Source: an uncultured Chitinophagaceae bacterium
GTDB lineage: Bacteria; Bacteroidota; Bacteroidia; Chitinophagales; Chitinophagaceae
NCBI GenBank assembly: GCA_903830285.1
Contig: CAIKTE010000016.1
Coordinates: 1-49,123, forward strand
Direction: 5' to 3'
DNA length: 49,123 nucleotides
Positions 1 to 49,123 of this stretch are shown here, one piece after another. The translations under genes were made by a program, and so were the position numbers. The notes under the pieces were generated by a model. The model searched no databases, was not told the DNA's origin, and saw nothing but the letters and a program-made list of their open reading frames with translations. How positions within the stretch are numbered: the stretch's first letter is position 1; each line of letters begins with the position of its first letter.

Positions 1-50
1 TTATTGTTTAGAAAAATTGATTACGATTTATTGGGATTATCAATTGAAAA

Positions 51-183
51 GATTTCCCGTTTTCCCATTTCCCACTTTTCCCAAAACCATCAAAACGGGA
101 AAAATCAAGCTGATTTTTTTTACTAATTCAGTTAGCAATATTTTCCCATTTTAAAAAAATGGGAAAAGTGGGATGGGATGGGA
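51..183. repeat. Cluster of TTTTCCC / GGGAAAA inverted and direct repeats
   Basis: The motif TTTCCC(A/G) recurs several times at 53-81, and its complement GGGAAAA recurs at 97-104 and 161-184. Two dyads stand out. TTTCCCGTTTT (53-63) pairs with AAAACGGGAAA (92-102). TTTTCCCATTTT (141-152) pairs with AAAATGGGAAAA (156-167), a perfect 12-bp stem with a 3-nt loop. The second dyad sits just beyond the stop of the ATPase fragment on the minus strand and could be its terminator. The whole cluster could instead be a protein-binding or replication site of the mobile element. The repeats are seen; the role is not known. Confidence 0.55.
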
Positions 184-187
184 AAAA

Positions 188-1000
188 TTAGGTTTGTGTA
201 TTTTTTTCGTTTATATACCGATGAACAGTTGACTTTCCTTTATGAATTGCTCTTGCTATTTCTTCGAGTGTAGCTCCCTTTTCATGCATATCACAAGCGA
301 TGTCTTTTAGTTCTTCTTTGTCCTGAATCTCTGAAAGACCAATATGTTCTGCCTCATTTACATCTTCTTTTACCAATTCAAACCATAGTGTTTGTGGATT
401 CAGTGCGATTAACTTCGCTGAATCACTTTCTTCTATTAGTCTTGATTTAATTCTTTTCAGAATACGCCAGTTTTTATTTTGGCAACTATTGCGTAAGATT
501 ATATCGGAATCAGCCAGGTCAGTCTTTACCCCACTTCCGGATTGCAGATCAGAATCTGATCGAAGATTATTTGTATGTTTTTTAAAATGGTCTACTATTA
601 TTATTGAAAATTGATATATTTCTTTTAACGCATTTAGTATAGAAAAGAAATTAGCCATTTCTGTTGCCGAATTCGTATTGACATTTTTTAGAGCATTGCG
701 CAAATTGTCAATAACAACCAATACAGGTTTGTTTTCATTTATCAGTCTATTGATTATTTCAAAATCTTCTATAAAAGATTTTCTTGAATTGAAAATAATT
801 AAGTCATCTGCATATTTATCATGATAAACAGGAGCAAATTTTTTTAATTGATATGCTCTTCGCTGAGTGACTTTCTCACTCATTTCAAAATCTAAATAAA
901 TGCAGATACCATGCTTTTGAATTTTTTCTCCGAGAAATTCATCAAAATGATGAGTAATAGCTAAACAAAATTGGAGACACAGTAGCGATTTGCCACATCT
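188..1000 (-). pseudogene. 5'-truncated RepA/RecA-like P-loop ATPase with C-terminal HTH
   Basis: The first ATG is at 883 and gives 231 residues, but the same frame is open back to 1000 and encodes 39 more recognisable residues. They begin R-C-G-K-S-L-L, the end of a Walker A P-loop, and include IYLDFEMS, the strand that follows the P-loop in AAA_25/RepA-type ATPases. A stop at 1001-1003 closes the frame just upstream of the P-loop. The Walker B-like strand VLVVIDN and a later strand IIIVDH remain, followed by a resolvase-like helix-turn-helix (GATLEEIARAIHKGKSTVHRYI) near the C-terminus. The missing 5' part is replaced by the 3' end of the recombinase, which overlaps 961-1000 in another frame. 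A protein started at 883 would lack the nucleotide-binding loop, so I call it a remnant. It was probably a mobile-element replication or helicase-loader ATPase. Confidence 0.7.
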
Positions 1001-2229
1001 TCATCAATTTTTAAATAAGTCATAAACGCTTTTTGCGTCCGATGTCCAGAAATTTTCATTATTAAATGACAATCAGTATCGTCCAAATATTCATTTGTAC
1101 AAAATGATCTTCTGCAAACGTGAGAAGATAGTAATTCATATTTTTTGTATCGCTTAATGAACTCTTGACCTTTTTTATAATTGGCAACTTCAAAGTGGCT
1201 ATCAAGTCCAATCAATTTGCCGAGCGTTTTTAAATCCTTATTAAAGTCTGCCAATGAAATCGAAGGGGATTGCCAATTATATTTCCGAAGAATTTCTTCG
1301 GCTTCATTCATAATAGGAATTAAAACACGCTTTCGTACCTTCTTTTGTCTGATACTTAAAATTGAATCAGAAATCATTTCCGGAGTAATTCTCGATAAAT
1401 CAGAAAACCGTAAACCCAAAGAACAACCTAAAACCAACATATCTCTTGTAACTTCTAAATGCTCTGCACCATTCAAATTAAAATGATAGACAAGCGACAA
1501 CTCTTTTCTTGTTAAATGAATTTTATCAACTTCCTCTGTTATAGTTTTGTATCCAGAAAGATCAATATCTATACAATATTTTTTTCTTATCCTATCACGC
1601 AAAAAAGCTTTAAGATTTTTAATTTGCTTACCAACTGCATTTGCCAATAACCCTTTTTCGCCATTAGGCTTTACTGTTTCATAAAATAAAAAGTCAATAA
1701 AACTCTCATAAAATAAATAATCAAAAGATTCAAAAGTTATAGGCTCTCCAATGCTTTTTTCAAACTGCTTTAAATGTTTAATTAATGAACGATAATCTTT
1801 AACTGTATCATTTGCAACTGCTTCTTTCTTTTGTTGTATATAATCATTCAGGTGGTCATATATTGTTATCAGCTTATCCGGAACTTGTTTAGCAGTATTG
1901 TTTCTTTGAATGAGATATTGAGAAAAATGATCCCGGACAAACTTAATAGTAGGTTTTATATTTCTTGCTATTGTATTTCCAAGAAAAAATTTAAACTCAT
2001 TTAACTTATCGGAAAGTTGCGCATTAATTAATGCATAATTCAATCCATATGTTTCACCTGCTTTTTCTTTTAAAGCTTGTAAATCCGGATTCCAATGCAC
2101 AGGCAAAATTTCAATGCCGGTTGTTATTGTAATTTTTTCTTCACTGTGAAAAATGTATTGAATGTACACAGGTGTTCTTCCATCCTTTTTAATAAAGGAT
2201 TTTTTGATAACTAATTTTGCAGTTGCCAT
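961..2229 (-). CDS. Tyrosine recombinase / integrase
   Basis: This 422-residue site-specific recombinase has the layout usual in Bacteroidota mobile elements: an N-terminal arm-binding domain (about 1-100), a SAM-like core-binding domain (about 115-220) and a C-terminal catalytic domain. Visible catalytic motifs are the first Arg in LGCSLGLRFSDLSRI, the H-x-x-R box in SSHVCRRSF, the GHRTQKAF box, and the nucleophile Tyr in TYLKID close to the C-terminus. The last dozen residues lie over the P-loop sequence of the ATPase remnant, so the natural C-terminus may have been replaced. Its start is about 160 bp from a candidate attachment site, the usual position for an integrase that inserts its element at a tRNA gene. 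Confidence 0.92.
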   Translation of the reverse strand: MATAKLVIKKSFIKKDGRTPVYIQYIFHSEEKITITTGIEILPVHWNPDLQALKEKAGETYGLNYALINAQLSDKLNEFKFFLGNTIARNIKPTIKFVRDHFSQYLIQRNNTAKQVPDKLITIYDHLNDYIQQKKEAVANDTVKDYRSLIKHLKQFEKSIGEPITFESFDYLFYESFIDFLFYETVKPNGEKGLLANAVGKQIKNLKAFLRDRIRKKYCIDIDLSGYKTITEEVDKIHLTRKELSLVYHFNLNGAEHLEVTRDMLVLGCSLGLRFSDLSRITPEMISDSILSIRQKKVRKRVLIPIMNEAEEILRKYNWQSPSISLADFNKDLKTLGKLIGLDSHFEVANYKKGQEFIKRYKKYELLSSHVCRRSFCTNEYLDDTDCHLIMKISGHRTQKAFMTYLKIDEDVANRYCVSNFV

Positions 2230-2393
2230 AGTAAAATTTTTTGGTTAATGCTGCGAGTTTTCTGCGAGCAAATGTTGAATAACCAAAATGTTTCTTAACA
2301 ACTATGACAGTTAATAATTGCCTAACTTATTGATTGATTAGCAATAATAACAAACATAAAAAACTATGAATAATATAAACAAGCACTTTTACA

Positions 2394-2408
2394 TCCCGTC
2401 CGGTCCGC
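2394..2408 (+). other. Candidate attachment site: tRNA 3'-end fragment (tRNA-Asp-like)
   Basis: TCCCGTCCGGTCCGC resembles the 3' T-stem plus acceptor strand of a tRNA. From memory, the best fit is bacterial tRNA-Asp, which ends in a similar CCCGTCCGG-ACC/TCC string. The DNA just upstream (AAGCACTTTTACA) cannot form the rest of a tRNA. The fragment is followed by a short hairpin (2408-2425) and a strong plus-strand terminator, as expected downstream of a tRNA gene, and the integrase gene starts about 160 bp away. I infer the right attachment site of an element lying to the left. The full tRNA would be outside the window. Confidence 0.42.
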
Positions 2409-2432
2409 TTGGTTTCCTTACCAAGATCATTG

Positions 2433-2466
2433 ATCCCTTGTAATATTTGTTACAAGGGATTTTTTA
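2433..2466 (+). terminator. Rho-independent terminator
   Basis: ATCCCTTGTAA (2433-2443) pairs perfectly with TTACAAGGGAT (2450-2460), with a 6-nt loop and a run of T immediately after. It reads on the plus strand although no complete plus-strand gene lies upstream, which fits a terminator left behind from a disrupted tRNA transcript. A smaller perfect hairpin, CTTGGT/ACCAAG (2408-2425), precedes it. Confidence 0.85.
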
Positions 2467-2503
2467 TTCCCACCAAAAGTTGAATTTATTACCCTTTTTA
2501 ACT

Positions 2504-3772
2504 TTAAAAGGCTTCCTGCAAATTAAAATAAATACCACCTGAGCCAAATCTGCCAAAGCCAATATCCATACCGATATTTGTTCTGGTTTGTTTGCTCATC
2601 TTTAATCTTAAGCCGGCACCATAACCAGGAGCAACAGCATCAAACAAATGCTGATCTCTATCCGTACTGTTGGCAGTAGTTGCATTTAAAAAAAGAACCC
2701 CGCCAAAGATCCCTGATCTGCTGATCGGGAAGCGATATTCTGTTTCAGCATATACCATACTCTCACCCCTGAATCTTCCTTGAACATAGCCTCTTCCTGA
2801 CCTGTTATACATATCCCAGGTAATGGAAGGCAAAGCTAAATATGGTAAATTACCACTTGTTAAAAATTGCCCCCAAGTCCAGAATGCCAAAACATTTCCT
2901 CGAATGTCGGGTGTTAGTCTAAAATATTTTCTGTAATCATAGAATAATGTGGTGCTGCTTTTTGCGCTACCCATCCATGTAAAATTGCTTCTGAATGATA
3001 ATTGTGCAAACATTCCTTTAAACGCATTGATGGCATTATCTCTTCTATCGTAGATAAAATTCATCGAAAATCCATTCGCCATATATTTTAAAGGATCAAA
3101 TCCATGCTTTACAGAATATAAAAAATGATAAGTGAGTGTGGGATTGGGTGTAGTAGTGTCTAAGGATTGATCCTGTATGTTGGAATGATAGTCAATATTT
3201 AGCCCTAAACCGGCATACAAGTTCTTAGCTACCCTTTTATACACATTTTCATAGAAGCGCAAATAATTAAAACGCATGGGTTGTTCGCCGGGAATATCTA
3301 AAGTACCTATCCCATCAACATTAAAATCAAAACTCTTTGATCCGCCGTCACTAATACCTAGTCCATAAGTAGGCTGCGAAAAGAACAAAAATCGCCAATC
3401 GCCCTGTAATATCCATTTATCGCCGGGACTGTAAATATTGCTCCTAAAATTAAGATTGATCTGTTTTTTTGTAGTGAATGTGACATTGAATAGGCCCGAT
3501 GAAATATGAGTATTGATGGAATCTCCCAAAAGGCCACTTAAACTTGCCCCACCTCCAATCACAAATCCATTTGCAGGGCCATAACCAATAATTGGTAATA
3601 AAGCAGGATAGATCTTCTTCACTTCCATTTTCAGCTGATTTGGCGGCTTAGAGGGATTTTTCATTCCTCGTAAAACATCCGTCAGATCCTGTAATGGTAC
3701 AGCTGCTCGTTGCGATTTTACAGCAACAGAAAATAACAATACAATGAAAAAAATGTAGCTCTTTTTCTTCAA
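2504..3772 (-). CDS. Omp85/BamA-TamA-like outer-membrane beta-barrel protein
   Basis: The 422-residue protein has a signal peptide (MKKKSYIFFIVLLFSVAVKS) and a body of alternating hydrophobic and polar residues typical of an outer-membrane barrel, from about residue 55 onward. Motifs such as GYGPANGFVIGGGASLSG near the first strand, GMFAQLSFRSN, and a terminal Phe after GGIYFNLQEA fit the bacterial surface antigen (Omp85 C-terminal) fold and its beta-signal. It lacks the long run of POTRA domains of BamA, so it is more like the short accessory family members of Bacteroidota. Substrate is unknown. It is monocistronic as far as can be seen, with 118 bp to the upstream cytochrome gene. Confidence 0.8.
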   Translation of the reverse strand: MKKKSYIFFIVLLFSVAVKSQRAAVPLQDLTDVLRGMKNPSKPPNQLKMEVKKIYPALLPIIGYGPANGFVIGGGASLSGLLGDSINTHISSGLFNVTFTTKKQINLNFRSNIYSPGDKWILQGDWRFLFFSQPTYGLGISDGGSKSFDFNVDGIGTLDIPGEQPMRFNYLRFYENVYKRVAKNLYAGLGLNIDYHSNIQDQSLDTTTPNPTLTYHFLYSVKHGFDPLKYMANGFSMNFIYDRRDNAINAFKGMFAQLSFRSNFTWMGSAKSSTTLFYDYRKYFRLTPDIRGNVLAFWTWGQFLTSGNLPYLALPSITWDMYNRSGRGYVQGRFRGESMVYAETEYRFPISRSGIFGGVLFLNATTANSTDRDQHLFDAVAPGYGAGLRLKMSKQTRTNIGMDIGFGRFGSGGIYFNLQEAF

Positions 3773-3890
3773 AATGGATTTAACTGGTTTATTATGACCG
3801 GAAGAACCTTGTAAATGTACAATTCATGTGATTCCTGAAACTTAAAAAATTAGAAAGAAGAATCCATTATTGATTTAATAACTGAAAAAT

Positions 3891-6128
3891 TTACTTTAAT
3901 CCCAATGTTGCAAAAAGTTGCTGGTAATCAGGATTATTGGGATTGATATTTTTTAATACCCTGGCGTAAGGAATTGCTTTATCCGATTGTCTGTTTTGAA
4001 CTAGAACATATGTAATAGCGTAATTTAAACTTTCGTCAAGCGGTTCTTGTTTCAATCCCTGCTGTAAAACAATGATCGCTTTATTAGCATTGCCTCTTTG
4101 TTGTAACAGCAACCCATAGTTATAATACAATCTACTGTTTTTCGATTGTAGTTGAATGGCTTTTTCAAATGAAGTAATGGCATTTGCATTGTCTTTCATT
4201 TCATTATACAATAAGGCCAGATTATACCATGCCTGATCATTTTTTGGATCGGTTTTAACTGCCATCTTCAATATATTCAAAGCCTCTTCATTTTTACCTT
4301 CTACATTATAAGTAACTGAAAGGTTTAATCGGGCCAGATTTGCTAAACTGTCTTTTGCCAAAGTTCTTATGTAAAACTTTTCAGCGGCCGCGTAATTTTT
4401 ATTGCGGGAATAATAATCTGCAATGGGAATATTACCATGTGCAAAATCTGCCTGATACAATAGTTGTTTTTCCAATTCGCCTTTTGCGTTTTGATAGGTA
4501 GAAAGATATTCAGAAGGCAATTGATTATCGCCCATTAATCCTACAAGATCTGCAGCTGCAATTCGAACAGATCTGACCTTATCATTTAATAAATTATAAA
4601 TTTTGCTTTTATCGGCAATATTTGTTGAAAAATGCATCAAACTCCTCAAAGTTTCATAACGGATCAATGCATCTGGGTTATTCAAACTTTTCAATAATAG
4701 ATTCAAACTGCCTTCTGTTGATATGCTTCCTAAATAATTAATGGCTGTTGCCTGAATGATATGTGGCACAGCTGTATCGCCAATGATTTTTGCTAAATGA
4801 GCTTCACTGTTTCCTTTTAATTGACTGCCAGGTATCAGATCTTCTGCAAAGTGATATTTCCGTTTGGGTCCATACCATTTTACGACTGCATCTGCCGACC
4901 ATTGTGCAGATTTATCTTTATGACAATTGTTACAAGCATTAGGTGTAGCATATTGAACTGTGAGATCGGGCCTTGGCACACGAAAACTATGATCATGTCT
5001 CAGATCATTTCCCATATAATATTTTCCCGGTGCGTGACAATTCTTACACAGGGCGCCTTCAGAATTGGTAGTATGAAATGTATGAGTAGGAGAATCATAG
5101 GTTTTAGCATGACATTGCAAACAAGTTTGATTACCGGTTAGTACTAATTTGCCTGAATGCGGATTATGACAATTATTGCATTTTATATTTCTTGCAAACA
5201 TCTTGCTTTGCAAGAAAGAAGCATAGGTATAATCTTCTTCATTTACTTGACCATCTGCATGAAAACGTTCTGTATTGGGTAGAACAGGAATATTATTATC
5301 CAATAATTCTGTACTGTTAATTTTATCTGCAGCAACAGCATTTTGAACTGCGTGACAGGGCATACAGGTATTGATCTGCGCTAATTGTGCAGAGTTATTA
5401 CCTAACTGCAGTAATGAATGTTCGATCTTTTGACCGCTTTTATATTCTGCACTATTGATATAACTGATATGATTTTTTGCGGGACCATGACAAGCTTCGC
5501 AACTTACATTCAGCACATCAAATTTTGTATCGTAACTATCTTTATCAATGTCATAATTCTTTTTTAGATTGGTGCTGTGACATTCTGCACACATCGTATT
5601 CCAATTTTGCGCATTATGTGTCCAATGAAGCCAATCACGAAAATCAATTTTTTGCCCGGCATACTGATGAAACCATTTGTTTTGTTTACTGTCCCAGCTC
5701 AATCTGGTAGTTTGCAATCTTCCCCCTGGAAATTCAACTAAATATTGTTGTAAAGGATAATAGCCAAAAGTATATTTTACTTCATAGTCATGATTCTTTC
5801 CGTCATCCCCCTGCGTATTCACAATGAATTTTCCATCCTTTTTAAAGAAATGAGAGCTTACTCCATCTGCGCTAAAGGAGCTTCCGTTGAAATTACCTAA
5901 TACGGAAGAATCAGTCGGCTTTTGAATAGCTTTAAAATGATCTGATTTCAACCAATCATTATATTGATTGGCATGACAACTTACACATTGCTGGTCGCCA
6001 ACATAAGCATTGCTCAGTTCGCTATATTTTGAAAGATTATTTTCTTTGGGCTTGCAATACTGGATAAGAAATACACCAACAAAGACGAAAATACTTATCA
6101 AACAAAATGTTGTTATTTTTCTTATCAA
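3891..6128 (-). CDS. Octahaem cytochrome c with HEAT and TPR repeats
   Basis: This 745-residue exported protein has an N-terminal hydrophobic segment (about 5-24) followed by Cys25; the sequence around it is not a good lipobox. Eight C-x-x-C-H haem sites are visible, starting at about residues 48, 180, 210, 255, 317, 336, 361 and 399. The first half resembles cytochrome c554-like multihaem domains. Residues of about 440-560 look like HEAT-type helical repeats, and about 575-745 contain TPR units (for example AWYNLALLYNEMKDNANAITSFEKA). The protein should work outside the cytoplasmic membrane in electron transfer, with the repeats docking partners. No oxidoreductase partner or quinol oxidase is next to it, so its donor and acceptor cannot be told. 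Confidence 0.9.
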   Translation of the reverse strand: MIRKITTFCLISIFVFVGVFLIQYCKPKENNLSKYSELSNAYVGDQQCVSCHANQYNDWLKSDHFKAIQKPTDSSVLGNFNGSSFSADGVSSHFFKKDGKFIVNTQGDDGKNHDYEVKYTFGYYPLQQYLVEFPGGRLQTTRLSWDSKQNKWFHQYAGQKIDFRDWLHWTHNAQNWNTMCAECHSTNLKKNYDIDKDSYDTKFDVLNVSCEACHGPAKNHISYINSAEYKSGQKIEHSLLQLGNNSAQLAQINTCMPCHAVQNAVAADKINSTELLDNNIPVLPNTERFHADGQVNEEDYTYASFLQSKMFARNIKCNNCHNPHSGKLVLTGNQTCLQCHAKTYDSPTHTFHTTNSEGALCKNCHAPGKYYMGNDLRHDHSFRVPRPDLTVQYATPNACNNCHKDKSAQWSADAVVKWYGPKRKYHFAEDLIPGSQLKGNSEAHLAKIIGDTAVPHIIQATAINYLGSISTEGSLNLLLKSLNNPDALIRYETLRSLMHFSTNIADKSKIYNLLNDKVRSVRIAAADLVGLMGDNQLPSEYLSTYQNAKGELEKQLLYQADFAHGNIPIADYYSRNKNYAAAEKFYIRTLAKDSLANLARLNLSVTYNVEGKNEEALNILKMAVKTDPKNDQAWYNLALLYNEMKDNANAITSFEKAIQLQSKNSRLYYNYGLLLQQRGNANKAIIVLQQGLKQEPLDESLNYAITYVLVQNRQSDKAIPYARVLKNINPNNPDYQQLFATLGLK

Positions 6129-6261
6129 TGTATGATGTTTTGGTTAGTGTTATTACTGTTCTATTGAAACAAAAATAGACAATAATGTGTAGCTTGATTA
6201 TAAATCCAAGTTAGTTTCTGAAATTAATTTCTGTTGAAGAAATCTGACCGATAAGCAGTAT

Positions 6262-6735
6262 CTATTTTTCTAAAAGCCCCAGATCTGGCTGTGCATATTT
6301 ATAGACTTTAAAGTAAATAGTTGTTTTAGTTTGATGAATACCTTCGATCTTAGATATTGTGTCAACAAAATTTACCAGATGATCATTATCTCTGCACATT
6401 ACATCTACTTCCAGATCATAATCGCCAGAGGTCATTGCCAAAAAACTCACTTCCGGAAGCTTTGCAATTTTTTGTGCTACTTTTTCTTTTAAAGTTGCAG
6501 GGCGAACAAACACTGCAATATGGGCATAAGAACGAAATCCAACTTTATCAGGATCTACCCTCCCGATGATATTGATTGTTCCGTCTTCAATCAATTTATT
6601 AAATCTTGTTCTGATCGTTCCGATAGACACTTTCAGTTTTGAAGCAATAACCGTGAATGACATCCTCCCGTCTTTTTGCAGATTAGATAAAATTGCAAAA
6701 TCAAGATCATCCAAAACGATAGAATTCTTTTCCAT
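6262..6735 (-). CDS. Lrp/AsnC-family transcriptional regulator
   Basis: The 157-residue protein has an N-terminal winged helix-turn-helix (LDFAILSNLQKDGRMSFTVI, then SKLKVSIGTIRTRFNKLIEDG) and a C-terminal RAM/AsnC ligand-binding domain with the typical MTSGDYDLEVDVMCRDNDHL stretch. Length and layout are normal for the family, which forms dimers and octamers responding to amino acids or related metabolites. It is divergent from the pyrimidine catabolic genes across a 126-bp gap holding a dyad, so it probably controls that operon and itself. The effector could be beta-alanine or a pyrimidine breakdown product; that is inference. Confidence 0.93.
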   Translation of the reverse strand: MEKNSIVLDDLDFAILSNLQKDGRMSFTVIASKLKVSIGTIRTRFNKLIEDGTINIIGRVDPDKVGFRSYAHIAVFVRPATLKEKVAQKIAKLPEVSFLAMTSGDYDLEVDVMCRDNDHLVNFVDTISKIEGIHQTKTTIYFKVYKYAQPDLGLLEK

Positions 6736-6757
6736 AATTGAATATGTGACACAAATA

Positions 6758-6819
6758 TGAAACTAAAATTATAAATATTGCTGTGAATTTCAAATAAAAT
6801 ATATTATTTTTAGTTTTCA
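6758..6819. promoter_or_regulatory. Divergent promoter region with candidate Lrp-type operator dyad
   Basis: In the gap between the Lrp-type regulator and the dehydrogenase gene, TGAAACTAAAAT (6758-6769) is mirrored by ATTTTTAGTTTTCA (6806-6819). The two arms match except for single-base length differences, and their centres are about 49 bp apart. Lrp-family proteins often bind paired, imperfect, AT-rich arms such as these. No promoter hexamers can be placed with confidence in this very AT-rich stretch. Confidence 0.4.
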
Positions 6820-6861
6820 CTATTATTTTCTGCATTTTTTATAGTTACTAAAAAAATAAAA

Positions 6862-8319
6862 ATGAAGTATACCCCAATAAAAAATTATATCAACGGACAA
6901 TTTGTTGAAGCTACTACATTAAAGAAACTGGATGTTATTTCTCCATTGGACGGAGCCTTATTATCAACGGTGCCCATGTCTTCGGCTAAGGAACTGGATG
7001 CTGCAGTTCAAGCAGCAAAAGCTGCCTTTCCGGCATGGAGTAAGACCCCGATTAAAGAAAGAGTGCAGGTGTTTTTTCGTTATAAATATTTATTGGAAAA
7101 ACATTTGCAGGAATTAGCAGAACTATGTTCTGAAGAAAACGGGAAGACCATAAGTGAATCCATCGCTGAAATTGAAAAATGTATAGAACTTACAGAGTTT
7201 GCTACATCATTACCTCAACTGGTTACAGGTGAGATTTTGGAAGTTAGCAAAGGGGTTGAATGTAGAACAGAGCATGTTGCACTAGGAGTTGTTGCATCAA
7301 TTGTTCCATTTAATTTTCCTAGTATGGTTCCTAACTGGACCATCCCTAATGCAATCGCCTTGGGTAATTGTATGATCATAAAACCTTCAGAAAAAGTACC
7401 CTTGAGTTGTGGAAGATTGGCAGAATTATTAAAAGAAGCAGGATTGCCTGATGGCGTTTTCAATATTGTTCATGGTGATGTTGAAATAGTAGAAGCCATT
7501 TGCGATCATCCAGGCATTGAAGCTGTGTCATTTGTTGGTTCTACAAAAGTTGCCAAGATCGTATATCAGCGAGCTACTAATCATTATAAAAGATGTTTGG
7601 CCTTAGGCGGTGCAAAGAATCATTTATTCGTTTTACCAGATGCAAAAGTGGAAATGACAGCTCAAAACGTTGCTGCATCTATGTCAGGCTGCGCAGGACA
7701 GCGTTGTATGGCTGCATCAGCTATGATCGCTGTTGGAGAAGTGGATCATATTATTGCAAAGATCTGTGATGAAGCTAAAAAAATTATTCCCGGAAAAAAT
7801 CTTGGTGCTGTTATTAATAAAGCATCCCAGGAACGTATCGAAAAATACATTACTGAAGCAGAACAACAAGGGGCAAAAATTTTAGTAGATGGTAGAAGAA
7901 CTATTGTAGTGGGAAAAGAAAAAGGTATTTATGTTGGTCCAACCGTTATTGATTTTGTAACCCCGGAAATGAGTGTTGCCAAGGAAGAAATTTTTGGACC
8001 GGTTATTTCTATCATGCGTACCAAAACTTTGGATGAAGCATTGGTCATTGAAAATAAAAATCCTTACGGCAATGCTGCAAGTGTTTTTACACAAAACGGT
8101 GGAGCTGCGCGTTATGTAATTGATCATGCAAGTGCTGGAATGATAGGCGTAAACGTTGGTGTTCCTGTGCCACGAGAGCCATTCAGTTTTGGCGGATGGA
8201 ATGAAAGCAAATTTGGCGTTGGCGATATAACCGGAAAAAGTTCTATTGAATTCTGGACCAAATTAAAAAAGAGTACTGTTAAATGGAATCCAGAAGCGGG
8301 TGTGAACTGGATGAGTTAA
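6862..8319 (+). CDS. mmsA: CoA-acylating (methyl)malonate-semialdehyde dehydrogenase
   Basis: This 485-residue aldehyde dehydrogenase is of the MmsA type: it oxidises malonate semialdehyde or methylmalonate semialdehyde with NAD+ and CoA, releasing CO2, to acetyl-CoA or propionyl-CoA. The catalytic Cys is about residue 282 in GCAGQRCMAASA. The usual aldehyde dehydrogenase Glu motif is replaced by LGGAKNH, as in acylating enzymes. The cofactor region IVPFNFPSMVPNWTIPNA and the C-terminal GGWNESKFG are also typical. It is the first gene of the pyrimidine catabolic set, where it takes the semialdehyde made by the aminotransferase downstream. It could also serve valine breakdown. Confidence 0.93.
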   Translation: MKYTPIKNYINGQFVEATTLKKLDVISPLDGALLSTVPMSSAKELDAAVQAAKAAFPAWSKTPIKERVQVFFRYKYLLEKHLQELAELCSEENGKTISESIAEIEKCIELTEFATSLPQLVTGEILEVSKGVECRTEHVALGVVASIVPFNFPSMVPNWTIPNAIALGNCMIIKPSEKVPLSCGRLAELLKEAGLPDGVFNIVHGDVEIVEAICDHPGIEAVSFVGSTKVAKIVYQRATNHYKRCLALGGAKNHLFVLPDAKVEMTAQNVAASMSGCAGQRCMAASAMIAVGEVDHIIAKICDEAKKIIPGKNLGAVINKASQERIEKYITEAEQQGAKILVDGRRTIVVGKEKGIYVGPTVIDFVTPEMSVAKEEIFGPVISIMRTKTLDEALVIENKNPYGNAASVFTQNGGAARYVIDHASAGMIGVNVGVPVPREPFSFGGWNESKFGVGDITGKSSIEFWTKLKKSTVKWNPEAGVNWMS

Positions 8320-8401
8320 ACCCATATACCCTGAAGGGAAAATGTAGAAGATTAAAGTTATTTTTTTGACGAGCAATAGAATTATAATCCGGCTTTTGTT
8401 G

Positions 8402-8441
8402 CGTCGCACACTTGTACTCCATAGCTTTATGCGACGGAGTA
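8402..8441. repeat. Intergenic hairpin between dehydrogenase and aminotransferase genes
   Basis: CGTCGCA (8402-8408) pairs with TGCGACG (8430-8436), and TACTCC with GGAGTA inside and beside it (8415-8420 and 8436-8441), giving alternative stems. The 165-bp gap is the longest inside the catabolic gene set and is locally richer in GC. There is no T-run, so it is not a simple terminator. It could be a processing site, an attenuator or a small dispersed repeat. Confidence 0.45.
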
Positions 8442-8484
8442 ATTCAACATTTTGTCCTTTACTCATGATTTAAAATTCAACATA

Positions 8485-9828
8485 ATGAATACACAAACAA
8501 TATCAGAATCGCAGGGAATTATTCAAGAAAACCTTGATTACACTTTATTTTCCTGGAGCAAACAAAAAGGAATCAATCCTATCGCTGTAAAACACGCTGA
8601 AGGTGTTTATTTATATGATTATGACGATAAACGTTATATCGATTTTTCTTCGGGATTGATGAATGTTAACATTGGTCATGGAAACCAAAGAATAACTGAT
8701 GCCGTTGTAAAACAAATGCAGGAAGTGAGTTATGTTACGCCAAGCTGTGTAACAAAAGTGCGTGGTGAATTAGGAAAAAAATTAGCGGAGATCTGCCCGG
8801 GTGATCTCAATAAAGCATTCTTTACTTTATGCGGCGCCACATCCATTGAAAATGGAATTAAGCTTGCTAGATTATATACAGGAAGACATAAAATTTTAAG
8901 TCGGTATCAATCTTATCATGGCTCATCAAACGGTGCAATGACCGCAAGCGGTGACCCGAGAAAATTAGCAGTTGACAGTCAGCAAGCACCCAATTTTGTT
9001 CATTTCGATCTTCCCTATTTATATCGCTGGGAGTTTAGTGAAGAAGCTTTATTGAAAGAATCTGTTGCAAGCCTGGAGCGTATCATTGCTTATGAGGGCC
9101 CCGCAAATATTGCTGCTATTTTATTGGAAGGTGAATCAGGATCATCAGGTTGTTTACAATATCCTGCAGGTTATTTAAAAGCGGTAAGAGAAATATGCAG
9201 CAAGCACGGAATATTATTAATTATGGATGAAGTGATGAGTGGTTTTGGAAGAACCGGCAAATGGTTTGGTTTTGAAAATCATGATATCATTCCAGATATG
9301 ATCGCAATGGCAAAGGGATTGACATGCGGCTATCTCCCATTTGGTTGTTTAATGGTGAGCGACCAGATCGCATCAAAATATGATGATAATTATTTGTCGC
9401 TGGGATTAACTTATTCGGCTCATCCCGTAAGTTGTGCAGCTGCTTTGGAAACATTGAAAATTTATGAAGATGAAAATTTAATTGAGAATGCAGCAGTCAT
9501 GGGAAAATATATTGAGCAACGTATAGAGGAAATGAAGTTGATCCACCCAAGTATTGGCGACTTCAGAAATACAGGATTATTGGGCTGCATCGAATTGGTA
9601 AAGAACAGAAAAACAAAAGAACCTATGGCACCCTTCAATGCTGCTGCAGTTGATATGGTTGTGATGAATAAAGTAGCAGCAAAGATCAGGGCACTAGGCA
9701 TGTACACTTTTGTAAGGTGGGGCTATGTCTTTATTGCTCCTCCATTGTGCATTACAAAAGCACAAATCGATGAAGGATTGGCCATCATCAGCGAGGCTAT
9801 AAAAATTGCAGATGAATTTGTATATTGA
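8485..9828 (+). CDS. Class III omega-aminotransferase, probable beta-alanine aminotransferase
   Basis: This PLP enzyme has 447 residues from the ATG at 8485; the frame extends to a TTG at 8452, but the extra 11 residues look like leader sequence. The class III signature is clear: LLIMDEVMSGFGRTGKWFGF followed by DMIAMAKGLTCGYLPFG, with the PLP-binding Lys at about residue 277. In this gene set it most likely transfers the amino group of beta-alanine or 3-aminoisobutyrate to pyruvate or 2-oxoglutarate, giving malonate or methylmalonate semialdehyde for the dehydrogenase upstream. The exact acceptor cannot be read from the sequence. Confidence 0.87.
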   Translation: MNTQTISESQGIIQENLDYTLFSWSKQKGINPIAVKHAEGVYLYDYDDKRYIDFSSGLMNVNIGHGNQRITDAVVKQMQEVSYVTPSCVTKVRGELGKKLAEICPGDLNKAFFTLCGATSIENGIKLARLYTGRHKILSRYQSYHGSSNGAMTASGDPRKLAVDSQQAPNFVHFDLPYLYRWEFSEEALLKESVASLERIIAYEGPANIAAILLEGESGSSGCLQYPAGYLKAVREICSKHGILLIMDEVMSGFGRTGKWFGFENHDIIPDMIAMAKGLTCGYLPFGCLMVSDQIASKYDDNYLSLGLTYSAHPVSCAAALETLKIYEDENLIENAAVMGKYIEQRIEEMKLIHPSIGDFRNTGLLGCIELVKNRKTKEPMAPFNAAAVDMVVMNKVAAKIRALGMYTFVRWGYVFIAPPLCITKAQIDEGLAIISEAIKIADEFVY

Positions 9829-9877
9829 TGTGAATTATTTTTTGGGAAATTAATAACAAACAATCCTTGAGATCAAT

Positions 9878-11344
9878 ATGCATGAACCGTTTGAATTATT
9901 AACAGAAGAATTTCAGTCTGCAGCATTATATAGCAAAGACCTTGCTCCTGTTCCTCAAAACAAAAGGACATGGGGAACATGGAACTATGCTGCATTATGG
10001 ATCAGCATGAGTTTGTGCATTCCAACATATATGCTCGCCAGTTCATTGATCGAAGGTGGCATGAACTGGTGGCAATCCATTCTCACCATTTTTATAGGCA
10101 ACACTATTGTATTGATACCAATGATATTGAACGGACACGCTGGTGCCAAATATGGGATCCCATTTCCTGTTTTTGCAAGGGCAAGTTTCGGTGTAAAAGG
10201 TGCCAACATCCCTGCGCTGTTAAGAGCCATTGTTGCATGTGGGTGGTTCGGTATTCAAACATGGATCGGCGGATTTGCGTTGTATCAAATGGCAAGATTA
10301 TGGTTTCCTTCGATTGAAACATTACCACAAATATTTCCACTATCATTTGGTTTACAAACAGGTCCGGCAATCACATTTTTCCTGTTTTGGCTATTGAATA
10401 TGTATGTAGTTTATCTTGGTGTTGAAAGCATAAAAAAATTATTGGTCTTCAAAGCATTTTTTTTACCGCTTGCTGCATTGGCATTATTGTTCTGGGCAAT
10501 TTCTGCGGGGCATGGCTTGGGGCCTATATTGCAGCAGCCATCTAAGTTTTCAACAACTGCAGATTTCTTTCATTTCTTTTTTCCTGCATTAACCGGCATG
10601 GTTGGTTTCTGGGCAACACTATCATTGAATATTCCAGATTTTACGCGTTATGCAAAAACACAGAATGCGCAGATTAAAGGGCAGATCATTGGTCTTCCTC
10701 CTTCAATGACATTATTCTCTTTTATTGGTGTAGTGGTCACATCTGCAACAACAATCATTTACGGAACAACGATCTGGGACCCATTAGTGTTAGCCGGAAA
10801 ATTTGAAAGCAAATTATTAGTAAGTATTGCGATGATCGCAGTTGCCATCTCAACATTGGCAACAAATATTGCAGCCAATATTGTTAGTCCTGCGAATGAT
10901 TTTGCACACTTATCCCCTTCAAAAATTAATTTTAAAACGGGTGGCTATATCACAGGATTGATCGGCATTATGATTTTTCCTTGGAAATTAATTGCAGACC
11001 CCAGTGGATATATTTTTAAATGGCTGATCGCTTACTCAAGTTTATTGGGGCCTATCGGTGGAATCATGATCGCAGACTATTATTTTATTCGCAAACAACA
11101 ATTAATCGTAAAAGATCTGTACAGCAGCAAAGGTTTATACTCATTTTCGAATGGCATCAATCGTGCAGCAATCATTGCTTTATTGATCGGTATTTTACCG
11201 AATGTCCCCGGCTTTTTAACCAATGTAAATCTTTTATCAGAGCAATCTATTCCAGTATGGTTATCACATATTTATAATTATGCCTGGTTTGTTGGATTTT
11301 CTGTGAGTGGAATAATTTACTGGTTATTAATGAAGGAAAAATAA
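9878..11344 (+). CDS. NCS1-family nucleobase/hydantoin/allantoin permease
   Basis: The 488-residue protein has about twelve hydrophobic membrane segments. Its hallmarks are those of the nucleobase:cation symporter-1 family: NKRTWGTWNYAALWISMSLC near the N-terminus, then HAGAKYGIPFPVFARASFG, and later NIPDFTRYAKTQ. Members import uracil, cytosine, allantoin or hydantoins with Na+ or H+. Its position between the aminotransferase and dihydropyrimidinase genes, with gaps of 49 and 21 bp, argues that it imports uracil, thymine or a dihydropyrimidine for the enzymes around it. Confidence 0.92.
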   Translation: MHEPFELLTEEFQSAALYSKDLAPVPQNKRTWGTWNYAALWISMSLCIPTYMLASSLIEGGMNWWQSILTIFIGNTIVLIPMILNGHAGAKYGIPFPVFARASFGVKGANIPALLRAIVACGWFGIQTWIGGFALYQMARLWFPSIETLPQIFPLSFGLQTGPAITFFLFWLLNMYVVYLGVESIKKLLVFKAFFLPLAALALLFWAISAGHGLGPILQQPSKFSTTADFFHFFFPALTGMVGFWATLSLNIPDFTRYAKTQNAQIKGQIIGLPPSMTLFSFIGVVVTSATTIIYGTTIWDPLVLAGKFESKLLVSIAMIAVAISTLATNIAANIVSPANDFAHLSPSKINFKTGGYITGLIGIMIFPWKLIADPSGYIFKWLIAYSSLLGPIGGIMIADYYFIRKQQLIVKDLYSSKGLYSFSNGINRAAIIALLIGILPNVPGFLTNVNLLSEQSIPVWLSHIYNYAWFVGFSVSGIIYWLLMKEK

Positions 11345-11365
11345 TTTTTACATCAACTTAATAAC

Positions 11366-12748
11366 ATGAGTGTTCTAATTAAAAACGGAAGGGTCATTAC
11401 TGCAACCGATGATTATATCGCTGATATTTTTATCGAAGGGGAAAAGATAACTGCCATTGGTAAAAATTTAGCAGTAAAAGCTGATAAAGAAATTGATGCT
11501 GCAGGTTTATTAGTAATGCCTGGCGGCATTGATCCACACGTGCATCTCGATATGCCTTTCATGGGAACATTTTCAAGCGACACGCATGAAACAGGAACCC
11601 GTGCTGCATTGTATGGTGGCACTACTACTGTCATTGATTTTGTTTTACAGAAACAAGGTCATTCTTTGCAGGCAGCTTTGGATGACTGGAATAGCAGAGC
11701 AAAAGGAAACGCCGTTGGTGATTACAGTTTTCATATGGCTGTTACTGATTTCAATGAAGCAACAAAAAAAGAGATCAACCATTTTGTGGAAGAAGAAGGC
11801 ATCACTTCTTTTAAAACATTCATGGCATATAAAGGTGCATTGATGATCGATGACAGGCAGATGGTTGATCTGATGTTGGAAGTAAAAAAACAAGGAGGCA
11901 TGGTCACAGTACATGCAACAAATGGAGATATGATCGATTACTTGGTAGCCAAACACAGATCAGAAGGAAAATTGGCGCCTCTCTATCATTATCTCTCACA
12001 ACCTGAAATAACCGAAAGCGAGGCCAGCAGCCGTTTTGCTGACATGATCAATTATACAGGATGCCCAGGTTATATTGTTCATCTTACCTGCGAAGGCGCT
12101 TTGAATGCAGTGCGTAATGCAACAAAGAGAAATCAGAAATTATTTATAGAGACCTGCATTCAGTATTTAATTTTAGACGCATCATTATATGAACAAAATT
12201 TTGAAGGCGCAAAATGGGTAATGAGTCCGCCATTGCGTGAAAAGAAAGACCAGACAACATTATGGGCCGGCATTAATCAGGGATTGGTGAATGTAGTTGC
12301 AACAGATCATTGTCCATTTATGTGGAAACAGAAATTAATGGGCAAAGATGATTTTTCTAAAATACCGAATGGTCATCCTGCTATTGAGAACAGAATGGAA
12401 TTATTATTCAGTGAAGGAGTAGTAAAAAATAAAATTACAATTAATAAATATGTGGAAGTAGCGAGTACCAATGCTGCAAAAATATTTGGAATGTTCCCAA
12501 AAAAAGGAACGATCGCAGTTGGCAGTGATGCAGATATTGTATTGTTTGATCCGAATAAGAAACATACACTCTCGGCATCAACTCATCACATGAATGTTGA
12601 TTATAGTGGGTACGAAGGCTGGGAGTTGACAGGAAAAGTGAAAACAGTTTTATTACGCGGACAAGTTGCCATTGATGATAATAAATGTTTAGTGAAAAAG
12701 GGATATGGTCAATTTGTAAAACGAAATAAAGTTGATACTAAGATTTGA
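11366..12748 (+). CDS. hydA: Dihydropyrimidinase (D-hydantoinase family)
   Basis: This 460-residue amidohydrolase opens the ring of dihydrouracil or dihydrothymine to N-carbamoyl-beta-alanine or N-carbamoyl-beta-aminoisobutyrate. All residues for the binuclear metal site can be placed: H58 and H60 (GIDPHVHLD), the carboxylated Lys K150 (ITSFKTFMAYKG), H184 (TVHATNGD), H240 (GYIVHLTCEGAL) and D315 (VVATDHCPF). Length and layout are normal. It follows the permease gene by 21 bp and is the second enzyme of the reductive pathway. A role as a hydantoinase is possible, but the neighbours favour pyrimidines. Confidence 0.95.
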   Translation: MSVLIKNGRVITATDDYIADIFIEGEKITAIGKNLAVKADKEIDAAGLLVMPGGIDPHVHLDMPFMGTFSSDTHETGTRAALYGGTTTVIDFVLQKQGHSLQAALDDWNSRAKGNAVGDYSFHMAVTDFNEATKKEINHFVEEEGITSFKTFMAYKGALMIDDRQMVDLMLEVKKQGGMVTVHATNGDMIDYLVAKHRSEGKLAPLYHYLSQPEITESEASSRFADMINYTGCPGYIVHLTCEGALNAVRNATKRNQKLFIETCIQYLILDASLYEQNFEGAKWVMSPPLREKKDQTTLWAGINQGLVNVVATDHCPFMWKQKLMGKDDFSKIPNGHPAIENRMELLFSEGVVKNKITINKYVEVASTNAAKIFGMFPKKGTIAVGSDADIVLFDPNKKHTLSASTHHMNVDYSGYEGWELTGKVKTVLLRGQVAIDDNKCLVKKGYGQFVKRNKVDTKI

Positions 12749-12777
12749 TGATTCATTAGATAAAAATTCAAGTGTAC

Positions 12778-12798
12778 GATTCTTTCAATGAAAGAATC
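12778..12798. repeat. Perfect palindrome in the dihydropyrimidinase-ureidopropionase gap
   Basis: GATTCTTTCA and TGAAAGAATC, separated by a single A, form a 10-bp perfect dyad in a 130-bp gap. The one-base centre suits a protein-binding operator better than an RNA hairpin. It has no T-run. Confidence 0.4.
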
Positions 12799-12878
12799 AG
12801 GGACAACGAAGATGACATTAAAACAAAAGTTAGTAACATAAAAATAAATTCATAACTCGTAACTTTAAATTTAACCAC

Positions 12879-13745
12879 ATGCCGAGAATAATTAAATCAG
12901 GATTAATTCAAATGAGTTTGCCAAAAACAGAAGGCGAAGGAACCATTGAAGAAATTAAAGAAGCCATGTTTCAAAAACATGTACCCTTAATTGAAGAAGC
13001 TGGAAAAAAAGGTGTGCAGATATTGTGTTTGCAGGAAATTTTTAACACACCATATTTCTGTCCGGGGCAAGACCGTGCATGGTATGAATCGGCTGAAACT
13101 GTTCCAGGTCCTACAACAGATCGCATGGCAGTTTATGCAAAAAAATACAGCATGGTGATCATTGTTCCTGTGTATGAAAAAGAACAGGCGGGTGTTTTAT
13201 ATAATACTGCAGCTGTTATCGATGCAGATGGCACATATTTAGGCAAGTACAGAAAAAATCATATTCCGCATACATCAGGCTTTTGGGAGAAATTTTTCTT
13301 TAAACCAGGGAACCTTGGTTATCCTATATTTCAAACAAAGTATGCAAAGGTTGGAGTGTACATTTGTTACGACCGTCACTTCCCCGATGGCGCAAGATGT
13401 TTGGGATTGAACGGCGCTGAGATCGTTTATAATCCTTCTGCAACAGTTGCAGGCTTATCGCAATATTTATGGAAACTTGAACAACCGGCACATGCTGCAG
13501 CCAATGGATATTTTATGGGATGCATCAATCGTGTGGGTGAAGAAAAACCTTGGAATCTAGGCAAATTTTATGGCTCATCCTATTTTGTTGATCCACGAGG
13601 TCAAATTTTTTCACAGGCATCAGAAGATAAAGATGAATTATTAATTGCCGAATTTGATCTTGATATGATCGAAGAAGTTAGAAGTGTTTGGCAATTCTTC
13701 CGCGATAGAAGGCCAGAAACTTATGGCAGATTAACTGAATTATAG
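12879..13745 (+). CDS. Beta-ureidopropionase (nitrilase superfamily)
   Basis: This 288-residue nitrilase-fold amidohydrolase has the full Glu-Lys-Cys triad: E53 (LCLQEIFNTPYF), K126 (GKYRKNHIPH) and C163 (VGVYICYDRHFPDGAR). The YDRHFPDGAR stretch and the AHAAANGYFMGCINRVG region match N-carbamoyl-beta-alanine amidohydrolases rather than aliphatic nitrilases. It would release beta-alanine or 3-aminoisobutyrate with CO2 and ammonia, the third step of the pathway. N-carbamoylputrescine amidase is the close alternative; the genes on both sides make the pyrimidine role much more likely. Confidence 0.9.
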   Translation: MPRIIKSGLIQMSLPKTEGEGTIEEIKEAMFQKHVPLIEEAGKKGVQILCLQEIFNTPYFCPGQDRAWYESAETVPGPTTDRMAVYAKKYSMVIIVPVYEKEQAGVLYNTAAVIDADGTYLGKYRKNHIPHTSGFWEKFFFKPGNLGYPIFQTKYAKVGVYICYDRHFPDGARCLGLNGAEIVYNPSATVAGLSQYLWKLEQPAHAAANGYFMGCINRVGEEKPWNLGKFYGSSYFVDPRGQIFSQASEDKDELLIAEFDLDMIEEVRSVWQFFRDRRPETYGRLTEL

Positions 13746-13821
13746 TTTCTATGCTAAATGTTGAGTAACCCTTATTAATGAAAGTCATTCACCCAACATA
13801 CAATATTTTACTTTCAACATT

Positions 13822-15165
13822 ATGATCAAAAATAATCGATTAACAAAAGAACAATACCAACAAAATTTCAGCGATATCCATCCGCCTTTTGAAACGCAGG
13901 ATGCTGCATTGGTTGAAGCCAATCGTTGTTTGTTTTGTTATGATGCACCTTGTACAAAAAGTTGCCCAACCAGTATCAATATCCCAAAATTCATCAAACA
14001 AATTTCAACTGACAATATCAAAGGATCTGCTCACACTATTTTTCAATCCAATATCATGGGTGCCGGATGCAGTAAGGTTTGTCCGGTTGAAAAATTATGC
14101 GAAGGAAGTTGTGTATTTAATTTAATGCACGAAACACCAATCCATATTGCCAAACTACAACGCTATGCCACTGAAAAAGCAATAGATCAAAAATGGCAAT
14201 TGTTTGAAAGGAAAAAATCAACGGGGAAAAAAGCTGCAATTGTTGGTGCAGGGCCTGCAGGATTAAGTTGTGCCCATGTATTAAGCAGAGAAGGAATTGA
14301 TGTAACCATTTATGAAAAAGAAAGTAAAGGTGGCGGCTTGATGACCTATGGCATTGCTGCATACAAAGTAACTCCTAAGTTTTGTGAAGATGAAGTAAAT
14401 TATATTACTTCCATCGGCGGCATTGAAATAAAATATGATCAGGAATTAGGAAAAAATATTTCCTTGGTTGAATTACAAAAAAGATATGATGTCGTGTATC
14501 TCGCTATCGGCGTGGGTTTGGCGAGACAATTAGATATCCCCGGTGAAGATGCAACTGGGGTAATTGATGCCATCAAATTTATTTATGAATTAAGAAATAA
14601 TGATTTTTCATCCCTCGCTGTTGGTGATAGAGTAGCTGTGATAGGTTTGGGAATGACGGCTATTGATGCAGCTACCCAGGCAAAACGATTAGGCGCAAAA
14701 GAAGTAACAATTATTTACAGAAGAACTGAAGCAGAGAAACCATGTACAGATGTTGAATTAGATATTGCCAAATTGGATGGATGTAATATCATTTGGTTAG
14801 CAGCACCTAAAGAGGTAAAATCAATTAATGGAAAAGTAAATCAGTTAGTGTGTAGCAGAATGAAACTGGGAGAACCGGATGCAAGTGGAAGACGAAGTCC
14901 AGTTGATACTAATGATACATTTGAATTGGATGTTGATATGATCATTAAAGCGGCAGGTCAAACGCCCTTTGAAAAGTTAGTAAGTGATATATCAATAATA
15001 AACACAAAAGGGAAAATTGAGATTCGCAATTGTGCTTCAAATATTAAAGGTGTTTTTGCCGGTGGTGATTGTGTCAATGGCGGCAAAGAAGTTGTTGATG
15101 CTGTGCAGGCAGGCAAAGATGGGGCATCCTCAATACTATCATACCTCGGAATTAAAAATGAATAA
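13822..15165 (+). CDS. preT: NAD(P)-dependent dihydropyrimidine dehydrogenase subunit PreT
   Basis: The 447-residue flavoprotein has an N-terminal helical iron-sulfur domain with two cysteine groups, C36/C39/C44/C48 (RCLFCYDAPCTKSCP) and C83/C87/C93/C97 (GCSKVCPVEKLCEGSC). An FAD-binding motif follows (AAIVGAGPAGLSCA, about 138-151), then an NAD(P)-binding motif (VAVIGLGMTAIDAATQAKRLG). This is the layout of the GltD-like electron-input half of dihydropyrimidine dehydrogenase. It would pass electrons from NAD(P)H to PreA, whose gene follows after 57 bp. The family also includes glutamate synthase small subunits, but the pairing with PreA settles the role. Confidence 0.93.
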   Translation: MIKNNRLTKEQYQQNFSDIHPPFETQDAALVEANRCLFCYDAPCTKSCPTSINIPKFIKQISTDNIKGSAHTIFQSNIMGAGCSKVCPVEKLCEGSCVFNLMHETPIHIAKLQRYATEKAIDQKWQLFERKKSTGKKAAIVGAGPAGLSCAHVLSREGIDVTIYEKESKGGGLMTYGIAAYKVTPKFCEDEVNYITSIGGIEIKYDQELGKNISLVELQKRYDVVYLAIGVGLARQLDIPGEDATGVIDAIKFIYELRNNDFSSLAVGDRVAVIGLGMTAIDAATQAKRLGAKEVTIIYRRTEAEKPCTDVELDIAKLDGCNIIWLAAPKEVKSINGKVNQLVCSRMKLGEPDASGRRSPVDTNDTFELDVDMIIKAAGQTPFEKLVSDISIINTKGKIEIRNCASNIKGVFAGGDCVNGGKEVVDAVQAGKDGASSILSYLGIKNE

Positions 15166-15222
15166 TTAAGAATTATAAATGAAAGCTAATCATTCTTAAT
15201 TCATAACTCTTAACTAAAAATC

Positions 15223-16491
15223 ATGGCAGATATCTCTTCTAATTTCCTCGGTATAAAATCTCCCAACCCATTTTGGTTGGCCAGTGCCCCCCCTACTGAT
15301 AAAAAAATTAATGTCCTCCGTGCATTTGAAGCAGGTTGGGGTGGAGTTGTTTGGAAAACATTGGGTAGTCAGGTTAAAAATGTTTCATCCCGTTATTCTG
15401 CTGTTGATTATGGAGGGCACAAAGTAATGGGATTTAATAATATTGAATTAATTAGTGATCGTCCTTTAGAGATCAATCTTCGTGAAATAGAAGAATGCAT
15501 AAAATTATTTCCTGATAGGGCCATGATAGTCTCTTTGATGGCAGATAATGATAAAAAAAGCTGGCATGAATTAATAAAGAAAGTGGAAGATACTGGTGCT
15601 CATGGTTTTGAATTGAATTTCGGATGTCCTCATGGAATGACTGAACGCGGAATGGGCGCTGCAGTTGGTCAAGACCCTGAAATTGCTAAGATGGTTGTTG
15701 AATGGGTGATGGAAGTTGCAACAATTCCTGTCATCACCAAACTCACACCCAATGTACACTCTGTTGTTCCAACCGGAAGAGCATGCGTTGAAGCGGGAAC
15801 AAATGCATTGTCCTTAATTAATACCATTCAATCAGTAACAGGTATTGATCTTGATACATTGGTGCCAAATCCATTTGTTGCAGGCAAAAGTGTATTTGGC
15901 GGATATTGCGGTCCAGCAGTTAAACCCATCGCCTTGAAAATGCTGACAACTATTGCTCAGGATCCGGTCACATCAAAAGTTCCTATTTCAGGAATTGGCG
16001 GAGTTAGTACATGGAAGGATGCAGTAGAATTTTTGCTGCTCGGTGCAAGCAATGTGCAGGTTTGTACAGCTGTCATGAAACATGGTTTCAGGATCGTAGA
16101 AGATATGTGTGAAGGCTTAAATAACTGGATGGATGAAAAAGGTTATGCAACACTCAATGATTTCATCGGAAAGAGTGTGGAAAAGATCACTCATTGGGAA
16201 GATCTTGATATCAATTATCATATCATAGCCAATATCAATCAGGATAAATGCATTCACTGTGGCTTGTGCTATATAGCTTGCGAAGACACATCCCATCAAT
16301 CCATAAATCTCGAATACGGTAAACCCTACAATACTTATTCTATCAAGGAAGATGAATGTGTGGGTTGCAATTTATGTAAACTGGTTTGCCCTGTTGACAA
16401 TTGTATCTCAATGGTTGAAAAACGCAAGGGAGATGAATATTTGAACTGGAAAGACTATCAGCGATTGGGTTTGCCATTGAATGATCATTAA
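15223..16491 (+). CDS. preA: NAD-dependent dihydropyrimidine dehydrogenase subunit PreA
   Basis: The 422-residue protein joins an FMN-binding TIM barrel of the dihydroorotate-dehydrogenase type (about 1-320) to a C-terminal 2[4Fe-4S] ferredoxin domain. The two clusters are C-x2-C-x2-C-x3-C sets: CIHCGLCYIACED and CVGCNLCKLVCPV. The active-site stretch LNFGCPHGMTERGMGAAVGQ matches dihydropyrimidine dehydrogenases, except that the loop has Val where the mammalian enzyme has its catalytic Cys. It reduces uracil or thymine to the dihydro form, the first step of the pathway, and is the last gene of the plus-strand set. Confidence 0.94.
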   Translation: MADISSNFLGIKSPNPFWLASAPPTDKKINVLRAFEAGWGGVVWKTLGSQVKNVSSRYSAVDYGGHKVMGFNNIELISDRPLEINLREIEECIKLFPDRAMIVSLMADNDKKSWHELIKKVEDTGAHGFELNFGCPHGMTERGMGAAVGQDPEIAKMVVEWVMEVATIPVITKLTPNVHSVVPTGRACVEAGTNALSLINTIQSVTGIDLDTLVPNPFVAGKSVFGGYCGPAVKPIALKMLTTIAQDPVTSKVPISGIGGVSTWKDAVEFLLLGASNVQVCTAVMKHGFRIVEDMCEGLNNWMDEKGYATLNDFIGKSVEKITHWEDLDINYHIIANINQDKCIHCGLCYIACEDTSHQSINLEYGKPYNTYSIKEDECVGCNLCKLVCPVDNCISMVEKRKGDEYLNWKDYQRLGLPLNDH

Positions 16492-16607
16492 AATATTTGA
16501 AAATGGAATCGGAAAGACCTACAAACTGTACTGAAAATATTTTAGCCCTGATAAAAATCATTGTTTTATCGAATCTCTTTTGTAAACTTACAGTATAACT
16601 AACACGA

Positions 16608-17021
16608 ATGCATATGAAACAATATCATATTATTTCACGAATTTCAATTTACTCATTGGCTGTTATTTTAATTGTTTTTGGAACATTCCATTTTCTTAAA
16701 CCCCATGATCTTGTAATTTATATTCCGCTTTCTGTCCCTGGTGGAATTATCTGGACCTATTTGGTAGGAGCAGCATTTATACTTGTTGGCATTTCATTTA
16801 TAACTAACAAATTTGTAAAGTTTGCAGCTTATTTGTTGGCAGCATTACTTACATTTTTTGTTTTCGCGATTCATCTTCCTAATGCTTTATATGCCGGTGA
16901 CAGTGACATGAGATCACTTGCATTTATTAATTTCATAAAAGATGGAGCCATTGCATGTTTCGCATTGCATATTGCAGCAGGAGCACACCATCAGCATTTG
17001 CATCTGGAAGAATCCGATTAG
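16608..17021 (+). CDS. DoxX-like small membrane protein
   Basis: The 137-residue protein has four hydrophobic segments (about 10-27, 45-62, 70-88 and 107-124) and a His-rich tail (GAHHQHLHLEE). The FGTFHFLKPHDLVIYIP stretch after the first segment recalls DoxX/DoxD-family membrane proteins. A second ATG at 16614 (Met3) is equally possible. It follows the pyrimidine genes by 116 bp and may have its own promoter. The function is unknown; the His-rich end could bind metal, which is a guess. Confidence 0.7.
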   Translation: MHMKQYHIISRISIYSLAVILIVFGTFHFLKPHDLVIYIPLSVPGGIIWTYLVGAAFILVGISFITNKFVKFAAYLLAALLTFFVFAIHLPNALYAGDSDMRSLAFINFIKDGAIACFALHIAAGAHHQHLHLEESD

Positions 17022-17046
17022 CGATATTCTTTTCGTTATTTATAAA

Positions 17047-17099
17047 ATAAAAAATGGAGAAGTAATGCTTTATAACATTTCCTCCTCCATTTAAAAAAA
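17047..17099. terminator. Bidirectional terminator between convergent genes
   Basis: AAATGGAG (17052-17059) pairs with CTCCATTT (17085-17092), and the stem is extended by a few pairs after a mismatch. A-rich sequence lies on the left and seven A on the right, giving T-runs on both strands. It lies between the DoxX-like gene (plus) and the Gfo/Idh/MocA gene (minus), so it can serve both. Confidence 0.7.
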
Positions 17100-17145
17100 T
17101 ACTTTTCACTAAAGTGAACAGGTATTAAATATAAAATACAGTAAA

Positions 17146-18561
17146 TTAATATTTAAATACTTTCCCATTCACCATAACTTCCTGAGTTTTTTCATCAAAT
17201 GTTGCTTTGTATCCAGTTCTTACAGCAGCATTTGTCATAATAGTAGCGATAGAATGGCTATACCCTGCTTCCACGGGTGCATGAGGTTGTTTTCTGCTTC
17301 TAACAGATTCCATCCAATTACGTACATGATTCGATGTAAGCATATCTCCACCTGTATTTGCTGATGCTACCACTTTCTCACTAATCTCGGACAAGCTAAG
17401 TTCTGGAAGCAAATTTGCTTTCATATTCATGGCAGCAGCTTCTTTTTCACGTAATCCTCCTTTTGGAGAAATTTTATTAGTGATCAAATTCAATTCGCCA
17501 CCATTGGCATAATAAATCTCAGAAGGATTTTCATCGCCATTGTGCATGCGTGAAGAGAATATTACCTGAAAATCTGAATTTGTTTTTTCATCAGCATAAT
17601 CAAATACTGCAGTAGTAGTATCCCAGTTTTGTCTGCCGTCTTTCCAAACGTACACACCACCATTTGCAACAACACTTTTAGGATGTTTCAATTGAGTGAA
17701 CCAATGCACCGTATCGATCTGATGACTCATCCATTGTCCCGGCATACCAGATGAATAAGGCCAGAATAAACGAAACTCTAAATATTTTCTAGGATCAAAA
17801 TTTTCATATGGACGATTCATTAAAAATCTTTTCCAGTCAACATCTTCTTCCTTCAATTGTGATACCAATGCTGGTCTGCGCCATCTTCCCGGCTGATTTA
17901 CATTCCATGTTAATTCAACCATCGTAATATTTCCGAATTTTCCTGATTGAACAAAATCTGCTGCTGCCTGATAATTATTTCCACTTCTTCTTTGAGATCC
18001 AATTTGAATAATTTTATCTGATGCTTTAATGGCTTTCAATGCAGCACGGTTGTCTTCCATTGTTTCTGCAAATGGCTTTTCTACATAGGCATCACAATTT
18101 CCCTTCACAGCTTCAATAGCGTGTAATGCATGTTGAAAATCGGCAGTACTGATAAATACAGCATCCACCGTTTTTGAATTATATAATTCTTCATTGTTTT
18201 TGAACGCTGTAATATCATGCTGCATTTTATCTTTCCAAACAGCAGCGCCATCTTCTCTCCTTTTTTTCCATATATCCGAAACTGCCACCACATCAAAATT
18301 CAATTCCTTATAATGATTCATAAAAGCGGGAATATGCGAGCTTCTGTGTCTGTCCGAAAAGCCTACCACACCTACTCTTACGCGATCATTCGATCCGATG
18401 ATCTTATTATAGCTGCTGGCAGTAAACCCAACCCTGCTCAACATGATGCCTGCACCAGCCATAGCAGATTCTTTAATAAATGAACGTCTTGATTTTCTCA
18501 TACTGTAATATTTATTTTGATTAATTTTTTTGCTTTCAACATTCGTTATGCTATTCGTCAT
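17146..18561 (-). CDS. Tat-exported Gfo/Idh/MocA-family oxidoreductase
   Basis: This NAD(P)-dependent sugar oxidoreductase has 471 residues from the ATG at 18561, which overlaps the stop of the DUF1080 gene by 4 bp. A second ATG at 18501 (Met21) puts the twin-arginine signal KSRRSFIKESAMAGAGIML directly at the N-terminus and is at least as likely to be the true start. After the signal come a Rossmann motif (RVRVGVVGFSDRHRSSH) and the family's EKP motif (DAYVEKPFAETME). Such exported, cofactor-carrying enzymes can oxidise sugar C3 or reduce 3-keto sugars. The neighbouring DUF1080 protein and glycosidases suggest a role in glycoside breakdown outside the cytoplasmic membrane. Confidence 0.88.
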   Translation of the reverse strand: MTNSITNVESKKINQNKYYSMRKSRRSFIKESAMAGAGIMLSRVGFTASSYNKIIGSNDRVRVGVVGFSDRHRSSHIPAFMNHYKELNFDVVAVSDIWKKRREDGAAVWKDKMQHDITAFKNNEELYNSKTVDAVFISTADFQHALHAIEAVKGNCDAYVEKPFAETMEDNRAALKAIKASDKIIQIGSQRRSGNNYQAAADFVQSGKFGNITMVELTWNVNQPGRWRRPALVSQLKEEDVDWKRFLMNRPYENFDPRKYLEFRLFWPYSSGMPGQWMSHQIDTVHWFTQLKHPKSVVANGGVYVWKDGRQNWDTTTAVFDYADEKTNSDFQVIFSSRMHNGDENPSEIYYANGGELNLITNKISPKGGLREKEAAAMNMKANLLPELSLSEISEKVVASANTGGDMLTSNHVRNWMESVRSRKQPHAPVEAGYSHSIATIMTNAAVRTGYKATFDEKTQEVMVNGKVFKY

Positions 18562-19919
18562 TTCAACTCAAGGATCTTTATACTTCTGAAAGAAACATTG
18601 TTACCATGATCCTGTAACAAGATATGCCCTTTCTCTGCCATTCCGAAATTAGGCCAATGTTCATATTTACTCTTCGCAACCAATGCTAAATAATATTGAG
18701 ATCCTCGTTTATAATCTAACATCTTCCACCCGTTCAGCCAATGTTCGACTGTATTGTCGGGGCGTACAACGATCATTCCTTTATTCCATTCACCTATTTT
18801 TTTTCTTGCCCTAGAATTTTTAACTGAGGGAATCATATCATACAATGAAGCTTCTGTTCTGTTACCGATACTTCCTAATTTTGCATCGGGATGCAAATCA
18901 TCATCCAATATTTGATATTCCAATCCAATCGCCGAACCTGTATTGTGTTCATTTTCAGTTACAAAGTATTTTACGCCGCTATTGGCACCTGGTGTTAATT
19001 TAAAATCGAATTGAACAACAAAAGCCCTATATTCTTTTGCAGTAATAATATCTCCGCCATTTGCAGATTCATTTCCCTGAGCACCCAACACACTTAACAC
19101 ACCATCTTTGATCTCCCAACCTTTATCCGGAAAATGATCTTTATATACACCTCGCCAGCCATTCGTTGTTTTTCCATCCCACAATAATTTCACACCATTA
19201 TTGGTCTCCTGTTGTGATATATTATTAGGTATAAAATTCATCACAAAAATATTATCTAAAGGCGATGGCTTTAGATTCTTTGTTTGAATTCGGATATTTT
19301 TAAAGTAGACTTTCTTTCCAGCATCTTCAGGCTTAGTTATCTGATGAACCTGTAATGCGATGAAACCTCTTGCTGTCATATCATCTACAACATTCGCTGC
19401 TGGCTTATCATTCAAAAATGTTCTGATTGAATTACTGACGCATTCGACCCTGCCTTTATTCCATTGACCTATTTTGAATAATGGTTTTGCTGCTTCATTA
19501 TAATCCATAGTATATAACCAATCTCTTCTTGCCTCATCATATATTCCTGCAGTCCATGCTCGGCTAGACGGATCGATCTCATATTGATACCCATGCACTC
19601 TCCCATTCATGTAATCTGGCTTGCTTTCACTTCTGACCTGTACACCCGAATTCATCTCGGTCTCATTTACCCTAAATTCAAATTCCAAAATAAAATCACC
19701 AAATGTCTTTTCAGTTGCAAGAAAAGAATTGGGAGAACCTACTACTGTTGTGCCAACGATCATTCCATCTTTGGCTTCATACTGTGCATTTCCATTGATG
19801 AGTTTCCAACCTTTCAGGTCTTTGCCATTGAATAAATTTTCCCATTGCTGATTTTGTTGAGCCTTCGAACTTAAAGAAAGCATAACAACAATAACAAAAC
19901 TCAGGATCTTCTTAAACAT
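18558..19919 (-). CDS. Tandem DUF1080 protein (3-keto-glycoside hydrolase/lyase family)
   Basis: The 453-residue exported protein has a signal peptide (KKILSFVIVVMLSLSSKAQ) and two copies of the DUF1080 (3-keto-disaccharide hydrolase) jelly-roll domain, about residues 25-215 and 240-453. Each copy starts with a typical W-x-x-LF(N/D)GK-x-L-x-GW or LWDGKTTNGWRGVY motif. Shared motifs are FGDFILEFEFRVNETEMNSG in the first copy and FVVQFDFKLTPGANSG in the second. Known family members cleave glycosides previously oxidised at C3. The gene lies between GH27 and an exported Gfo/Idh/MocA oxidoreductase, with gaps of 29 bp and -4 bp, which fits that chemistry. Which copy is catalytic cannot be read from the sequence. 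Confidence 0.88.
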   Translation of the reverse strand: MFKKILSFVIVVMLSLSSKAQQNQQWENLFNGKDLKGWKLINGNAQYEAKDGMIVGTTVVGSPNSFLATEKTFGDFILEFEFRVNETEMNSGVQVRSESKPDYMNGRVHGYQYEIDPSSRAWTAGIYDEARRDWLYTMDYNEAAKPLFKIGQWNKGRVECVSNSIRTFLNDKPAANVVDDMTARGFIALQVHQITKPEDAGKKVYFKNIRIQTKNLKPSPLDNIFVMNFIPNNISQQETNNGVKLLWDGKTTNGWRGVYKDHFPDKGWEIKDGVLSVLGAQGNESANGGDIITAKEYRAFVVQFDFKLTPGANSGVKYFVTENEHNTGSAIGLEYQILDDDLHPDAKLGSIGNRTEASLYDMIPSVKNSRARKKIGEWNKGMIVVRPDNTVEHWLNGWKMLDYKRGSQYYLALVAKSKYEHWPNFGMAEKGHILLQDHGNNVSFRSIKILELK

Positions 19920-19948
19920 ATAATTTGTATAATATAATTAATATCAAC

Positions 19949-22147
19949 TTAGTTTGAAACTTTGATCAGACTCACTCCATGAGGGGCAACTTTAACAGAA
20001 TAATTATTTACAAAACTGCCTTTATTTTTCTGTCGCCATAAGTCCCTTACTTTTTGATTTTTTTGCAAGGAAAGGTCAGACCAATTAATTGAAATTGTTT
20101 GGAATTGATCATTCAAATTAAATATACCTACTGCATGGCTTCCGTCTTCCAATTCTTTCATCCAAACCTGATAATTCTCGGTCTTTATCATTTGTTTTGC
20201 TTCCTTGCCCAATAGATCTTGATTCACTGCTATCACTTCATCATTGGTCAACAAACTCAAAGTAAAATCATCCATTTTACTGATGTCGCATCCAATCAAT
20301 AAAGGCGCTGCAAGCAAACTCCATAAACTGATATGTGTATATTGCTCATCGGGTGTAAGTCTTGTGGGGTGAAGGTTTTCGCCCCAACCAACCATTCCTA
20401 CGATCAACATATCCGGATCACTCCATCTTCCCGGTTTAGTATATTGGTACTGCTCTGTCTGACTGAAACCTATACTACTTAAACTTGCCCATGTATCTTC
20501 AATGTCACCTGTCGTCCGCCAGCAATTACCATCAACCATATGCCCCCATTGCCAAACTTTTTTCATACCGTACTGACATAAACTGTACACAATATCTCTC
20601 GGCTGTTTTCGCAATGCATCACGCATGAACATATACGGTATTTGATAAGCTCCTAATGTTGTATCTTTTCCTGCAATGTTTTCATAACTGCACCAATCAT
20701 ATTTCAAATAATCTATTCCCCATTTATTATAGGAGTTTGCATCATTCATTTCATATTGATACGAACCAAGATAACCTCCACAGGTCAATGGGCCGGGAGA
20801 AGAATAAATCCCCAACTTCAATCCATTACCATGGAGCCAGTCACTCAATAATTTCATATTAGGAAACTTATTATTGCTAAGAACATTCCCGTCTGCATCA
20901 CGTTTGGGTTGCTCCCATCCGTCATCAATATTCATATAAGTCCAGCCATGATCGATCAATCCTTTATCGATCAATGCCTGAGCACTAGCTTTTACCTTTT
21001 CAGTACTTACGCTCAAGCCCCAGCAGTTCCAGCTGTTCCATCCCATGGGTGGGGTCAATGCTAAAATGTCCCCAACTTTGATCGTGAAATCCCTTTCTGT
21101 TTTCCCTTTTGCATTACTGACAATCACTTTCATTTTATAACTGCCCCTTTCAGATAGAGAACCTGTTATAATACCCGTTTTACTATCAAACAATAAGCCT
21201 TTTGGTAAATTATTTACGGCATATTTTAAAGGCTTTCCTCCTGTTGCTGCTATTTTATATAAAACAGGCGAGGCTGGTCTTACACCAAATATTTTGGCAG
21301 CATTGATCTTTGGAAATGCAGATACAGCAGGCGTTAGGATATAAGGCACAGTTTTATTGACCAGAATTGTTTTTCCGGTATGCTGTTCTTTAAAGACTGT
21401 TGAAACATACAATCTTTGACCGTCTTTATTCTTGATATTCATTGTGAATACCTGATTGGGGTCCAATGAAATATCTTTTATAATTTTTTCGACAGCACTG
21501 TCGTTTTCAGAATTCACTAAGTTGATGGTAAGCTTTCCTAAAATTTTTAATTGTATTTTATTTTCAAGAGATATTATATTTTGCTTGGTAGCTGTTGTGA
21601 CATTCATTTTTACACCATCAATTATATCCATCATGCTTATGTAAGGAGTAGCGCCATAAATACCACCACCGCCACCGCCATCATATACTCTAACTGCCAA
21701 TACATTTTCGGCATCCCATTTTAATGCAGGATCCTTTGCTGAAATATGAAATTCACTATTGTAATTCCATGCCGAAAAATATCCTTCTTTATCATCTGCC
21801 ATGCCACCTGTTTGCCCTATTTTAATTCCATTCAAATAAGCAGTACCGGCATCATCGATTTTAGCGAGATATACTCTTAATGAATCTTTCCAGTAAGAGT
21901 TATTTTTAAATGAAGAAGGCAGATTGAAATGAAAACGATACCAGGCATAACCATTATAATCTTTATAACCCTGGTGTTCCCATATGATATCGGTTTTAAT
22001 GCTTCCCCACTGGGCATCATTGAAGTTCAGATTTTTCCAATCCGGATTATCCCCTACCATAAATTTTGCAGTAGGGAATTGAATGGTTTCCTGTGCAGAT
22101 GCAGCGACCACTGCAAAAAACAAACTTAAAAACAATATTTTTTTCAT
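19949..22147 (-). CDS. GH27 alpha-galactosidase with N-terminal sugar-binding and Ig-like domains
   Basis: The 732-residue exported enzyme starts with a signal peptide (KKILFLSLFFAVVAASAQ). It then has a GH2-like jelly-roll domain (about 25-175, with GYAWYRFHFNLP), a putative Ig domain (about 285-360, LPKGLLFDSKTGIITGS), and a GH27 TIM barrel from about 365 (TPPMGWNSWNCWG). The GH27 nucleophile Asp is in YLKYDWCSYE (about residue 485) and the acid/base Asp in GRWSDPDML (about 578). It should release terminal alpha-galactose; GH27 also includes alpha-N-acetylgalactosaminidases and isomaltodextranases, which cannot be excluded. The gene lies 30 bp after the fucosidase gene in an apparent operon. 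Confidence 0.92.
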   Translation of the reverse strand: MKKILFLSLFFAVVAASAQETIQFPTAKFMVGDNPDWKNLNFNDAQWGSIKTDIIWEHQGYKDYNGYAWYRFHFNLPSSFKNNSYWKDSLRVYLAKIDDAGTAYLNGIKIGQTGGMADDKEGYFSAWNYNSEFHISAKDPALKWDAENVLAVRVYDGGGGGGIYGATPYISMMDIIDGVKMNVTTATKQNIISLENKIQLKILGKLTINLVNSENDSAVEKIIKDISLDPNQVFTMNIKNKDGQRLYVSTVFKEQHTGKTILVNKTVPYILTPAVSAFPKINAAKIFGVRPASPVLYKIAATGGKPLKYAVNNLPKGLLFDSKTGIITGSLSERGSYKMKVIVSNAKGKTERDFTIKVGDILALTPPMGWNSWNCWGLSVSTEKVKASAQALIDKGLIDHGWTYMNIDDGWEQPKRDADGNVLSNNKFPNMKLLSDWLHGNGLKLGIYSSPGPLTCGGYLGSYQYEMNDANSYNKWGIDYLKYDWCSYENIAGKDTTLGAYQIPYMFMRDALRKQPRDIVYSLCQYGMKKVWQWGHMVDGNCWRTTGDIEDTWASLSSIGFSQTEQYQYTKPGRWSDPDMLIVGMVGWGENLHPTRLTPDEQYTHISLWSLLAAPLLIGCDISKMDDFTLSLLTNDEVIAVNQDLLGKEAKQMIKTENYQVWMKELEDGSHAVGIFNLNDQFQTISINWSDLSLQKNQKVRDLWRQKNKGSFVNNYSVKVAPHGVSLIKVSN

Positions 22148-22177
22148 ACATCCTATTTTAAAAATTAACCTTTTTTT

Positions 22178-23506
22178 CTATTGAATCTGTAATTGAATCA
22201 CTGTATCAATATCATCCTCTTTCATTCCATCTAAATAAATAAATAGGCCTTCGGGTTGTTGTTTAAAACGAACGGATTTTTTATCAGCAAATGCAGTTGC
22301 TTTTAAAACCTGTTGTTGTAAACCCGGAATAAAAATGTATCCGGCTCCATTGCTTTTAAACAGATGAACAAAGATATTTTTATCCTTTGCTGTAAGTACT
22401 CCCCAATCCTGCGTTGCAACAATATTGCCTCTTGTTCCATAAACTGTTTCACCATATTTTTCCATCCATTTACCAACAGCTTTTAATGTGTCGGTAAATT
22501 CCGGTTGAATGATCCCGTTTGGCATTGGCCCAATATTCAATAAAAAGTTTGCATTATTTCCTGCAGCATTAACCAAATATTGAACGACCTTTTTTACCGA
22601 TTTATAATTGCGATCAGTGATATTAAAACCCCATGAGTCATTCATTGTTTCGCAGGTTTCCAAAGGCAATTGAGAAACAGCAGCGCCACCAAATCCTGTG
22701 GTATTACGCCCGGGTAGGTCTTTTTCAAACATTTGAAAATCTTCTCCCGCAATAGGCAATAAATGATGATTGTTACCGATCATACACTGCGGTTGCAATT
22801 GATGTATCAATTGATAAATTTCATTATAATGCCAATCCACTTTTGATTTCCCGCTTTTATCAACATCATTCTCTAATTGATCCCAATGCCCGTCAAACCA
22901 AATACCTGATACTTGTCCATAATTCGTAAGTAATTCAGTTAACTGCGCTTTCATGAATACGATATAATGATCCCAGTCACTTTTGGCAGTTCGTCCAGTG
23001 CCCTTACCCGTTCTTCCTGTCTCATATTGATAGTCGGACCGATACCAATCCAATAAAGAATAATAAAAAACTATTTTAATGCCCTGCAGGTGGCATTCAT
23101 CTGCCATCTGTTTTACAATATCCTTTCCATAAGCAGTGTTCGTTATTTTCCAGTCCGATTGTTTAGTATCCCAATTACTAAACCCATCATGATGCCTTGT
23201 AATTAAAGTGATGTATTTCATGCCTGCGCTCTTTGCAGCAGCCACCCACTTTTTTGCATCAAAATCTACAGGATTAAAAATGTGAAGCAATCTTGCATAT
23301 TCGTCCACATGGATATTCCTGTTATTCATTACCCATTCGCCGTTGCCCAGAACACTGGAGGCCCCCCAATGAATGAACATGCCGAATTTCATGTCCTGAA
23401 AGGCATTGCGTTGCTTTAGATTTTCCGCAGTTGGCGTGTAAGATTGTGACGCAGCGCTTAAGTATCCCAAAAAAAGGATAATAATGACCACTAGTTGCTT
23501 TTTCAT
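22178..23506 (-). CDS. GH29 alpha-L-fucosidase
   Basis: This 442-residue exported glycosidase has a signal peptide (KKQLVVIIILFLGYLSAAS) and a GH29 barrel. Diagnostic stretches are MKFGMFIHWGASSVLGNGEW, the ITRHHDGFSNWDTKQSDW substrate loop, and the nucleophile Asp205 in GIWFDGHWDQ. The His-His pair in RHHDGF is typical of fucose recognition. It heads the four-gene glycoside operon read from 23506 down to 17146. Together with the GH27 enzyme it points to fucosylated and galactosylated glycans, from plants, algae or extracellular polymers, as substrates. No SusC/SusD pair is in the window. Confidence 0.93.
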   Translation of the reverse strand: MKKQLVVIIILFLGYLSAASQSYTPTAENLKQRNAFQDMKFGMFIHWGASSVLGNGEWVMNNRNIHVDEYARLLHIFNPVDFDAKKWVAAAKSAGMKYITLITRHHDGFSNWDTKQSDWKITNTAYGKDIVKQMADECHLQGIKIVFYYSLLDWYRSDYQYETGRTGKGTGRTAKSDWDHYIVFMKAQLTELLTNYGQVSGIWFDGHWDQLENDVDKSGKSKVDWHYNEIYQLIHQLQPQCMIGNNHHLLPIAGEDFQMFEKDLPGRNTTGFGGAAVSQLPLETCETMNDSWGFNITDRNYKSVKKVVQYLVNAAGNNANFLLNIGPMPNGIIQPEFTDTLKAVGKWMEKYGETVYGTRGNIVATQDWGVLTAKDKNIFVHLFKSNGAGYIFIPGLQQQVLKATAFADKKSVRFKQQPEGLFIYLDGMKEDDIDTVIQLQIQ

Positions 23507-23643
23507 GACAGGCTTTTAAAATCGTTTTCAATATTTCTATGCGATCTTAAAAATACTTATTGTTTGCAACATAGCAGCTAATAAATCTGAGTTTAAATCC
23601 ATCATTTTTTAAACAGGACATAGCACACAATAACTACAGCAAA

Positions 23644-24408
23644 TTACCTGTCAAACCATTTCTTAAAAGCAGGCGCTTTTTCTCTACTGATATCCAGTTC
23701 CATTTTTAAAGGCGATTTCAGCAAAACGGTGAGTTTTTGATTATCCTGAGGTTTTACGCTTTGAATAGAGTCAATATGTATAATGCTTTGGCGATTGGCC
23801 CTGTAAAATATTTTAGGGTCTAGCAGGTCTTCAATATCTTCTAAAGTTGCAAAGTCAAGGATATATTTATCGCCTGAAAAAGTACAGAGATAATTAAGAT
23901 TTTCTCTTATAAAACAGGCAATTTCTTTTGTTGAAACCGGTATCCAGTTATTCCTGAAATGAACTATGAATTTTTCCTTGAAATGGGGCAACTGAACATT
24001 GGCAATATTTGAAATTAACTGAGAAATATCAACCGGTAATTTTGTTTTTTGCTGAATGATTGAGCGGGATTTATCGATCGCTTTTTTAAGGTCAGCATCA
24101 TCGATCGGCTTTAGTAAATAGTCGATGCCATTAACTTTAAACGCTCTTACAGCATATTCATCGTAAGCGGTAGTGAAAATTACCGGGCACTGCAATTTAA
24201 ATTCATCAAAAAGGTCAAAACTTACACCATCGCTTAATTGTATGTCCATGAATAGTAGGTCAGGTTCGGCATTTTCCATAAACCATTTCTTTGCAGTTTT
24301 TAAACTTGGCAAAATTTGCAGCACATTGACATCATTGGATACCTGTTTTATTTTACTCAGTAATTCCTTTGCTATCAGGCTCTCGTCTTCGATGATAACA
24401 GCGTTCAT
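23644..24408 (-). CDS. LytTR-family response regulator
   Basis: The 254-residue regulator has a receiver domain (about 1-118) with acidic residues near E7/D8, the phosphoacceptor Asp55 in LLFMDIQLSDG, and the conserved Lys in DYLLKPIDD. A LytTR DNA-binding domain follows (about 145-254), with NYLCTFSGDKYILDFATLEDIE and YRANRQSIIHIDSI. Its start overlaps the end of the kinase gene upstream by 4 bp, so the two are translated together. It lies 137 bp before the glycosidase operon on the same strand and may control it. Confidence 0.93.
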   Translation of the reverse strand: MNAVIIEDESLIAKELLSKIKQVSNDVNVLQILPSLKTAKKWFMENAEPDLLFMDIQLSDGVSFDLFDEFKLQCPVIFTTAYDEYAVRAFKVNGIDYLLKPIDDADLKKAIDKSRSIIQQKTKLPVDISQLISNIANVQLPHFKEKFIVHFRNNWIPVSTKEIACFIRENLNYLCTFSGDKYILDFATLEDIEDLLDPKIFYRANRQSIIHIDSIQSVKPQDNQKLTVLLKSPLKMELDISREKAPAFKKWFDR

Positions 24409-27400
24409 ATCAACGGAATTTTAACGGTGAAAAAATGTTCGGTCTCGTCAATGGCCAATGGCTTCTCTGACAAATAATGATACAAAGAAATGAGATTATC
24501 CAATCCCTGCTTATTACTGGTTTCAACAAACTTTTTCCTTTGCAGGTTGTTTCTTACAACCAGATAATCGTCTTCAGTATAGATATCGATCTTCAATGGT
24601 GTTTCGCTATCAACAATATTATGTTTGATCGAATTCTCCACCAGATTCTGTAAGGTAACAGGAACAATTTTTTTATGATTGAATAATTCATCTACTTGTA
24701 TATTTACCTGTAAACCTTCTTCAAACCTAGTTTTTTGCAATTGAATAAAAGTTTGAATGAAGCGGATCTCATCTTTAAGATCGATCAGTTCTTCGTCCTT
24801 ACTTTGCAGGATATAACGATAGATCTTACTCATCCCATCCAAGAATTTAATCGCTGACTTTTGATCCACCCGTATCAGACTGCTTAAAGAAGTAAGTGAG
24901 TTAAATAAGAAGTGCGGGTTCAAATGTTGCTTCAAATTTTCATACTGCACTCTTGATTTCTCTTTACCCAATGCATATGTTTTAGTTTCAAGAGTCAATA
25001 TTTGTTTTTGTTGTTTCATTCTGAAACGATAAAAAAAGTATAATCCTGTTGCTATCAGCAAAATGACAAAAACGATAAACCACCATTTCTTATAAAATGG
25101 GGTCTTTATAAAAAAAGGTATCGATGAATAATGTTCATTCCACTCACCTCTGAGCGTGGTTGTCTTTACTTTAAAAACATAATCTCCTCCGGGAATATTT
25201 GTATAGCTAACTGCTTTTCTGTTTCCACAATAAGTCCAGCCGGTATCAAACCCTTCCAACTTGTATGCAAACTGATACATTTCCGGTCTGCTGAAATCGA
25301 TTGCTGCAAATTCAAAATAAAAAGAATTCTCACCTGGCTCCAGCAGAACTTTTTTATTTTTCTGTATCTCTTCCTGAAAGTGTTTGTCGATCGAATTTAC
25401 TGCCATAATAGTGATGGCCAATGATTGTTCCTTTGCTGATGCTTCTGTTGCAAATGGATCACATTCATAATAACCTCCCTGTGCCATCAACCATAACTTG
25501 TTGTTACAGGAATTAACTAAACGCATGATCTCCCCCGGATGATTGATCCCGTCACGCATACCATAATTAAGCACTTTTGACCTTTTTTCATCGATCATAC
25601 AAACAGCATAAATGCTTGACTCGGTACCCCATATTTTCCCCTCGCTGTCTTCAGCAAGTCCCACTACAAATTCTGAATGAAGACCATTTTCTGTTGTAAA
25701 TGACCTTACATATTCAGGAACCGGGGTTTTACAATTTATTTTTACAAGACCGGATTTAGTGGATATCCATAAAAAACCTTTGCGATCCGTAAAAAGGTCA
25801 AATACTTTCTGTTCATATAAACCATTTAAGATCGAATTGATAGCTTTTGCAGATTGAATAGCATTTGTTTTTAGGTCGTAGTAACTGATATAACCACGAT
25901 TACTCGAGAACCAAACCCTTCCATTATTATCACTGGCAACAGATGAGATCAGGTTTGTGGGAAGATGATGAGAGCCAGCTTCATCAGAACTGAATTGCGT
26001 ATATTTTTTAGTTGCTTTATCATAAAAGAACATCCCGTTTCTTATAGTACCAAACCAGAGATTTCCGCTGATATCAATAGTTTCATCAGAAAAGTTATTG
26101 GATGTATTCTTCTGATATAATATTGGTTGAAAAGGTTTTATCAGTCGCCCGTTTTTTTGATCATATTGATAGATATAATCTCTTGACAGTACCCATATTA
26201 AACCATCTTTGTCTTTTTTAATTCTCTCGATCGCGCTCACATTTTCCTCTCCTTTCATTATTTCAATTGGCAATGAAGAATGCGTGTCATTATTTTTATT
26301 GAACACCTGCAGACCATCTGTGAAATTGGTGGCGATCAATCTCAGATCATCATTATCAAATACATCCACCAACTCATAAAACATCTGATTGTCTGAATGT
26401 TTTACCGGAAAAGAATGAAACTGAAATTTATAATCAGGGATCTGGATCTTCATCAGCCCTGTTTCATTCAAAGCCCAAATATTTTTGTCTTTATCAAATA
26501 ATATTTTCGTCCAAAGCCAGGCAGGGATATTTTTAAATTGAGGGTTATTGCTGTATGAAACAAATCTATGCGTGTTGCTGTTAAATGATAAAAAACCTTT
26601 ATCCGCACATGCCACTAATATCTCAGAATCATTTTTGGGGATGATGGAATGAAATATATTGAAAGTGTATTCATTCGGATGTTGCAGATCGAATTTAAAA
26701 ATCTCAAACTTTCCTGTTCGCAGATCGTATGATGACAAACCACCACCCCATGCAGCGATCCATAATTTGTTTTGCATACGGATGATGTGTCGGTAATTAT
26801 CATTTCGGAATTCATTGGAACCGATGGGAGGCCTCTTACTGATCTGTTTCATGTTCCCGGTGATCCGGTTGAAAGTATACAAACCATCGGGCGTTGCTAA
26901 CCAAAATAACTTGTTTTCATCCTCATAGATACATAATACACGATTATAGAATTTTTTGATCTCAGGTGAAAAATAAGTATCGGTTTCGGGAACAACATTA
27001 AATACTTCGGTATTATAAGTATCGATGTTCACTTTTACCAATCCGGTCCTTGTTATACCCAGCCATAAGTTATTGTCTTTATCAAAAAATATAGATTCAA
27101 CCCCTCCCGGTTTTTCCAATGAACTTTGCTTCGGGAATTTCAAATTGATATTGGTAAAAATTGCATTTAACGGGTTAAATCTTGCCAAGCTACCATCTGC
27201 CAATGCCAACCATATATTCCCTGTTTTATCTTCTGCCATTTTAGAAATACTGTTAGAAAACCCGGGCAGATTGGTAAATGTTTTAAAGCTATTACCGTCA
27301 AATCTCACTAAGCCTTCAAAAGAAGCTATCCACATATACCCGTCAGCACCCTGTAAAACATCAGAAACGCTTTTTGTACTGATACCGTTTATCTCATTAT

Positions 27401-27491
27401 AGGGCGTTACAATAAACTCTGCAGTTGATTGTGCATCAGCAATAAAGAATATTGCCTTTAAAAAAATCACTATCAGTATTTTTTTGACCAT
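24405..27491 (-). CDS. LytS-type sensor histidine kinase with periplasmic beta-propeller
   Basis: The 1028-residue membrane kinase has a signal peptide (about 1-20), then many two-component-regulator propeller repeats (for example GADGYMWIASFEGLVRFDG and DKDNNLWLGITRTGLVKV) up to about residue 700. A Y_Y_Y domain follows (YQFAYKLEGFDTGWTYCG), then one membrane helix at about 803-822 (WWFIVFVILLIATGLYFFY) and a His_kinase domain with the phosphorylated His at about 859 in QHLNPHFLFNSLTSL. The ATP-binding part is short, as in the LytS/YehU type. The sensor resembles that of the hybrid glycan regulators of Bacteroidota, but the output goes to a separate LytTR partner. A glycan or fragment signal is likely, not shown. 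Confidence 0.92.
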   Translation of the reverse strand: MVKKILIVIFLKAIFFIADAQSTAEFIVTPYNEINGISTKSVSDVLQGADGYMWIASFEGLVRFDGNSFKTFTNLPGFSNSISKMAEDKTGNIWLALADGSLARFNPLNAIFTNINLKFPKQSSLEKPGGVESIFFDKDNNLWLGITRTGLVKVNIDTYNTEVFNVVPETDTYFSPEIKKFYNRVLCIYEDENKLFWLATPDGLYTFNRITGNMKQISKRPPIGSNEFRNDNYRHIIRMQNKLWIAAWGGGLSSYDLRTGKFEIFKFDLQHPNEYTFNIFHSIIPKNDSEILVACADKGFLSFNSNTHRFVSYSNNPQFKNIPAWLWTKILFDKDKNIWALNETGLMKIQIPDYKFQFHSFPVKHSDNQMFYELVDVFDNDDLRLIATNFTDGLQVFNKNNDTHSSLPIEIMKGEENVSAIERIKKDKDGLIWVLSRDYIYQYDQKNGRLIKPFQPILYQKNTSNNFSDETIDISGNLWFGTIRNGMFFYDKATKKYTQFSSDEAGSHHLPTNLISSVASDNNGRVWFSSNRGYISYYDLKTNAIQSAKAINSILNGLYEQKVFDLFTDRKGFLWISTKSGLVKINCKTPVPEYVRSFTTENGLHSEFVVGLAEDSEGKIWGTESSIYAVCMIDEKRSKVLNYGMRDGINHPGEIMRLVNSCNNKLWLMAQGGYYECDPFATEASAKEQSLAITIMAVNSIDKHFQEEIQKNKKVLLEPGENSFYFEFAAIDFSRPEMYQFAYKLEGFDTGWTYCGNRKAVSYTNIPGGDYVFKVKTTTLRGEWNEHYSSIPFFIKTPFYKKWWFIVFVILLIATGLYFFYRFRMKQQKQILTLETKTYALGKEKSRVQYENLKQHLNPHFLFNSLTSLSSLIRVDQKSAIKFLDGMSKIYRYILQSKDEELIDLKDEIRFIQTFIQLQKTRFEEGLQVNIQVDELFNHKKIVPVTLQNLVENSIKHNIVDSETPLKIDIYTEDDYLVVRNNLQRKKFVETSNKQGLDNLISLYHYLSEKPLAIDETEHFFTVKIPLI

Positions 27492-27622
27492 ACCCTATAC
27501 GAAAATTGGTTTGCTTTAATATTAAGCAAACCAATTTAGCAAATTAAATCTCTTGAAGAAAATACAATATTTAAACTGTGTCAAAAACCAATTGAAGCGT
27601 AGGAGAAGCAGATTAAACTGTC

Positions 27623-28036
27623 TTATGCTTTACTCATGGAATTCTTCATGATATGCATCACTTCTATACTGCCTGTAAGCCAGGCATCAGCAATATCAGG
27701 TGTCCAGTCATTTTCCAACCCTTTTTCTAAGGTCCATAATAAGGCAGATCGGATCATTTCATAATGCTGTGGTAGTATACCGTAACCGGCATAAGTTGCT
27801 GCAACTAATCGTATATCATCTTCCAGATCATTGATCCTGTCTAAACGGGTGATGATGGTACTCAAAAAATCGAATAATAACTTGGATTGTCTTTCCAGTG
27901 AAAATTTAAAGATAGATTTCAGTGATGGATTCTTAAGGATCAAATGACTGTAAAACAGGTCTCCCACCGCTTTTGGTTCTACCTGTCTGAAATTTCTCCA
28001 GCTGTTCTTTACTAATGTGATTTGTTGGGGAGTCAT
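27623..28036 (-). CDS. Single-domain globin
   Basis: The 137-residue protein has the classical globin pattern: an N-terminal helix (TPQQITLVKNSWRNF), Phe43 at the CD1 position (LKSIFKFSLERQ), Gln50 as the likely distal E7 residue, and the proximal His91 in YGILPQHYEMIRSALLWTL. The EHY/QHY-type F-helix resembles Vitreoscilla-type haemoglobins and the globin part of flavohaemoglobins, but no reductase domain follows. It probably binds O2 or NO in the cytoplasm. It appears to be transcribed alone, downstream of a terminator. Confidence 0.88.
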   Translation of the reverse strand: MTPQQITLVKNSWRNFRQVEPKAVGDLFYSHLILKNPSLKSIFKFSLERQSKLLFDFLSTIITRLDRINDLEDDIRLVAATYAGYGILPQHYEMIRSALLWTLEKGLENDWTPDIADAWLTGSIEVMHIMKNSMSKA

Positions 28037-28066
28037 ATTGTTTTATTTCATTTCACATAATTCTTT

Positions 28067-28102
28067 AAAAAATTATTGTCCCGCTATTGAAAGCAGGACA
28101 AT
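28067..28102 (-). terminator. Terminator downstream of the small membrane protein gene
   Basis: ATTGTCC-x-GCT (28075-28085) pairs with AGC-x-GGACAAT (28092-28102) with one internal mismatch. On the minus strand the stem is followed by a run of T (A at 28067-28072). It separates the small gene at 28155 from the globin gene. Confidence 0.65.
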
Positions 28103-28154
28103 AAAGTTATTCATAGGTTAATTATATAACTACATTTCTATGCAAAATATTGCA

Positions 28155-28355
28155 CTACCGTAAACTCATTTTAAGCGCGGGCAATTTTTTGGCTTTTGCA
28201 TATTGTTCATTGTATTTGATCAACTCTCTGTTCTCGGTATTGTAATATGCAGAAAAATAAATAACCATCCCTGCGATGATATACGTGCAGAGGATTATTT
28301 TACTAAGTGTATTAAAATTCATTCCTCTTTGTACAAATGCTGTTTGCGATTTCAT
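28155..28355 (-). CDS. Small single-pass membrane protein, unknown function
   Basis: This 66-residue ORF starts with ATG and has one clear membrane segment, LSKIILCTYIIAGMVIYFSAYY (about 17-38), between a basic N-terminus and a charged C-terminal tail rich in Lys, Glu and Tyr. I do not recognise a family. A well-formed minus-strand terminator right after the stop supports it as a real transcribed gene. It could start at Met12 instead. Confidence 0.5.
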   Translation of the reverse strand: MKSQTAFVQRGMNFNTLSKIILCTYIIAGMVIYFSAYYNTENRELIKYNEQYAKAKKLPALKMSLR

Positions 28356-28691
28356 GGTTTTTATAAATTATGATGTAAATCTGCAATCCTGCTTTCATCA
28401 AAAAAAGTTTAACTGGTTCAAGCGCGGCATAAAAAAATTAAAGCGTAGTAAAATAGGAATGGAGTGAACCGCCGATTTACTGTTTGAACGATTCTCATAA
28501 AGTAGGGGGCTTTGAGATTGCCTGTATTTGATGGCAGAGCGGAGCTGTAAGAACTGATGCCAAAACAGCTCCGTACCCATCAAAAAAGCAGCTTTAATTC
28601 AGTTTTATGAAAGTTTTATTTCCACATCTTAACAAATGCCTCTTTTTCGCTTTACTGAATCATTATCTTTACCCGAATAAAACGCTTGTAT
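28356..28691. other. Gene-free stretch with a hairpin
   Basis: No convincing gene is present in these 336 bp between divergently read genes. CGGAGCTGT (28540-28548) pairs perfectly with ACAGCTCCG (28565-28573) across a 16-nt loop, with no T-run. Promoters for the small membrane protein gene (minus) and for the Gfo/Idh/MocA gene (plus) must lie here, but I cannot place their hexamers. Confidence 0.5.
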
Positions 28692-29666
28692 ATGTTGAAA
28701 GTAGGAGTATTTGGTGTAGGTCATTTGGGCAAATTTCATCTGAATAACTGGAAAGAAATCGAGGGTGTTAAGCTGGTTGGTTTTTTTGATCCCAATAATG
28801 ATGCTGCCAAACAAGTTACTGCCGAATATGGTTTGAAACGATATATGGATGAAGATAAACTGATGGATGCCTGCGATATCATTGATGTGGTTGTTCCAAC
28901 CGATCATCATTTTGAAGTTTGTATGGCTGCCGTAAGAAAAGGTAAACATGTATTTGTTGAAAAACCTTTGACCAATACCATTGAAGAAGCCAAGCAGTTG
29001 GTGAATATGATCAAGGAAGCCAATGTAAAATTTCAGGTAGGGCATGTTGAAAGATTTAATCCCGCATATCTGGCCATCAAGGATATGAACCTGAATCCTA
29101 TGTTCATTGAAGTGCATCGTTTGGCACAATTTAATCCTCGTGGAACAGAAGTAAGTGTGATACTGGATCTGATGATACATGATATTGATATCATTTTAAG
29201 TTTGATCAAAAGTGACGTGAAAAATATTCTGGCAAGTGGTGTTGCTGTGATGACCGATACACCGGATATTGCCAACGTTCGAATTGAATTCAATAACGGA
29301 TGTGTAGCTAATTTGACCAGCAGCCGTATCAGCATGAAAAAGATGCGTAAGATGCGATTGTTCCAGAAAGATGCTTATTTAGGGATCGATTTCTTACAAA
29401 AGAAAACAGAGATCATCAAACTGAAACAAACGGATGATACAAATGTTTTCTCTTTCGATATAGAAACACCACATGGCAAAAAAACAATTGCAGTAGCCAA
29501 TCCGGAGATACTTCCCGCAAATGCAATTAAATTAGAACTGGAAAGTTTTGTAAATGCCATCAATAATAATACGGCAACGGTTGTCAGCGAAATTGATGGC
29601 CTTTTAGCTATGGAAGTAGCACATCAGATCCTGGAGAAAATAAACAGCACCAGTATCCTTGTTTAA
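28692..29666 (+). CDS. Gfo/Idh/MocA-family oxidoreductase (cytoplasmic)
   Basis: The protein has 324 residues from the ATG at 28692; the frame also holds a TTG six bases earlier. It begins directly with a Rossmann fold (VGVFGVGHLGKFHLNNW), and carries the EKP motif (VFVEKPLTNTIEEAK) and the catalytic-domain motif GHVERFNPAY. It has no signal peptide, unlike the exported relative at 17146. Several family members act on UDP-sugars, for example UDP-GlcNAc 3-dehydrogenases of lipid A and O-antigen pathways. The sugar transferase 32 bp downstream suggests that kind of role, but the substrate is not known. Confidence 0.88.
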   Translation: MLKVGVFGVGHLGKFHLNNWKEIEGVKLVGFFDPNNDAAKQVTAEYGLKRYMDEDKLMDACDIIDVVVPTDHHFEVCMAAVRKGKHVFVEKPLTNTIEEAKQLVNMIKEANVKFQVGHVERFNPAYLAIKDMNLNPMFIEVHRLAQFNPRGTEVSVILDLMIHDIDIILSLIKSDVKNILASGVAVMTDTPDIANVRIEFNNGCVANLTSSRISMKKMRKMRLFQKDAYLGIDFLQKKTEIIKLKQTDDTNVFSFDIETPHGKKTIAVANPEILPANAIKLELESFVNAINNNTATVVSEIDGLLAMEVAHQILEKINSTSILV

Positions 29667-29698
29667 ATTGTAGAAAACAACTATTCTCCTTCCAGTAA

Positions 29699-30280
29699 AT
29701 GAATCAGCAGTTGAAAAGATCATTAGATATTATTTTCTCAGTAACGGCATTGATACTATTGTCGCCGGTATTGCTCATCATTGCAATCATCACCATACTG
29801 TCTTCCAAAGGATCGATCATTTATAAACAGGAACGGATCGGATACCGTGAAAAACCTTTCACCATTTACAAATTCAGAAGCATGTATGCTGATGCTGAAA
29901 AGAATGGCCCTGCCCTATCCAGCGACAATGATATTCGTATCACTGCATGGGGTAAGTTCATGCGTACATGGCGAATGGATGAATTACCTCAATTGTGGAA
30001 TATCCTGATCGGTGATATGAGTTTGGTTGGACCAAGGCCTGAAAGAAAGTTTTATATTGATCAGGTGATCAAACAATCACCGCAATACAACGACCTGTTG
30101 AAAGTAAAGCCGGGATTGACTTCCTGGGGGATGGTTAAATTCGGATATGCTTCTTCGGTAGATGAAATGATCCAGAGAATGGAATATGATCTGAAGTATA
30201 TTGAGAATACTTCCATGCTGCTAGACTTCAGAATTATCCTGCATACTTTTAGTCTGGTAGTATCCGGTAAAGGAAAATAG
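29699..30280 (+). CDS. Bacterial sugar transferase (polyprenyl-phosphate sugar-1-phosphate transferase)
   Basis: The 193-residue protein has one N-terminal hydrophobic hairpin (IIFSVTALILLSPVLLIIAI) and the compact catalytic domain of the WcaJ/PglC family. Typical motifs are KQERIGYREKPFTIYKFRSM, RTWRMDELPQLWNILIGDMS, LVGPRPERKFY and VKPGLTSWG. These enzymes transfer a sugar-1-phosphate from a UDP-sugar to undecaprenyl phosphate at the cytoplasmic membrane, starting a lipid-linked glycan. It is the short form without the extra N-terminal helices of WcaJ. It probably shares a transcript with the oxidoreductase gene upstream. Confidence 0.93.
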   Translation: MNQQLKRSLDIIFSVTALILLSPVLLIIAIITILSSKGSIIYKQERIGYREKPFTIYKFRSMYADAEKNGPALSSDNDIRITAWGKFMRTWRMDELPQLWNILIGDMSLVGPRPERKFYIDQVIKQSPQYNDLLKVKPGLTSWGMVKFGYASSVDEMIQRMEYDLKYIENTSMLLDFRIILHTFSLVVSGKGK

Positions 30281-30301
30281 CTTTTTATTTCACGATTTTT
30301 T

Positions 30302-30400
30302 TTCGAATTACACGAAATGATATTTTCCAATTAAGTTGTTTCATAAAATTTAGTTTTTTAGTTGCTAATTTTAATACTCCCTAATTCGTGTAATTTGATT
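30302..30400. repeat. TTCGTGTAATT inverted repeat in an intergenic gap
   Basis: AATTACACGAA (30306-30316) is mirrored exactly by TTCGTGTAATT (30385-30395), and a related GAATTAGTGTAAT follows. The 141-bp gap between the sugar transferase and the FemAB-like gene holds little else. It resembles in sequence the long hairpin at 35989-36031. Confidence 0.5.
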
Positions 30401-30421
30401 GAATTAGTGTAATCAATTAAA

Positions 30422-31339
30422 ATGTCTTTTCAGCAAATACATATCATATCATCCTCGCAGATTGACAAAAGCAAATGGAATGATCGTATCAATAAAAGCA
30501 GCAATGGGCTTATTTATGCCAACAGCTTTTATCTGGATGCCATGACCGATCATTGGCATGGGCTAATTATTGGTGACTACGAGTCCGTAATGCCATTACC
30601 CTGGAGAAAAAAATATGGGATCAGGTATTTGTATACGCCGGCTTTCATGCAACAATTGGGATTGATTGGTACTGAATCAGTTGATGTTAATACCGTAATA
30701 CAAGAGCTGTATTTATTCGCAGGATATGGCGACTACCTTTTCAATTTTACAAATAACAGTATGGAAACTTCAATTACTGTAAAAAATTGTAACAATTATA
30801 TTCTTGATTTTTCTATAGGTTATGAATCCATCAACAGTAATTATAAAACAAACCTGCTCAGAAATTTAAATAAGTCTCAGTCAGAGATTTTACAATATTC
30901 CACTTCAGAAAATATTCTTGCGGCTATAGACATGCATCAGCAATTACAATCTCAAAATATTTCGCATGTTAGCATTGCAGATTATGATCGGTTCAAAAAG
31001 TTAGCCTTGCTGTTACATGCACAAAATCAATGTATCATCAGAGAAGTGAAAAATAATAGTGGTCAAATTTTGTCTGCTGCATTATTATTGAAAGATGATC
31101 GCCGCATATATAATATCATCAATGCAACAACCGAAGCCGGTAAAAATACAAATGCCAATCACTTTTTAATGGATCAGATCATCAAAGAATTTGCTGGGCA
31201 AGCTCTTTTATTCGATTTTGAAGGCAGTAATATTCCCGGTGTCAAAAACTTTTATGAAATGTTCGGAACCCTTAACCAGCCTTATTTTCACTGGCATTTT
31301 AATAAATTACCCTGGCCATTGAGATTACTAAAGTCCTGA
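30422..31339 (+). CDS. FemAB/GNAT-like acyltransferase, unknown substrate
   Basis: The 305-residue protein resembles the GNAT/FemAB-like proteins of Bacteroidota. It has an N-terminal half with GLIYANSFYLDAM and PLPWRKKYGIRYLYTPAFMQ, and a C-terminal GNAT-like half with SAALLLKDDRRIYNIINATTE, then LLFDFEGSNIPGVKNFYEMFG. Relatives add amino acids or acyl groups to peptidoglycan or polysaccharide precursors. Its place after an oxidoreductase and a sugar transferase suggests cell-surface glycan modification. The stop overlaps the end of the convergent ispD gene by 12 bp. Confidence 0.7.
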   Translation: MSFQQIHIISSSQIDKSKWNDRINKSSNGLIYANSFYLDAMTDHWHGLIIGDYESVMPLPWRKKYGIRYLYTPAFMQQLGLIGTESVDVNTVIQELYLFAGYGDYLFNFTNNSMETSITVKNCNNYILDFSIGYESINSNYKTNLLRNLNKSQSEILQYSTSENILAAIDMHQQLQSQNISHVSIADYDRFKKLALLLHAQNQCIIREVKNNSGQILSAALLLKDDRRIYNIINATTEAGKNTNANHFLMDQIIKEFAGQALLFDFEGSNIPGVKNFYEMFGTLNQPYFHWHFNKLPWPLRLLKS

Positions 31340-32005
31340 CCTTTCTTCCAATATCTTTTCGGCCATCAACAGATCTATTGGCCTTGTTATTTTAATATTG
31401 CTGTATTCACCTTCAATTAAAAATATCGGTTTGCCGGAGGCTTCCACAACTGTTGCCTCATCAGTGAAAGAAGCGTCATATACTTGCTGAAATGCTGGTA
31501 AAAGAATTTCGCTCTTAAATGTTTGAGGTGTTTGAATGATGCGCACTCTGTTTCTGTCGGCCACAAAATTTTTCTCCCCTTCAATAATTCTGATACTGTC
31601 TGTTGCAGCAACAGCAGGGATCGCTGATCCTTTTACCAATGCCTGTTCATAACAGCTTCTTATCAATTCCTTACTCACCAAACATCGTACGCCATCATGT
31701 ACAAACACAATAGAATTTTCTTTGATCATATTCAATCCGTTCTGAACTGAATGAAATCTCGTTTCCCCGCCTCTGGTGATCTGAATTCGGTGGCTATCTT
31801 TAAATAATCTCTTTAATGCCTCTCCTGCTTCCAAATGCTCTTCAGGTAATACTAAAATAATCTCGAGATCATCATAGGCCGATAGAAAAGCATCTGCACT
31901 ATACCACAGTAATGGGTTCCCCTGCAACAATAAAAATTGCTTAGGAGTCTTTACTCCCATTCTTATCCCGCTCCCGCCCGCAACAATTACTGCAATCTTT
32001 TTCAT
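31328..32005 (-). CDS. ispD: 2-C-methyl-D-erythritol 4-phosphate cytidylyltransferase
   Basis: The 225-residue enzyme transfers CMP from CTP to methylerythritol phosphate in the non-mevalonate isoprenoid pathway. The nucleotide-binding start (AVIVAGGSGIRMGVKTPKQF) and the VFVHDGVRCLVSKELI, ATDSIR, RVRIIQTPQTFK, FTDEATVVE and SNIKITRPIDLLMAEKIL boxes are all present. Length is normal. It stands alone on the minus strand, with its 3' end overlapping the FemAB-like gene. Confidence 0.96.
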   Translation of the reverse strand: MKKIAVIVAGGSGIRMGVKTPKQFLLLQGNPLLWYSADAFLSAYDDLEIILVLPEEHLEAGEALKRLFKDSHRIQITRGGETRFHSVQNGLNMIKENSIVFVHDGVRCLVSKELIRSCYEQALVKGSAIPAVAATDSIRIIEGEKNFVADRNRVRIIQTPQTFKSEILLPAFQQVYDASFTDEATVVEASGKPIFLIEGEYSNIKITRPIDLLMAEKILEERSGL

Positions 32006-33731
<1,726 letters not shown>

Positions 33732-34055
33732 TAGAACGCGAATAATACAAATGAAACGGATTTGTACTGATAGTGTAAAGGTTGCCAACTTTATGAAAGT
33801 TGGCAACCTTTTTTATTTACCCAAGTTTGAGTGATTATTAAATGTGTCGTAGCAGTAAAAAAACAAACTATCCGCTGGTGGACTGTCCTAACAACAATAC
33901 ATAAAAATTAATGCTAAGTAGCTGATTATCAATTTGCATATTTTTTTGGAATTACATATAATAACGCCAACCTTTGTGTTAGTGGCGTGCTAAATGACCA
34001 AAAAAATCAAACACAATCTATCACAAGTATATTCAAATATTATCAAATAAAAGCA
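33732..34055. other. Gene-free stretch: terminator plus cassette-like left flank
   Basis: These 324 bp hold the hairpin terminator at 33777-33814 and, further right, an inverted repeat arm ATAACGCCAACCT (33961-33973) that returns in inverted form after the SIMPL gene. The rest is AT-rich and shows no gene. Confidence 0.5.
33777..33814 (+). terminator. Terminator built from a perfect GGTTGCCAAC palindrome
   Basis: AAAGGTTGCCAACTTT (33777-33792) and AAAGTTGGCAACCTTT (33796-33811) form a perfect 16-bp stem with a 3-nt loop, followed by a T-run. It ends the tyrosine phenol-lyase-like gene. A second hairpin with the same core lies at 48961-48993. Confidence 0.85.
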
Positions 34056-34814
34056 ATGGAAAACAAATCGCTTACTAAAGCACTTATTGTAGGAATTTCC
34101 ATTTTAATAGGATTGACCTCATTGGGTATTTTTATATTCAAAGGTCTAAAGACATTTAGTGACAAGGATCGTGTAGTAACAGTAAAAGGTCTTGCCGAAA
34201 TGAATATAACTGCAACATCTGCATCAATATCTTTAAACTTTTCTTTTTCAGGAGACAATTTACCGGACATCATTAAGCAAACAGATTTGAAAAAAAAATC
34301 TATCATCAATTATTTATCAAGTATTGGATATGACAAAAATGATATTCAATTAAACAATATTGATATTATCGACAAACAAAAATATTTCGAAACCGAATGG
34401 CAAAATGGACAACAAGTAAAGGCCAAAATAGATAGATATACTACTACTCAAAGTTTGACAATACAGTCAAAAGACATTAAAGCCACAGAAGATAAATCTG
34501 CTCAAATAAAATTAGATCTAGTTAGTAAAGATTTAACCTCGATAGCTACAACCAATTATTCTTTTCCTGAATTAAACTCGATAAAACCAAAACTTATCGC
34601 TGAAAGCACTAAAAATGCAAGAATTGCAGGAGAACAGTTTGCTAATGATTCAAAAGCTGTATTAGGCAAGATAAAGACAGCCTCACAGGGACAAATTACA
34701 ATTGCCGGAAAGTATCATTATGACGAAGATGGAGCTGCTGATAGTGAAAAGCCTAAAGAGCCTTATATTCAAAAAGCCAGAGTTGTAAGTACGATCGTGT
34801 TCTTTTTGGAATAG
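34056..34814 (+). CDS. SIMPL-domain (DUF541) protein
   Basis: The protein has 252 residues from the ATG at 34056; a GTG at 33987 would add a leader-like stretch and is unlikely. It has an N-terminal membrane/signal segment (ALIVGISILIGLTSLGIFIF) and a SIMPL domain with DRVVTVKGLAEMNITATSAS, LSSIGYDKNDIQLNNIDI and KAVLGKIKTASQGQITI. Family members sit in the envelope; their roles are poorly known. The gene is A-rich and flanked by inverted ATAACGCCAA(A)CCT arms, so it may have been acquired as a unit. Confidence 0.85.
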   Translation: MENKSLTKALIVGISILIGLTSLGIFIFKGLKTFSDKDRVVTVKGLAEMNITATSASISLNFSFSGDNLPDIIKQTDLKKKSIINYLSSIGYDKNDIQLNNIDIIDKQKYFETEWQNGQQVKAKIDRYTTTQSLTIQSKDIKATEDKSAQIKLDLVSKDLTSIATTNYSFPELNSIKPKLIAESTKNARIAGEQFANDSKAVLGKIKTASQGQITIAGKYHYDEDGAADSEKPKEPYIQKARVVSTIVFFLE

Positions 34815-34835
34815 CCAAGCACTTTCACTAAGATT

Positions 34836-34849
34836 AGGTTTGGCGTTAT
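34836..34849 (-). repeat. Right arm of inverted repeat flanking the SIMPL gene
   Basis: On the minus strand this reads ATAACGCCAAACCT, matching ATAACGCCAACCT at 33961-33973 (plus) except for one extra A. The two arms bracket the SIMPL gene in inverted orientation. Confidence 0.55.
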
Positions 34850-34913
34850 CCAATTCAAATCAAAAAATAGAAACGCTCCATAAGTTGGTTTGTTTGCTTC
34901 ATCCGTGTTCCAT

Positions 34914-35861
34914 TCATTTATAAATACTCACTTCATTGATGCCCCTGCTGTTCCTCACACCGCGGTACATGCCTGCACTGTTCAACACCATCGCATGATT
35001 GCCTTTTGCATCCACACCTATCATGCCTCCTTCACCGCCGATATTTACTAATTTTTTACTGACCACTTCTGTCATGGCTTCTTGTAAGCTCAATCCTTTG
35101 TATTCCATCAAACAGCTTACATCGTAAGCAGCTACAGTGCGGATGAACATTTCTCCATGTCCGGTACAACTGATCGCACAGGTTTTATTGTTGGCATAAG
35201 TACCGCAACCTATTACCGGACTATCACCAATCCTTCCGTATTTTTTATTGGTCATACCTCCTGTACTGGTGGCTGCAGCAATGTTTCCATTGGCATCGCA
35301 TGCAACTGCCCCAACGGTTCCGAATTTTTTATCTCGTAATAATTCTTCCAGATGATGATTGGTATGATCGAGCGAATAATTATCAGAATCACGGATCGCT
35401 TTCCACTGATCGTAACGGAATGCTGAATAAAAATATTCGTCAGGCTCTAATTTTATACCCTGTTTGATGGCAAAATCATTCGCCCCTTTTCCGCTTAAAA
35501 AAACATGATTACTGTTGCGCATCACTTCTGTGGCCAACATGATGGGGTTACGAACATTACGAACACCTGCAACTGCACCGGCACTCAGATCACTGCCATC
35601 CATGATAGCTGCATCCATTTCCTGAACACCCTTTTTTGTAAATACTGCGCCACGGCCAGCATTGAACAATACATTATCTTCTAAAATAACAATGGCAGCT
35701 TTAATGGCATTCACTGCAGTACCGCCCTGTTCCAATACACCGTAACCCGCATCCAGTGCAATTTGCAATGCATTAAAGTAAGCAGACTCCAGTTCGGCTG
35801 TCATATCTTCTTTTAATATAGTTCCCGCACCGCCATGTAATACCATTGAAAAATCTGACAT
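34914..35861 (-). CDS. iaaA: Isoaspartyl peptidase / L-asparaginase (Ntn hydrolase)
   Basis: This 315-residue type III asparaginase is made as a precursor that cuts itself before the nucleophile Thr182 (KKFGTVGAVACDANGN). The N-terminal VLHGGAGTI, the NAGRGAVFTKKG loop and the substrate loop GDSPVIGCGTYANN are family marks. There is no signal peptide, so the enzyme should be cytoplasmic and hydrolyse beta-aspartyl dipeptides and asparagine. It stands alone on the minus strand. Confidence 0.93.
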   Translation of the reverse strand: MSDFSMVLHGGAGTILKEDMTAELESAYFNALQIALDAGYGVLEQGGTAVNAIKAAIVILEDNVLFNAGRGAVFTKKGVQEMDAAIMDGSDLSAGAVAGVRNVRNPIMLATEVMRNSNHVFLSGKGANDFAIKQGIKLEPDEYFYSAFRYDQWKAIRDSDNYSLDHTNHHLEELLRDKKFGTVGAVACDANGNIAAATSTGGMTNKKYGRIGDSPVIGCGTYANNKTCAISCTGHGEMFIRTVAAYDVSCLMEYKGLSLQEAMTEVVSKKLVNIGGEGGMIGVDAKGNHAMVLNSAGMYRGVRNSRGINEVSIYK

Positions 35862-35988
35862 GATATACGTCTTTGATCAGCTTGTAAATTAGCTAATAAA
35901 GCAACTTAGAATTTTGAATTAATTTTCGGAGATGCTGCAAATCATGCAAACAATCAAGAGATTTGTTAGAAGCTGATTAAAATAATGA

Positions 35989-36031
35989 TGCCACGAATGC
36001 ACGAATAAAATCAATTCGTGCATTCGTGGCA
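35989..36031. repeat. Perfect 18-bp hairpin (GCCACGAATGCACGAAT family)
   Basis: TGCCACGAATGCACGAAT (35989-36006) pairs perfectly with ATTCGTGCATTCGTGGCA (36014-36031) around a 7-nt loop. It lies just after the heptose kinase gene on the minus strand and may act as its terminator, although the T-run is poor. The stem itself has internal near-repeats (ACGAATGCACGAAT). Confidence 0.75.
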
Positions 36032-36047
36032 AACTATAACTGGTTTT

Positions 36048-37034
36048 TTATTTCAAAAGCAGCTTACACTCATCCAATAATTTTTCTTTGTCGATCGCAG
36101 CTGTTCCCACTTCTTCGCAAACTAATCCGCCGGCAATATTCGCCATCTCTGCGGCGAGCAACATGTTTTTTGTAGACGCATACACCAATGAAGCAACAGC
36201 AATAACCGTATCGCCTGCACCACTAACATCAGCAATATTGCGGATATGCGTAGGAATTATTTTTGATTGATCAGGTGACTGAAAGAATACACCCTGTTCA
36301 GACAAAGTGATAAAGGAGATCTGATGCTGCAATTTTTCCTGTAACAATGAATGTATTTCAGTTAAGGAATCTTGATCCACCACTTCGAGTAATAAATTCA
36401 AACCTTCTTTTACTTCTTTAAGATTGGGTTTGAATATGTCTACAGATCGATATGCAAAGAAATTCTTTCGTTTAGGATCTACCGCAGTAACCACATTATT
36501 TTGTTTGCACAATTCGATCAATTCGAAAATTGTTTTTTCTGTCAGCACCCCTTTGTTATAATCTTCAAATATCAGCACATCGGGTTTGCTGTTTGCAAAC
36601 AATGATCTTACTTGTTTCACCAATTCATCTTCCTGTGTAACATGAATATCATTTGTAAGCTCTGCATCCAAACGCATCATTTGCTGATTGCGGCTGATGA
36701 CACGTGTTTTATTGGTGGTGATCCTTTTGCCGGAAGCGATCAGATAATCGGTATTGATATGGTGTTTCCTGAATAATTCGGTCAGTTGTTTACCATCAGC
36801 ATCATCACCTATCACCGACACAATAAAAGTTGTTGCACCCAATGCAACACTGTTCAGCGCTACGTTTCCGGCACCGCCAATTCGGTATTCCTTTTTATCT
36901 AATGCAACAACAGGCACGGGAGCTTCGGGTGAAATACGTTCTACATGTCCCCACCAATAAGTGTCTAACATTACATCTCCCACTACTGCAACTTTGAGTT
37001 GAGAGAACCCTGAAAAAAGTTGGTCGAAATTCAT
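36048..37034 (-). CDS. rfaE1: D-glycero-beta-D-manno-heptose-7-phosphate kinase
   Basis: This 328-residue PfkB/ribokinase-fold kinase matches the N-terminal half of HldE. Marks are VAVVGDVMLDTYWWGHVERI, SPEAPVPVV, YRIGGAGNVALNSVALGA and the catalytic ADVSGAGDTVIAVASLV. It would phosphorylate heptose-7-phosphate at C1 in ADP-heptose synthesis for lipopolysaccharide. The C-terminal nucleotidyltransferase half of HldE is absent, so another gene must supply it. Its ATG shares one base with the stop of the amino-acid permease gene (TAATG), an unusual coupling of unrelated functions. Confidence 0.93.
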   Translation of the reverse strand: MNFDQLFSGFSQLKVAVVGDVMLDTYWWGHVERISPEAPVPVVALDKKEYRIGGAGNVALNSVALGATTFIVSVIGDDADGKQLTELFRKHHINTDYLIASGKRITTNKTRVISRNQQMMRLDAELTNDIHVTQEDELVKQVRSLFANSKPDVLIFEDYNKGVLTEKTIFELIELCKQNNVVTAVDPKRKNFFAYRSVDIFKPNLKEVKEGLNLLLEVVDQDSLTEIHSLLQEKLQHQISFITLSEQGVFFQSPDQSKIIPTHIRNIADVSGAGDTVIAVASLVYASTKNMLLAAEMANIAGGLVCEEVGTAAIDKEKLLDECKLLLK

Positions 37035-38440
37035 TACTGTTGCTTTGATTTATTTGCGACCGCAAGATAATACAAAGGAATTCCAATCAGCGTAATAATC
37101 AATCCCGGCCAGGTAAATTCAGGTTTATAAATGATCAGGAGTGTACAGAATGTAACGCCCATTAACATGTACATGATCGGCAGAACAGGATAGCCAAAAG
37201 CCTTGTAGGGTCTTTCAGCATCAGGTCTTTTCTTTCTTAGAATAAAGATGCCCAATATCGTGAGTACATAAAATATCACCACAATAAAGCTGACCATATC
37301 TAAGAGATCGCCATATTTTCCGCTTAAACAAAGCAATGCTGCTACCAGACATTGGATCCACAAACCAAATTCAGGAACTGAATTTTTGTTCAGTTCACCT
37401 GTCTTCTTAAAGAACAATCCGTCTTTTGCCATGGTATAATAAACTCTTGCACCTGCTAATATTAATCCGTTATTACAACCAAATGTTGATACCATGATCA
37501 TCAAGGCAATTACCACTGTTCCTATATTTCCAAATATTACATGTGAGGCAGCAACTGCAACCCTGTCTTTTTCTGCTGATGCAATTTCCTGTAAGGGCAG
37601 CACGCCGGTATATACAATATTGGCAGATACATAGATCAAAGTAACTACCAGTGTACCCATGAATAGACTCAAGCCGATATTGCGTTGCGGATTCTTTATT
37701 TCGCCCGCAATGAAGGTTACATTGTTCCATGCATCACTGCTGAAGATAGAACCCACCATGGCCGCCGCAATGGCCCCCAGGGCAGCTGCTGTTGTATAAG
37801 ATGCGATCGTTCCGTCTTTGGCCAAATGCTGCAGGTTCCAGGCATTGCTCCAATTGGCTTTCCATATGTCTCCTTTAAATGCAAAGAATCCAAAAATGAT
37901 CAACCCGAACAAGCTCAGCAATTTGGTCAATGTGAATGTTGTTTGTATCATCTTCCCACCTTTCACACCTTTTGTATTGATAAAAGTTAGAATAACGATA
38001 ATCGCTATAGATAGTAATTGTGCAGGAGATATTTTTAAAGAACCGATCGTAAATAATACAATGTCTTCACTCATTTGCGGGATCAGATAAGCAGTAAACT
38101 TTGAGAATGCAACACCTACAGCTGCAATGGTACCTGTTTGTATCACGGCGAAAAAACTCCATCCGTATAAAAATCCCACCAAAGGATTATACGCTTCTTT
38201 TAAATACACATATTGTCCTCCGGCCTTTGGGAACATGGCACTTAATTCCCCGTAACTCAACGCCGCGGTAAGTGTCATAAACCCGGTCAACAGCCAAACC
38301 ACTATTAACCAGCCTGCGCTTCCAACATTTCGGACGATATCTGCACTAACGATGAAGATACCCGAACCGATCATGCTTCCGGCAACAACCATGGTAGCAT
38401 CCAATAAACTGAGTGTAGGTTTAAATGATGTATTACTCAT
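37034..38440 (-). CDS. APC-family amino-acid permease
   Basis: The 468-residue integral membrane protein has about twelve segments and the APC-superfamily hallmarks LLDATMVVAGSMIGSGIFIV, FPKAGGQYVYLKEAYNPLVG and SIFSSDAWNNVTFIAGEIKN. The closest types are LAT-like or basic amino-acid transporters. The substrate is not readable. It starts just after the terminator of the ompH-like gene and overlaps the heptose kinase gene by one base. Confidence 0.92.
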   Translation of the reverse strand: MSNTSFKPTLSLLDATMVVAGSMIGSGIFIVSADIVRNVGSAGWLIVVWLLTGFMTLTAALSYGELSAMFPKAGGQYVYLKEAYNPLVGFLYGWSFFAVIQTGTIAAVGVAFSKFTAYLIPQMSEDIVLFTIGSLKISPAQLLSIAIIVILTFINTKGVKGGKMIQTTFTLTKLLSLFGLIIFGFFAFKGDIWKANWSNAWNLQHLAKDGTIASYTTAAALGAIAAAMVGSIFSSDAWNNVTFIAGEIKNPQRNIGLSLFMGTLVVTLIYVSANIVYTGVLPLQEIASAEKDRVAVAASHVIFGNIGTVVIALMIMVSTFGCNNGLILAGARVYYTMAKDGLFFKKTGELNKNSVPEFGLWIQCLVAALLCLSGKYGDLLDMVSFIVVIFYVLTILGIFILRKKRPDAERPYKAFGYPVLPIMYMLMGVTFCTLLIIYKPEFTWPGLIITLIGIPLYYLAVANKSKQQ

Positions 38441-38441
38441 A

Positions 38442-38476
38442 AAAAAATCCCGCTGAGCATTTGGCTCAAGCGGGAT
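38442..38476 (-). terminator. Terminator of the ompH-like gene
   Basis: On the minus strand ATCCCGCTTGAGC pairs with GCTCA-GCGGGAT, followed by a run of seven T (A at 38441-38447). It lies between the OmpH-like gene and the start of the permease gene, so the permease needs its own promoter or readthrough. Confidence 0.85.
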
Positions 38477-38502
38477 GAAGATAATAAAAATGCTTTGAGA
38501 GT

Positions 38503-39084
38503 TTACTTTTTCTTCTTGTACAATTCGTTCAGGCCTTTCAGCATATCTGCGGTGATATTGTACACTGAATCCTTGTAATAGATCAGATCCGGAGAACCTG
38601 CGAATATGTATGAATAACCCTTGTCTTTATTGTAATCTTTTAAATAGTCTTCGATCTTCTTTTTAACGTCCTGTAATTTTTTTAAGGACTCATCCTGCAT
38701 TTCCTGATCCATCATTTGCTTTCTGCTTTTCAGGTTCTTATCCATCTCAACTAATTCCTGTTGTCTGTTGGCAACTTCTGCCTGAGACAAAGTAGAACCT
38801 ACTTTCTGTAAGTCCTGGTATTTGTTTCTGAAATTATTTTCCATGGAAGCCAATTCTCTTCCCAATTCCTGATCTTTTGAATTGAGGGTACTTCTCACAT
38901 CTTTAAAATAATCGAATTGATTTTGTACAGAATCCATATCAAAATAGGCGATCCTGAAACCACTCGAAACTGCTGAGCTACTGGGTACAGTTGAAACATT
39001 CTTCTTAGAAGAGAAATGCAAATAAAATAATACCGCTACTGCAATTGCAAGCACAATATTTAATCCTAGTGTAAAATTTTTCAT
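38503..39084 (-). CDS. OmpH/Skp-family periplasmic chaperone
   Basis: The 193-residue protein has an N-terminal membrane/signal segment (LGLNIVLAIAVAVLFYLHF), then the Skp fold. It starts FRIAYFDMDSVQNQFDYFKD, followed by a long charged coiled coil (about 60-150) and a closing stretch GYSYIFAGSPDLIYYKDSVYNIT. Such trimeric chaperones hold outer-membrane proteins during transit. The N-terminal segment has no clear cleavage site, so it may stay anchored. It is a single gene with its own terminator. Confidence 0.9.
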   Translation of the reverse strand: MKNFTLGLNIVLAIAVAVLFYLHFSSKKNVSTVPSSSAVSSGFRIAYFDMDSVQNQFDYFKDVRSTLNSKDQELGRELASMENNFRNKYQDLQKVGSTLSQAEVANRQQELVEMDKNLKSRKQMMDQEMQDESLKKLQDVKKKIEDYLKDYNKDKGYSYIFAGSPDLIYYKDSVYNITADMLKGLNELYKKKK

Positions 39085-39193
39085 TCAGGGAGTTTAAGCC
39101 GACAAAAATAACGTCAAATAAAAAAAAGAAGTGTTAAAACCTGCAGCATTTATTAGGCAATATTTTGATACAGGCTTTTCTGCTTCGCCACAA

Positions 39194-39352
39194 GGGCAAT
39201 GACATTAAGTTAAGGATTGTCACGCTGTCTAAAAGACTCCTTTGGAGAGGCTCTCGAAGAGTGATGAATAGAATGCTCGTTATAAAATCATGGTTCGAGT
39301 GCCTCACCATGACATCGTATTCCTTCACTTAATGACATTGCCCAAAGGAGTC
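39194..39352. mobile_element. MITE/REP-like nested inverted-repeat element
   Basis: The outer arms GGGCAATGACATTAAGT (39194-39210) and ACTTAATGACATTGCCC (39327-39343) are complementary except at one central base. GACTCCTTTGG (39235-39245) is mirrored by CCAAAGGAGTC (39342-39352). In the middle, GAGGCTCTCGAAGAGTGATG is roughly mirrored by the complement of CATGGTTCGAGTGCCTCAC. No transposase gene is inside. I recall similar TCGAGAGCCTC strings scattered in other Bacteroidota genomes, so a non-autonomous dispersed element is likely. Confidence 0.6.
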
Positions 39353-39370
39353 AAATACAGATATCCGGAT

Positions 39371-39400
39371 AAAAAAAAGCAGTAAGTTTTCACTTACTGC
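39371..39400 (-). terminator. rpoC terminator
   Basis: GCAGTAAGT (39379-39387) pairs perfectly with ACTTACTGC (39392-39400) around a 4-nt loop. Read on the minus strand, the stem is followed by eight T (A at 39371-39378). It ends the rpoC transcript about 40 bp after the stop. Confidence 0.9.
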
Positions 39401-39439
39401 TCCTTATAATCATATTTAAAACCGTGTATTTAGCGATCA

Positions 39440-42400
39440 CTATTCATCATCATCAAAACTCATCGCTTCACGGGTTGAAGTTAAAACTTCATATTCTTCC
39501 TTGCTTCCAACGATCATGTTCTCAAAATCACGCTGACCTGTACCTGCAGGGATCAGGTGACCTGTGATCACATTCTCTTTCAATCCCATCATATAATCGG
39601 CTTTACCGTTAATAGCGGCAGAGCTTAATACTTTGGTAGTTTCCTGGAATGATGCAGCAGAGATCCAGCTTTGTACACCCAGTGATGCTTTGGTGATACC
39701 CAACAATACAGGCGTTGCTGTTGCGGGTTTAGCATCGCGTACATCCACTAATTTTCTGTCTGATCTGCGAAGGATAGAATTCTCTTCTCTTAATTCACGT
39801 AGTGTAACGATCTGTCCGGCTTTGAACTTAGTGCTCTCACCTGATTCAGTTACCACTTTCTTATCGTAGATACGGTCATTCTCTTCAATAAAATCAAACC
39901 TGTCTTCCAGATCTTCTTCTAAGAATTTAGTATCACCGGCATCTACAATTTCAACCTTCTTCATCATCTGACGAACGATCACTTCAATGTGTTTATCATT
40001 GATCTTCACGCCCTGTAAACGATACACTTCCTGGATCTCATTCACAACATATTCCTGTACTGCAAAAGGTCCTTTGATAGAAAGAATATCAGCCGGAGCG
40101 ATCTGACCATCAGATAATGGCGCACCTGCTTTTACAAAGTCACCATCCTGAACAAGGATCTGACGTGTTAACGGAACCAGATATTTCTTAACAGCACCAT
40201 CTCTTGCTTCAACGATGATCTCTCTGTTACCACGCTTTACATTACCGAATGCAACCACACCATCAATTTCACAAACCACTGCTGGATTACCCGGATTTCT
40301 TGCTTCGAATAATTCTGTTACACGTGGCAAACCACCCGTGATATCTCTCAGTTTTCCTAATACACGCGGGATCTTCACCAATACCTGTCCTGCTCTTACA
40401 TCATCTCCTTCTTCGATAGAGATATGGCTTCCTACAGGTAAGTTATATTGTCTGTGATCTTTTCCTTCAACAATAACTGTAGGGATCTTGGTCTTATCTT
40501 TTGATTCGATAACCACTTTCTCGCGGTGACCTGTTTGTTCATCAGCTTCATCACGATAAGTAAATCCTTCCAGGATATTATCGAACTTGATCTTACCATT
40601 CTGTTCTGCAACGATTACGTTGTTAAATGGATCCCAAGTACAGATCACTTCACCTTTTTTCACAACCTGTCCGTCTTTCACCTGTAATGTAGAACCGTAA
40701 GGAACGTTATTCGTGATCAATAAACGATCATTCTTCACATCCATTACTCTCACCTCACCGGTACGGCCGATTACGATATTTACTTTAGTTCCTTCATTGT
40801 TTGTTGTAGCAACAGTTCTTAAACCATCGAACTGAATGGTACCATCAAATCTTGCATGCAATGCAGATTCAATAGAAGAAGAACCCGCAACACCACCCAC
40901 GTGGAATGTACGCAGGGTCAACTGTGTACCAGGTTCACCGATTGACTGTGCAGCAATGATACCCACTGCATCACCACGTTGTGCTAAGTATCCTGATGCT
41001 AAGTTTTTACCATAACATTTTACACAAACACCGCGTTTGCTTTCGCAGGTCAATACAGAACGGATCTCAACTGATTCAATTCCTGCATCTTCAATAGCAA
41101 CAGCAGTTTCATGAGAGATCTCTTCACCGGCTTTGATAATTAATTCATCAGTTACCGGATTGAAAACATCATGCAATGAAGTACGACCTTCAATTCTATC
41201 TGATAATGGTTCAATAACATCTTCATTATCTTTTAATGCAGTTGTTGCAATACCACGTAATGTACCGCAATCATCTTCACCAATTACCACATCCTGTGAT
41301 ACGTCAACCAAACGACGGGTCAGGTAACCTGCATCCGCTGTTTTCAATGCCGTATCCGCCAAACCTTTACGGGCACCGTGTGTAGAGATAAAGTAATCCA
41401 ATACATTCAATCCACCTTTAAAATTGGAAAGGATCGGATTTTCAATAACCTCACTTCCTGTGCTACCGCTCTTTCTTGGTTTCGCCATCAATCCACGAAT
41501 ACCCACCAACTGTTTAACCTGTGTTTTAGATCCACGGGCACCTGAATCCAACATCATGAATACAGAGTTGAATCCTTGTTTGTCCAAGGTCATTTCACGG
41601 ATCAAACTTTCAGTGATCTTCATATCCACTCTTCCCCAAATATCAATTACCTGATTGTAACGTTCGTTATTGGTGATCAAGCCCATATTGTAGCTTTCCC
41701 AAACTTCATTCACTTCATCTTTTGCACTATCCAACAATTGATCTCTGATCTCAGGAACGATCAAGTCATTCACACTAAAGCTCAATCCACCTTTGAATGC
41801 CATACGGAATCCAAGTGTTTTGATATCATCCAGGAACTTCGCAGTTTTAGGAACGTTAGTGATCTTGATGATGTCGCCAATGATCTCTCTTAAATTCTTC
41901 TTAGTTAATAATGCATTGATATAACCAACTTCTTCAGGAACGTGTTGATTGAATAATACACGACCTACTGTTGTATCAATTAATTTCTTAACCAATACGC
42001 CGTTCTCACGAACATTGGTTCTTACTTTAATATTGGCATGCAGATCAATTGCATTTTCATTGTAAGCGATGATCACTTCATCCAGACTATAGAAAGATTT
42101 TCCCTGTCCTTTTACGATCTCAGTTTCAGTTGTTTTCTTTCCTTTAGTGATATAATACAATCCCAACACCATATCCTGTGAAGGGAGGGTGATAGGTGTA
42201 CCATTCTGCGGATTCAAAATGTTGTGAGAAGAAAGCATCAATAACTGTGCTTCCAATATAGCCGCATTGCTTAATGGAACGTGTACCGCCATCTGATCAC
42301 CATCGAAATCGGCGTTGAACGCTGATGTAACTAATGGGTGTAACTGAATGGCTTTTCCTTCCACCAATCTTGGCTGGAATGCCTGAATAGATAAACGGTG

Positions 42401-43723
42401 CAATGTTGGGGCACGGTTTAATAATACAGGATGTCCTTTTAATATATTTTCTAAGATATCCCAAACAACAGCTTCTTTTCTGTCAACTAATTTCTTAGCG
42501 CTCTTTACTGTTTTTACGATACCTCTTTCAATTAATTTTCTAATGATAAATGGCTTGAATAATTCAGCAGCCATATCTTTTGGTAACCCGCATTCCTGCA
42601 TTTTAAGATCAGGACCTACCACGATCACCGAACGACCGGAATAATCCACACGTTTACCCAATAAGTTCTGACGGAAACGGCCTTGTTTACCTTTCAGTAC
42701 ATCACTCAAAGATTTCAATGCACGTCCGCCTTCGGCTTTAACGGCATTTGATTTACGTGAGTTATCAAATAATGAATCGATCGCTTCCTGCAACATACGT
42801 TTTTCATTACGCAGGATCACTTCCGGTGCTTTGATCTCCAATAATCTTTTCAAACGATTATTACGGATGATCACACGACGATACAGATCATTCAGATCTG
42901 ATGAAGCGAAACGTCCGCCATCCAATGGAACCAATGGTCTCAATTCTGGTGGAATAACAGGAATATATTGCATTACCATCCATTCAGGACGGTTAGTAAT
43001 TCTAATGCTTGCATCACGGAATGCTTCAACTACACTCAAACGTTTTAAAGCATCTGCTTTACGTTGCTGAGATGTTTCTGTTGCTGCTGCATTACGCAAA
43101 GAGAAACTCAATTCATCCAGATCCAGTCTTCCCAATAGATCAGATACAGATTCAGCACCCATCTTGGCAATGAATTTCTGCGGATCCTCATCAGGTAAGT
43201 ATTGATTATCTTTTGGAAGATTATCAATGATGTCCAAATATTCTTCTTCAGTTAACAGGTCACCTGTTCCTAAATTTTCTTTTACACCACCCTGTATCAC
43301 CACGTATCTTTCATAATACACGATGCTTTCTAATTTCTTAGAACTCATTCCCAATAAATAACCGATCTTATTAGGCAATGATTTGAAATACCAGATATGC
43401 ACTACAGGTACCACCAATTTGATGTGACCCATTCTTTCGCGACGAACCTTTTTTTCTGTTACTTCAACTCCGCAACGATCACACACGATACCCTTATAAC
43501 GAATACGTTTGTATTTTCCGCAAGCACATTCGTAATCCTTAACCGGTCCGAATATTCTTTCGCAGAATAAACCGTCACGTTCAGGTTTATACGTACGGTA
43601 GTTAATAGTTTCAGGTTTCAATACTTCACCAAAACTTCTTTCCAGAATTGAATCCGGAGAAGCCAGGCTGATGGTAATTTGTGAGAAGCTTGGTTTGGGA
43701 CGATTGTCTCTTTTAATAGCCAT
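39440..43723 (-). CDS. rpoC: DNA-directed RNA polymerase subunit beta'
   Basis: The protein has 1427 residues from the ATG at 43723; the frame extends two codons to a TTG. It carries the N-terminal zinc site ([20 protein letters not shown]), the catalytic [15 protein letters not shown] at about 470, the trigger-loop region ([20 protein letters not shown]), and a second zinc site ([11 protein letters not shown]). Length is normal for Bacteroidota. In most bacteria rpoC follows rpoB directly; here the upstream neighbour is an unrelated gene on the opposite strand, so rpoC stands alone. A short open frame with a good Shine-Dalgarno overlaps its start. Confidence 0.98.
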
Positions 43724-43757
43724 ATCCAATTACGGTTTTGATTTGAAGTATCACCAT
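43713..43757 (-). CDS. Candidate 14-codon leader ORF overlapping the rpoC start
   Basis: AAGGAG (complement of 43765-43770) lies 7 nt before an ATG that opens the short frame [14 protein letters not shown]. Its TAA falls 8-10 bases inside rpoC, in another frame. The spacing is ideal for a Shine-Dalgarno, while rpoC's own ATG has none. It could load ribosomes and hand them to rpoC by reinitiation. It could also be chance, since Bacteroidota seldom depend on Shine-Dalgarno motifs. Confidence 0.35.
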
Positions 43758-44161
43758 CTTAAATCTCCTTTATTTGGCTTCCATTGCATAACATACTTGT
43801 ACATTCTTAGTACACAAAGCACTAAGACAAGCTGCAGTCTAACCTAAACAGTAAAATAAAAGGGATACAATACTTCAAAATTGTTAAGGCGGCAAAGGTA
43901 AGGATAGCATTTTAAATATAAAAGGAAAGTTTTTACCTCTTTTCTACCCAAAAACAGCGGTTTTAAGGCCAAAACCATTGCAAATACCCCTTTCTAATCC
44001 CTGCCTTTTATAAGGGATCCATTTCGGATTGGATGAATTAACAAATCCACAACAAACTGACATTCATTGCAAATGACGACTTCTATCAATCCCAAACATG
44101 ACAACTGTCAGTTTTTAGTTGATGGGTGGAAGATATTTTTGTTTTCAGAGATAATTATAGA
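43758..44161. other. Gene-free divergent region between rpoC and the unknown small gene
   Basis: The stretch holds the promoters of rpoC (minus) and the small gene (plus), plus the Shine-Dalgarno of the leader ORF at 43765-43770. The part at 43900-44100 is AT-rich with C-run and G-run patches and holds no gene that I can support. I see no trace of rpoB. Confidence 0.5.
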
Positions 44162-44563
44162 ATGCAGATCAAAATAGAAGACATATTAAAAATAAGTGAG
44201 ATTCAGGAACAATTCAGCAATATTTTCCCTTTTCTCAAGCTGGAATTTTTCAAGAAAAGCCCACAGGCAAGCCCTCTTGTGATCAAACAACCCCTCATTA
44301 ATATCACTAAAACTTTGGCTGAAAGCAGGACCGTTTTCAAGGCAAATGCAGAAATTAATATTACTCCTAATATGACAGTTAGTGAACTGGAAAAACAGTT
44401 CAATGAATGCTATGGATTATCTACACAAGTATTCCGTAAGTCCGGAAATATTTGGCTGGTAACCACTGTTACTGATAAATGGACCCTGGAAGAACAAAAC
44501 AAACAGGGCGAGATCATCACCAAACAAGTGCATGAAAGGAAATCAAAACTGGATAATCTGTAA
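44162..44563 (+). CDS. Small cytoplasmic protein of unknown function
   Basis: The protein has 133 residues from the ATG at 44162; a GTG at 44126 would add 12 residues that do not look coding. I do not recognise a family. There is no signal peptide or membrane segment. It has amphipathic helices, a stretch MTVSELEKQFNECYGLSTQV, then a beta-like GNIWLVTTVTDKWTLEEQN, and a Lys/Glu-rich end. It converges with the response regulator gene across an 8-bp gap. Confidence 0.65.
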   Translation: MQIKIEDILKISEIQEQFSNIFPFLKLEFFKKSPQASPLVIKQPLINITKTLAESRTVFKANAEINITPNMTVSELEKQFNECYGLSTQVFRKSGNIWLVTTVTDKWTLEEQNKQGEIITKQVHERKSKLDNL

Positions 44564-44571
44564 AGGCTCGT

Positions 44572-45633
44572 CTAATTGTGGATCTTACTCAGTTTCTCAT
44601 AATTAAGGATAGTGATCTTACTTACATTGATCTCGATCAGCTTTTCATCCTTAAAATCACTTAATGTTCTGATAGTACTTTCAGTGGCGATACCTGCAAG
44701 GTTTGCAAGATCTTCTCTCGATATACTGATCGTAAAATTCTTATCGGCTTCGTTTTTGTAACGGTCGTATAAGGTCACTAATGCATCTGCTACTTTTTTT
44801 CTGACAGAATTGTATGCAAATTTCAGCAACTGTTCTTCTTTATCACGAAGATTATCCGAGAGCATCTTGATGAATTTTCTCGACACTTCAGAATTCTTAT
44901 AGACCAAAGCATAAAAATCATCTTTCGGTATCAAACAAACTTCCACATCTTCCAACGCCACTGCCGAATCTGAATATTTACCTTCTTCCAGCAATGCCAG
45001 ATAGCCAAAGAAATCTCCTTCTTTATATAATCCTGTAATCAGTTCTTTTGCCTGATCATTCAGTTTACAGGTCTTCAGTTTACCCTTATTCAAAAAATAA
45101 ATCCCTTTCGGATAATTCTCTTCCTTATAGATCTCTTCTTTTTTACGGTACACGCGGATCTCACATTCTTCCGATAATTTTTTCAACGTATCAAAACCCC
45201 TCACTTCCTGAATAAAACTATTCAGTCCGTCTGCATTCTTCGCAAATTCTTTCTTGATCAGTTCTGCTTTTTTTAAACGGCTTTCTATCGCATTCAGTAA
45301 TTCAATATCATCAAAAGGCTTGGTGATATAATCATCGGCACCCATTTCCATTCCCTTTCTGAAATCTGTTCTTTCTGCTTTTGCAGTTAAAAAGATGAAT
45401 GGGATGCTTGCCGTTTTTTCATTCTTCGACAGCATATGCAATACGCCATAGCCATCGAGTACAGGCATCATGATATCGCAAATAATCAAGTCAGGTTCTT
45501 CATGCTCTGCCAGTTCAACACCTTCTTTTCCATTCATGGCAGCGATCACTTTATAATGCGCCAACTGTAAGATCTCTGCAGTATTCTCTCGCATTTCTGC
45601 ATTGTCTTCTATCAATAAAATTTTTTTGCTCAT
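44572..45633 (-). CDS. Response regulator with receiver, cyclic-nucleotide-binding and Crp HTH domains
   Basis: The 353-residue regulator starts with a receiver domain (about 1-120, phosphoacceptor Asp53 in LIICDIMMPVLDG, and DDYITKPFDD). A cyclic-nucleotide-binding-like beta-roll follows at about 155-265 (GIYFLNKGKLKTCKL, GDFFGYLALLEEGKYSDSAV), then a Crp-type winged helix at about 275-350 (ISISREDLANLAGIATESTI). Crp/Fnr proteins rarely carry a receiver. Its start overlaps the end of the PAS kinase gene by 4 bp, so that kinase is the obvious partner. Whether the beta-roll binds a ligand is not clear. Confidence 0.93.
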   Translation of the reverse strand: MSKKILLIEDNAEMRENTAEILQLAHYKVIAAMNGKEGVELAEHEEPDLIICDIMMPVLDGYGVLHMLSKNEKTASIPFIFLTAKAERTDFRKGMEMGADDYITKPFDDIELLNAIESRLKKAELIKKEFAKNADGLNSFIQEVRGFDTLKKLSEECEIRVYRKKEEIYKEENYPKGIYFLNKGKLKTCKLNDQAKELITGLYKEGDFFGYLALLEEGKYSDSAVALEDVEVCLIPKDDFYALVYKNSEVSRKFIKMLSDNLRDKEEQLLKFAYNSVRKKVADALVTLYDRYKNEADKNFTISISREDLANLAGIATESTIRTLSDFKDEKLIEINVSKITILNYEKLSKIHN

Positions 45634-46865
45634 TGCTCAATATAATTTGGAAGCTTTATGATAAATGTAGTTCCCTTTTCCGATTTACTTTCAAAAGTAA
45701 TCGTACCGTTCATCAATTCAACATATCTGGCCACAATATTTAAACCTAAACCCGTGCCCTGTATGTTAGCGGCATTATGTCCTCTGAAAAATCTTTGGAA
45801 CAAATGCTCCTGATCTTCTTCGGGAATACCGATCCCGCTGTCTTTTACTTTTAATTCAATAAAAGATTCGTTTACCATGGTAACCACTTCTATCGGCTTG
45901 GCAAGCGGTGAGAATTTAATGGCATTAGAAACCAGATTGAATAAAATATTCTTGAGTATTTTATGATCCAGATATACTTCCTGATTGCCCGAATGATAAT
46001 AATGAACCTGCTGTCCGGCTTTGGCCAGGGTTTGTAATTCCTGAATTGCCAAGGCCGTAAATTCTTTGATATTGAATAGATCCGGCACAGCAATGATCTT
46101 TCCTTCTTCGAGTTTGCTGAGCGACAACATATCATTTAAAATATCCGTTAAATGAGTGATAGATGTTTTAATACGGTTGATATGTTTTACCTGATTGTCT
46201 TTCTCTCCTATTTCTCCATATTTCGTTACCAGTGAAAGTGATGAAAGTATGGTTGCCAGCGGCGTTCTGAATTCATGCGATGCCATCGACACAAAACGCG
46301 TTTTCAATTCGTTCAATTCCTTCTCCTTTTCCAAAGCAATACTTAACTCTTCTCGCGAATTTTCCAATTCATGTAATGCTTCTTCCAGAATCATGGTCCT
46401 GTCTTTCACACGCTTATCCAGCTCATTGGCCAATTGCTGTAATTCTTCTTTCTGTGTTTTAAGGATCTCTTCACTTTTCTTTCTCACCGTAATATCAATG
46501 ATAAATGCAATGACAAACTTTCCATCGTCATTACTGAAGGGACTTAAACTTATTTCAACAGGGATCTCCCCACCATCTTTTTTCTTTCCAAACAGATCCA
46601 TGCCGATACCCATAGAACGCGGATGCGGGCTCTTGGCATATTTTTCACGATGATGAGAATGATTACTGAATCTTTTAGGGATCAGGGTCTCAATAGGCTT
46701 GCCTATTAATTCGCCCTCACGGTAGCCGAAAAGTTTTTCGCAGGAAGGATTAGACAGGATGATATGCCCTGCATCATCAATAACCACGATGCCTTCACTT
46801 GCATACTCAAATAATGCACTGAACTTTTCCTCGGATGATAAAAATGGCGTTGTACTCACTTTCAT
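45630..46865 (-). CDS. PAS-domain sensor histidine kinase
   Basis: This 411-residue kinase has no membrane segment. It has a PAS/PAC domain (about 10-130: EYASEGIVVIDDAGHIILSN), a coiled-coil linker (about 130-185), the H-box (RFVSMASHEFRTPLATILSS), and the N, G1 and G2 boxes (LVSNAIKFSPLAKP, VKDSGIGIPEEDQEHLF, GTGLGLNIVARYVEL). It is probably soluble and senses an internal or redox signal through the PAS domain. The 4-bp overlap with the receiver-Crp gene pairs the two. Confidence 0.94.
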   Translation of the reverse strand: MKVSTTPFLSSEEKFSALFEYASEGIVVIDDAGHIILSNPSCEKLFGYREGELIGKPIETLIPKRFSNHSHHREKYAKSPHPRSMGIGMDLFGKKKDGGEIPVEISLSPFSNDDGKFVIAFIIDITVRKKSEEILKTQKEELQQLANELDKRVKDRTMILEEALHELENSREELSIALEKEKELNELKTRFVSMASHEFRTPLATILSSLSLVTKYGEIGEKDNQVKHINRIKTSITHLTDILNDMLSLSKLEEGKIIAVPDLFNIKEFTALAIQELQTLAKAGQQVHYYHSGNQEVYLDHKILKNILFNLVSNAIKFSPLAKPIEVVTMVNESFIELKVKDSGIGIPEEDQEHLFQRFFRGHNAANIQGTGLGLNIVARYVELMNGTITFESKSEKGTTFIIKLPNYIEQ

Positions 46866-46947
46866 AAAAATAAAGCAATACTTCTATGATACTTCAAACA
46901 GAGTATAATTTAATGATTTGAAAGTAAAAAATTCCTGAAAAAGGAAA

Positions 46948-48756
46948 CTAAGCTTCTACCAATAACAGGCTTTCCATAATGATGTTCAGCTCATTTTCGA
47001 TGGTTACAAGATTCTCTAAAAATCCACCATCATTCGGTAAAGATTTATTTTCCAGCATTTGACGGTAATATTGAATACCATCCATAATACTTGTATAAAA
47101 ACCACGCAGATATTTTAATTTTTTAGGGTCAGTAGTTCCTTCATTTTCTTCCACCTGTTCCTTTAAATAATTCACATATAATTCGAGTTCTTTCTGGAAC
47201 ATGTTAGGACGATATCCTTCCTTCAACACATTGCCTCTTCCGTAAATATGATCCACCATTTTCTTTAAGGAAACCACTTCTGAAAAATAGGCAATATTCG
47301 GACCCGGACAAATGGTAACACCAGTTGCACTTTTTAATAAAGGCTTGGTGATATTGCAGGAGGTAGCCGTATTGCTTAAACCTAAACAAAGACATTCTTT
47401 ATCTAAGATCAACTTCTTTTGTTTTGCTAATTCTTCAGCACTGAGATTTTGAGATTCCAAAAGATCCAGTTTTAGTTTCTGGTATTTGGTAGACGCGGTA
47501 CAAATAGGCTGATCGGTAAATTCTATATTGCTTTCGAGGAACTTTTCGGGGCAAGGACTTCCGGGTAATCCCATATCGATACGATGGAATTTTTCTTCTT
47601 CACCAGAGGTCTTTTTCAGGTAATTGAAACGGATCCCTAAAGGAGAATTCTTACTTAAGATAATATCTTCTTCTTTAGAATCGCATAAACGCTGTAATGT
47701 ATGTCCGTCAACATTTGTAGCTTCCGGAACCAATAAGAAAGGGCTTCCCCAACCGGTACCGTCCACTCCGTAAAAATCTTTCAGGAACTGATCTTCTTTT
47801 GCATTGCCGATACCACCTTGAACGGTGATCCTTGTATGCGGAATTGCTGTAGGGACTTCTCTTCCTTTTTCAGCCAGTGATTTGGTATACAAACCAAATA
47901 ATTCGGCCAGCATCTCTTCTTTCTTCTGTTTGAATTCTTCGAGTATCGGACCTAATAAATAACCGTCTGTTGCAAAAGCATGACCGCCACAATTTAATCC
48001 CGATTCGATCCTGAATTCAGAAACCCACAAACCTTTCTTGGCTAAGAATTTTCCCTGTATCAAGGAAGAACGATAATCGCTTACTTTAATGATAATCCTT
48101 TTTACAAAGCTTCCGTCTTTTACAGTTCTGAACTGTTCGAAATTATCGAGGTAATTATATAACCGCGGATTCATTCCCGCAGAAAATACTACTGATGAAT
48201 TGGTGAGATCACTGTTTACATAACCACGCAAAGCAGTTAATGCATCAGAACCTTCAACGATCATATTGCCATCCTTATCCAAACGGTTGTTGTCTAATTT
48301 TGTCATGATGTTTACATCAATACAACCGGGCTTGATCTCAGCACGAAGCTTGTCCTGCATGGTTGCCTTTTGTACAGAATCAGTCATTTCCAGCATGGCC
48401 AGATATAAATGTTTCAGCTTACTGTCTTCAGGCAGCATCTCAAAATATTTCACGATCTCAGATCCAGTTTCAAAAGCTTTTGTTTTAAGCTGATCGAATT
48501 TAGAATGCACGATCCTGTTTACCAGATTGAGATAATCGGTTACACGTTTAGCACGATGATCCAGATCAATTAATGGTATAGGAATATATAATTCGTTCAA
48601 TTGATTATAGTAATACTCACGCATCCTTTCCAGTAATGTATCCTCAATGATCGAGATCACTGAAGAAATACCGTAGGGCGCCACTTTAACCGGTGTATCC
48701 ACTGTAAATGCAAGGCCCATTACAGGAATATGAAATGTGTGATCAGAATATGCCAT
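46948..48756 (-). CDS. Large cysteine-rich protein of unknown function
   Basis: The protein has 602 residues from the ATG at 48756; a TTG at 48804 would add 16 residues. I do not recognise a named family. There is no signal peptide or membrane helix. The middle holds glycine-rich motifs that look like cofactor or phosphate loops: ESGLNCGGHAFATDGYL (Cys256), then ITVQGGIGNAKEDQFL and VDGTGWGSPFLLVPEATNVD. Six Cys cluster at about 402, 419, 455, 457, 467 and 483, including ECLCLGL and TICPGPN, as expected for a metal or Fe-S site. The C-terminal 100 residues are helical. It precedes the PAS kinase gene by 82 bp on the same strand and may share its transcript. A redox enzyme with a TIM-barrel part is a guess. 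Confidence 0.75.
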   Translation of the reverse strand: MAYSDHTFHIPVMGLAFTVDTPVKVAPYGISSVISIIEDTLLERMREYYYNQLNELYIPIPLIDLDHRAKRVTDYLNLVNRIVHSKFDQLKTKAFETGSEIVKYFEMLPEDSKLKHLYLAMLEMTDSVQKATMQDKLRAEIKPGCIDVNIMTKLDNNRLDKDGNMIVEGSDALTALRGYVNSDLTNSSVVFSAGMNPRLYNYLDNFEQFRTVKDGSFVKRIIIKVSDYRSSLIQGKFLAKKGLWVSEFRIESGLNCGGHAFATDGYLLGPILEEFKQKKEEMLAELFGLYTKSLAEKGREVPTAIPHTRITVQGGIGNAKEDQFLKDFYGVDGTGWGSPFLLVPEATNVDGHTLQRLCDSKEEDIILSKNSPLGIRFNYLKKTSGEEEKFHRIDMGLPGSPCPEKFLESNIEFTDQPICTASTKYQKLKLDLLESQNLSAEELAKQKKLILDKECLCLGLSNTATSCNITKPLLKSATGVTICPGPNIAYFSEVVSLKKMVDHIYGRGNVLKEGYRPNMFQKELELYVNYLKEQVEENEGTTDPKKLKYLRGFYTSIMDGIQYYRQMLENKSLPNDGGFLENLVTIENELNIIMESLLLVEA

Positions 48757-49123
48757 AAGATTGCTATTGCTGAGTTTTATAAAGAATAAATATCTAGAGT
48801 GCAAGATAACCTTTTAAATATAAATAGGAAACCTATAAAATTTTGATTATTACGATTTAGGAAGTTTCCTTTCAGAATTGTGCTGATTTAACATTTAAAC
48901 AGGATAATTCTTGTCATCAACAACTTGAATATTAATGCAAAGGATATAAATATTTGAGATAGGGTTGCCAACCTTTAGAAGGTTGGCAACCCTTTAATCT
49001 AATACTGCTTGTCTCCATGTTGTTATCTCATTCGTATCTTTTTGCTGGTTTCTTCGAGCGTTCTTCGAGAGCACTGCAATAAAAAAGCAATAAAGTAGCA
49101 GGAGATCACGAAGGAATTACGAA
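48757..49123. other. Gene-free right edge with palindromic repeats
   Basis: No gene is seen. The stretch holds the hairpin at 48961-48993 and, near the window end, TTCGAGCGTTCTTCGAGAGCACTG (49053-49076 region). This shares the TTCGAGAGC string with the element at 39194-39352, so it may be the start of another dispersed repeat cut by the window edge. Confidence 0.5.
48961..48993. repeat. Second copy of the GGTTGCCAAC palindrome
   Basis: AGGGTTGCCAACCTT (48961-48975) and AAGGTTGGCAACCCT (48979-48993) form a perfect 15-bp stem with a 3-nt loop. The core matches the terminator hairpin at 33777-33811. It is not directly behind a gene end within the window, so it looks more like a dispersed palindrome than a dedicated terminator. 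Confidence 0.75.

Follow-up and report, generated by a model that had tools for sequence, protein, structure and literature searches.

The protein P0001, of 602 residues, is the product of a real gene on the minus strand (46948..48756) of the window, by which the whole analysed stretch of 49,123 nucleotides from an uncultured Chitinophagaceae bacterium is meant. P0001 is proposed to be a soluble oxidoreductase with a TIM barrel for FMN, of the nitronate monooxygenase (NMO)/FabK/PfaD kind, in which H259 would act as the active-site base and C256 would lie beside the flavin. Located after the barrel, C402, C419, C455, C457 and C483 would hold a probable iron-sulfur cluster, in a region that would correspond in position to the NAD(P)H domain of FabK and to the [4Fe-4S] domain of FabX, a decanoyl-ACP dehydrogenase/isomerase. 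As a whole, the reading of P0001 as an FMN/Fe-S acyl-thioester oxidoreductase of oxygen-limited, N-oxide-respiring cells is put forward as a serious but tentative proposal. Conservation and genomic context are shown directly by the data, whereas FMN, Fe-S cluster and substrate are inferred from them. Its weakest link is the acyl-thioester substrate, which is assigned by analogy and has to be regarded as doubtful.

In the proposed reaction, electrons would move between FMN and the cluster during the dehydrogenation or reduction of an acyl thioester, and the cluster would store these electrons or pass them on. A step which normally uses O2, most plausibly fatty-acid desaturation, might in this way go on without O2, like the step of NGO1024 in the gonococcus, the FabX homologue also called UfaA. 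If this is true, the replaced O2-dependent step would explain the synthesis of membrane lipids, or of another product, in the absence of oxygen. That facultative denitrifying Bacteroidota possess a separate third route to cis double bonds without oxygen, formed by an FMN/Fe-S acyl-thioester dehydrogenase-isomerase with its own cysteine site and extra domains and switched on with N2O respiration, is conceivable but unlikely.

The gene and its conserved residues

The reading frame starts with an ATG at 48756 and ends with the stop codon at 46948. An alternative TTG start would result in a longer frame of 618 residues; comparison with the homologues agreed with the ATG, which is therefore preferred. 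In an even sample of 296 genomes across the phylum Bacteroidota, the P0001 family was identified in 112 genomes and in 67 of 140 genera, and a profile search identified it in 142 of 395 Bacteroidota genomes. No internal stop codon was present in the main copy of any of the 112 carriers, one of which (G290) is a partial match only. Outside the window genus, the identity of the homologues amounts to 44-60%. The gene is almost always present in one copy per genome; one large family lacks it altogether in its 61 labelled genomes. These distribution counts refer to Bacteroidota only. A scan of the genome collection with short peptide patterns resulted in seven close loci; a tblastn search of plasmids and phages for P0001 gave no match, and no relatives were found in the viral contigs searched. 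One genome (G095) contains a second copy broken by in-frame TGA codons, and another (G152) contains two intact copies. By eye, a near-perfect inverted repeat, agggttgccaacc...ggttggcaaccct, was noted at 48961-48993, in the intergenic stretch that precedes the P0001 gene.

Conservation was determined on two sets of homologues. In the first, 52 matches were reduced to 48 longer than 550 amino acids and then to 45 distinct sequences; the second consists of 88 distinct sequences over 540 amino acids, from which fragments were excluded (for example, those of L006, L007, L045 and L053). Six cysteines, C256, C402, C419, C455, C457 and C483, are invariant in 45/45 and 88/88 sequences, so that the poor conservation which would have spoken against a cysteine-based site was not found. 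The preliminary description of this DNA, made from the sequence alone, had drawn a cluster of six cysteines at about 402-483 including a CxC. Such cysteines are indeed present at 402, 419, 455, 457, 467 and 483, with the CLC at 455-457. Five of them are invariant, but C467 does not belong to the conserved set (13% of the 45 and 7% of the 88 homologues) and its place is taken by C256, which is located outside the cluster within the glycine-rich NCGGH motif. C145 and C358, like C467, are not invariant among the 88 homologues. Further residues invariant in 88/88 include E251, N255 and H259, each glycine of NCGGH and QGGIG, and K224, D227 and R229.

The glycine-rich loops quoted in the same description (GLNCGGHAF, VQGGIGNAKE and GTGWGSPFL) are all found in P0001, and they belong to a series of motifs with the order PVMG, SAGMNP, ESGLNCGGH, QGGIG and GWGSPFLLVPE. 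The definitions of motifs I-III of NMO and enoyl reductase (ER) enzymes used here were taken from the available part of PMC13311796. Candidate motif I, HTFHIPVMG (residues 6-14; 48715..48741, minus strand like all features of P0001), was matched to the APMxG of these enzymes by reading and not from an alignment; its G14 is invariant in 88/88. Candidate motif II, SVVFSAGMNP (residues 188-197; 48166..48195), contains the invariant S192, A193 and G194 (88/88) and was paired by hhalign with the 'SAGNP' of NMO/FabK. Candidate motif III (xEAGGH) is ESGLNCGGH (residues 251-259; 47980..48006), in which all positions except L254 are invariant in 88/88; it contains C256 and the candidate catalytic H259. 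The candidate flavin-phosphate loop, VQGGIG (residues 312-317; 47806..47823), with Q313, G314, G315 and G317 invariant in 88/88, was aligned with the AGGI loop of NMO. On the basis of conservation and hhalign, GWGSPFLLVPE (residues 335-345; 47722..47754) was assigned as the end-of-barrel motif, corresponding to GSxFxxxxEA of NMO/FabK. The cysteine region, a candidate Fe-S site, comprises residues 402-487 (47296..47553) with the five invariant cysteines and an equally invariant PGPN (88/88), part of a CPGPN motif. It is followed by a predicted helical bundle (residues 510-602; 46951..47229), which is poorly conserved.

Probable relation to flavin-dependent barrel enzymes

Searches with the single P0001 sequence gave nothing usable in Pfam and PHROGs, where only rows at E 0.018 or worse were obtained, and no usable match in NCBIfam, PADLOC or the PDB sequences. 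When a family profile of 38 rows was used against the PDB sequences, only chance-like rows resulted (E 0.038 or worse), and NCBIfam contained no relevant family for the 38 members up to E 10. The nitronate monooxygenase family PF03060 did not match P0001 up to E 1 and is absent among the 25 listed of the 37 Pfam families found for the 38 members. TIGR02814, the PfaD family, matched none of the 38 members up to E 10; it was also without a match in the window genome, and PfaD exceeded its cut-off in 0 of 148 genomes. A hypothetical-protein model, NF001645, weakly matches 11 of the 38 members in one alignment (A1), with a best E of 6.7e-5.

For a comparison of profiles by hhalign, 39 NMO/FabK sequences made up the second profile. 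The P0001 family was matched to it along 162 columns (the alignment as printed shows 172), at a score of 26.3 and P 0.0076. SAGxNP, GGH, QGGIG and GSPFLxxPEA were collinear in both profiles; ESGLNCGGH was paired with the EAGGH motif and TGWGSPFLLVPEAT with the barrel-end motif of NMO/FabK. In this alignment H259, invariant in 88/88, falls on the histidine of the NMO/FabK GGH motif. The reversed-profile control reached a score of 15.0. However, RpoC, which was among the 23 decoy families, reached 28.3 (P 0.011) and so exceeded NMO/FabK, and in the global mode nothing useful was obtained (8 columns, score 3.5). For these two reasons the sequence evidence for a relation to NMO/FabK is supportive, not conclusive.

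Only 8 and 7 close sequences, respectively, went into two AlphaFold2 models of P0001, which are not independent of each other and have a mean pLDDT of 49.5 and 52.2. In the better modelled parts (about residues 110-140, 200-250 and 270-310) strands and helices alternate as in a TIM barrel. The first strand is followed by a long predicted helical segment, and the tail is also predicted to be helical. The pLDDT is below 50 for residues 252-267, which contain the GGH motif of ESGLNCGGH (in both models), for the flavin-loop region and for most of the cysteine region, in which the CPGPN motif lies. With both models, the top seven rows of Foldseek, representing four PDB entries, were all PfaD or trans-acting enoyl reductases. 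For the first model these rows have E values of 3.8e-3 to 1.6e-2, with the next row at 4.5e-2; for the second, they have E values of 4.7e-4 to 3.4e-3, three of them below 0.001, with the next row at 1.4e-2. These rows have low TM-scores, 0.15-0.25, and an rmsd of 11-13. Using VIA-align on the first model, MlnA-ER was superimposed with Z 8.4 (rmsd 4.0 A, 183 aligned residues), PfaD with Z 8.2 (rmsd 4.2, 190 aligned) and FabX with Z 7.8 (rmsd 4.9, 191 aligned); the same reductases, FabX, FabK and NMO span Z 7-8, and unrelated barrels follow directly behind, namely CLYBL (Z 7.8) and transaldolase (Z 7.7). With the second model, unrelated barrels tie with or exceed the NMO/PfaD/FabX enzymes by Z.

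The structure prediction and fold search called for by the preliminary description thus placed PfaD and the trans-acting enoyl reductases on top with both models, but did so with models of low confidence and at low TM-scores. P0001 is very probably an NMO/PfaD-like barrel, and when the evidence from fold and motifs is taken together, an FMN barrel of the NMO/FabK/PfaD superfamily is very likely; this assignment of the barrel class is supported, yet unproven. The earlier statement that the protein has no place in a known family holds for the curated profiles, none of which matches clearly, but not for fold and motif order, which set it beside NMO, FabK, PfaD and FabX. The P0001 family is undescribed in the curated libraries searched and is probably built on a known scaffold. 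The idea that P0001 is a redox enzyme, with loops for cofactors and perhaps a metal cluster, was strengthened by the strict conservation of the cysteines and by the barrel and motif evidence, the cofactors themselves being predicted.

Genomic context and a probable role at low oxygen

The co-occurrence of the P0001 gene with the markers nosZ, ric and ccoN was determined from matches over the cut-off only; family labels covered 276 of the 296 genomes in the tests for ric and ccoN. Some families were left out of the within-family test for nosZ, among them the largest, whose 61 genomes include no carrier; such families cannot inform this test. nosZ was identified in 56 of 112 carriers of the P0001 family and in 43 of 184 non-carriers, with a within-family odds ratio of 3.0 (p 0.003). 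For ric, which codes for an Fe-S repair protein, the numbers are 74/112 and 33/184 (odds ratio 5.8, p 1.2e-5), and 38 of the 112 carriers are without ric over the cut-off. ccoN of the cbb3 oxidase is present in 83/112 carriers and 61/184 non-carriers (odds ratio 2.5, p 0.03). Between ric and ccoN no such association was present (odds ratio 0.93).

In part of the genomes, nosZ or ric also lies close to the P0001 gene. nosZ is located within 13 kb of the P0001 gene in 16 of the 56 genomes containing both, on the same strand in 15 cases, while about 0.56 cases within 20 kb would be expected by chance for 4-Mb genomes. These 16 genomes belong to four families, with 11 of them in one. ric is located within 250 bp in 13 of the 74 genomes with both, on the same strand in 12, and all 13 are from one family. 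The neighbouring cases are not independent of each other, since all of those for ric and 11 of the 16 for nosZ come from one family. In the window genome, nosZ and a ric-like gene just under the cut-off are present on one contig, and the cbb3 genes are located elsewhere.

Individual loci are consistent with this picture. In L179, the P0001-family gene was found downstream of a profile-checked nosZ-nosD-ABC operon; in L180 it follows, by eye, a similar operon, and in L181 it lies between the nos and the cbb3 oxidase genes. A compact anaerobic island in L184 contains the P0001-family gene together with those for RIC, NrdD, NrdG, Rrf2, NadA, NadB and a CRP-like regulator, the match of the latter being below the equivalog cut-offs. 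Among the 64 loci compared, no neighbour family was present in more than 5, and a conserved phylum-wide operon, with the largest neighbour cluster reaching at most 5/64 loci, was therefore rejected. No recurrent fatty-acid gene was seen beside the P0001-family gene among the neighbours looked at, and the acyl-thioester substrate consequently rests on analogy.

Three further features of these surroundings were noted. The island of L184 likely contains, judged by eye, also a truncated haemoglobin. nadA and/or nadB genes lie beside or near the P0001-family gene in L158, L179, L180, L184 and L085, confirmed by profile in L184 and assigned by eye in the others. The window codes for a beta-eliminating lyase of the tryptophanase/tyrosine phenol-lyase type at 32343-33731 on the plus strand, and genes of the same cluster are also found near the P0001-family gene in L085, L097, L143 and L160.

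A palindrome, TGAYN4RTCA, presumably CRP/FNR-like, precedes 15 of 64 P0001-family genes and 33 of 602 other genes of the same loci at a distance of up to 200 nt (p 1e-5); for this count, upstream regions had to measure at least 200 nt and the other genes to code for at least 100 amino acids. This palindrome had been selected from the many that were scanned in 45 upstream regions, with which 22 of the 64 loci overlap and 42 do not. In the overlapping loci it was found at 5/22 family genes and 14/257 others (p 0.011), and in the 42 loci outside the discovery scan at 10/42 and 19/345 (p 3e-4). Under a stricter control, using genes with at least 100 nt of free upstream sequence, the numbers were 12/53 and 29/328 (p 0.0066). 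Three scrambled palindromes showed no difference between family and control genes. The palindrome is not present in the 350 nt upstream of the window P0001 gene, nor upstream of ric in four ric-adjacent loci.

A role of the P0001 family in low-oxygen or N-oxide metabolism is considered highly likely, and P0001 would belong to the gene set for oxygen limitation and N-oxide respiration of facultative Bacteroidota. The context of nos, ric and cbb3 genes, with an anaerobic ribonucleotide reductase in one locus, points to life at low oxygen, and the same gene set is connected to the consumption of N2O, a greenhouse gas.

Alternative readings and comparison with known enzymes

Two alternatives are derived from the neighbours of the gene. 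Downstream of the P0001 gene, after a gap of 82 bases and in the same direction, follow the genes for a PAS sensor histidine kinase (45630..46865, minus strand) and for a response regulator with receiver, cNMP-binding and Crp-HTH parts (44572..45633, minus strand), which overlaps the kinase gene. The preliminary description had suggested P0001 as the sensor partner or target of this pair. The arrangement is kept in the window genus and Hydrotalea, but among the loci compared the pair adjoins the P0001-family gene just in the window, L002, L003 and L004 (4/64), all of this one clade, while the gene itself occurs in 112 of 296 genomes of the phylum. Neither a general role of this kind nor the expected co-occurrence was thus borne out, and it is most improbable that P0001 serves this pair specifically, as its sensor partner or as a target of its regulation. 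Within this clade the three genes may be cotranscribed, and since they are co-directional, regulation of the P0001 gene by the receiver-Crp protein is possible there. By eye, different PAS-like proteins were identified next to the P0001-family gene in L136 and L150. A reading frame at 44126-44563 (plus strand; 133-145 residues) beside the receiver-Crp gene is kept in the four loci and has no Pfam match. The position close to nosZ (16/56 genomes with both, 15 of them on the same strand, in four families) and downstream of the nos operon in L179 might be explained if P0001 were dedicated to nitrous oxide reductase, either in its maturation or in supplying it with electrons. However, 56 of the 112 carriers are without nosZ over the cut-off and 43 genomes contain nosZ without the P0001 gene. 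A NosZ factor is very unlikely on these counts, and this candidate was rejected because half of the carriers lack nosZ.

The other two alternatives concern the chemistry of the protein. Five invariant cysteines outside the barrel, with a CxC, are compatible with the binding of zinc, and zinc ligands or disulfides would make P0001 a flavoenzyme without an Fe-S cluster, or a structural or regulatory protein. However, the invariant GGH and QGG motifs look catalytic, the position of the cysteines matches that of the FabX cluster domain, and ric, one of the neighbours, serves in Fe-S repair; the zinc or disulfide reading is accordingly unlikely. The placement of the five cysteines after the barrel, as in the FabX cluster domain though with another spacing, together with the CPGPN motif, suggests an Fe-S cluster, which is considered probable in comparison to zinc or structural cysteines. 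More difficult to separate from the proposed function is an enzyme of the same class acting on a substrate other than an acyl thioester, for example, an NADH:quinone reductase or another small-molecule reductase or dehydrogenase involved in low-oxygen redox or nitrosative stress. Such an enzyme would fit the neighbouring ric and Rrf2 genes, the cytochrome c peroxidase-like and haemoglobin-like neighbours seen by eye, and the presence of PA1024, an NADH:quinone reductase of the superfamily, among the structural rows (6e2a, Z 7.3). In contrast, the best Foldseek rows, PfaD and the trans-acting enoyl reductases, are acyl-thioester enzymes, and with no neighbour family in more than 5/64 loci there is also no recurrent electron carrier. 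This alternative is itself only a possibility; a quinone or redox reductase that uses a different substrate comes close in likelihood to the acyl-thioester reading.

For the proposed acyl-thioester oxidoreductase, the comparison with known systems draws on the accessible parts of PMC8626469, PMC13311796, PMC3032703 and PMC11300592. FabK and NMO (PF03060) resemble P0001 in the collinear motifs of the hhalign alignment and differ in that no profile match was obtained. The window genome encodes a separate, clear FabK (L176; match to 4iql with E 9e-123), and another barrel reading frame of this genome resembles, by eye, GMP reductase. PfaD and the trans-acting enoyl reductases are similar to P0001 as the best Foldseek rows with both models; in contrast, they gave no profile match, and no polyketide or PUFA synthase was found among the P0001 neighbours looked at. 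PfaD is not known to carry an Fe-S cluster. An SGGH-type motif III is described for these reductases (PMC13311796, in excerpt).

FabX of Helicobacter pylori combines an NMO fold with a [4Fe-4S] cluster, the ligands of which, C300, C304, C308 and C320, are located after the barrel, at the position of the NAD(P)H domain in FabK (PMC8626469, in excerpt). Compared with this arrangement, the P0001 family has a spacing of C-x16-C-x35-CxC-x25-C, and [4Fe-4S] ligands spaced as in FabX are not present in it. FabX-type cysteine signatures were also not found in the loci fetched, few of which were candidates. P0001 further differs from FabX and NGO1024 in its length (602 residues versus about 363-372), in the extra cysteine of the GGH motif, in the helical segment after the first strand and the helical tail, and in the lack of a sequence match to PDB chains. 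According to the same excerpts of PMC8626469, FabX requires O2 as acceptor, and it is therefore no model for an oxygen-free step. FabX and NGO1024 have an FMN-type barrel with an active-site histidine, a cysteine domain after the barrel and a connection with low oxygen, and the corresponding features are predicted for the P0001 family. In the gonococcus, npd as well as dnrN is described as anaerobically induced (PMC3032703, in excerpt), and this co-induction resembles the position of the Fe-S repair gene ric directly adjoining the P0001 gene in one family.
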